A DNA stretch of 43,250 bases from Phycisphaerae bacterium (GCA_011050235.1 DRGC01000083.1:1-43250), one strand, 5' to 3'. Shown: positions 1 through 43,250, counted from the stretch's first letter. The notes: generated by a model from the sequence alone, not told the origin. Numbers and translations: made by a program.

Positions 1-161
1 ACCTGCCGGCCTGGCCCGACGTGAGCTACCTGCCCACAAAACGCGCCTTCGACAACGGCGGCTACGAGATCTATCCCAACGTCTGCCGCATCGCCCCCGG
101 CGCGCTGGAAACCATCACCGCCGAAGCCATCGACCTGCTCAAGGAGATGTTCAAGGAATGA
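1..161 (+). CDS. C-terminal end of a neutral/alkaline ceramidase-like protein (partial)
   Basis: Only the last ~52 codons are inside the window; the frame is open to the left edge and stops with TGA at 159-161. The tail reads [14 protein letters not shown] then [14 protein letters not shown] and ends in an amphipathic helix. From memory this resembles the end of the neutral/alkaline non-lysosomal ceramidase-type hydrolases that are abundant in Planctomycetes, where a 'Y-P-T-x-x-A-x-x-x-G-G-Y-E' stretch closes the catalytic domain. The stop overlaps the start of the sialidase-like gene (ATGA), so the two are translationally coupled and probably act on related extracellular glycoconjugates. The catalytic part lies outside the window, so the family call is tentative. 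Confidence 0.45.
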
Positions 162-1198
162 ATGCCGGATCGACCCACATCGACATTTCCGATCAGACCG
201 ACCGACACGTGGTCATCGCAGCCGGAACCCAGGATATCTATCAGGGCCATCCGACGACGCTGCTGATGCCGGATGGCAAGACGATGTTCTGCGTGTGGAC
301 GTACAACCACGGCGGGCCGTGCGGGCCGGCGGCGCGCAGTGACGACGGCGGCCTGACCTGGACGCGTATCGACGACCTGATGCCCGAAGGCTTCACCAAG
401 CACGAGAATTGCCCCAGCATCTATCGGCTGGTGGACCCCGAGGGCATCGAACGTCTGTGGGTCTTCTCGGCCCAGCCGAACATGCCCCGCATCGTCAGCG
501 AAGACGGGGGCCAGACATGGCGCGAGCTGCCGGCGCTGGGCTTTGAGTGCGTGATGACCTTCAGCAGCGTCATCCAACTGAAAGACGGCCGCTATCTGGG
601 CATGTACCACAAGGGGCCCGACAGCGAGGATCGCTCCCCGCTCGTCGTGCTGCAGTCCATCACAGCCGACGGCGGGCTGACGTGGTCGACGCCGCAGGTC
701 GCCACGCCCGCCCGCGCGGACAAGGACCCCTGCGAGCCGCTGGTGGTCCGCTCCGACGACGGCGAGGAACTGACCTGCATTATGCGGGAGAACATCCACC
801 AGGGGATGAGCCTGATGATGTTCAGCCGTGATGAGGCCCAGACGTGGTCCGAGGCCGTCGACACAGCCTGGGAACTGACCGGCGATCGCCACCAGGGCGT
901 GAAGCTGCCCGATGGCCGATGGGTGATCGCCTTCCGCGACCAAGCCCCCGACAGCAAAACGCGCGGCCACTTCATGGCGTGGGTCGGCGCCTACGACGAC
1001 ATCCGCAACGCCTGGCCGGGCCAGTACCGCATCAAGCTCCTGCACAATTACGCCGAGCAGGTCGTCGATTGCGGCTACCCCGGCGTGGTGCTCCTACCGG
1101 ACGGCACGATCGTCGCCACCACCTACATCAAATACCGCCCCGGCCCCGAACAGCACTCGGTCGTCAGCGTAAGATTCAAGCTCGACGATCTAAACTAG
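158..1198 (+). CDS. sialidase-like BNR/Asp-box protein
   Basis: A 346-aa protein with the repeat signature of six-bladed sialidase propellers: Asp boxes SDDGGLTW (residues 61-68), SEDGGQTW (114-121), TADGGLTW (169-176) and a degenerate SRDEAQTW (223-230). Conserved blade segments such as [18 protein letters not shown] near the C-terminus also fit the exo-alpha-sialidase / BNR-repeat fold. No signal peptide is visible at the chosen start, so it is either cytoplasmic or the export signal is lost. The start ATG overlaps the stop of the upstream ceramidase-like gene by 4 nt, indicating an operon. The catalytic Arg triad and Tyr/Glu pair cannot be assigned safely by eye, so the substrate (sialic acid or another sugar) is open. 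The stop codon lies inside a palindromic repeat whose left hairpin may act as terminator. Confidence 0.7.
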
Positions 1199-1279
1199 GG
1201 ACAGACCCTAGTTTTCTGCGGGCGATGCCCACACGATGCCAGCCCTCACTCGCCGAAAAATAGGGTCTGTCCCTAGTTT
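1192..1279. repeat. REP/MITE-like palindromic element, family 1
   Basis: A perfect 19-bp inverted repeat: AAACTAGGGACAGACCCTA at 1192-1210 and its exact reverse complement at 1261-1279, with a 50-nt loop. Each arm is also palindromic by itself (TAGGG-5 nt-CCCTA), so two small hairpins or one long one can form. It overlaps the stop codon of the sialidase-like gene on the left and that of the CuA protein on the right, so it fills the whole space between two convergent genes and probably serves both as terminator. The architecture resembles REP doublets mobilised by REP-associated tyrosine transposases, but no such transposase is present here. Confidence 0.7.
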
Positions 1280-1667
1280 AGGGGGATTTTTCTACGATCT
1301 CGATGACGCCCCGCATCTGCATGTGGTACTCGCTGCACCACGACGTGCAATAGAAGTCGAACTTGCCGACCTGCGTGGGGGTGAACTCGACGATGGTGCT
1401 GTGGCCGGCGAGGATCTTGCCCCCGTCGACCTTCAGCGCCGGAATCGCAAACCCGTGCGTGACGGTGTCCACGTTGCGGATGCGAATGGTGACCGGCTCG
1501 CCGACGGGAAAGGTGAGCAAGCGCGGCAGGAAGTTGCCCTTTTCCGGCGCTCGGGCAAGGATCTCCGCGGTCAGGTCCTTCGTGCGGAACTTCTCATACA
1601 GAAGCACACCAACGATGGGCGCAACGGTGCAGAGCAACAGGATGATCACTGAAAGTAGCTTTCGCAT
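1278..1667 (-). CDS. membrane-anchored NosZ/CoxB-like CuA cupredoxin
   Basis: A 129-aa protein: one N-terminal membrane anchor (residues ~5-25) and a cupredoxin domain carrying a complete CuA ligand set. The ligands are His71 (in THGF), then C107-x3-C111-x3-H115-x2-M118 in FYCTSWCSEYHMQMRG. CuA is the two-copper electron-entry site of cytochrome oxidase subunit II and nitrous oxide reductase; the WCSEYHMQMRG stretch is closer to the NosZ C-terminus. No NosZ catalytic domain or oxidase subunit I is nearby, so it is probably a dedicated electron carrier for the upstream molybdoenzyme. The start at 1667 was chosen because GGAGG lies 11 nt upstream; a longer frame from 1685 would begin inside the preceding gene. 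Last gene of the operon; its TAA is inside a palindromic repeat. Confidence 0.8.
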   Translation of the reverse strand: MRKLLSVIILLLCTVAPIVGVLLYEKFRTKDLTAEILARAPEKGNFLPRLLTFPVGEPVTIRIRNVDTVTHGFAIPALKVDGGKILAGHSTIVEFTPTQVGKFDFYCTSWCSEYHMQMRGVIEIVEKSP

Positions 1668-1674
1668 GGTTGCG

Positions 1675-3162
1675 CTAACCTCCATAGAGCCAGCCGAAGA
1701 ACACGGTCACACCCATCAGGAAGACCAGCAAGGGCACAAACCCCCGCTTGGCGCCTGCCTTGCCGTAGGTCTGCCGGGTGAGCTTGAGGCCGTAGTCGGC
1801 GGAGATAAGGAATGCCACGATCAGCACGGCGAACTGCAGCGGCACGAGCCAGGCGGTCGCTACAGGCGTCCACGGAATGCCCGCCGTGCCGAACAGATCC
1901 CATCCCCACGCGAACGGGTCGGAGATCGTGTGCAGCACATAGGACCCATTGGGCAGCAGGAACCCGAGGCTAAAGGCCACCCACGCCCCCAGCCCCATCG
2001 GAATGAGGCTGTAGGATAGATTCACAAAGGCCGCCTTCAACGACGTCTCCTTCACGCCGCTGGCCAGCTTCGACAGCAGCACGAAGACGAAGAAGACGCC
2101 CGGAATAATCAGCAGGTTGAACGCCGCGTGCAGGCCCACGAAGGACAGCCATCCGCTAAGCGTATCGCCCCGGACCCAGTCCTTGATCCACCCCCATCGG
2201 CCCATCATGGCGACATAGAACATCACCGCGATGCCCATCATGATGAAGGCCTTCCACGCCTCATCCAGGCCGCGACGCTCGTTGACCAGCAGGTCCGTCC
2301 CCGGCGGGCGCACGTTCAGGGCCATGTTATCGAACGGGCAGGTCTTGAAGCACTCCATACACATGCCGCAATACGTGTTTCGCTTGAAACTGTGCGGCTC
2401 GAGCAGCCACGGACACCCGTAGCCATTCTTGTTGCCGGTGACGCAGGTCTTCTTCTTGTGCTTGGCGCAGATCGCCGGGTCCTTCGCGCGGACCTCCAAC
2501 ATGGCGGCGTTGGCGTAGAGGCCCTGAAAACCGCTGACCGGGCAGACATACAGGCAGAAGGTGCGCTTTTGGAAGAGCAGCGACATCACGATGCCGATCA
2601 CGATGATGCCGCCCAGCAGATAGAAGGTCGCCAGCGGCTTGACGGTGAAGAACCCGCTGAAGAACGTGGTCGCCAGGAACAGGATGTTCATCACCCACAT
2701 GTTGCTCAGCCGCTTGGGCCACTTCAGATTCAGCCCGTACAGGTTGTTGTTGACGCCGAAGAGCTTCAGGCGCTGCAGCCATTCGCCCAGCGAGGGCAGT
2801 GGACACATCAGACACCACGACCGGCTCATCACCGGCACGAGCAGCAGCATCAGCGCCACCCACCAGAGGATCCAAACGATCATGATGCCGAAGCTGTAGT
2901 TGCCCGACGAGAATCCGCCCACCACGCCGCTGGTCAGAATGATGGCGAAGATGAACATGTTGACCAGGATCAGGGCCATCGGGAACCATCGCTTCTTCAG
3001 CAGCCGGCGCACCAGGGGCAGCGACGCCAGGTCGAACCGCCAGCTCAGGGGGACGACGCCGAAGAGCTTGCCCTCTTGGGCCGAATCATCGGCTGTGGGG
3101 CGGACGCATGGGGGGGCCTGCTCGGACGTGTCAGCCTGTGGGGTGTCGATTTCGTCAGTCAT
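1675..3162 (-). CDS. NosR/NapH-like membrane polyferredoxin
   Basis: A 495-aa polytopic membrane protein. In order: helices at about 60-80 and 92-113, a cytoplasmic-type WCLMCP motif (C117, C120), more helices (~155-195), a second CLYVCP motif (C203, C207), an irregular cysteine group (C232, C240, C250), one canonical 4Fe-4S ferredoxin motif C265-x2-C268-x2-C271-x3-C275-P, and several C-terminal helices. The CxxCP/CxxxCP pairs after transmembrane helices are typical of the NosR, NapH and CcoG group, which pass electrons between the quinone pool and periplasmic reductases. The FMN-binding periplasmic domain of NosR is missing. ATG at 3162 overlaps the preceding stop by 8 nt and has AAGGAAG upstream. 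It is a candidate for the membrane electron gate of this operon, in place of NarI. Confidence 0.75.
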   Translation of the reverse strand: MTDEIDTPQADTSEQAPPCVRPTADDSAQEGKLFGVVPLSWRFDLASLPLVRRLLKKRWFPMALILVNMFIFAIILTSGVVGGFSSGNYSFGIMIVWILWWVALMLLLVPVMSRSWCLMCPLPSLGEWLQRLKLFGVNNNLYGLNLKWPKRLSNMWVMNILFLATTFFSGFFTVKPLATFYLLGGIIVIGIVMSLLFQKRTFCLYVCPVSGFQGLYANAAMLEVRAKDPAICAKHKKKTCVTGNKNGYGCPWLLEPHSFKRNTYCGMCMECFKTCPFDNMALNVRPPGTDLLVNERRGLDEAWKAFIMMGIAVMFYVAMMGRWGWIKDWVRGDTLSGWLSFVGLHAAFNLLIIPGVFFVFVLLSKLASGVKETSLKAAFVNLSYSLIPMGLGAWVAFSLGFLLPNGSYVLHTISDPFAWGWDLFGTAGIPWTPVATAWLVPLQFAVLIVAFLISADYGLKLTRQTYGKAGAKRGFVPLLVFLMGVTVFFGWLYGG

Positions 3163-4465
3163 TTTGAGGCGCTTCCTTTTTCGTTCGCATGACCAGCGCA
3201 GAGACCAGCGCAATCAGCCCTGCCGCCGCCGCGACCCCGACGAATATGTGGAACCGGGTGTTCGGCTCGACGTTCATGTATCCGATCATGTACGGATGAA
3301 ACGGCCCGCACGTCACGGAGCATCGGAACGAGAACCGGCCGGTCTTGTCCGCTCGCAGCGTCCTCGTGGTGGTCTCCCCGGCCTCCACATTCATGTTGAT
3401 GTCGTAGCCGTCGAGGTACAGCCCATGCGCCACGTCCATCGAGACAAGCCGCAACGTCACCAGTTCGTTCTTTTGCAGCGTGATCTCACTGGGCGTGTAT
3501 TCGAACCGCTTGGCTTGAATCTCGATGATCCTGGGCTCTTCCTTTTCCGCCGGCGCGGCGGCGGCCAGCATCGGCAGGTCCATCGTCGCCAGCGACCTAC
3601 CGGCCTGGGCCCCATCCGCCGACTCGGACGATTTGACATCGAGGATCAGCCACTCGCTGAGCGACTTCCGCGACCCGCGGTCGCCCTTGCTGCCGTCCCA
3701 GACGGCGAACACCACGTGCATCTTGCCCGGCTTGACCTGCGCGTCGCGCTCGGCGTCGCCGGTGGTCAACGGTCGCTTGATGATGACGCGCCAGGCCCCG
3801 TCGCTCCACTGACCCCGGCCGGTGAGGGCCGTCGTTTCCTTCGGCGTCAGCGTGCCGGGCCTGGTGGCGATCAGATCCTGACAGGCGCTGGTGATGGGCT
3901 CGTCGGCGGTGGGAACGCCCGCGGTGGGGACATAGAGGTAGTTGGTGTTGGCCGTGAATCGTTCGTCCGCCCCGCCCCAGACGGCTGCATCCAGGTTGGC
4001 CTTCCACTGCCAGATGTTCACCGCCGACTGGAAGCCCATCATGATCGACATCGCCGGCGGTTCGCCACCCAGCGGGAAGCCCACAGCCACGCCATCGGGA
4101 AACTCGTCGATGTCGTGGACTCGGCTGGCGGCGTCATCCTTCCATTCGAACAGGAAGTAGACGTCCTTGCCGTTGTGGAACGACCGCACGTTGACGGCCC
4201 GGACAAGGTGCTGCCCGTGCGGCTTCTGGGTCACCTGGTGCATCATGGGCACGGCCAGGGGCGCCAGCGTCCGCCACACATCGTCGGTGAAGTCGCTGTC
4301 ATCGAGCGAGAGACTCTTGTCGAGTTGGGGCATCGCCAGCACCAGCGGCGGCTCGACCGTCGTGTCCATCTTGCCGCCCCACCGGTTCGTCCAGCCATAC
4401 TGGACCAGCCCGGCAAAAACGACCACGGTCAGGAGGATGATGAGAAACACCACGCCTCGGTTCAT
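3155..4465 (-). CDS. heme b gamma subunit (ethylbenzene dehydrogenase-type) fused to a CuA cupredoxin
   Basis: A 436-aa protein with an N-terminal membrane anchor (~5-22), an EB_dh-type heme b domain (~35-270), a cupredoxin domain (~310-400) and a C-terminal anchor (~406-426). The heme domain has the family segment VNIWQWK (149-155); Met139/142/143 and Lys155 are candidate axial ligands, since EbdC-type subunits use Met and Lys. The cupredoxin has all CuA ligands: His347, C382-x3-C386-x3-H390-x2-M393 in CSVTCGPFHPYMIG. Gamma subunits of type II DMSO-reductase enzymes (EbdC, SerC, ClrC, DdhC) take or give electrons to the FeS subunit; here the next carrier, copper, is covalently attached. The start overlaps the TorD stop (ATGA). 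I know of no classical gamma subunit with this fusion, though NxrC-like proteins should be compared. Confidence 0.8.
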   Translation of the reverse strand: MNRGVVFLIILLTVVVFAGLVQYGWTNRWGGKMDTTVEPPLVLAMPQLDKSLSLDDSDFTDDVWRTLAPLAVPMMHQVTQKPHGQHLVRAVNVRSFHNGKDVYFLFEWKDDAASRVHDIDEFPDGVAVGFPLGGEPPAMSIMMGFQSAVNIWQWKANLDAAVWGGADERFTANTNYLYVPTAGVPTADEPITSACQDLIATRPGTLTPKETTALTGRGQWSDGAWRVIIKRPLTTGDAERDAQVKPGKMHVVFAVWDGSKGDRGSRKSLSEWLILDVKSSESADGAQAGRSLATMDLPMLAAAAPAEKEEPRIIEIQAKRFEYTPSEITLQKNELVTLRLVSMDVAHGLYLDGYDINMNVEAGETTTRTLRADKTGRFSFRCSVTCGPFHPYMIGYMNVEPNTRFHIFVGVAAAAGLIALVSALVMRTKKEAPQND

Positions 4466-5121
4466 GGGAGGGTCTCCTTCTCGCTACTGATGAAGCATTC
4501 CAGCAGGCTCATCAGATGCTCATAGAAAAGGTGGTGGTCCCGATCGTCCTTGCTCAGCGACGCACGCATGGCCGCCAGCAGACCCTCGGTCCACAAGGAT
4601 AAGTGATCACGGAAAAACTTCTGGCCGGCCTCGCGACACAGCGTGGCGTGCTCCTGATCGCCCTTGCCGGCGGCGTAGTGCTCCTTGAGTGTCAGCAGAT
4701 GCATGAACTCAAGCTCGGCGGCCATGTGGTCGGCCCGATCGCCGGACGGCTCGACGCCGAACGCCCGGTAGAAGCCCATGATGTCGGCCAGAATATTCGC
4801 CTTGGCGAAGTCGTGGCCCGTCTTGTGTTCCGATTCGTACGGGAACGGGCCGTTGACCGGATCGAACAGCCGCATGTACGCCTGCTGCAGTTTGTCCAGA
4901 TCGCCATCGCGAATCGACGCCAGCAGGGCCGCCAGCGACGTCCCCACGTCACTGTCGCCCCGGGGACCGGCCTGGTCGCACTGGCGGAGAAAATCCAGCA
5001 CCGTCTCGTCCGGCTGGGAGAACCCGCGAGCCAGCACGATGTAGACCGCGCTGCGATCGGCCAGCAGCGCCTGAGCCGCCGGGTCGCCGGATTTCATCGT
5101 TGATGTCTTGTCGCTACCCAC
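4462..5121 (-). CDS. TorD/DmsD-family molybdoenzyme chaperone
   Basis: A 219-aa all-helical protein of the TorD/NarJ/DmsD group, which binds the twin-arginine leader of a molybdoenzyme and holds it until cofactor insertion is complete. Visible family features are the FPYESEH-type segment (residues ~92-98) and a DHMAAELEFMHLL helix, matching the conserved 'D-H-x-x-x-E-L-x-F-M' core. It lies between the Fe-S subunit and the gamma subunit, overlapping the latter by 4 nt, so it is specific to this enzyme. Start codon is GTG at 5121, supported by AGGAG 9 nt upstream; an in-frame ATG at 5097 is the alternative. Confidence 0.85.
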   Translation of the reverse strand: MGSDKTSTMKSGDPAAQALLADRSAVYIVLARGFSQPDETVLDFLRQCDQAGPRGDSDVGTSLAALLASIRDGDLDKLQQAYMRLFDPVNGPFPYESEHKTGHDFAKANILADIMGFYRAFGVEPSGDRADHMAAELEFMHLLTLKEHYAAGKGDQEHATLCREAGQKFFRDHLSLWTEGLLAAMRASLSKDDRDHHLFYEHLMSLLECFISSEKETLP

Positions 5122-5138
5122 GTCGTCATTCTCCTGGG

Positions 5139-6263
5139 TTAGGGCTCGTTAAACCGATACGCGCTGTTGGCGACATCGTGGAAAGGCCTCTCGTAGAAGG
5201 GCTCCTTCAACGGCACGGAGACAACCTGCTTGCCGTCGCCGTCGAAGCCTTCGATGTGATCGGTCTTGAGTTCGAACCGCTCGATGGTCCGCTTGGTCGT
5301 GCCGAACAGCTTCAGCACGGCCTTCAGTTCCTTGTCCGGATTGGTCCGGGTCTCGATCGCCTCGGGGGCGCCGGGGCCGAACATCTGCAGCAGGAACGGG
5401 CGCTTCACCCATCGTGGCGGAATATAGTAGACGTTCGGCTCGGTGCCGAACTGCGGGTACAACGGCAGGGCGATCTTGCGAATGTGGATCAGATAGTCCA
5501 GCGGGTTGTCGGCCTTGGCCTTGTCGGGCGGGCTGACCCACCCCGACAGGCGGATGGACCCCACGCAGGCTGCCATGCAGCGGGGAATTTCGCCCTCTTC
5601 CACGCGCGGATAGCAGGCGATGCATTTTTCCGTCCGGGTCGTGACGGAATTGAACATCGTCTTCTTATAGGGGCACGCGGCGACGCACTCCTGGTAGCCG
5701 CGGCAGCGTTTCTGATCGACCAGCACGATGCCGTCTTCGGGCCGCTTGTAGATCGCTTTGCGCGGGCAGGCGGCCAGGCACGCCGGATAGGTGCAGTGGT
5801 TGCAAATCCGCTGGAGGTAGAAGAAGAAATTCTCGTGGACCGGCAGCGACACGCCGCTGCCGCAAGTGCCCGAGGCGGTGTCCTCGTAGATATTGGGGAA
5901 CCGCCATTCTTCCTTCTTGGGGGCGAAGCCCAGAGGCTCTTCGCAGAGCTGGCCGTCGGGGGTCTCGAAGATCGTCTTGCCCTTATATTTGCCGCCGGCC
6001 CATTTCTGCCGGCCGAGCTTGGTGGTGATCTTCACGTCCCACTGCTGGGGGAAGCCGCCGAAGGGCTTGGTCTCGACGTTGTTCCACCACATGTACTCCT
6101 GCCCGTCATTGAAGGTCCACGTGGACCGGCAGGCCATCGTACAGGTCTGGCACCCGATACATCGGTTGATGTCAAAGACAGCGCCGAACTGTCGGCCCGG
6201 GCGCGTGTCCTCGTGCGGGTACTGCATCTGGCGTTTCAGGTGCCAATTGTTCACGTTGGGCAT
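5139..6263 (-). CDS. NarH/NXR-type four-cluster Fe-S beta subunit
   Basis: A 374-aa ferredoxin-type electron-transfer subunit with four cysteine groups: C35-x2-C38-x2-C41-x3-C45; C154-x2-C157-x4-C162-x3-C166-P; C187-x2-Y190-x2-C193-x3-C197-P; and C214-x2-C217 with C229-x3-C233. In the third group Tyr190 replaces the second cysteine, where NarH has Trp, which indicates a [3Fe-4S] cluster as in all type II DMSO-reductase beta subunits. The motif CIACYPR with RCMAACVG matches NarH closely. There is no signal peptide, so it would be co-exported with the Tat-tagged alpha subunit. It starts 2 nt after the alpha subunit stop. Missing inserts make it shorter than E. coli NarH (512 aa) and closer to the periplasmic relatives. 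Confidence 0.9.
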   Translation of the reverse strand: MPNVNNWHLKRQMQYPHEDTRPGRQFGAVFDINRCIGCQTCTMACRSTWTFNDGQEYMWWNNVETKPFGGFPQQWDVKITTKLGRQKWAGGKYKGKTIFETPDGQLCEEPLGFAPKKEEWRFPNIYEDTASGTCGSGVSLPVHENFFFYLQRICNHCTYPACLAACPRKAIYKRPEDGIVLVDQKRCRGYQECVAACPYKKTMFNSVTTRTEKCIACYPRVEEGEIPRCMAACVGSIRLSGWVSPPDKAKADNPLDYLIHIRKIALPLYPQFGTEPNVYYIPPRWVKRPFLLQMFGPGAPEAIETRTNPDKELKAVLKLFGTTKRTIERFELKTDHIEGFDGDGKQVVSVPLKEPFYERPFHDVANSAYRFNEP

Positions 6264-6265
6264 GA

Positions 6266-9200
6266 TTAGCGTTCCTCAACAAATCCACCGGCGATATAGC
6301 GTTTCATGTCGTCGTTCTCGTGCGCGGGCGTCAGGCCGCTCTCGATGGGGCCCCACAGGCCCTTGCCGCCGATCCCGCCCTTCTCGGCGAAGGTGATCTT
6401 CACCAACGACTCCTTCGGGGCCCCGGTGGGCGTGTGGGTGTCGACGGTGAAGCCCTGGACGATGTTGTGCCCGAAATAGTCCTTGTGGACCAGCGACCCG
6501 GTCATTTGCGTCGGGTTCAGCCAGGTCCGCACGCACGATTGGTGCGACCCGAACCGAAGCGTGGCGATATAGCCGGTATCGGTATGGGCCGATCCGTCCT
6601 TGTTGGACTCCTGGGCCCGGACCGATCGGTGCGTGGCCCCGTAGATGCTGTGCTTCATGTTCAAGTAGCCTCGCGGGAACGAGGGGTTGTACTTCACGCG
6701 AACCATCAGACGCGTCATCTTCTCGAAGAACGACCCGTCGTTCTTCTTGCCGCGGAAGGGACGGTCCTGCGGGTCCGCGTCGAGGTACACATAGTCGCCG
6801 TCCTCGATGCCCAGGCTCTTGGCGAACTCGGGGTTGATATCCAGTTCTTCCTCGCCGATCCATGGGCTGCGATTGTCCAGGCGGAACGGATCGCCGTAGT
6901 TCGAACACCAGATGACGTTCCAGTCGACCGTCGACCATGACGAGTGAACGCGGTGACGTGTCTTGCAGGTGACGAAGACGGCATTGAGATCGTGCTTGGT
7001 CGTCAGCGGGTTCTCGGATTTCTTCACCTGCGACCAAGGCCATTTCTCGTTGAAAATGCATCGCAGGTCGCCGTCGAGCTCATCCTTGGGCACGCCGTAG
7101 TCCTTCGGGCGGATGGCGTCGAAATCGCTTGGGATGACGATGACATTGGTCTGGTACGGCGTGGCCTCGACCGGCTCGCGGTGGACGATGAGATTCTCGC
7201 CTTGATTGATCCACTCATCCTCGTCGCGGTACAGTTCCAGGCGGCCTGTCTTGGTGTAAAACGGCACCGACTCGCGGATCTGCTCCCAGCCCGGGATGCG
7301 GGGATACGTGCGGAACATCGACAGCGCCGAACCGCCTTGTTCGATAATGTCCTCGATCTTGTAGCCGCGGAAGGCGTGGCTGCCGTCGAGGATGCGTTGC
7401 ATGTAAACTTCGACCTTGTCCTCGTCCACGAACTTGAAGTGCTGAACGAATCGCTCGTCGCCGGTCAGTCGCGTTAACGCCTTGGCGACTTCCAAGTAGA
7501 CCTCGATATCGTGCCGCGTATCGTGCAGCCGTTTGATGCCCCCCTTCGGGAACACCTGCATGAACGGGTTCGTGCACGAGGCGGTCATATCGCGATGGGC
7601 GAACTCCACCCACGAGTCCACCGGAAAGACCACGTCGGCGTATTCGCAGTTCATGGACCATTCGTAGTCGGTCGCCACGTGCATCTCGTGGTTGGGCAGC
7701 ACGTTCTTGATGATGTCGTAGGCCCACTTGGCGTTGCCGATCTGGTTGGCGTTGTTGGTCCAGACGACCTTGGAGGGGCTGGGCATGTGGCCGGCCTCGG
7801 TCAGCACGACGCGACCTTCCTTGGGCGTATCCACGATCAACGGCGAGTCGCCGTGCGCCCAGAAGTGGATCGACTCGAAGTGCGCGTACTGCCTCTTCTT
7901 GACGTCCTTGCCGTCCACGTTCTCATCGAGCGTCAGGTTGAACGGATCCTCGGCGACGTAGGCGGGCAGGCCGTTGAAGATCGGCGCCTTGTAGTTGCCC
8001 GCGTAGCTGCCGACGTTGCCGCCGGACTTGCCGACGTTGGCCGTCAGCGTCGCCACCAGGAAGTACGCCCGATTGATCAGGTCGTTGTGGAGGTACATGT
8101 TCAGACCCATCCCACAGACGAACCCAACCGAATCGGCCGCGGCGATGTCCCTGGCGAACCTGCGGATCTGGTCGGCCGGAATGCCCGTCACTTCGCCGGC
8201 GGTCTCCGGGTCGTAGTGGGCGGTCAGTTCCTTGTACAGCCGGAAGATCGACTTGACCTTCACCGGGCCCGACCGGGTCTGCACCTCGCCCTCGAAGTCC
8301 AGCTCGATATCGTCCAGGCTCAGGCCCTGCTTGGCCAGTTCGTCATTGAGGTGATCGCCAATGCAATTGCGCGACACGCCGAGCAACTGCCGGCCGCCCT
8401 TGACGGCGACAACGGCGTTGACGGCGTATTTCTCCGCGTCTTTCTGGACGGGCTTGCCGTCGTCATAGGTGTACTTCAGGCCGGGGTCCAGGATCGTGGC
8501 ATCTTCCAGTTCCTCAGCCGTCAACTCCTTGAGGGTGTCCGAGCGGACCAGGAAGGGGTAGTCGGTGAACCGCTTGACGTAATCGGTGTCGCAGAGATTC
8601 TCGCGAATCAACACCCCGGCGACCCCCAGCATCAGCGCCGCGTCCGCCCCGGGCCGCACCTGCAGCCAGTAGTCGGACTTCGTGACCGTGGGGCTGTGCT
8701 CGGGGGCGATGACGACGATCTTTCGCTTCTGCTCGATCGCCATGTGCCACCAGATCGGATCGGCCATCTTGTTCTCGACCAGGTTCAGCCCGGCAATCAC
8801 CAGCATGTCGGAGTTCTCGAAGTCGTGGAACTCCTGGTCGTAGGTCTGCGTGCCGTGGACCATGGCGTGGCCCGGCGGCAAATCGGTATGCCACGCGTAG
8901 TTGTCCCACGACCGGGCGCCGAGGGATTTCTCCGGCCCCGTGCCGCGGATGTGATCGTCCACCAGGGCCATCATGTTGGAAAAGCGATACATGCCCGTCA
9001 GACGGGTTATGCCCAGCAAGGCCATCCCGCCGCGGAACTTCATGCTCCGCACGCCGGCGACGTTGCCGTCGGGGTCCTTCATCGGCTCGATCATTTCCGG
9101 CGGATAGCCCTGAGCGAGCAGCCAGTTGGCGCCCTGATCGCCGCTGTAAGACTTGGCAATATTCAGCAGCGTCCTGGCGACGAGGTCGCTGATCTGGTCC

Positions 9201-9757
9201 CACGAGACGCGGACCCATTCATCCTCGCCGCGGCGGAAGTACTTCTTGTCGGGCCGCCCCGTCGTCGCGTCGCGGGGGAACCCCTCCTCGATCCACTGCT
9301 TCCAGCCCTTGCGAACGGTGGGATACTTGACCCGAAACTTGTTGTACACGCGCCGCATGTACGTGTAGCCCTTCAGACAGCCGCGCGGGTGCCACGTCGG
9401 CGTGGGCTTGTTGCCCTGCAGGTCCGTGTAGGTGTCCACAGCGTAGGCCTGCTCGATCCGCACGATCACGCCGTTGCGAACAAACGCCCTCAGCCGACAG
9501 TTGTGCGTGTCGTTGGGCGCGCAGACAAACGTGAACGTGCTGTCGTAGCGGTACTGGTCGCGGTAGAGCGTCTCCCAGTCGCGCGCAGGGTAATGGGCCA
9601 GCGGGTTGTCGACCTCGTCGACCAGCTTGAGCGACCCCAACACCGGCCCGGAAGCGGCTGTGACAAGACCCGCCAGGCCGATCCCAAGGAACCGGCGACG
9701 GCTTAACTGATACGAGGCGTCGTCCTGCGGAAGCGTGCTGTCTCGCTGCTCTACCAT
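6266..9757 (-). CDS. Tat-exported type II DMSO-reductase-family molybdopterin subunit (NarG/NxrA/EbdA-like)
   Basis: A 1163-aa catalytic subunit that should carry Mo-bis-MGD and one [4Fe-4S] (FS0). Residues 19-25 (SRRRFLG) plus a hydrophobic stretch form a twin-arginine signal, so the enzyme is periplasmic. FS0 ligands read C79-x3-D83-x3-C87-x39-C127; aligned to NarG (His-x3-Cys-x3-Cys-x34-Cys) the second position is Asp. D285 in SWDNYAWHTDLPPGH is the candidate Mo ligand, matching the NarG FYDWYADLPP region. Length and the periplasmic form point to the NXR/chlorate/selenate/ethylbenzene dehydrogenase branch rather than cytoplasmic NarG. The physiological substrate cannot be decided from sequence. 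ATG at 9757 was chosen because it gives a clean Tat leader and follows the Rrf2 stop by 22 nt, with AGGA upstream; longer frames run into the regulator. Confidence 0.88.
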   Translation of the reverse strand: MVEQRDSTLPQDDASYQLSRRRFLGIGLAGLVTAASGPVLGSLKLVDEVDNPLAHYPARDWETLYRDQYRYDSTFTFVCAPNDTHNCRLRAFVRNGVIVRIEQAYAVDTYTDLQGNKPTPTWHPRGCLKGYTYMRRVYNKFRVKYPTVRKGWKQWIEEGFPRDATTGRPDKKYFRRGEDEWVRVSWDQISDLVARTLLNIAKSYSGDQGANWLLAQGYPPEMIEPMKDPDGNVAGVRSMKFRGGMALLGITRLTGMYRFSNMMALVDDHIRGTGPEKSLGARSWDNYAWHTDLPPGHAMVHGTQTYDQEFHDFENSDMLVIAGLNLVENKMADPIWWHMAIEQKRKIVVIAPEHSPTVTKSDYWLQVRPGADAALMLGVAGVLIRENLCDTDYVKRFTDYPFLVRSDTLKELTAEELEDATILDPGLKYTYDDGKPVQKDAEKYAVNAVVAVKGGRQLLGVSRNCIGDHLNDELAKQGLSLDDIELDFEGEVQTRSGPVKVKSIFRLYKELTAHYDPETAGEVTGIPADQIRRFARDIAAADSVGFVCGMGLNMYLHNDLINRAYFLVATLTANVGKSGGNVGSYAGNYKAPIFNGLPAYVAEDPFNLTLDENVDGKDVKKRQYAHFESIHFWAHGDSPLIVDTPKEGRVVLTEAGHMPSPSKVVWTNNANQIGNAKWAYDIIKNVLPNHEMHVATDYEWSMNCEYADVVFPVDSWVEFAHRDMTASCTNPFMQVFPKGGIKRLHDTRHDIEVYLEVAKALTRLTGDERFVQHFKFVDEDKVEVYMQRILDGSHAFRGYKIEDIIEQGGSALSMFRTYPRIPGWEQIRESVPFYTKTGRLELYRDEDEWINQGENLIVHREPVEATPYQTNVIVIPSDFDAIRPKDYGVPKDELDGDLRCIFNEKWPWSQVKKSENPLTTKHDLNAVFVTCKTRHRVHSSWSTVDWNVIWCSNYGDPFRLDNRSPWIGEEELDINPEFAKSLGIEDGDYVYLDADPQDRPFRGKKNDGSFFEKMTRLMVRVKYNPSFPRGYLNMKHSIYGATHRSVRAQESNKDGSAHTDTGYIATLRFGSHQSCVRTWLNPTQMTGSLVHKDYFGHNIVQGFTVDTHTPTGAPKESLVKITFAEKGGIGGKGLWGPIESGLTPAHENDDMKRYIAGGFVEER

Positions 9758-9779
9758 GGTGATTCCTATGCAAGAAGTC

Positions 9780-10250
9780 TCACCGGCGTTTTCCCTGCCG
9801 GCTGGTTTTCTTTCGATTGCTGCGACTGGTGCGGCCCGCGACGGACTTGGGCGGCGACAAAAGGCTTTGCAGGGACGTGCTCTTGAGGAACCCGACAATG
9901 TTGTCCTGCAGCTTTCGCCATTTCGGCGATAGTCCGCAGACCTGCCCGCGCTTGCACGCGCGGGGATCGACAACACACTTGCTGACTTCGACGGGCCCCT
10001 GCATCAGTGATACTACGTCGTAGAGCGTGATCGCGTCCAGACTCTTGCAGAGCCGAAATCCGCCCACCCGGCCCGACCGGCTGGTCACCAGCCCCGCACT
10101 CGCCAGCCGCTGGAGGATCTTATAGGCGAACCCCTTGGAGATGCCGCACGCCCGGGCGATCTCGCCGCACGGCGCCATAGCCTTGCCGCTGGTCGCCAGG
10201 TAGGCCAGCGCCCGAATCCCATAATCACTATGCCGCCGAATGATTTCCAT
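9780..10250 (-). CDS. Rrf2-family transcriptional regulator with three-cysteine sensor
   Basis: A 156-aa winged-helix regulator of the Rrf2 family (IscR/NsrR/RirA relatives). The N-terminal wHTH (MEIIRRHSDYGIRALAYLA ... GLVTSRSGRVGGFRL) is followed by a dimer helix and a cysteine loop, C92-x6-C99-x5-C105. That is the arrangement used to hold a [2Fe-2S] or [4Fe-4S] cluster sensing Fe-S status, NO or redox state. A basic Lys/Arg/Ser-rich tail of about 30 residues follows, which is unusual. It is the first gene of the molybdoenzyme operon, 22 nt ahead of the catalytic subunit, so it likely autoregulates the whole operon. The start at 10250 is where family homology begins; upstream in-frame codons are not family-like. 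Confidence 0.85.
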   Translation of the reverse strand: MEIIRRHSDYGIRALAYLATSGKAMAPCGEIARACGISKGFAYKILQRLASAGLVTSRSGRVGGFRLCKSLDAITLYDVVSLMQGPVEVSKCVVDPRACKRGQVCGLSPKWRKLQDNIVGFLKSTSLQSLLSPPKSVAGRTSRSNRKKTSRQGKRR

Positions 10251-10813
10251 CTGTTCAACAGATGCACAACACACGCACGCAGGCGAAATGCAAAATGAAA
10301 GGCGAATAGGCAACCTAGACTCAATTGATCCAGGTTCTGGGTATTCTACTACGTTTACTCTCACATACACAACAAAAATCACCCCACTTTTCGAGCTTTT
10401 CAACCCCGAATTTCGGGCCTCTCTTTCCCCCCCTCGCAGCTCGTTTCTTGAATACGCTCGCCTTCCGGCGGCCAGCGCCGCTGGCTACTACCCGGTGGCC
10501 CTGTTGGTCAGCTTGGGCTAGTACCGGCTTGGGCAGGACACGCCATAAATCGCTTAACCTATTTATGTTCAGAAGATTATATTTCCATGGTGGCTGCGAT
10601 CGCCCTTGGTGCATTCTTGCCCGGTCCGGAAGTGAAGCGATATTCGCCGGGCGGGCGACAGGGCTTAAAGAATCGCGTTGGCCGTTCCGATTAACTATCG
10701 ACACGAGTTGGGCTTCGGGGCATTGTCGCATCGCGCGCAGGGGGCGGCGGCTTGGTTGGCGCTGCCGTTGGCGCGGATGTGCGGGCAAGGCCCCTATCGA
10801 GAGGACTACAGCC
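10251..10813. promoter_or_regulatory. divergent promoter region between Rrf2 operon and diguanylate cyclase
   Basis: 563 nt without a convincing gene; it separates two divergent transcripts and must hold both promoters. An 8-bp palindrome TCAATTGA at 10321-10328 sits in a weaker dyad about 70 nt upstream of the Rrf2 start and is a candidate operator. The stretch 10548-10590 is distinctly AT-rich against the local GC background (for example AGAAGATTATATTTCC) and could carry the promoter of the diguanylate cyclase. No FNR-type TTGAT-N4-ATCAA site was found by eye. The open frame that extends the cyclase upstream to 10325 has no family-like content and is rejected as coding. Confidence 0.4.
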
Positions 10814-12424
10814 ATGCCGGTCGAACACGACGCTGCACAGGACGGACCAGCCCCCATTCCCGAACTATCGCTGGAGCAGGCGGTCGATCTGTTCCGCCTG
10901 TCACCGCAGGAGTGCGAGTCGTTGGCCATCGCTCGCGATATCCTGTTGCTCGGCGCTGATGAACTGCTCAGCGAGCACTATCGCCGGCTCAAGCTGCTGC
11001 CCGATGCCCCCAAGCTGCTGGACAGCGAGGAGAAGATCGAAAGACTCAAACTCGGCGTCGCCAATTGGCTGAAGACCGAGGTGCTCGAGCCCGCCACGGA
11101 GTTCGACGCCTCGGAGCGACTGACCAAACTCGGGTCAATACACGTGCGCATCGGCGTGCCGCTCAGCTATATCGTCGCTGCATTCGGGACGTTGGAAGGC
11201 CTGTGCCTGGAGGCCCTCAACTCATCCCCGCAACTGGCGGAGATGGGTATCGAGACCACGGCCAACGTCCGGTCCGCGTTCCACAAGCGCCTGGCCCGTG
11301 AGCAACTGGGCTTTGTGGCGGCCTACTCCGCGTCTACAGCCCAACTGAACACCGACCGGCAAACGACGATGGAAGCGACGATCGCCAGCCGATCCGATTC
11401 GATTAAGAGCACCGTCTCGCTCAGCCAGACGATCGCCGGCGAGACCAGCGAGCAGCAGATCTTCCACGTCCTGGCCGATCACATCGTCCAAACGTTCGAC
11501 CCGACGTTGATCGAGATCACCATGTTCGTGGCCGAAGGGACGGCCGAGCCCGCCCTGGTCATCCGCAACGGCGCCGTCTCCGATCTGCCGGACAGCGAAG
11601 CCGCCAAGACCGTCCAGCGCGATCCGTCCCTCTGCCGCGCAGCCCGGACGGCCCAGCCGTTTGTCGTGGCGGACGTGGCTACGGCGCTGGTGACGTGTCC
11701 GTATCAGCCCAGCGGAATGACCAGCGGCAGCTACTGCTGCCTGCCGATCGCCAGCGGCCCGACGCTGCTGGGCTGGCTGCACGTGACGCACGAGACGCCG
11801 AACTTTTTCTCCCAGGCGACGGTGGAGGTGCTGACGATCTACGGCCGGCTGGTGGGTACGGCGATTACGTCGCTGCGCCTGATGCAGGAGAACAAGCGTC
11901 AGGCCACGGTGGACTCTCTGACGGGGCTGCACAACCGCCGGTACTTCGAGGATGTCCTGGCCAAGGAGCAGGTCCTTCTGGACCGCCGCCCCAGCCCCTG
12001 CACGATCCTGATAGTGGATATCGACAAGTTCAAGACGATCAACGACACCTGGGGACACGATACCGGCGATCAGGTGCTTGTCGTATTGAGCAACGTCCTG
12101 CGCGAGTGCACGCGCAAGGCCGACGAGGTGGCTCGACTCGGCGGGGACGAGATCATCATGCTGCTCCGCAATTGCGATACCAACCAGGCCCGCCAGGTCG
12201 CCGACAAGATCCTCCAGCAAGTCGCTGCGGCGGAGCTTCCCTTGGAAGCGGGCGCCGAGGCGTCGCTGCACGTCAGCATCGGCCTGGCCGGCTGTCCCGA
12301 ACACACGCCGGCACTGGCCGAGGCGTGGCAGTTGGCCGATGCGGCGCTTCTGGAGGCCAAGGAAGCGGGCAGGAACCAGGTTGTCCTCCATGCCGGCCCC
12401 GGCCGGCAGCGACTGTCGGCGTGA
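10814..12424 (+). CDS. globin-coupled sensor diguanylate cyclase (globin-GAF-GGDEF)
   Basis: A 536-aa signalling protein. Residues ~20-170 form a globin-coupled-sensor domain: the helix containing LGSIHVRIGVPLSYI matches the family's 'H-x-R-I-G-L/V-P' signature, making His110 the proximal heme ligand. A GAF-type domain (~190-345) and a GGDEF domain (~365-530) follow. The active loop reads GGDEI (443-447), a mild variant of GGDEF, and an allosteric I-site RxxD is present at R434-D437. The protein should bind O2 (or NO/CO) at heme and adjust c-di-GMP synthesis. AGAGGA precedes ATG 10814. It is divergent from the molybdoenzyme operon and 40 nt ahead of an HD-GYP phosphodiesterase, giving a make-and-break pair for c-di-GMP. 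Confidence 0.85.
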   Translation: MPVEHDAAQDGPAPIPELSLEQAVDLFRLSPQECESLAIARDILLLGADELLSEHYRRLKLLPDAPKLLDSEEKIERLKLGVANWLKTEVLEPATEFDASERLTKLGSIHVRIGVPLSYIVAAFGTLEGLCLEALNSSPQLAEMGIETTANVRSAFHKRLAREQLGFVAAYSASTAQLNTDRQTTMEATIASRSDSIKSTVSLSQTIAGETSEQQIFHVLADHIVQTFDPTLIEITMFVAEGTAEPALVIRNGAVSDLPDSEAAKTVQRDPSLCRAARTAQPFVVADVATALVTCPYQPSGMTSGSYCCLPIASGPTLLGWLHVTHETPNFFSQATVEVLTIYGRLVGTAITSLRLMQENKRQATVDSLTGLHNRRYFEDVLAKEQVLLDRRPSPCTILIVDIDKFKTINDTWGHDTGDQVLVVLSNVLRECTRKADEVARLGGDEIIMLLRNCDTNQARQVADKILQQVAAAELPLEAGAEASLHVSIGLAGCPEHTPALAEAWQLADAALLEAKEAGRNQVVLHAGPGRQRLSA

Positions 12425-12464
12425 TGAGTCAACGGGGCGCGGTTGCCCAAAGCTAGGAACTGAC

Positions 12465-13727
12465 ATGATAGTACAAGCTAAAATTCCGCTGCACCGGATG
12501 ATCCTGTCTCTGTCGGAGGCGCTGGACTACGTGCACCCGCGCACGGCCGACCATCAGCGGCGGGTGGCCTACATCGCCTTCAACCTAGCCCGGGAGATGG
12601 ACGTTTCGAAGCAGGACCTGCTGGACATCTTCATGGCGGCGTCGCTGCACGATATCGGCCTGATCCGCGGGGACAACAGGCTACTGGCAACGGACATCGA
12701 ACAGTTGGAGGCCCTGGAGTGGCACTGCCAGACGGGCTATGAGGTGCTTCGCGACAGCCCCATATTGGCCCGCGCCGCCGAGATCGTTCGCCACCATCAC
12801 ACAGAGTGGCAGTGGCCGGACAAAAGGAACGACTCCGACATCCCCCACGGCGCCCACATCGTGGCGCTGGCCGATTTTGTCGAACGGGCCATCAACCGCG
12901 CCACGCCGATCCTGGGCCAGTCGAAGCACATCATCGATCAGGTGGTCGGCCAGTCCGGCTCGCGGTTCTGCCCCGAATGTGCCGAGGTGTTTCAGACGAT
13001 CGCCCAGCCGGCGGCGTTCTGGCTGGACTGCGTCTCGCAACGTGTCTACGGCGTGCTGCTTAAGGATGTCGAGGGCCCGGACCTGCCGGCGACGGATGTG
13101 TCGATTCAGCAGATCGCCGAGATCTTTGGACGGGTCGTCGACGCGATGAGCCGGTGGACGGCGACGCACACCTGCGGGGTCGCCGCATCAGCCGTTGCGT
13201 TGTGCCGCGCATTGAATTTCGCCCCGCGCGGACAGGCCTACATGCACACAGCCGGCTGGCTGCACGACCTGGGCAAACTGGCCATTCCCGCCAGCATCCT
13301 CGACTTCGAGGGCAAATACACGGATCGGGAATGGGCCGTCATGAAGACGCACACGTATCACACCTTCCGAACGTTGGAGACGGCCGGCATCCCCCAGGAT
13401 ATCGTCGAATGGGCCGCCTTCCACCACGAACGCCTCGACGGAAAAGGATATCCATTCAGCCACAGGGCCGAGGACCTGACGCTGGGCGCGCGGATCATGG
13501 GCGTGGCCGACATGTTCGGGGCGATCGCCGAGGATCGCCCGTACCGGGAGGCGATGTCCAAGACGCAGGTTCTCAAGACCCTGGCCCGCAGCGTTTCCAG
13601 CGGGGCCTTGGACGGCGACATCGTAACGGTGTTCCGCCGCAACTACGACGACATCGACGGCGCTCGCCGGCAGGAAGTCGCTCGCTATAGCCAGGGCCAG
13701 CAACGCCTCGCATCGATCGCAGCCTAG
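12465..13727 (+). CDS. tandem-HD c-di-GMP phosphodiesterase (HD + HD-GYP)
   Basis: A 420-aa protein with two HD-type domains. The first (~25-165) has HD (H62-D63 in LHDIG) and an HHH cluster at 110-112 but no GYP motif. The second (~225-400) is a full HD-GYP domain, with WLHDLGK around 266-271, HHERLDGKGYP at 320-330 and the ADMF helix afterwards. Family knowledge says such domains hydrolyse c-di-GMP to pGpG/GMP using a bimetal centre. A CPEC pair (C169, C172) sits between the two domains. There is no receiver or sensor domain, so control may come from the partner cyclase just upstream, with which it is presumably co-transcribed. No terminator is visible in the 32 nt before the convergent response-regulator gene. 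Confidence 0.85.
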   Translation: MIVQAKIPLHRMILSLSEALDYVHPRTADHQRRVAYIAFNLAREMDVSKQDLLDIFMAASLHDIGLIRGDNRLLATDIEQLEALEWHCQTGYEVLRDSPILARAAEIVRHHHTEWQWPDKRNDSDIPHGAHIVALADFVERAINRATPILGQSKHIIDQVVGQSGSRFCPECAEVFQTIAQPAAFWLDCVSQRVYGVLLKDVEGPDLPATDVSIQQIAEIFGRVVDAMSRWTATHTCGVAASAVALCRALNFAPRGQAYMHTAGWLHDLGKLAIPASILDFEGKYTDREWAVMKTHTYHTFRTLETAGIPQDIVEWAAFHHERLDGKGYPFSHRAEDLTLGARIMGVADMFGAIAEDRPYREAMSKTQVLKTLARSVSSGALDGDIVTVFRRNYDDIDGARRQEVARYSQGQQRLASIAA

Positions 13728-13759
13728 GCCATAGCGCCCGAGACGACCTCGTCAGGGGG

Positions 13760-14164
13760 TCAGGGTTTTGCCGCCGCCAGCAGCGTGGCCAGGCGTTCCA
13801 GCAGGACGTTGAACTCCACGGGTTTTTCCAAGTAGTCCTGCACGCCCAGGGCGTCGCCGCGGCCCAGGCCGTAGATCTCGCCGATGTCCTGCCCGAACGC
13901 CGTCAGCGCCACGATCGGCACGTCCTTCACGCCGTCGAGTTGACGCAGTTCGCAGCAGGCCTCGAACCCGTTCTTGGCCGGCATCATGAAGTCCAGAATG
14001 ATCACGTCCGGCCGCTGCTCGGCGGCCATTTTCACGCCGACCTCGCCGTCGGGCGCGTGGCGAACGCGGTAGCCTTCGTGCTCAAGCACCGACGAGAGCG
14101 CGTGGACCAGGTCGACGTCGTCATCAATGAACAGCACGGTCGGAGCATCCTTCTTGGCCGCCAT
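13760..14164 (-). CDS. single-domain response regulator receiver
   Basis: A 134-aa CheY-like receiver with no output domain: acidic triad DDD at 14-16, phosphorylation site D58 in IILDFMMP, T88 in ALTAFG and K114 in EKP, all canonical. It starts 1 nt after the stop of the acetyl-CoA synthetase gene (GAGGCC-TGA-G-ATG), so it is the last gene of that transcript. Stand-alone receivers act by protein-protein contact, for example on a kinase or phosphorelay. Its cognate kinase is not in the window. A longer in-frame start exists inside the acs reading frame but carries no receiver sequence. Confidence 0.85.
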   Translation of the reverse strand: MAAKKDAPTVLFIDDDVDLVHALSSVLEHEGYRVRHAPDGEVGVKMAAEQRPDVIILDFMMPAKNGFEACCELRQLDGVKDVPIVALTAFGQDIGEIYGLGRGDALGVQDYLEKPVEFNVLLERLATLLAAAKP

Positions 14165-14165
14165 C

Positions 14166-16133
14166 TCAGGCCTCCTCCTGCTCTTCGTATTTCCGCCGCA
14201 GCCCCTCGACGGTCGTGGGGTCGGCCAGCGTGGTCGTATCGCCAAGGATCTTGCCCTCGCCGATCGCCCGAAGCAGGCGCCGCATGATCTTGCCGCTACG
14301 GGTCTTCGGCAGGTCGGCGCTGAAGACGATCCGCTCGGGCCGAGCGATGGCCCCGATCTTCTTGACCACGTGCTCCTTGAGGTTGGCCTCGACCGAACTC
14401 GATGCCTCGCTGCCCTCCTTGAGGGTCACGAAGGCGACGATGGCCTGGCCCTTGATCTCGTGGGCGATGCCCACCACGGCCGCCTCGGCGACAGCGGAGT
14501 GATCGACGAGCGCGCTCTCGACCTCCATCGTGCCGATGCGGTGGCCGGCGACGCTCAGCACGTCGTCCACGCGCCCCAGCAAGGTGAAATAGCCGTTCTC
14601 GGAGCGCTTGGCCCCGTCGGAGGGGAAGTAGGTCTCCTGATCCCACTTGGACCAGTACTGCTCCTTGTACCGTTCGGGGTCACCCCAGATCCCGCGGAGC
14701 ATCGCGGGCCACGGATGGGTCACCGCCAGCAGGCCGCCCCCCGTCTTGATCTCCTTCCTGTCGGCGTTGAAGATCGTCGCCCGCACGCCGGGGACCGGCA
14801 GGCCGGCCGTTCCCGGCGTCGTCGCATCCACGCCCGGGAGGGTGGTGATCATGATCATGCCCGTTTCGGTCTGCCACCAGGTATCGACGATGGGGCAGCG
14901 TTTCCCGCCGATGTGTTCGTGGTACCACATCCAGGCCTCGGGGTTGATGGGCTCGCCTACGCTGCCCAGAAGTCGCAGCGTCGACAGGTCCCGGCGCGCC
15001 GGCCATTCATCCCCCCACTTCATGAACGCGCGGATGGCCGTCGGGGCGGTGTAGAAGATGCTCACGCCATGCTTTTCGACCACCTGCCAGAACCGGTCGC
15101 GGTCGGGCCAGTTCGGGGCGCCCTCGTACATCACACAGGTCGCCCCTGCCGCCAGCGGGCCGTAGACAATATAGGAATGGCCCGTGATCCACCCGATATC
15201 GGCCGTGCACCAGTAGACGTCGTCGTGACGAAGGTCGAACACGTACTTCGTGGTCGTGTACGTCCCCACCATGTACCCGCCGGTCGTGTGGACGATGCCC
15301 TTGGGCTTGCCCGTCGTGCCGGAGGTGTGCAGGATAAACAAGATGTCCTCGGCATCGCAGGGCTCGGGCGGGCAGTACGGATCGGCGTCCTCCAGCAGGC
15401 GGTGGTACCAGTGGTCTCGGCCTTCCTTGAACCGCAGCGGGAAGTTGCCCCGCTGGACGACGACCACGTGCTCGATGCAGGGGGTCTCCTTGATGGCATA
15501 GTCGGCGTCATGCTTGAGGGGCAGGATCTGGCCGCGGCGATACCCGCCGTCGGCCGTGATCAGCACCTTGGCCTGGGCGTCGTTGATCCGGTCACGCAGC
15601 GCCTCGGCGCTGAAGCCGCCGAAAACCACCACGTGAACCGCCCCGATCCGCGCGCAGGCCAGCATCGCGATCACGGCCTCGGGGATCATGGGCATGTAGA
15701 TCGCCACGCGGTCGCCCTTGGCGACGCCGAGGCCCTTGAGGGCGTTGGCGAACAGGTTGACCTCGCGGTACAGGTCCCAGTAGGTCAGGACGCGGCACTC
15801 GCCGGGCTCGCCCTCCCAGATCAGGGCAGCCTTGTTGCGCTGGCCCGCCTTGATGTGCCGGTCAAGGCAATTGTAGCTGGCGTTGAGCTGCCCGCCTAGG
15901 AACCATTTCGCGTTGGGCGGATCCCACTCCAGAACGCGATCGAAGGGCTTGAACCAGTGCAGTCCCTGGGCGGCGTTGGCCCAGAACTGCTCGGGCTCGG
16001 CCCATGAACGTTCGCGGATGTCGCCGTTGCGAACGAACGCCAGCCGCTGAAACTCCTCGGACGGCGGGAAGGAGCGTTCCTCGGTAAGCAGAGTCGAAAT
16101 CTCCGAATCCAAACGGTCTTCCGTATCACCCAT
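14166..16133 (-). CDS. acs: acetyl-CoA synthetase (AMP-forming)
   Basis: A 655-aa ANL-superfamily enzyme that activates acetate to acetyl-CoA via acetyl-AMP. Visible landmarks are the P-loop-like [18 protein letters not shown], the WWQTETG motif, and the C-terminal TRSGKIMRR motif. The Lys in that last motif is the catalytic residue and the usual site of reversible acetylation. Length is standard for Acs. The start at 16133 follows GAGGAGA at 8 nt spacing. It is followed directly by a one-domain response regulator. The 199-nt gap upstream, which also separates it from the HD gene, contains a 14-nt dyad TCCCGAAATCGGGA at 16269-16282 and presumably the promoter. Confidence 0.95.
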
Positions 16134-16332
16134 CGTTGAGTCTCCTCTTGCCGGAATGCGGCGACACTCTTGTGGGTTCGCCCGGAAAAATGGCGTCCAC
16201 ACAGCAGAGATGTAAGACAACACGACAAAAACCGGATCAGCTCAATCCAGATCAAGGGATTTTACTTTTCCCGAAATCGGGAGGCAAGAGGATTCGCCCG
16301 CAGCGGACGCCGCAAGCGGCGCGACCTTGGGG

Positions 16333-17067
16333 TCAGGGCGTCTCGGCCCCCAGGAGCTTGTGGCGGGCCAAGTCGCGCCCGACGTCGGTGCGATAGACCT
16401 TGTCGATCCACTCCGGCAACTGCTGGGGGTCCTTGTCGGCGCATTCCTCGGCCGTGTTGACCAGCCGGTCGGCATCCCAGATGATGCGGAACTCCGGCGT
16501 GTCGACGTCGTTGGCGGAGTGATGGCTGCCCACGATGCGGCAGATGTGCTCGATGCGCTCGGCATCGACGCCGAACTTGCCCAGGATGGCCCGGGCGATC
16601 GGCGGGCCCTCGATCTCCTGATACGTGCCCGCCGACGATCCGTGTGTGCGCTCGGCGGCCTGAATTCCGATATCGTGCAGGATGGCGGAGGCCTTGACCA
16701 CCAGCGGGTCGGCCTGAAGGCTGGGCAGGATCTGCTCGGCGAAGTTGAGCACCTCCAGGGCGTGTTGGATGCGCTGGCGGTCGTCGCCGAAGACGGCCTT
16801 CATCTCGTGGATCAGCGATTGGCAGAGAGATTCATCCGCCTCGGCCCCGGGCGTGAGCCCCAGACACTCCTTGGCGAAACTGCACCATTTGGCGCAGCCC
16901 ATGTCGAAGTTGGGGTTCATCGCAGTCTCGCCGCACCCGGTGCAGCGCCGCTTGGGCTCGTCCTTCCAGAACTCCAGCACCTTTCCGCAATTGGCGCAGG
17001 GGGCGTCAAAGACGTCGGTGCTCTTCCAGAAACGCTTGTCTTGTCCGGGGCATTGACCGATTGGCAT
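16333..17067 (-). CDS. cysteine-rich ribbon plus HD-domain phosphohydrolase
   Basis: A 244-aa protein. The first 70 residues hold eight cysteines (C6, C24, C27, C42, C45, C58, C62, C68) including the CxxC pairs CANC and CTGC, looking like a zinc ribbon followed by a further metal or Fe-S site. Residues ~85-220 form an HD domain (HDIG around 119-122, with downstream HH and D). HD proteins hydrolyse phosphomonoesters or nucleotides, but the substrate is unknown. ATG 17067 was preferred over 17079 because TGGAG lies 6 nt upstream. It is co-directional with acs, 199 nt before it. I do not recognise a named family for the N-terminal part. Confidence 0.7.
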   Translation of the reverse strand: MPIGQCPGQDKRFWKSTDVFDAPCANCGKVLEFWKDEPKRRCTGCGETAMNPNFDMGCAKWCSFAKECLGLTPGAEADESLCQSLIHEMKAVFGDDRQRIQHALEVLNFAEQILPSLQADPLVVKASAILHDIGIQAAERTHGSSAGTYQEIEGPPIARAILGKFGVDAERIEHICRIVGSHHSANDVDTPEFRIIWDADRLVNTAEECADKDPQQLPEWIDKVYRTDVGRDLARHKLLGAETP

Positions 17068-17245
17068 GATTGACTCCACGTCTCCGGTGTCTGTCGGCGC
17101 CTACGTATCTCATCGGCCAGGCGAGGCCAACACGCCAACACCGCCTCCCACAATATCATATGCGCGCGGGCCGACAAAACCGCTTTTCGTCGCCCCCCCC
17201 GGCACAGCCAAGATCAACTGGCCAGAGCAACGGGCCGCTTGTGAC

Positions 17246-17926
17246 TCAGTTCGATGCTTCCGCCACGCCCGTAACAACCAGGTCGTCGAAGTCCGTCACG
17301 GCGTCGGCTTTGGTCCATAGCCCGACCCAGCCGGTCGAGAACGTCTCGTCATGATGGTCGATCAGCAGTTGATCGTTGAGATACGCCTGGATATGCGCCC
17401 CCACCGCCACGACGCGCAGCGTGTGCCACTGGCCCAGGGCGGGCGCATCGACGCGGGCACCGGCGATCTTGCTGCGATGCCCGTCGATGACGGTGTACAG
17501 CCGAACGTTGTCCTCCAGGCTGTTCGCGCGGACAACGTAGTAGTTACTCCCGTCGGTCGCCCGCAGCACGATGCCGCCGCTGGCGTCGATCCTGCCGGAG
17601 ATGGGCTTGAACCGAACCGTCACGTCGACGTCGGAGAACCGCTGCTTTTTCCACAGGGCGACGGGGTACCTCTGGTCTGTGGCGGCCTGGGCCAGCACGC
17701 CCCGGCCGTCGGCCGTCCGCTGCCGCCAGTCGCCGGCGACGACCTGCCAGTCCGTCAGCGCGGACTCGAAATCGTCCCCGACGGTCACGGCCCGCTCGGC
17801 AGAGACGCCGACCTTGGTCACATCGTCGGCGGGCGGGCGTTTGTCACAGCCTGCAGGCAAGGCCGCACCCACAAGAATCGCCATCATCCACAGCATCGTT
17901 TTCGTATTCACGGTTCCAATCCTCAT
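17246..17926 (-). CDS. lipoprotein with concanavalin-like (DUF1080/LamG-type) domain
   Basis: A 226-aa putative lipoprotein: signal with lipobox LPAGC (Cys27), then a single beta-sandwich domain. Segments such as DDFESALTDWQVVAGDWRQR, GGIVLRATDGSNYYVVRAN and WHTLRVVAVGAHIQAYLND are typical of the DUF1080 / laminin-G-like jelly rolls common in Planctomycetes, which bind or cleave polysaccharide. No catalytic residues can be assigned. An ATG at 17926 is used; a TTG at 17947 would add seven residues ahead of the leader. No strong ribosome site is visible. A strong hairpin (17957-17999) just upstream ends the transcription unit to its right. Confidence 0.65.
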   Translation of the reverse strand: MRIGTVNTKTMLWMMAILVGAALPAGCDKRPPADDVTKVGVSAERAVTVGDDFESALTDWQVVAGDWRQRTADGRGVLAQAATDQRYPVALWKKQRFSDVDVTVRFKPISGRIDASGGIVLRATDGSNYYVVRANSLEDNVRLYTVIDGHRSKIAGARVDAPALGQWHTLRVVAVGAHIQAYLNDQLLIDHHDETFSTGWVGLWTKADAVTDFDDLVVTGVAEASN

Positions 17927-17956
17927 CCCGTCAGTATGTTCGCTCAATCAATAGAG

Positions 17957-17999
17957 AAAACGGGCGGCGGATTCAACCTTATGAGCCGCCGCCCGTTTT
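17957..17999 (-). terminator. strong rho-independent terminator (minus strand)
   Basis: A perfect 14-bp inverted repeat: AAAACGGGCGGCGG (17957-17970) and its complement (17986-17999), 15-nt loop. Read on the minus strand, the stem is followed by TTTTCTCTATT. It lies about 60 nt downstream of the stop of a PEP-CTERM gene remnant on that strand, which supports that remnant having been the end of a real gene. Confidence 0.75.
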
Positions 18000-18061
18000 G
18001 GAAGCACTGTTTGTGTGGCGATCAGTTTGTCCTGCGCTTGCGGCACAGCAAGCGTCTCCGC

Positions 18062-18154
18062 CTAACGGCTTTCCACCACGGTGGATCTACGACGTCGTCT
18101 CAAGAGGGCCAGACCGCCCAGGCCGAGCAGACCGAGCGTCGCCCTTGGCTGTTG
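18062..18154 (-). pseudogene. 3' remnant of a PEP-CTERM protein gene
   Basis: On the minus strand the last ~30 codons read ATLGLLGLGGLALLRRRRR followed by a short tail and TAG at 18064-18062. Hydrophobic helix plus arginine cluster is the sorting tail of PEP-CTERM proteins; the usual V-P-E-P just before it has decayed to Q-Q-P-R, and an in-frame TGA lies immediately upstream. No signal peptide or body of a gene is found further right; instead the sequence changes into a plus-strand Rrf2 fragment. The original terminator survives at 17957-17999. This is a truncated gene end left by a deletion or rearrangement. Confidence 0.6.
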
Positions 18155-18168
18155 TCAGGCCCGCCACG

Positions 18169-18414
18169 CTATCTAAGTGCGGTTTGGTGGAGGCCTTTCG
18201 CGGCAAGCGCCGCGGGTATCTGCTGGGTCGAGAGCCCAAGGATATCTCGCTGCTCGCCATCATCGAAGCCGTCCAGGGCCCGTTGGCGCTGAACCGTTGC
18301 CAGGAAACCCCGCCCCGATGCGACAAGACCGAGTGTTCGTATCGGTCGGTCTGGGATGACCTGCAGGAAACCGTCAGCAACAGGCTTGCAGCCGCTTCCC
18401 TGGCCGACCAATAA
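18169..18414 (+). pseudogene. N-terminally deleted Rrf2-family regulator
   Basis: From LSKCGLVEAFRGKRRGYLLG onward this is the second half of an Rrf2 regulator: wing of the wHTH, then ISLLAIIEAVQGPLALNRC and a cysteine loop (NRC, PRC and TEC) as in Fe-S-binding members, ending at TAA 18412-18414. The first ~50 residues, including the recognition helix, are missing. The frame remains open to the left only because it runs through the reverse strand of a PEP-CTERM tail and begins at a TTG inside a terminator, so no functional regulator is expected. The homology break with the PEP-CTERM remnant falls within about 15 nt, marking one joint. Confidence 0.7.
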
Positions 18415-18468
18415 TAGATCTTCACGCGCTGCCCCGCGATGGTGCGGGGCGTGGGAAGGTCGACGGTC

Positions 18469-19377
18469 ATGAAGATCGCCGTCTCAGGAGCAACGGGCCT
18501 GATCGGATCGGCTGTGGTGGCGTCTCTCGCCGGACGCGGCCGCCAGGTTGCGCGTCTCGTTCGCCCACACCGGGCCACACGGGCCGGCGATATCCGCTGG
18601 GACCCGGCCACGGGCGCGCTCGATTCAGCCGCCGGCGGCTGCGACGCCGTCATCCACCTTGCCGGCGAGAACATCGCCGGACGCTGGACGGCGAAGAAGC
18701 GCGCACGCATTCGCGACTCTCGAACGACCCCCACCGCCCGGTTGTGCAAAACGCTTGCAACCCTCGACCCGCCGCCGGCCGTGCTGTTGTGCGCCTCGGC
18801 CAGCGGAGTCTACGGCGACCGGGGCGAGCAGACACTCGCCGAGGACAGCGCGCCCGGCGACGGATTCCTGGCTGAGGTCTGTCAGCAGTGGGAGGCCGCC
18901 TGTCAACCCGCCGTCGCCGCGGGCATCCGTGTCGTCCACTTGCGGTTTGCGATGGTCCTCAGCCCGACCGGTGGGGCGCTGAAACCCATGCTCCGCCCGT
19001 TCCGGCTCGGCCTGGGCGGACGAATCGGCAACGGCCGACAGTACTGGAGCTGGATCGCCCTGGATGACGCCGTCGCGGCTATCGAGTTCGCGCTTGCCTG
19101 TGACGACATGGCCGGCCCGGTGAATGTTGCCTCCCCCTGCCCCGTCACGAATCGCCAGTTCACCGCCGCGCTGGGACGCGCCCTGCACCGGCCAACGCTG
19201 TTTCCCCTGCCCGCCTCGATCGCGCGTCTGGCCTTTGGCCGCATGGCCGACGATCTGCTTCTGGCCAGCGCCCGCGTCACGCCGGCGCGATTACTGGCGA
19301 GCGGCTTTGTGTTCCAACGGCCGCAACTCGACGACGCGCTGAACCATCTGCTGAAACGCTCCGGCCAGCCCAGCTAG
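18469..19377 (+). CDS. TIGR01777-family NAD(P)-dependent epimerase/SDR
   Basis: A 302-aa extended short-chain dehydrogenase-like protein. The N-terminus MKIAVSGATGLIGSAVV is a Rossmann dinucleotide-binding motif (GATGLIG, residues 7-13). AGENIAGRWTAKKRARIRDSR, SASGVYGDRG and YWSWIALDD are signature stretches of the TIGR01777 (YfcH/SulA-homologue) group, a widespread family of unproven reaction. Length is typical. A GGAAGG lies about 10 nt before ATG 18469. The Rrf2 remnant is just upstream on the same strand, with 54 nt between. No operon partner downstream; a palindromic repeat follows. Confidence 0.85.
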   Translation: MKIAVSGATGLIGSAVVASLAGRGRQVARLVRPHRATRAGDIRWDPATGALDSAAGGCDAVIHLAGENIAGRWTAKKRARIRDSRTTPTARLCKTLATLDPPPAVLLCASASGVYGDRGEQTLAEDSAPGDGFLAEVCQQWEAACQPAVAAGIRVVHLRFAMVLSPTGGALKPMLRPFRLGLGGRIGNGRQYWSWIALDDAVAAIEFALACDDMAGPVNVASPCPVTNRQFTAALGRALHRPTLFPLPASIARLAFGRMADDLLLASARVTPARLLASGFVFQRPQLDDALNHLLKRSGQPS

Positions 19378-19407
19378 CACCACGGGCACTTTTATGTAGC
19401 GCCGGTT

Positions 19408-19471
19408 GGCGGGGCTCCTGTCCCGCCAACTCTTGCCTAGCTTTGGAACGCGGCGGGACAGGAGCCCCGCC
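19408..19471. repeat. REP/MITE-like palindromic element, family 2
   Basis: A perfect 20-bp inverted repeat: GGCGGGGCTCCTGTCCCGCC at 19408-19427 and its exact complement at 19452-19471, loop 24 nt. As in family 1, each arm is itself a small palindrome (GGCGGG-8 nt-CCCGCC). It sits between two convergent genes, the TIGR01777 epimerase and the flavoprotein, and can terminate both. Sequences like this are often seen as scattered intergenic repeats in planctomycete genomes. Confidence 0.7.
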
Positions 19472-19550
19472 GCGCAATACGCTCAATCCTGGGGCATTGC
19501 CCTCCACCGCACATGTCAGCCCGAGGAAAAGGTACCCCTTTTCCCCCGGG

Positions 19551-20183
19551 TCAGATTTTCTTCAGCTTCTCTGCGGCGGCATCGATCGCGTCAACGGTCG
19601 CGCTGTCATCCTCCCACCTGGTGAACATCTCCTTTGTGATCGTCAATTCCTTTGCCGCGTCGCCCAGCATCATGTACAGGCCGCCGATCTCGCACTCCTT
19701 GTGACGGCCGCACTTGAAACAAGGCGGGACCTTGGATTCGAATCTGACCGTGTCGATCAGGTTGACCTCGAAGGCGCCCAACATCTTGTGGAGATGCTCT
19801 ACCGCCGGGCCCAGCGTCATCGCACCCCCGACCACGGTCACAAACGGCTTGCCCGCGATCGGTATGTCCACATGGCGATAGCCGAAGAAGCGCTCGATGA
19901 AGGACCATGCCGTAGAGGTGATGTCGCCGAAGTAAACGGGCGTGCCGATCACCACGGCATCCGCCTCCTTGACCTTCTGATAGTACGGCTGCGCGTCATC
20001 GGCCAACTGGCAGACCTGCGGCCTTGCACACAACTGAACACACCCCTTGCATCCGGAGAAGTTCAACTCGGTGAGCTTGACGAACTCGACGTCGTGGCCG
20101 CTCTTGTCGAGAATCGCCTTGACCATACGGTCGACGTTGCTCTCGCGCCCCACGCCGCCTGCACTGAACCCGATTATCTTCAT
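19551..20183 (-). CDS. flavodoxin-like NAD(P)H-dependent FMN reductase with Fe-S-type cysteine motif
   Basis: A 210-aa protein of the flavodoxin-fold FMN reductase / iron-sulfur flavoprotein group. MKIIGFSAGGVGRESNVDRM is the FMN phosphate loop, and ADAVVIGTPVYFGDITSTAWSF the second FMN-binding segment. Between them is a compact cysteine motif C45-x2-C48-x3-C52-x5-C58, similar to the cluster site of archaeal Isf proteins. A second set (CFKCGRHKEC) lies near the C-terminus. It likely transfers electrons between ferredoxin/NAD(P)H and small acceptors, for example O2 or peroxide detoxification in anaerobes. The cluster is inferred from cysteine spacing. Single gene, 66 nt from the phosphoesterase upstream, which points the same way. 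Confidence 0.75.
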   Translation of the reverse strand: MKIIGFSAGGVGRESNVDRMVKAILDKSGHDVEFVKLTELNFSGCKGCVQLCARPQVCQLADDAQPYYQKVKEADAVVIGTPVYFGDITSTAWSFIERFFGYRHVDIPIAGKPFVTVVGGAMTLGPAVEHLHKMLGAFEVNLIDTVRFESKVPPCFKCGRHKECEIGGLYMMLGDAAKELTITKEMFTRWEDDSATVDAIDAAAEKLKKI

Positions 20184-20249
20184 TTCATATTCCTTCTGCT
20201 CCGGCGGTCAAGCCGGGAGTCTGCTATGTCGGTGCCGTCTTCGACGCCG

Positions 20250-21143
20250 TCAAGCCAACTCGACGAGTCTCTCGCTGACGTGGCCGTCTCGGATCTCCAC
20301 ATGGCGGAAGCGGCGATGGTTGGCTTGCGGGCCCCACGGAACGACGAAGCCCGGCGTGGCGGCCACCGTCGTCGCACCCACCTGATGGACGTCGTCCAGA
20401 TGCTTGTGCCCGCAGAGCAGCAACAGCAGGTTGGGGTACTTGAACAGACGGCCCTTGACCTGCTCGACGTTGTTGAGGACATACTTGTGGATGTCCTTTT
20501 CGTTCGTGCTGTTCCAGAAATTGTCGTAGACGTGATGGTCCAGCACGATGACCTGCCGATTGGGATCGGCCTGAAGGTGGCCTTCCACGAACGCAAGACT
20601 CTCGTCGCTGTACCGCCCGTTGTCTTTCTGCTTCAGGGTCGTGTCGACGCCCAGCAGCAGGTACCCGCCCTTCTCGATCAGCCAGTCCCGGCCGTGCACG
20701 GTGACATCCGGCGGGAAGAACATCTCCGCGAACTGTCGCTGGTCGATCGGGTCGCCGTAGGGTTTGGGGCTCGATTCCTTGTTGCCGCGGACGGAGTAGG
20801 CCGGGCAGCGCAATTCGTCCATGATCGTCTTGAACCGCACCGCATCGGTGTCACCGGGCACGTTGTTGTTGAAGTTGTCGCCGCCGACGAGGACGAAATC
20901 GATATCCTTGAAGTCCTCGTTAATCGCGGTGACAAACCTCTCCAGCCAGGTCACCGTTGTCGGCCGGCCCAGGTCCATGTGCGAATCGGTGATGTGGGCA
21001 AACCGCAGGACCGGGCTACCCTCCGCATCGGTATGGTCGGGGCCCGGGACCTCTTCACAGCCAACCAGCATCGAGCCCACAGCCCCCACAGCCAGCGCCG
21101 TCGCGCCGGTCGCCAGAAACTCACGTCGCGTGATCGCTCTCAT
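20250..21143 (-). CDS. Tat-exported lipoprotein metallophosphoesterase
   Basis: A 297-aa calcineurin-like phosphoesterase. The leader TRREFLATGATALAVGAVG ends in a lipobox at Cys29, so it is a Tat substrate anchored as a lipoprotein. Metal-site motifs are D53-x-H55 (ITDSHMD), GGDN (87-90), GNKE (120-123), LDHH (201-204) and GHKH (245-248), closest to the CpdA-type class III phosphodiesterases. The third motif is normally GNH(D/E); here the catalytic His is Lys, while the metal-binding Asn is kept. Substrate unknown. The gene is followed at 66 nt by the flavoprotein. Upstream it borders a patch of repeats and gene fragments. Confidence 0.8.
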   Translation of the reverse strand: MRAITRREFLATGATALAVGAVGSMLVGCEEVPGPDHTDAEGSPVLRFAHITDSHMDLGRPTTVTWLERFVTAINEDFKDIDFVLVGGDNFNNNVPGDTDAVRFKTIMDELRCPAYSVRGNKESSPKPYGDPIDQRQFAEMFFPPDVTVHGRDWLIEKGGYLLLGVDTTLKQKDNGRYSDESLAFVEGHLQADPNRQVIVLDHHVYDNFWNSTNEKDIHKYVLNNVEQVKGRLFKYPNLLLLLCGHKHLDDVHQVGATTVAATPGFVVPWGPQANHRRFRHVEIRDGHVSERLVELA

Positions 21144-21296
21144 TGCATCTCTCCTTGCCCGCGCAAAGCGGCCGCCCTGTTGCCGAGCCGCCGATATCTA
21201 CGGCCGATGCGGTACGTGTCTCATTGCGTCGCGTCACCCGGTCGGCAACGGCGCGGCGAAGTGCCCGTCACTGCGGAGTGCTGCGGAACGTTACAT

Positions 21297-21386
21297 CATC
21301 ATAGGCCCATCGCCCCACGCCGAGCGAGTCAAATACCGATGGATAGCGCGTCAGCTTGCCCGGGGCGTCCGGGGCGCGAGGGTCAG
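21297..21386 (-). pseudogene. duplicated 3'-end fragment of the YyaL/DsbD-alpha gene
   Basis: On the minus strand this ~90-nt stretch closely matches the last ~28 codons and the first bases after the stop of the gene at 22849-25353; compare 22839-22932. Shared landmarks are CTGACCCTCG, CTGACGCGCTATCC, TATTTGACTC and CCTATGATG. In the full gene the end reads [15 protein letters not shown]-stop; here it reads [15 protein letters not shown] and then TGG instead of TGA. A small gap breaks the frame to the upstream part. It abuts a palindromic repeat (21396-21466) at the position where homology ends, so it is a fragment, not a gene. Confidence 0.75.
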
Positions 21387-21395
21387 CTCCGGGAC

Positions 21396-21466
21396 AATCG
21401 GGACGGTTACTATCTTCGTAGCAGCACCCAAAACACATTCAATCAAGAATAGTAACCGTCCCGATT
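21396..21466. repeat. REP/MITE-like palindromic element, family 3, copy A
   Basis: A perfect 18-bp inverted repeat, AATCGGGACGGTTACTAT (21396-21413) and its complement (21449-21466), enclosing a 35-nt loop that contains TTCGTAGCAGCACCC and ATTCAATCAAGA. Copy B at 22764-22834 has the same orientation, the same length and a loop differing at only about three positions. It lies between a gene fragment and the stop of the unknown lipoprotein gene, so it may also act as its terminator. Confidence 0.8.
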
Positions 21467-21489
21467 AATACAACACCACCCGCTCCAAC

Positions 21490-22680
21490 CTACCACAGCG
21501 ACACATCGGGCTGCCAGCGGACGTACATGAGATCGCGCGTTGAATCGTCGATCTTCTGGTCCCAGAAGGCATAGACCATCCCGTCCAGCGCGACCACGTC
21601 GATCTTGCCTCTACGGGAGCGGATGCCAGTGGGGGTCGCCTCGGCCAACCCCGGCGACGTGAACTCCCACTCGGCCAGGCGCTCGCTAAGGTCGCCGTTG
21701 AGCACGATCAGTTTGAAGCCCCCGGCTTTCTGTAGGAAAATGACAACCCGGTCCGTCGCCTCATCCAGCCGACAGGCCGACAGCTTCAGCACGTCATCGT
21801 CGTCGATCGCCGCCACTTCTACCGACGACCACTCTGTTAGATCTGTGGATTCATAGGCGATGACGGACTTGAGCTGCTTGGCAGCGGTCCTGACACGAGT
21901 CGGCCCCAGATATCGCAACGCCACAATGTAGGCCTTCTCACTCAGGCCCACGGCCGCGGGAAACTGCCCCGGGCCTATCGTTTGCTCTCCGCTCAGTTCG
22001 GAAGTAGTCTCGGCCGGGGCCGTGAACACAAAGGGAACAAGCTCATCGAAGGTCCCGACCCACACCCCCTGCTGATAGTGCTCCGAGACCATCCAACGTT
22101 GTTGCCCAAACTTACTGATCGACAGTGAGTTATCGACTCTGTAGAGAAGTCTGTTATTCCCAAATGAACTGAACTGAGGCGCCTCAGAACTGCGGATTGG
22201 GCCCGGTCGCCCCCACGTTCGCTCAGGCACGGTAAGCCAATTGACCGTGCCCCGAATCTCAGGCATGGCTATGCCCTGCAAGACGAAGCCGTCTACCGTC
22301 TCTGTCTGCTCGTTCCAATCCATTGTCAATGAGAAAGTAACATCGAACAAACATGGATTGGTGTCGATCTCACGGCCAAGGCCCGTCCCGACCACCTGGC
22401 CGCGCCCGGTGCGGCCGATACGATGCCATGTCAGGCGACTGGCCTCGCGGGTATCGGTCCGCCTGCTGCCATCTGTCGGCCCGCCGACATCCACGCGCAG
22501 GACGTCAACTGATTCCGGCAGAACAAACGCATCCCACACGTGGCTCACTGCCGGGCCAGACACCAGTGTTTGCGGCTGTGGACCTCGACGTCCTGAAGCT
22601 TCGCCAGTCATGCCGCCACAGCCAGATATGCTCGCAGCAGCAACTGCTGCGACAAGTGCCATTCGGTGGTAGCGAAGCAT
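21490..22680 (-). CDS. unknown lipoprotein, possibly beta-propeller
   Basis: A 396-aa protein with a signal peptide and lipobox ISGC (Cys20-22 region of MLRYHRMALVAAVAAASISGCGG). I do not recognise the family. The body is beta-rich with repeated short segments (for example IAYESTDLTEWSSVEV, LIVLNGDLSERLAEWEF, VVALDGMVYAFWDQ) that resemble blades of BNR-like propellers, but no clean Asp box is present. The gene is bracketed by two direct copies of palindromic element family 3 and by a duplicated fragment of the neighbouring YyaL gene, so it may have arrived as a unit. Its GC content looks slightly lower than that of its neighbours in the middle part (22080-22400). Confidence 0.6.
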   Translation of the reverse strand: MLRYHRMALVAAVAAASISGCGGMTGEASGRRGPQPQTLVSGPAVSHVWDAFVLPESVDVLRVDVGGPTDGSRRTDTREASRLTWHRIGRTGRGQVVGTGLGREIDTNPCLFDVTFSLTMDWNEQTETVDGFVLQGIAMPEIRGTVNWLTVPERTWGRPGPIRSSEAPQFSSFGNNRLLYRVDNSLSISKFGQQRWMVSEHYQQGVWVGTFDELVPFVFTAPAETTSELSGEQTIGPGQFPAAVGLSEKAYIVALRYLGPTRVRTAAKQLKSVIAYESTDLTEWSSVEVAAIDDDDVLKLSACRLDEATDRVVIFLQKAGGFKLIVLNGDLSERLAEWEFTSPGLAEATPTGIRSRRGKIDVVALDGMVYAFWDQKIDDSTRDLMYVRWQPDVSLW

Positions 22681-22763
22681 GTGCCTCTCCTGCTCAGATT
22701 GTCACCCATACAAGGGTTCAATCGGTTTAATCGGGTCTAATCGGGATGGTTTGATCGGGGTTC

Positions 22764-22834
22764 AATCGGGACGATTACTATTTTCGTAGCAGCACCCACA
22801 AGACATTCAATCAAGAATAGTAGCCGTCCCGATT
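22764..22834. repeat. REP/MITE-like palindromic element, family 3, copy B
   Basis: Arms AATCGGGACGATTACTAT (22764-22781) and ATAGTAGCCGTCCCGATT (22817-22834) pair with two mismatches; the 35-nt loop nearly equals that of copy A (21396-21466). Same orientation as copy A, 1.37 kb away. The right end is 4 nt from the 3' end of the YyaL-DsbD gene region shared with the fragment at 21297. Just left, at 22719-22770, short AATCGGG/GATCGGG units recur at irregular spacing. Confidence 0.8.
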
Positions 22835-22848
22835 AAGCCATCATAGGC

Positions 22849-25353
22849 TCAGCGCCCGACGCCGAGGGAGTCAAATATTGACGGATAGCGCGTCAGTTCG
22901 CGCGGGGCGTCTGGGTCGATGTCGAGGGTCAGTTGCAGCGTCGCCGTCTGCGGGGCTAGGCACTGCGCTTCGTCGCACGCCTGCGTTACCAGGTGCAGTT
23001 GGAGCGTGGCTGGGCCGCTGGCGGCGTCCGGGTTGACGGTCAAAGGGATCAGCAGCTGGATTTGGCCCTCATAGATCTCGACGGTCTCCCCAAGCACCGG
23101 GTCAGCCAGGGGGCGGCTGGCCGGCAGGACAATGTCCCCAGCCGTTACCGCCGCATTGGGTACCAGCGAGATTGTCGTTGGGACAACGAAGTCCACGCCG
23201 GGGTTGGGCCCGTAGATGTGCCATCCGTCGGCGATCTCCAAGACCACCGCTACGTAGAACGTCTGCCCCGCCCTGACCTGCAGCCGCGATGCGAACAGAT
23301 CGACCGTCACCGGGCCCAGGACCTGGCGAGCGTCGGAATCGGCCGGGCCTGACGCCTCGATCACCTCGGCCGCGGATTCCAGATCGACCGCCGCCGCCAG
23401 CAGTAGCGATTCGGCCCCGCGGGGAGACCGCCACATCACCCCCGACAGCGACGCCAGGGCCCGCCGGGCGGCCTGGACGTATTTGTCTTGCCCCGTCAGC
23501 CGACCCAGCCGCAACAGCACCAGCACGGCCACACCGTTACCGGAGGGCGTGTTGCCGCCGCCCATGATATTCTTGGACCGCAGCAGCAAGTCCTCATGGT
23601 CGGCCGTGGCGAAGAAAAACCCCCCGGCCCGCTGGTCCTCGAAGTCGCTCAAAATCGTATCGGCCAGTCGCCGTGCCGCATCGAGCCATCGCCGCTCGCC
23701 GGTCGCCTCGTGGAGCTCCAGCAAGCCCTCCGCCAGGAAGGCGTGGTCGTCCAGATAGCCCGGCAGCTTCGCCTGCCCGGCCCGGTAGGATCGCAGCAGC
23801 CCGCCCTCTTTGGTCATCATGTTATCGAGAATGAACTCCGCCGCCCGCGCGGCCGCCCGGGTATAGCGCGGCTCGTCCAACTGCCCGCCCGCATAGGCCA
23901 GGCCTGCGATCATCAGGCCGTTCCAGCCGGCGAGGACCTTGTCGTCCTTATGCGGATGGCGTCGACGGTTCCGCACAGCCAGCAGCTTGTCCCTCATCGC
24001 CTTCAACCCCGCCTCGGGCTGGGCCGGGCCGGGCAGGTGGACGATGTTGGCCCCGGTCTTGCGACCGGTAGCTTCTTCCTGGAAGTTGCCGCCCTTGCGA
24101 AGGCCATAAGCCTCGGCGAAGCTCTTGCCGTCTTGCTTGCCCAGGACCTCCAGGACCTCGTCGTATCGCCAGACGTAAAACCGCCCTTCTTCGCCGACGG
24201 CCCCGGCGTCGATGGCCGAATGGAACCCGCCGCCCGGGTCGGTCATCTCCCGATCGACCCAGGCGAAAATATCCTCCACAGCCTGGCGGTACCGGCGGTC
24301 GCCGGTCAGCAGGAACCCGTCCGTATAGGCCCGCATCAACTGGGCGTTGTCGTAGAGCATCTTCTCGAAGTGCGGCACGAGCCAATGGTCGTCGGTCGCA
24401 TAGCGATGAAACCCGCCACCGATGTGGTCACGCACGCCACCGGTGGCCATCGCATCGAGCGTACGCGTGATTATCTTCAGCAGCTCGGGGTCCTCGGACC
24501 GGCCGAACTGGTGAACAAGCAGCCGCAGCGGGCCGTGCGGCGGAAACTTCGGCGCCCGGCCGAACCCCCCGTTGGTCGCATCGAAGGCCTGTTGCAGGGA
24601 GGCAACGGCCTGGTCGAGCAGATCCTGGTTGACGGGCAGACCAACCTCGACGCCCGCGCCGGACCCGACCTGCCGGATGGCCTCGGCTAATTGATCGGCC
24701 CGCTGTTCGACCTCCGCACGGCGGGTCCTCCACATGTCCGCCAATTGCGTCAGCAGGTCGATGAACTGCTCTCGGGGGTAATAGGTCCCCGCCATCCATG
24801 GCCGCCCGTCGGGCGTCAGCCAGAGCGAGTTCGGCCAGCCGCCGCGACGGGTAATCAACTGAGTCGCGATCATGTATTGTTCGTCGATGTCGGGGCGTTC
24901 TTCGCGGTCGACCTTGATGGCGATGAAATACTTGTTGAGGATGTCGGCCACCTCCTGCCGCTCGAAGCATTCCCGCTCCATGACGTGGCACCAGTAGCAG
25001 GTCGAATACCCGATGGACAGGAAGATGGGTTTGTCTTCCCGCTTGGCCTGGGCGAGGGCCTCGGGGCCCCACGCGTACCAGTTCACCGGGTTGTGGGCGT
25101 GCTGGAGAAGGTACGGGCTGGTCTCGTGGATCAACCGATTGGTCGGTCGCCCGTCATGGGAGTCGCCTTGTGGTTGCGTGGCCATGTGACCGGCCTCCAC
25201 AGCATCGTAGGGGGTTGGCTCGCCGCCGCGGCGATAGATCTGAACGTACAGCAGAATCGCCACCGCCAGGATAAACAGACACATCGCCGCGATGGCGGCC
25301 CTGCGCTGTTTCCGGGACGTTCTGGACCTGACTGCATTCATGGCTGGACCCAT
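22849..25353 (-). CDS. YyaL/DUF255 thioredoxin-domain protein fused to DsbD-alpha-like domain
   Basis: An 834-aa protein anchored by one N-terminal helix (~20-38). Residues ~70-190 are the DUF255 thioredoxin-like domain of the YyaL/SSP411 family, with redox motif C119-Y-W-C122-H in [10 protein letters not shown]. Residues ~230-670 form the (alpha/alpha)6-barrel part of that family. Residues ~685-815 match the N-terminal (alpha) domain of DsbD: immunoglobulin-like strands (WHIYGPNPG) and a cysteine pair C793-x4-C798 in [13 protein letters not shown]. The fusion puts a thioredoxin-like and a DsbD-type dithiol exchanger in one periplasmic polypeptide. It sits downstream of the metal RND operon, 100 nt from cusA, suggesting repair of metal-oxidised thiols. 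Start could be 25353 or 25341; no clear ribosome site decides. Confidence 0.85.
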
Positions 25354-25453
25354 CTGCCCCGCCGAGCCGTTCAGTTGGACATTCCCTGCATTACATCTTA
25401 CGAGCGCCCGGCAAGAATTGCCCAGCTCGGGCCCACAGAGATTTCCATCCGTG

Positions 25454-29660
<4,207 letters not shown>

Positions 29661-29680
<20 letters not shown>

Positions 29681-32072
29681 GCTCAGAGCCTTTCTCGCCG
29701 GGCTCGGACTGAGCCTGAATCACGTTCACCACGTTGCCGCACTGCGGCATGGCGGCCCCGAAATACGGATTGCGCACGCTCTCTTCCGGTTGCAGCCATC
29801 GCGCGCCTCGACTGTTGAAGGCCATCGGGCATCGCATTTCGAACAGGGGGCCCTCCCCCCCCGGGCCGAACCGATTCGCAATGGCCGACATCTGCTCGGA
29901 CAGAAGCGAAAAGGCCAGTCGCTGGGTGTCGATCTCCGTCGCCTCAGCCGCATCGGACAGAATCTTTTCCAGACCGCTTGCCAGGTCCATCCACGCCGTG
30001 TGGTCGTCGCCAGCCAGCAGGCCCATGTCGACCCCGGCCAGGGCCTGCTGGACCTTGACCGATTTCGTCGAGACCTGGTCGGCGGCCAACGCCCGCTGCA
30101 ACTCGAAGTACGCATCGAACAAGCTGCCCAATTGCTGCCGAAACTCCGGGGGAACCGGCGGGCGCGACGAAGCAAACGGGTGTTCGCCATGGAGGCCGAA
30201 AGTCTTCTTCAACAAGGCAATATTGGTCTCGAGCGACTTGGCTACGCGCTGGAGTTCCTTGGGCATCTTGGCCTCGCTACCTTCGACCGCGTCGTTTCCC
30301 AGACGCATGGCGTATTCGTTCCACATCATCCGCTGGTGATCGGTCAGATCGGTCAGATCGGCCGTATCGATGGAGCGGACCGTATCGCCCAGCGCCTCGA
30401 AGGCCCGCCGCGATGCGGCGAGGTCCTCTTCGGCTATGGCGTCATGGACGGCCTCCGCGGCGCTCAGGACGGCTTGCACCCGATGCAGGAACATCGCCGG
30501 CAGCTCGCCCTTGGCGTCCGGGCCCTTGGCCGTCTTCTTCTTCGGGCCGTGGTCGTGCCCGCCGGCGGCGCCGCCCTCAGGTGACATCATGGACGGTTTA
30601 GCCAGAATCTGAAGGGCGCTGTCGATCTTGAAATTGCCCCGACGCACCACGCGGTCGCCTTCGGCGAGGCCGCTTCGAACGATGTAGTAATCGCCCGCCC
30701 GCGGGCCCAGCAGGATCTCGCGCCCCACGAAGGTCGGCTCTTCGGCGTCGGGCTTTTCCACGTATACGATGGCGCGCGTGCCGGTCCGCAGGACGGCGGT
30801 CGCTAGGATCACCAGAGGCTTATCTGTCTTGTCCGGGTCGATCCCCACGTAGCCGAGGGATTCCGTCCGTTCCAGCGGCATTTCACAGATGTCGCACACC
30901 CCCGGGCCTTCCTTGACGATCTCCGGATGCATGCGACACATCCATTTGCCCGCCAGATGGGGATCCATGACCTTCCCGCCGGCGGCCACTTGGGCGCGGA
31001 CAATCGCTTTGACGAACATACCGGGCTTGAGCTTGCCGGCGGCGTTGGGGGCGTTGACGCGGACCTTCACCGTGCGGGTGCCTGGCGTCAGGATCGGATC
31101 GATAAAAGCGATCGTTCCGGTGAACGTCTCACCGGGATGCGAGATGGTGGTGAACTCGACGGTCTGGCCGTATCGCACCCATATCAGGTCCGACTCGTAG
31201 GCGTCGAGCTTCACCCACACCTGCGACAGGTCGGCGAGCGTGTAGATGCGCGAGCCGGTGCTGACATACATGCCCTCCTGGGCGTTCTTGTGGATAACGA
31301 TCCCGGCCACCGGCGAATAGATTGTTAGATGATCTTCAGCCTGACCGGTCGCTTCGAGCGTCTCGATCTGCTCAGGCGCCAGGCCCAGCAGGCGGAGTTT
31401 CTCACGGGAGGCGACAACGGTCGCCTCGCTCATCTCGCGGACGATGCCCACGTCGCTGCGGACCAGCGCCTCGACCGCCTCCCGCGCCTGAAGCAATTCC
31501 TCCTGAGCGCTGAGCAGTTCGGGGCTGTAGATGTAGACCATGTGGTCGCCCTTTTGGACCGGGACGCCCGTGTAGTCCACATAGAGCTTGTCCAGCCGGC
31601 CGGGCACCCACGCGGTGATATACGCCAGGCGCGTCTCGTCGTAGTCGATCTCGCCCACCATGCGGATCTCGGCCTGGACGAACTTCCGCTCGACAGCGAC
31701 CGTCTCGATATCCATCAGGGCCTTGCCGGCCTCGCTGACCGAAAACTCCCGCAACCCACCGGCCTTTGTTGGCTTGACGGGAATCAGCTTCATGCCGCAC
31801 TTTGGACACAAGCCCGGCTCTAATCGGCGGACCTCCGGATGCATCGAACAGGTCCACTCCTGGATTGGGGCTTCGTCCGCCTCGTCCGCTTCGCCCGGTT
31901 CGCTCGGCTGCGTCGATGCGACCACCGGTGTCTCCGCCTTGCCGACATCTTCGGAGAAGATCGCGTGCAGCAGGATGCCAATGCCGATGCCCACGACAAG
32001 GACGACCACCAGCCCCGCCTGTTGGCCTATTGCGCGAGCGTATCGCCAGATTACGTTCTGCTGCTCAGCCAT
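29661..32072 (-). CDS. cusB: CusB-type RND adaptor with two HMBD headpieces and DUF3347
   Basis: An 803-aa membrane-fusion protein. Order: N-terminal anchor (~20-37); heavy-metal-binding domain 1 (72-100: TCSMHPE, then CPKCGMKL; C75, H78, C89, C92); HlyD-like barrel-sandwich, hairpin and beta-barrel (~105-365); a second HMBD inserted at ~375-405 (CRMHPE, CDICEMPL); membrane-proximal domain (~410-500); linker rich in H/D; and a C-terminal DUF3347 (~525-795) with a MRCPMAF motif. DUF3347 and HMBD are known copper/silver ligand domains of Cus-like systems. It links CusA to the TolC-type lipoprotein encoded upstream in the same operon. Two HMBDs in one adaptor is more than the usual single one. 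Confidence 0.9.
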
Positions 32073-32135
32073 GGCTAAGTTCCTTCAATATGCCCCGCCC
32101 GCGCCGACGCTGCGGCGACGGCCGAGCGTACAATC

Positions 32136-32504
32136 TCAATGGAGCGCAAAGATCAGCGTCGCGTGAGTGGCCCCTGCTGCAAGTGCGCAGACGCCTGTGA
32201 TTTTATGAATGCGCAGGACAAGGCGGGTCCTGAAGCGTTTGACGCGTTTCAAGAAGCCCAGACACACGGTCACCGCCACGAGGGACAATGTGGCGATCCC
32301 TGTCGGCTTGATGAACTTGAATGGCGAGATGCCGCTTCCTCCCCGCTCATGTTCGGCCTTGTCGCGGGTGGCGGCCAGGGCCGCCGAGGCACTCCAGCCT
32401 CCCAGCCAGCCGGCGGCTAGCAAAAGGGCGAGCACGATCACACCCGCTCTGGGGAAACACCTTGCGGATACATGGAACACATTAGCTGGTCCTTTGCGTT
32501 TCAC
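32136..32504 (-). CDS. small membrane protein, heme-type two-helix pattern
   Basis: A 122-aa protein with a signal-like first helix (~20-42, ending ALAA) and two more helices (~62-80 and 95-120). The second half, RTRLVLRIHKITGVCALAAGATHATLIF, has His residues at both ends of one helix and resembles the heme-binding helix of ferric-reductase-like / cytochrome b561-like membrane domains, but only two helices of such a domain are present. Whether it binds heme is unknown. It lies 16 nt after the YHS-DUF2231 gene and 63 nt before the CusB-type gene, in the same direction, so it belongs to the metal operon. Confidence 0.55.
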   Translation of the reverse strand: MKRKGPANVFHVSARCFPRAGVIVLALLLAAGWLGGWSASAALAATRDKAEHERGGSGISPFKFIKPTGIATLSLVAVTVCLGFLKRVKRFRTRLVLRIHKITGVCALAAGATHATLIFALH

Positions 32505-32520
32505 GAGCCAGAAGTCCCTT

Positions 32521-33384
32521 CTACCACGAATGATGACCTAGCCCATAAACAAGAACTCCGCCCCAATAGCCGGTTAGCCCAACCAAAATGGCGGCCAGAA
32601 ACAACAGGGCCCGGTAGGCAAGTCCCATGACACGACTCTCACGGCGATAGGAGAGTTCGCATAGGACGGCGCTGACGATGACAAGCAGGCCGACTGATGT
32701 TCCCAGCCATCTATGGAGGCTCAAGGCCCAAGAGAAGCCCTCGGGATAGTTCGAGAAAGCGCCAGCCGCCCACCCCAGAAGGGCCGCCACTGCTGCGCAG
32801 ACCGCACCAAACACGATCATGAAGCGGGCCGAACCCCGAAGGACCTGCGACTTGGTCACAAAGGCGAGAATCTCCGCTAAGGCTGCCGCTATCACCAGCG
32901 CAATGGGGAAGTGAACAACGAGGGGATGGAATTTCCCGGCGAAACGGACCAACCGTCCCAACCCGTGTGGCTGCCCGTGGACCGTTGCGTGATCGTGGCC
33001 ACCTTCCATTGTTTCGGCGTTTCCGGCCACCTCGGATGTTCCCTCCTGGGGCGGGGGAAGATTGGCTCGATACTTCTCGGGCGCCTCCTCGAACGCCGCC
33101 AGGCAGAACTTGCAGCAGAAATACACGCGCCTGCCTTGATCGATGGTGGAGAAGTTCGGGTCGATCTTGTTGCCGATCATGACCGGGCATTCAGTCTGTT
33201 GGGCCTGGCCGCCCTCAGACGACGAACGTGGTTCGCCGCTCGCCTCTTCGTAAGCGAAAGCTGCGCCCAAAGGGCCCAAGGACACCGCCGCAATGAAGAG
33301 GGCGAGCACGAACACGCCCGCCCTGACAAGACTAGCTCGGTCGGCGCAGAGGCGGTCAGTGGGGTTGCGTGTCTTGCGGTTCAT
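32521..33384 (-). CDS. YHS-domain plus DUF2231 membrane protein
   Basis: A 287-aa protein: signal peptide (~18-45), periplasmic YHS/TRASH-type metal site (C66 in ECPVMIG, then C90, C91, C94 in VYFCCKFC), a His-rich linker (GGHDHATVHGQPHG), and a four-helix DUF2231 membrane domain starting at FHPLVVHFPIALV (~150). YHS proteins bind Cu or other soft metals; DUF2231 has conserved His that may hold heme or metal. It overlaps the TolC-type gene by 29 nt, so it is co-translated with the efflux system. The start at 33384 gives a clean signal peptide; the longer frame to 33480 lies inside the tolC-like gene and is rejected. Confidence 0.75.
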   Translation of the reverse strand: MNRKTRNPTDRLCADRASLVRAGVFVLALFIAAVSLGPLGAAFAYEEASGEPRSSSEGGQAQQTECPVMIGNKIDPNFSTIDQGRRVYFCCKFCLAAFEEAPEKYRANLPPPQEGTSEVAGNAETMEGGHDHATVHGQPHGLGRLVRFAGKFHPLVVHFPIALVIAAALAEILAFVTKSQVLRGSARFMIVFGAVCAAVAALLGWAAGAFSNYPEGFSWALSLHRWLGTSVGLLVIVSAVLCELSYRRESRVMGLAYRALLFLAAILVGLTGYWGGVLVYGLGHHSW

Positions 33385-34822
33385 CGTCAGTATCGTTCCC
33401 GGCATCGTCGTTGCCGTCATCGTTCTGAACGTCGTCGGAGGTGGGTTCGTTCCAGATTTCTTCGATTTCCTTGCCGACAAGCATCTCCAACTCGGCCAGC
33501 CGCTGACCTTTATCAGCGAGGGCGCGCTCGTGGGCCAACGCGAATGCCAGCAGCACGCGCTCGGCGTCGATCAGGTCCGTAAACGACGCCTTGCCCGCAC
33601 GGAAGGCGGCGTCGGTCGCCTTGATCGATTCGCGAGCCTTGGGCAGCAGCGTGTCGCCATAGAGATCGATGCGGCGGTCGGCGTCCCGGAACCGGTAGGC
33701 GGCCAGCTTCACATCCGCGCTCAGCGTGTTGATGGCCTGGGCCTTCTCCTGGATGGCCGCCCTGTGGCGATGGTTGGCCTCCCGCACGCCGGCGGAGAGC
33801 TTTTCCCACCAGATCGGAATATTCACCGACACCATGGCGATGACTGCATCCTTGCCGTCGGTATCCGGGTGGCGGCCGCCCGTCGACTTCGCCGTGTCGA
33901 TGTAGTTCATCCCCAGCGTGATGTCGGGGAAGTAGTCCTTCTTGGCCAGTTCGATCTGGTGCTTCCTGCGGGCGATCTCGAAGTCCAGCGCCTCGACCTG
34001 CGGGTTGGACTGCACCATCCATGCCAGGAGTTCATCGTCGCTGATCGAGACTTGCTGATCCTCGATGGTCTTCGGCCACGGCAGCGGCGTTCCCGCCGGG
34101 CGGTTCAAAGCCGCGTTAAGCCGCGCCACGATCGAGCCGCGAAGGTCTTCCAGCGTCCGCCTCCGATCGTCCAGCTTGCCGAGCTCCACCTGGGCGCGGA
34201 TCACGCTTGGATGCGAAGCCGCCGCCACTTTGTATCGAGTGCGGAGGATCCTCTCGATATTCGTGAGCAACTGGATGTTCTCTTTGAGAATGGCGATCCC
34301 CCGCCACAGGTAGTAGTACTCGTGGTAGACGTTTTTGATCTGGTAGAAGAGCTTGAGCTTCTTCGCCTCGTACCGTTTGCGCTCGGCGCCGGCGGCCTCC
34401 AGGGCGGCATAGCCGCGAAGCTCCAGCTTGCCGAACCACGGGAACTTCTGCGAGATGCCAAAGGCCTGCCGCTGGGCGCCGACGCGGGTCTCGACCTCCC
34501 GGATGTAGAAGCGATAGGTGAAACGCGGATCGGGAAGCGCGCGGACCTGAGGCGCCCGCTCCAGCGCCGCCTTCCAGCGGTTGAAGGCGGCCTCCAGGCC
34601 CGGATTGTTCAGGGCGGCGTAGGCGAGGTAATCGCTCAGCGTCGACGTATCGGTCAATTCCGGCAGGCCGCTCTCGTCCTGCTCGGCCGGTTGTAGAAGG
34701 CCCGGCGTCCGCTGGATCGGCTCCCAACTGTAGTTGGACTGCCCCGAGCGATCCAAATTGCACCCGCCCACAAGCACAGCCAGCCCAGCCAGGACGACAG
34801 TCCATCGTGTGTGTCGGTTCAT
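33356..34822 (-). CDS. TolC/CusC-type outer membrane efflux lipoprotein
   Basis: A 488-aa outer-membrane factor: signal with lipobox VGGC, then the two OEP repeats with long coiled-coil helices (residues ~60-250 and ~265-455). Segments such as ALNNPGLEAAFNRWKAALER, SQKFPWFGKLELRG and NIPIWWEKLSAGVREA are typical of the CusC/CzcC branch. The C-terminal tail is very acidic (Asp/Asn/Glu-rich, about 30 residues) and could be a metal-binding or flexible end. It is the first gene of the minus-strand efflux operon. The start is ATG 34822, where the lipoprotein leader begins; a TTG five codons upstream is possible. Together with CusB and CusA it would form a tripartite exporter. Confidence 0.85.
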   Translation of the reverse strand: MNRHTRWTVVLAGLAVLVGGCNLDRSGQSNYSWEPIQRTPGLLQPAEQDESGLPELTDTSTLSDYLAYAALNNPGLEAAFNRWKAALERAPQVRALPDPRFTYRFYIREVETRVGAQRQAFGISQKFPWFGKLELRGYAALEAAGAERKRYEAKKLKLFYQIKNVYHEYYYLWRGIAILKENIQLLTNIERILRTRYKVAAASHPSVIRAQVELGKLDDRRRTLEDLRGSIVARLNAALNRPAGTPLPWPKTIEDQQVSISDDELLAWMVQSNPQVEALDFEIARRKHQIELAKKDYFPDITLGMNYIDTAKSTGGRHPDTDGKDAVIAMVSVNIPIWWEKLSAGVREANHRHRAAIQEKAQAINTLSADVKLAAYRFRDADRRIDLYGDTLLPKARESIKATDAAFRAGKASFTDLIDAERVLLAFALAHERALADKGQRLAELEMLVGKEIEEIWNEPTSDDVQNDDGNDDAGNDTDDEPQDTQPH

Positions 34823-35171
34823 TCGTTTTTCCGTCAAGAGAGCGCATGCGCACGATCGGCGAGCCGCTGGGGAACACTCCCAACCGGCGTCGGCGGCGCA
34901 AAAAAGGGCGCCCGGACGTTACGTCTTGTTCTTAGAAAGAGATCGGCCATTTGGGGCGGTTCTCCTGGAAGGAAAATTCGGTCATAAATGCCGCGCTTCG
35001 GTCCAGTTGGCCGATCAACCATCGAGCTGCGGCAACGGGGCCGCCTGTCTTGCCCATTAACGACTCACGATGCCTGTCGGTTCCCCAAAAAAAACCGACG
35101 CCAAGAAATAAGGAACCTTAATGCCCGGTAAGACGTTAAACTCGTGAAGACATTACAAGAAAGGACGTGCC
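34823..35171. promoter_or_regulatory. divergent promoter region, efflux operon / secreted YHS protein
   Basis: 349 nt between divergent genes and without a credible ORF. At 35076-35099 GTCGGTT and AACCGAC form a 7-bp stem around an A-rich loop, about 70 nt before the YHS gene; it may be an operator or an attenuator. A GTTG-6 nt-CAAC dyad lies near 35006-35019. AAAGGA precedes ATG 35172 at 8 nt. No recognisable CueR or CopY box was found. Since an ECF sigma operon lies 0.8 kb further on, an ECF-type promoter here is plausible but I cannot point to its -35 'AAC' and -10 'CGT' elements with certainty. Confidence 0.35.
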
Positions 35172-35762
35172 ATGAACACCAGAGCAAGAAAACCAGCCGT
35201 TATCAGCCTAGCCATTTTCGTCGCTGCCGCCCTGCTGTTTGTTCCGCTAGTCGGCCTGGCCGAGAACGATCACAGTGATCATTCGGCCACAGCCGAGCCA
35301 GCGGCCACGACTCAGCCGGCCGAAGGCAAGAAGCACGAGATGGCCGCCAAGCATCTGGCAACGATGGCCAAGCTCCAGGCCCTGCTGGCCGAGGCGAAAC
35401 AGGCCGCCGACAGCAAGGACATCGAGACCGCAGCCAAGAAAATTGCCGAAGCGCAGGCCCTGCTCGAAAAGCAGCACCAGGCGATGCACAAGCACATGAA
35501 GGCCATGGGCGCAACCTCCGGCGACAAGCCGGCCCCTCAGTGCCCGATGTGCCAGGCCGCCCCGCAGGCCAGCGCCAAGATCGCCAATACCCGCTGCCCC
35601 ATGATGGGCTCGACGCTGAAGCTGGAGAAGGTTACCGAAAAGCTGACGCGAGAGTTCAAAGGCCAGAAGATCGGCTTCTGTTGCGGCGGCTGCCCGGCGG
35701 CCTGGGACAACCTCTCTGACGAGCAGAAGGAAGCCAAGCTCAAGAAGGCTGCGGCCAAATAG
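35172..35762 (+). CDS. secreted His/Met/Cys-rich YHS-like metal-binding protein
   Basis: A 196-aa protein with a signal peptide (cleavage after GLA, ~30), a His-rich mature start (ENDHSDHS), a helical Met/His segment (QHQAMHKHMKAMG, ~101-113), a CPMC pair (C124, C127), and a C-terminal YHS-type core (C142 in RCPMMGS; C170, C171, C174 in FCCGGCPAAW). These residues suit Cu(I)/Ag(I) binding in the periplasm. It is divergent from the TolC-CusB-CusA operon and convergent with the anti-sigma gene, 30 nt apart. It may act as a periplasmic copper buffer that hands metal to the CusB headpieces. Function is inferred from composition. Confidence 0.75.
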   Translation: MNTRARKPAVISLAIFVAAALLFVPLVGLAENDHSDHSATAEPAATTQPAEGKKHEMAAKHLATMAKLQALLAEAKQAADSKDIETAAKKIAEAQALLEKQHQAMHKHMKAMGATSGDKPAPQCPMCQAAPQASAKIANTRCPMMGSTLKLEKVTEKLTREFKGQKIGFCCGGCPAAWDNLSDEQKEAKLKKAAAK

Positions 35763-35792
35763 CCGCCGCCGCACCGCGCCGGCAGAGCGAAA

Positions 35793-36575
35793 TCAGCGCG
35801 GTTCAGACGGCACGAGCCGGCTCAACAGATCGGCGAGGAACTCATTCGAGACCTCGCCGATCGCGCAATAGGTGAAGCCGTCCAACTCGACGGCCACCAT
35901 GTTGCACTCGGCGAACGATGTCGCCCGATAGACCCGATCCCCGTAGCCGAACTCCTCGCCCAAATCCAAGGCATCCGTTTTTTCGGTCAGCACGACGACG
36001 GAGATCACGCCGCGATCGGTATCCACGACATAACTGCCGACCGGCTTGTTGCGGAAATGGACCACGCAGCACCCGCGGAGCGACATCCCGGCGCCCAGTT
36101 GCGGCACGGCCGGACGGAAGCCCAGCTTCTGTTCGAGTTGGGTCGCCAACTCCTGCGGATCGGCGTGGACATACAGGTCTGTCTCGGGCGACAGGGCGTG
36201 CTGGTGGAGTTCGTACAACTCAGCAGCGGCGGCAGGCTTTGGCTCGGCCAGGTAAAGACCCAATGGGATTGCGATCACCAGGACCGCAGCAGCCGCCATC
36301 GCCGGCCAGAGCGATCGAACAAGCCGTCGACCCGCCCTCCATTCGCGCGGATGTTGCGCAGGCGCCGGGCGGGCCGGACGGTCGTCGACCAGTTGTCGAA
36401 CACTGGCGGCCAGCCCCGCATCGGCGCGGATTGAACTGAACGCCGACTGCAAGCGGGAGCGAACCGCACGGCTTTCGGCCAACCTGGCCTGACAGTGCTC
36501 GCACCCGACAACGTGTGGGGGCGGGGCCTGACCTTGAACTATCAACTCAAGTTGTTCGTCGTTTAGATGGGTCAT
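35793..36575 (-). CDS. membrane anti-sigma factor (ZAS-type)
   Basis: A 260-aa protein: a short zinc-binding anti-sigma site H21-x3-C25-x2-C28 in HVVGCEHC, a single transmembrane helix (~88-110), and a periplasmic domain of about 145 residues with a CC pair (C169-C170, RGCCVVHF) and two later cysteines (AECNMV, TYCAIG). It overlaps the ECF sigma gene by 4 nt (ATGA), so it is the cognate regulator. The extracytoplasmic cysteines could make it responsive to thiol oxidation or soft metals, consistent with the copper genes beside it. The signal sensed is inferred, not shown. Confidence 0.8.
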   Translation of the reverse strand: MTHLNDEQLELIVQGQAPPPHVVGCEHCQARLAESRAVRSRLQSAFSSIRADAGLAASVRQLVDDRPARPAPAQHPREWRAGRRLVRSLWPAMAAAAVLVIAIPLGLYLAEPKPAAAAELYELHQHALSPETDLYVHADPQELATQLEQKLGFRPAVPQLGAGMSLRGCCVVHFRNKPVGSYVVDTDRGVISVVVLTEKTDALDLGEEFGYGDRVYRATSFAECNMVAVELDGFTYCAIGEVSNEFLADLLSRLVPSEPR

Positions 36576-37123
36576 AATTGGCGCCTCATGAATCCCAGAT
36601 CCCTGGCGTGGGCCAAGAGCCTTTGTTTTAGCATCGCGCGGGCCCGGCTGGTGCGGCTCTTGACCGTACCGACCGCCACATCCGTAATCTCAGCGACCTC
36701 CTCCTGGCTGAACTGCTCGACATCGACCAGAAACAGCGTCACACGAAGCTGCTCGGGCAACTCACGAAGGGCCCGGATGACGTCCTGGTCGCCAAAATTG
36801 TTCAGAATGTCGTCCGCATCGGACCAGACCGCCTCTTGGGCGTGGGGCGGGTCGGGGACAAGCTCTTCGGCAAGCGGCACGGCCGGGCCGGCGACCTTGC
36901 GGTGCCGTATCTCGTCGATCCAGGTGTTTCGAAGGATCCTCATCAGCCATGCCCGGCAATTCGTGCCCGGCCGGAAGGAGTCAAACCGTTCCAGCGCCTT
37001 TAAGTAGGTCGCCTGCACCAAATCCCGCGCGTCCTCCTGACGGCCGCACAAAGCGACCGCCGCCCGGTAGACGGCGTCCAGATGCACTACGGCGATCGTT
37101 TCGAACTCGCTCTTGTCAGCCAC
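36572..37123 (-). CDS. ECF-family RNA polymerase sigma factor
   Basis: A 183-aa sigma-70 ECF protein. Region 2 is seen in VYRAAVALCGRQEDARDLVQATYLKAL and FRPGTNCRAWLMRILRNTWIDEIRH. Region 4 is in ALRELPEQLRVTLFLVDVEQFSQEEVAEITDVAVGTVKSRTSRAR, with the usual 'G-T-V-K-S-R' recognition helix. The start is GTG at 37123. It is co-transcribed with, and overlaps, its anti-sigma factor. Likely targets are the neighbouring secreted YHS gene and efflux operon, but no promoter match was proven. The linker between regions 2 and 4 carries an acidic/proline stretch. Confidence 0.9.
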   Translation of the reverse strand: MADKSEFETIAVVHLDAVYRAAVALCGRQEDARDLVQATYLKALERFDSFRPGTNCRAWLMRILRNTWIDEIRHRKVAGPAVPLAEELVPDPPHAQEAVWSDADDILNNFGDQDVIRALRELPEQLRVTLFLVDVEQFSQEEVAEITDVAVGTVKSRTSRARAMLKQRLLAHARDLGFMRRQL

Positions 37124-37229
37124 TGGACCTGTGGCGGTGAGCCACCATTAGAACGGTTAATGCCATTCATGCGTTCCAAGGAAATCGCCGCCAGTATAGA
37201 TGCTGGCCGACAGCAAGCCAGCGCAAAGA

Positions 37230-37263
37230 AAGCGAGCGACAGCCTAATGACCGTCGCCCGCTT
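37230..37263 (-). terminator. probable terminator after the first PEP-CTERM gene
   Basis: Arms AAGCGAGCGAC (37230-37240) and GTCGCCCGCTT (37253-37263) pair with one mismatch around a 12-nt loop. Read on the minus strand the stem is followed by TTTCTTTG. It lies 24 nt past the stop of the gene at 37287-38594 and upstream of the ECF sigma gene. Confidence 0.65.
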
Positions 37264-37286
37264 GTCTGCGTTGAAGCGCTTGGTTG

Positions 37287-38594
37287 CTAGCTCTTGCGAC
37301 GCCGCTTGGCCGCAAGACCAGCCGCACCCAGGGCCAGCAAGCTCAGCGTCGCCGGTTCGGGGACGCCGCCGCCGGTGGGGGCGATGAAGCCGAAGTTCGT
37401 CTTCAGGATCGCCAGGTCCGTGCCGTTGACGAAGGCGTCGCAGTTGGCGTTGCCGTCGGCATAGTCCATGAGCGGCTGGCCGAAGGCGGTCTTCATCAGC
37501 GCCAGGTCCGTCCCGTCGATGAGACCATCCAGATTGAAGTCGCCGCGCTTGGTGCCCACGCGAACGCCATCGGTCAGCTCGACGAGTTCCTCGATGTGAT
37601 AAATCATGTCGTTTTCATCGACGACACCATCGGGGGTGCCGGTTCCAGAGCCATCGTCCAAATCATACTGTGGATCGAGGCTGCCCATGTTATCGCAGAG
37701 CTCGTCGATGTCATCGGCATCCACATCGCCGTCATCGTCAAAGTCGCCCGGGAGGGCAAAGAGATCGAACTCGCCGAGGATGTTGTACCTGGTGCCCGCA
37801 CCGTAGTTGGCGAAGCTCCACCAGAGGTCATCGGTACCGCCCATGTACGTCGGGATGATGGGGTCTTCGTAGACCACCCGCAGCGTGAAGATCAGCCCGT
37901 TCGCACCACTCGCGACGCCCTGCCAGTATCGGCTGATGACGATCTGGTCGGACACGGCGTTGGTCACGCCGGAGTACTGATAGCTGAAACTCCCGCCTTG
38001 GTCGACCAGTTCCAGCGGGATGTACCAGGCGTACCTCTCGTTGAAGTAGCCGGTAGTCCGCACGTAGTCCCCGTAGGCGTGTGGGTTGCCTGTAAAAGTA
38101 TACGGATAGCCCAAGCCCGTATCGTCCCAGCCGCCGGCACCGTCGTCATACGACGGGCCGTAAATCTCCTGGGCGCGGGTCACGTCGGCGTTGGAGCCCC
38201 AGCTCCAGAACTGCATCACGCGGCCGTTGGGGTAAGACACTCCGCCAACCAAGGTTTCCTTGTTGAGAATCTTGGAATTGTCCAGACCGCCGATCTCGTA
38301 GGTGGTCCCGGTGGCGCCGTACCCGTCGAAAAGGTACAGATCAAACAGGTACTCATACCCCCCGGCGTACGGCCCGGACGTCAACAGGACGGGGTCCCTG
38401 GCAATCTCACAGGCGTAGCGCGAATAGCCCGTCTCGCCGTTGATGTACTTGGAAGAATCGAACCCGTAACTCCACAAATGGTCGGTGCCGCCGTTGTCGG
38501 TGTAGATGTAGGTGTTCGTGTCGGCCGTGGTCGGCCCGGCTATCGCCGCGCCCGTAACTCCCAACAGCACAACAATCATCAAGCATCTTTGCAT
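37287..38594 (-). CDS. PEP-CTERM exported protein with dockerin-like Ca-binding repeats (1)
   Basis: A 435-aa exported protein: signal peptide (~1-19, ending AIAG), a ~270-residue unrecognised beta-rich domain, then four dockerin-like loops. These are GDFDDDGDVDADDID, a degenerate LDDGSGTGTPDGVVDENDM, GDFNLDGLIDGTDLALMK and GNANCDAFVNGTDLAILK. The end is the sorting tail VPEPATLSLLALGAAGLAAKRRRKS (motif, helix, basic cluster). PEP-CTERM proteins are processed by an exosortase and linked to extracellular polysaccharide; none of that machinery is in the window. GGAGG and AGGA precede ATG 38594. The last 120 codons are nearly the same as in the next gene. Confidence 0.85.
   Translation of the reverse strand: MQRCLMIVVLLGVTGAAIAGPTTADTNTYIYTDNGGTDHLWSYGFDSSKYINGETGYSRYACEIARDPVLLTSGPYAGGYEYLFDLYLFDGYGATGTTYEIGGLDNSKILNKETLVGGVSYPNGRVMQFWSWGSNADVTRAQEIYGPSYDDGAGGWDDTGLGYPYTFTGNPHAYGDYVRTTGYFNERYAWYIPLELVDQGGSFSYQYSGVTNAVSDQIVISRYWQGVASGANGLIFTLRVVYEDPIIPTYMGGTDDLWWSFANYGAGTRYNILGEFDLFALPGDFDDDGDVDADDIDELCDNMGSLDPQYDLDDGSGTGTPDGVVDENDMIYHIEELVELTDGVRVGTKRGDFNLDGLIDGTDLALMKTAFGQPLMDYADGNANCDAFVNGTDLAILKTNFGFIAPTGGGVPEPATLSLLALGAAGLAAKRRRKS
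37381..37557. repeat. PEP-CTERM/dockerin module repeat, copy 1
   Basis: This ~177-nt segment of the first PEP-CTERM gene matches 39368-39545 of the second. The first ~130 nt differ at about two positions by eye; differences become commoner afterwards. It encodes GDFNLDG to NFGFIA. The parts of the two genes further upstream are unrelated, so only this module is shared. Confidence 0.85.
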
Positions 38595-39273
38595 ATTCCT
38601 GCCTCCTCTTCTCTTGGAAAAGCGTTCCGTAAAGCCACAAGTGGCGCGCAAGAACTAGGGACTTACTGACCGACAGCCTGTCTTCCGGATGTCTTCACAG
38701 TACCAAACCGTATGTTACCACAACCGGCCGCCGAAACAACCCTTTCATAAGGCCTTGCCTCTTTCTTTTTGGATAAGTAGCAAGGCTTTGTCCGTTCGCC
38801 CGTCGGCGTTGCCGGACGCCCGGCCCGGTCCATAATTCTCACTCCCGGCGACAGTTACCCCCGCAACCACAAGACCGCCAATCCGCCCCAACGCCGCAGC
38901 CGGTGATTTTGACCAGGCCGGGGCGGTCGCACAGCAGGCTGGGCCTGTGCGCTGGCGCTACGGGCCGGTCAACAGGCTCTGGCCGAACAGATTGCCGAGC
39001 GATTGGCCTTGTATCGCCCGGCAAAGCCTTTCGTACGGCCCGCCAATGTCCCCTCATAGGCGCCCCTCAATGCTCAACGAAAGACGGGCGATCCCGGCCT
39101 ACCGGGACCGCCCGCTCTTGATCATATCATATTGGAGCAACCGCTCACCGTCGCCGGCGATGGGCCAGCACGCCGCCAGCGCCCGGGCCTGAGTAGACGC
39201 ACGCCTGCAGCGCAGCAAACGGGCCGCAGCCCTTTGTGGAAGCCACGGCCCGTACAATTCATGCCGAAACGTC
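38595..39273. other. intergenic region with two hairpins
   Basis: 679 nt between two co-directional PEP-CTERM genes. No credible ORF was seen. It should hold the promoter of the left gene on its left side. Two hairpins lie on the right: CGGGCGATCCCGG/CCGGGACCGCCCG at 39085-39114 (one mismatch, 4-nt loop; minus-strand run-off TCTTTCGTT) and ACGGGCCG/CGGCCCGT at 39219-39253 directly after the right-hand gene. One or both end its transcript. The remainder (38650-39080) shows only short GC-rich dyads. Confidence 0.55.
39219..39253 (-). terminator. hairpin after the second PEP-CTERM gene
   Basis: ACGGGCCG (39219-39226) pairs with CGGCCCGT (39246-39253), with partial pairing further in. It lies 21 nt past the stop of the second PEP-CTERM gene. 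The U-tract is weak (GTTTGCT), so termination may need the second hairpin at 39085-39114. Confidence 0.45.
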
Positions 39274-40602
39274 CTACTGCTTGCGTCGACGCCTGCTGGC
39301 GATGCCAGCCGCGCCGAGAGCCAGCACACTCAGCGTCGCCGGCTCGGGAACGGCTGGGCTTGGGAGGGCGATGAAGCCGAAGTTCGTCTTCAAGATCGCC
39401 AGGTCCGTACCGTTGACGAAGGCGTCGCAGTTGGCGTTGCCGTCGGCATAGTCCATGAGCGGCTGGCCGAAGGCGGTCTTCATCAGCGCCAGGTCCGTGC
39501 CGTTGACCAGCCCGTCGAGATTGAAGTCGCCGCGCTTGGTGCCGACACCGTTGTCGACGCCGTTATCCCACTCGACGAGGTTCTCGATGTGATAAATCAT
39601 GTCGGCCTCGTCAACGTCACCATCGCCATCGGCATCGTAGAGGGCCGGGTCGCCGGCCATGTTCTCGCAGAGAATCTTGATATCAGCGGCGTCAACATCC
39701 CCATCGCCATCGTAGTCGCCTTCAACACCGTCGGAATCACCGATCCACGTCAACTCAGCCGCCATGTAGGGTGTGGTCTGGTAGCCCCAGCCGAAGACCG
39801 AGCGGATTCGGTTGCGGTCGAGGTCGATCCCGGGATCAAGGGCCACCCAGCCGTAGTGCGTGCCATCGGCCTGTTCCAGCTTGAACCCGATCGAGAACCA
39901 GCGGTAACCCCACTCCGTGCCGCTGCCGTGGCCAAGCCCGCCCATGCCGTGACTGACTACGCCGGTGTAGCCGGTCGGGCTGCTGTCGTTGAAGCTGAGC
40001 GAGCTATCCACCTGCATCCACGCCGCTCCGTCGACCGGAAGCGGCAAGGCTTCGGACGCATCCGGCGTGAGGGGGTCGTTGTCGTCGTCGTAGACCTGCT
40101 CGGCCCAATACCAGTCGTGTGCGACCTCCGTCCCCGACCCTCTGCCGGGAGCGTAGACAGGGCCGGCCCGGCTGCCAGACAACACCCCGCCGGCGCCGCC
40201 GGTGGGCGTTTCGAGAGTCACAGATTCGCCGGGCTTCGAGCCGCCGCCGGCGCCAATGTCGATGTCCACGTCGCGGTGGCTGAACCAGACCGTGTCGTCG
40301 GTCTTGTCGACCTCCGGAATCCAGTTGTTGTCGACAAAACCGTCCTGGTCGTAGCGAGAAACCGACGCCGGGTCCCAGTCATTGCTCACGACGACGTACT
40401 GGAAATCGCCCGTCTGGACGTTCATCAGCATCAGGGTCTGATCCCACGTCCCATAGTCGACAATGGGATACAGCGGGGCGGCACGGTGATCGTAAACCTT
40501 CAGTGCTGCGTTCGCGGTCGATGCCGTGCTCAGCACCGTAGCGCCGGCGGCAACTGCGTAAGCCGCTAGCCTGGCTGAAGTGTGTGTCTTCTGTCTTCTC
40601 AT
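39274..40602 (-). CDS. PEP-CTERM exported protein with dockerin-like Ca-binding repeats (2)
   Basis: A 442-aa exported protein: signal peptide (~10-33, ending ANA), an unrecognised ~270-residue domain with Asp/Gly/Trp-rich strands, and dockerin-like loops GDYDGDGDVDAADIKIL, YDADGDGDVDEADMIYH, GDFNLDGLVNGTDLALMK and GNANCDAFVNGTDLAILK. The sorting tail is VPEPATLSVLALGAAGIASRRRRKQ. The N-terminal domain differs from that of the neighbour, while the last two loops and tail are almost identical, so the pair share a cell-surface display module but present different ectodomains. GGAAAGGG precedes ATG 40602. Confidence 0.85.
   Translation of the reverse strand: MRRQKTHTSARLAAYAVAAGATVLSTASTANAALKVYDHRAAPLYPIVDYGTWDQTLMLMNVQTGDFQYVVVSNDWDPASVSRYDQDGFVDNNWIPEVDKTDDTVWFSHRDVDIDIGAGGGSKPGESVTLETPTGGAGGVLSGSRAGPVYAPGRGSGTEVAHDWYWAEQVYDDDNDPLTPDASEALPLPVDGAAWMQVDSSLSFNDSSPTGYTGVVSHGMGGLGHGSGTEWGYRWFSIGFKLEQADGTHYGWVALDPGIDLDRNRIRSVFGWGYQTTPYMAAELTWIGDSDGVEGDYDGDGDVDAADIKILCENMAGDPALYDADGDGDVDEADMIYHIENLVEWDNGVDNGVGTKRGDFNLDGLVNGTDLALMKTAFGQPLMDYADGNANCDAFVNGTDLAILKTNFGFIALPSPAVPEPATLSVLALGAAGIASRRRRKQ
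39368..39545. repeat. PEP-CTERM/dockerin module repeat, copy 2
   Basis: Second copy of the ~177-nt module at 37381-37557, same orientation, ~2 kb apart. Close DNA identity, including third codon positions, indicates recent duplication or gene conversion rather than protein-level constraint. Confidence 0.85.
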
Positions 40603-41161
40603 AAGATTGCCCTTTCCTTAGGCCTGGAGAGATCTCCTTCGCTTATACGAAATGCGGCCGCCAAGTGGGACTACAGCCCGCTGCGGTCGGGACCGACCAC
40701 TGGCGCAGCCGCCGCCAATTACACAACGCATTCTACACGTTCGGGCCCTCGAGGTCAATGAGTTCCTGCATCTGAAAATGGGCGGTCACATGGGCCACGC
40801 AGGCTTCACGCCTGCGCCGGAGCCGTACCTGTGGTTAAGGTATTCACCTTAGGTCTATTACGCCTACAAGGCCACGAGCCCGGCGCAGCCAGGCCGCCGG
40901 TTGTTGGGGGCATTTTCCCCATCTTTAATTCTTGTTGCGAGAATTCTTGTTGCGAGGCCGTGGCCCCTTGCCGTGGCCCAGCTTTGGGCCTTCGGCGCCG
41001 CCGTCTGCGGATCGGGCCTAGGCCTGCCCTGAGATTTGCGCACTCAGCGCCACGCACTTCGGGGTTCGGGCAGGAGCGCGGAATTGCTTTGCCGGTATCC
41101 GGAAAACCGATAGGATCACGGGCAAGGCTCGTGACGGTTGCGGGCATAAGAAGGAGTCCTG
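40603..41161. other. intergenic region with small repeats
   Basis: 559 nt between divergent genes, with no credible ORF. It has a GCAGGC-5 nt-GCCTGC hairpin near 40804, an exact tandem duplication of a 15-mer, AATTCTTGTTGCGAG, at 40927-40941 and 40942-40956, and a GC-rich stretch with repeated CCGTGGCCC. AAGGAG lies 6 nt before the sulfotransferase-like gene. The promoter of the PEP-CTERM gene should be near 40640-40760. Confidence 0.4.
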
Positions 41162-41788
41162 ATGGCCCGTCGCCGCAAATCGTCGGGTGGGCGTCGTCGA
41201 CGTTCGGCGTCGGCCAAATCCCCTGCCGGCTCCGACACGGAACTCTTTCAGCAGGCGCTGAAGTCTCATCGAAATGGGAACCACGCCCGCGCCGAAGCCC
41301 TCTGCCAGCGCATCCTCAAGCGACAGCCAAACCACGCCGACAGTTTGCATCTTCTGGGTATCATCGCAGGGCTCAACGGGCGTGATGAGGAAGCGGCGGC
41401 CCTCATTGCCCAGGCCGTCGAACGAGACGAAGCCAATCCTGCCTGTCACTCGAACCTGGCCGTGATCCTCAAGGATCTGGGCCTGTTCTACGGACAGTAC
41501 GAACGCCTGATGGCCCATTGGCGTAACGTCCTGCCTCTGGACATTCTGGAAGTGCCCTATGAGGATTTGGTCGACGACCAGGAGGGGCTCAGCCGCAAGA
41601 TAGTCGATTTCTGCGGGTTGCCGTGGGACCAGCGCTGCCTGGAGTTCCACCGCAACACGCGACAGGTCAAGACGTCCAGCGCCGTGCAGGTCCGCAAGCC
41701 GATCTACAAGACCTCCGTGGCCCGCTGGCGGAACTTCCAGCGCCACCTCGGGCCCTTTGTCGGCCAACTGTCCGCGGATGCCGATTGA
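41162..41788 (+). CDS. TPR-sulfotransferase fusion, internally deleted
   Basis: A 208-aa protein. After a basic head (MARRRKSSGGRRRRS), residues ~27-105 contain about two TPR units (AEALCQRILKRQPNHADSLH, AAALIAQAVERDEANPACHS). The sequence then passes at about 106-109 straight into the C-terminal third of a TPR-sulfotransferase: YERLMAHWRNVLPLDILEV, YEDLVDDQEGLSRKIVDFC and FHRNTRQVKTSSAVQVRKP. The PAPS-binding 5' loop and the first half of the sulfotransferase fold, plus several TPRs, are missing, compared with a usual length above 500 aa. The join is in frame, so a protein can be made, but sulfotransferase activity is very unlikely. Start ATG 41162 with AAGGAG upstream. Probably a decaying gene. 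Confidence 0.7.
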   Translation: MARRRKSSGGRRRRSASAKSPAGSDTELFQQALKSHRNGNHARAEALCQRILKRQPNHADSLHLLGIIAGLNGRDEEAAALIAQAVERDEANPACHSNLAVILKDLGLFYGQYERLMAHWRNVLPLDILEVPYEDLVDDQEGLSRKIVDFCGLPWDQRCLEFHRNTRQVKTSSAVQVRKPIYKTSVARWRNFQRHLGPFVGQLSADAD

Positions 41789-41823
41789 GCGGCCCGGGCC
41801 CATAAAGGACCGGCCGGATCGGG

Positions 41824-43250
41824 TCACTGCCACGGCGCCTGTAGGGGCAGGGCCATGGTGTAGATCCGCCCGATTTCCTTGGACCCCATGCGGCGAGCGA
41901 TCTTGACGAACTCGGGGTACCTCAGTTCATCCGTGCAGAATTGAATCACCGTCAGACCGGCCTCACAGCCGGCCTTGGCGCCGTCACCGTATAACCAGGG
42001 GGTGGCCCAGAGCTGGCGGAAGTCTGCGTGCACGCACGAGCGAGCGGCCAGAAAGGTGCCCGGGCTGCTGATGTACCCCACCATGCTGGCGATGATCTTG
42101 TCGCCTTTGAGCATCACCCGCGATATCGACGGGCTGAGTAACTCGAAGTCCACGCCCGCGCCATCTTCGAAGAACGTGTGAAGGAACTCATCAACACGGT
42201 CGTAGGACACCTCCGCCAGGGGGACCAGACGCACGTCCTCGGGAATCGCCCGTTGACGCTTGTAGCGTTCCACAATCCGCAGACATCGATCGCGGAACGT
42301 CGCCCCGTCCATCGTCTCAATGCCCTCCAGCATAGTGACCTCGAACCCTAATCGCACCAAGCATCGCCGCAGAGCCTGTTGGCCGGGGTCTTCGTGGAAC
42401 ATGAACGTAATGTGTCTGCCCCCCCCCGCTGCAGCCCGCGCCACCGCTGCACGGAGGAGGTGGGTCATCAGGATCTCTGTGGTTTCGTCTTCCTCAGTCT
42501 GCCCGGGGCGACCTTGGACGCTTAGGTTCAGCTTGATCACCAGCTTGTCTCGATCACTGACCTTCAACGTTATTCCCCCTCGGACATCGTCGGCGCCAGC
42601 CGGATGGATGACCAGCACTTCCACGACCTCAGCCGAAGTAAAGACCTCAGGAAAGGCCCTCTGAATCGCCGGCTGATCCGACGGAAATGCAGGGCGAACC
42701 GTCCATGCCGATGAATCGGGGCCCGCTCTTTGGGCGTCTTCGGCCTGTTGGGCGTCCGCTGTCGGCCAGTCGACTCCCCGCACGGTCGCGTTCGCTGCCA
42801 GGTAAGCGTCCAGACGCTCGTCTGCTTCCGACAGATCCTCGGTGAAACGGCTTTGCCAATCCGCGATGGCGCGGCGAGCGTCCTTGACGGCCTGTTGCGA
42901 GGCCTCGTGGCCGGCCCTCGCGTCGGCGGATTCGGCAGCGACATCGGGCGGGAACTCGATCTCGCCCGCCTGGCCGCCGGTCAGCGCCGCCAGGGCCCTG
43001 CCCGCGAGCGAGTCCTTCGGGTCCAGCCGCAGCGCCGTCTCGAACGAGTCCTTGGCCCGGTCGATCTCGCCGAGCTTGGCCAGCGCACGTCCGAGCAGGA
43101 AATGACATCGCGGATGGGTGTATTCCAGCGACGCCGCCCGAGCGGCCGCTTCGGCCGACTGTTCATAATCGCCTATGCGGTACAACGCGTCCGCCAGCCC
43201 CACACGGGCCGGGAAAGCGTCGACCAGTTCGATCGATCGCCGGTAGGCCT
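41824..43250 (-). CDS. TPR-repeat protein with C-terminal GNAT-like domain (partial at right edge)
   Basis: The frame is open to the window's right edge, so the N-terminus is missing; a GTG at 43203 lies inside a TPR and is not the start. The first ~75 visible residues are TPRs (ADALYRIGDYEQSAEAAARA, GRALAKLGEIDRAKDSFETA). A polar linker follows. The last ~280 residues have the pattern of an acyltransferase of the GNAT superfamily, seen twice: WTVRPAFPSDQPAIQRAFPEVF with RRCLVRLGFEV, then FLAARSCVHADFRQLWATPWL with YPEFVKIARRMG. Substrate unknown. It is convergent with the deleted sulfotransferase gene. TPR-enzyme fusions side by side suggest a surface-glycan or protein-modification locus further right. 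Confidence 0.6.
   Translation of the reverse strand, partial: AYRRSIELVDAFPARVGLADALYRIGDYEQSAEAAARAASLEYTHPRCHFLLGRALAKLGEIDRAKDSFETALRLDPKDSLAGRALAALTGGQAGEIEFPPDVAAESADARAGHEASQQAVKDARRAIADWQSRFTEDLSEADERLDAYLAANATVRGVDWPTADAQQAEDAQRAGPDSSAWTVRPAFPSDQPAIQRAFPEVFTSAEVVEVLVIHPAGADDVRGGITLKVSDRDKLVIKLNLSVQGRPGQTEEDETTEILMTHLLRAAVARAAAGGGRHITFMFHEDPGQQALRRCLVRLGFEVTMLEGIETMDGATFRDRCLRIVERYKRQRAIPEDVRLVPLAEVSYDRVDEFLHTFFEDGAGVDFELLSPSISRVMLKGDKIIASMVGYISSPGTFLAARSCVHADFRQLWATPWLYGDGAKAGCEAGLTVIQFCTDELRYPEFVKIARRMGSKEIGRIYTMALPLQAPWQ

Follow-up and report, generated by a model that had tools for sequence, protein, structure and literature searches.

A CuA domain fused to the haem b subunit of a nitrite oxidoreductase-type operon points to a possible wiring not previously reported for this enzyme family in Planctomycetota

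The gamma subunit of a nitrite oxidoreductase (NXR)-type operon from an uncultured bacterium of the class Phycisphaerae appears to carry a CuA relay on the same polypeptide as its haem b domain, an assignment well supported by the predicted ligands, their conservation and the modelled fold. The protein is encoded in a stretch of 43,250 nucleotides (DRGC01000083.1:1-43250, GCA_011050235.1), referred to here as the window. We propose, with a probability of about 0.52, that this CuA links a membrane polyferredoxin to the haem b of the gamma subunit, electrons from quinol most likely reducing nitrate. The fusion, termed gamma-CuA below, would be anchored in the membrane as the gamma subunit of a periplasmic molybdenum enzyme of the NXR type. 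Its CuA would hold the place of the diheme cytochrome c fused to the gamma subunit in most relatives and would carry electrons between haem b and the NapH/NosR-like polyferredoxin, with a second small CuA protein as candidate partner or shuttle. Net flow would run from quinol through the polyferredoxin, one or both CuA centres, haem b and the iron–sulfur clusters to molybdenum, where nitrate would be reduced to nitrite. We infer the electron order, the direction and the substrate; judged from sequence, the quinol activity of the polyferredoxin is putative and the nitrate/nitrite activity of the enzyme predicted. The operon is read entirely from the minus strand in the order alpha, beta, TorD, gamma-CuA, polyferredoxin, second small CuA protein, and has the following features (aa, residues of gamma-CuA unless stated otherwise):

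9976–6266, minus strand: alpha subunit, NxrA-like molybdopterin enzyme (full-length match to Kuenenia NxrA)
6263–5139, minus strand: beta subunit, NxrB-like iron–sulfur protein (full-length match to Kuenenia NxrB)
5121–4462, minus strand: TorD/NarJ-type assembly chaperone, delta (Pfam, NCBIfam)
4465–3155, minus strand: gamma-CuA fusion (NxrC/EB_dh haem b subunit plus CuA cupredoxin), 436 aa, ATG start
4456–4400, minus strand: N-terminal membrane helix or uncleaved signal, aa 4–22 (hydropathy; AF2 helix 3–28)
4285–3662, minus strand: EB_dh haem b domain, aa 61–268 (PF09459; fold match 2ivf_C)
4042–4040, minus strand: M142, predicted axial haem ligand (alignment; PMC8387239)
3667–3665, minus strand: K267, predicted axial haem ligand (alignment; PMC8387239)
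3640–3539, minus strand: linker, aa 276–309, predicted disordered (AF2 model, linker comparison)
3538–3260, minus strand: CuA cupredoxin domain, aa 310–402 (profile, PDB alignment, fold match)
3427–3425, minus strand: H347, predicted CuA ligand (gap-free alignment to solved CuA domains; invariant)
3322–3287, minus strand: CuA ligand loop C382-x3-C386-x3-H390-x2-M393, CSVTCGPFHPYM (alignment, conservation)
3247–3191, minus strand: C-terminal membrane helix, aa 407–425 (hydropathy, AF2 model)
3213–1675, minus strand: NapH/NosR-like membrane polyferredoxin, the likelier start being an ATG at about 3162 (Pfam, NCBIfam, hydropathy)
1685–1278, minus strand: second small membrane-anchored CuA-type cupredoxin with H77, C113, C117, H121 and M124 (Pfam, NCBIfam, alignment)

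A preliminary description of this DNA had claimed that the protein joins an EB_dh haem b domain to a cupredoxin with a full CuA ligand set and is anchored by a helix at each end, and both statements are borne out. The Pfam model PF09459 matches residues 61–268 well above its cut-off (E 4.4e-29; 102.6 bits against 33.3), with the VNIWQWK motif falling inside the match; the N-terminal half finds Kuenenia NxrC and EbdC in the PDB, and M142 and K267 align with Met155 and Lys305, the axial haem ligands of Kuenenia NxrC (PMC8387239). Among NCBIfam models the haem b subunit of type II DMSO reductases ranks first and the CuA regions of NosZ and CoxB follow, yet the best model, TIGR03477, stays below its cut-off (114.6 versus 169.85 bits). 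The terminal helices are predicted at residues 4–22 and 407–425 by hydropathy and at 3–28 and 403–430 in an AF2 model. This model, built on a six-sequence alignment, has a mean pLDDT of 54, low in the EB_dh part and fair to good in the cupredoxin; residues 43–277, in the low-pLDDT region, match the fold of 2ivf_C (Z 10.8). The reading frame overlaps the preceding chaperone gene by four bases. Sequencing or assembly error as the source of the fusion is ruled out, since the same fusion occurs in six other loci.

The copper domain is recognized by the Pfam model Cupredoxin_1 at residues 299–383 (E 8.9e-9; 35.7 bits, cut-off 27). The proposed pairing of EB_dh with a cupredoxin of the COX2 type was recovered in part: EB_dh and Cupredoxin_1 pass, but the Pfam COX2 model falls short of its own gathering score (18.2 versus 22 bits). 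Residues 314–398 align gap-free with solved CuA domains, natural and engineered (best E 1.6e-9, PDB), which places H347, C382, C386, H390 and M393 on the five side-chain ligands of CuA. The set H, C, C, H, M stands at the right spacing, and all five residues, both cysteines included, are invariant among the aligned homologous CuA domains. In the AF2 model, residues 308–402 resemble domains of N2O reductase, COX2 and nitrosocyanin (Z about 11), and CupA is also among the fold matches. Nitrosocyanin lacks the second cysteine.

Copper loading of the domain is what we infer from these ligands, and a profile search found no SCO1/SenC homologue above cut-off in the genomes with CuA, so that copper would have to be inserted in some other way. 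The same absence could speak for a cupredoxin without a working CuA electron-transfer site, which would bind one copper or serve in copper sensing, storage or assembly, as could the resemblance to nitrosocyanin and CupA, the sub-threshold COX2 score and a Cus-like copper efflux locus within the window. We regard such a role as very improbable, given the invariance of all five ligands, the missing second cysteine of nitrosocyanin, the gap-free alignment to engineered and natural CuA domains, and the cytochrome c that occupies the same role in relatives.

The expectation that a fused CuA relay would fix the electron route after haem b holds insofar as CuA is attached. The linker between the two domains, however, varies from 34 to 58 residues across the fusions, is weakly conserved and is predicted to be disordered in the AF2 model, so that CuA seems to hang on a tether, with the two helices as further anchors, and not to be held in a rigid position, and its contact with haem b may be transient. 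The route is better fixed by the polyferredoxin, which co-occurs strictly with CuA, and by the second CuA protein in the operon, which is always present as well. Parts of the planctomycete linkers, FSFVSTANA for example, resemble degenerate signal peptides; these are possible remnants of the signal peptide of an ancestral separate CuA gene.

The operon to which gamma-CuA belongs is, on sequence evidence, that of a predicted Tat-exported NXR-type enzyme, with gamma-CuA as its gamma subunit. The alpha subunit matches Kuenenia NxrA over its full length with 1070 bits, followed in the PDB by the perchlorate reductase PcrA with 168 and by NarG with about 130; beta, too, is by a wide margin closest to its Kuenenia counterpart, NxrB. 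It has the Mo-ligand Asp365 and, in the FS0 region, Asn155/Asp156, matching the active-site/FS0 Asn–Asp pair of Kuenenia (PMC8387239). A Tat motif, SRRRFL, spotted by eye at residue 92 of alpha in SRRRFLGIGLAG, suggests that the true start of this subunit lies near 9757. The polyferredoxin has many hydrophobic segments and 11 cysteines invariant among 20 homologues; Fer4_5 scores just above its Pfam cut-off, similarity to NapH is weak and the cut-off is not reached (TIGR02163, 19 versus 213 bits, NCBIfam), no FMN-domain family of Pfam matches, and its AF2 model has a mean pLDDT of 34. The second small cupredoxin, too, has a full CuA ligand set.

Could the enzyme act on something other than nitrate or nitrite? 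At 12 of 151 near-invariant columns the alpha subunit has a different residue (H408 to I, Y427 to H, R975 to F, Q1137 to I and eight others), more often than any other complete sequence examined, and its substrate may therefore differ. It is conceivable, if unlikely, that the substrate is another oxyanion or a reduced compound and that CuA and polyferredoxin are a general adaptor plugged onto a catalytic subunit. The history of the window alpha, which differs from that of the other CuA-linked alphas, would fit this, as would the modules of this type that adjoin multihaem cytochromes where there is no NXR. What weighs against another substrate is that alpha keeps three residues of NxrA, the Asp that binds Mo, the Asn of the active site and the Asp of FS0 (PMC8387239), and that NxrA is by far the best PDB match.

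How common is this arrangement? About 120 stretches around NxrA-like genes, sampled from 397 genomes of the class and 294 of the phylum, were scanned with profiles built for this analysis, and counts refer to the 100 loci with a near-complete alpha. In 61 of them a diheme cytochrome c is joined to gamma, and in 25 EB_dh stands without either carrier (including one, L104, cut by the contig end, which may be a fusion); the gamma-CuA fusion occurs in seven and a split CuA in two, and five have no gamma, among them L130 of genome G263, where the cluster is spread across different contigs. The fusions amount to seven loci in six Planctomycetota genomes. The belief that classical gamma subunits stop after the haem domain thus does not survive as a general rule, given the 61 diheme fusions and the alternative NxrC of Nitrospira (PMC6606698).

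The polyferredoxin is present in 9/9 CuA loci and in 0/91 other NxrA-like loci (Fisher 5e-13, uncorrected for kinship). For some of the CuA loci it was the polyferredoxin that first led to them, but alpha-based searches independently gave the same genomes; among the 397 genomes sampled from the class, gamma-CuA occurs in exactly those six whose polyferredoxin has at least 68% identity. CuA and gamma are separate genes in three other genomes. Two of these loci come from outside the phylum of the window: L006, on a contig assigned to Undinarchaeales by binning, and L007, from Omnitrophota. Their cluster is the same except that CuA is separate from a gamma of 281 aa; in L006 this CuA is in frame with the polyferredoxin. 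In the third genome, G263, from the phylum of the window, a separate CuA gene adjoins the polyferredoxin. Fusion of CuA to gamma in planctomycetes and to polyferredoxin in L006 argues that CuA physically bridges both.

The alpha of L006 (JASMDC010000004.1) is 73–75% identical to alphas of Omnitrophota and planctomycetes, and mis-binning or recent transfer of this contig is possible. Genes of the siroheme route to haem b directly follow the CuA-type cluster in L006 (13021–16341) and L007 (13271–14703), with AhbA and AhbB in both and AhbC/AhbD-like genes in L006; they perhaps supply haem for gamma. Near the cluster in L006 (16436–17883) lie a second gamma gene and then a protein of thioredoxin fold, SCO-like as read from its sequence, which has no NCBIfam match at E 1e-4.

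The direction of electron flow is the part of the argument most dependent on context. NXR can run both ways (PMC8387239), so the case for one direction rests on the gene content of incomplete metagenome-assembled genomes (MAGs). The genome of the window is a 4.0-Mb assembly in 98 contigs, 95% complete, in which gamma-CuA is the only EB_dh protein found. It contains no match to PF00115 (COX1), subunit I of cytochrome bd is missing too, and neither NosZ nor NrfA reaches the cut-off; weak bd-like matches occur in two of the other CuA genomes, G470 and G566. CuA as part of an oxidase is ruled out by the missing COX1, and as part of NosZ because the only matches to NosZ models in this genome are the CuA domains themselves. 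Haem–copper oxidase subunit I was found in 0/7 CuA genomes (G000, that of the window, and G357, G371, G470, G545, G566 and G263, all MAGs) and in 25/25 comparison genomes with other gamma types (Fisher 3e-7). One such absence proves little, seven of seven are more telling, and CuA in a genome without an oxidase is unusual. Elsewhere, the genome of the window encodes a multihaem cytochrome of 533 aa (L177, 121–1722, contig C42) that begins like NapC/NrfH and has a short match to the NrfA family below cut-off.

The membrane iron–sulfur protein NosR is the proposed electron donor to N2O reductase (NosZ), whose electron-transfer site is CuA (PMC7660919). This analogy and the missing oxidases make flow from quinol to nitrate the most likely use of the system. 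The opposite course, in which the enzyme oxidizes nitrite and passes electrons from haem b to CuA and the small CuA protein and from there either to a different acceptor or, by way of the polyferredoxin, to reverse electron transport, seems to us improbable. In its favour, alpha and beta are of NXR type, anammox NXR oxidizes nitrite without oxygen (PMC8387239), and NxrA-carrying Planctomycetota dominate the nxrA community of the anoxic zone (PMC10359470). What tells against it is the lack of haem–copper oxidase in all seven CuA genomes and of cytochrome bd in that of the window, as well as the presence of the cytochrome c-type gammas, suited to a c-type chain, in the oxidase-bearing genomes. 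The potential of CuA is about +250 mV, so that cofactors no higher than this could hand electrons to it, and this would suit nitrite oxidation.

If electrons do run from quinol to nitrate, CuA would have a use beyond oxidases and N2O reductase. More tentatively, we suggest that CuA is the covalently attached point at which electrons enter an NXR-type molybdenum nitrate reductase, the polyferredoxin supplying them from quinol, in planctomycetes that lost or never had haem–copper oxidases, and that gamma-CuA, polyferredoxin and second CuA form a portable module combined with two NxrAB lineages.

The phylogenies bear on the history of this combination. The window falls inside the planctomycete fusion clade in the polyferredoxin tree (100/98), and all CuA-type gammas, that of the window included, group together in the EB_dh tree (100). 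In the alpha and beta trees, by contrast, the window groups with the diheme-cytochrome lineage (100 and 99). Placement of its alpha in the CuA-alpha clade is rejected by the AU test under two models, p-AU for all CuA-linked alphas held together being 1.7e-102 (LG+G4) and 0.0007 (LG+C20); some caution is due, as the alpha test was framed after the tree was seen and the window alpha is a long branch. Holding the CuA-linked betas together is likewise rejected (p-AU 0.002, LG+C20). Identity to the fusion clade is 71–77% for the polyferredoxin versus 46–47% for alpha, the alphas of that clade being 60–93% identical to one another. With that caution, the operon is, as its sequences indicate, a mosaic whose alpha and beta have a history different from that of gamma-CuA and the polyferredoxin: either alpha and beta were exchanged for others, or the operon took up the gamma-CuA/polyferredoxin module.

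How does the protein compare with known systems? The alternative NxrC of Nitrospira (alt_NxrC_2), highly expressed and put forward as the link between NXR and the membrane chain, combines a diheme cytochrome c with EB_dh (PMC6606698), and the Brocadiaceae-type loci examined have the same form. Like gamma-CuA, alt_NxrC_2 and its anammox counterpart are EB_dh gamma subunits of NXR with an electron-carrier domain and a membrane helix, and a diheme cytochrome c is a natural next carrier after haem b; gamma-CuA differs in having a CuA cupredoxin at its C terminus where they have a diheme cytochrome c at the N terminus, in its helix at either end and in its linked polyferredoxin. Since diheme-fused gammas are common and an alternative NxrC has been described, the novelty lies in the copper centre and not in fusion as such. 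We found no description of an EB_dh–CuA fusion in NXR or type II DMSO reductases in the literature searched, which included few subscription journals, and this suggests an unreported wiring of the NXR enzyme family.

The NXR-ABC complex of Kuenenia stuttgartiensis (7b04; NxrC kustd1704) has homologous alpha, beta and gamma subunits and shares the haem Met/Lys, the Mo Asp and the FS0 Asp, but its NxrC stops after the haem domain, and electrons 'cannot travel further' through the complex beyond haem b (PMC8387239). With the next carrier covalently attached and its partner genes known, the route beyond haem b becomes testable. A profile scan detected neither a CuA domain nor the polyferredoxin in the Brocadiaceae-type loci (L073–L075, L126), and the gene set conserved among NXR clusters of Kuenenia, Nitrospira and Nitrospina includes two cupredoxin-like proteins (PMC3578206). 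EbdC, the gamma subunit of ethylbenzene dehydrogenase (2ivf_C), shares the EB_dh fold and haem b but, unlike gamma-CuA, is soluble and consists of the haem domain alone. Subunit II of cytochrome c oxidase shares with gamma-CuA a CuA cupredoxin and its five side-chain ligands, whereas in gamma-CuA the domain follows EB_dh rather than a helical hairpin and the genome has no subunit I. NosZ and NosR offer a parallel in layout, with a CuA entry site and a membrane iron–sulfur protein as proposed donor (PMC7660919); here, however, electrons would reach a Mo cofactor through haem b and Fe–S clusters, not CuZ, and the polyferredoxin matches no FMN-domain family and is at best distant kin of NosR.

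NXR-like genes in non-anammox Planctomycetota are already known, and no direction could be given to them there (PMC10732223). Anoxic waters are rich in NxrA genes from planctomycetes, and the usual practice is to count these towards nitrite oxidation (PMC10359470). Should the CuA-linked forms prove to be nitrate reductases, the architecture of gamma would be an aid in telling direction in metagenomes.

A related module of CuA protein, polyferredoxin and second CuA is found without NXR in six further stretches (L064–L069), and looks like a general electron-transfer module. It adjoins a 12-haem cytochrome in the genome of the window (L067, 5.8–11.2 kb, at about 83–88 kb of contig C73) and likewise in L069; the second CuA is fused to a diheme cytochrome c in L064–L066 and L068. 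Downstream of the small CuA protein, L058 (5161–8616) and L062 (4820–8296) keep the order of an FtsX-type ABC transporter and a PQQ-like propeller protein, possibly a metal-handling unit. The copper efflux and thiol locus of the window (22849–32072, minus strand) lies about 13–22 kb from the gamma-CuA operon and encodes a CusA-like RND pump, a CusB-like adaptor with a heavy-metal-binding domain and a DsbH/DsbD-like thioredoxin protein.
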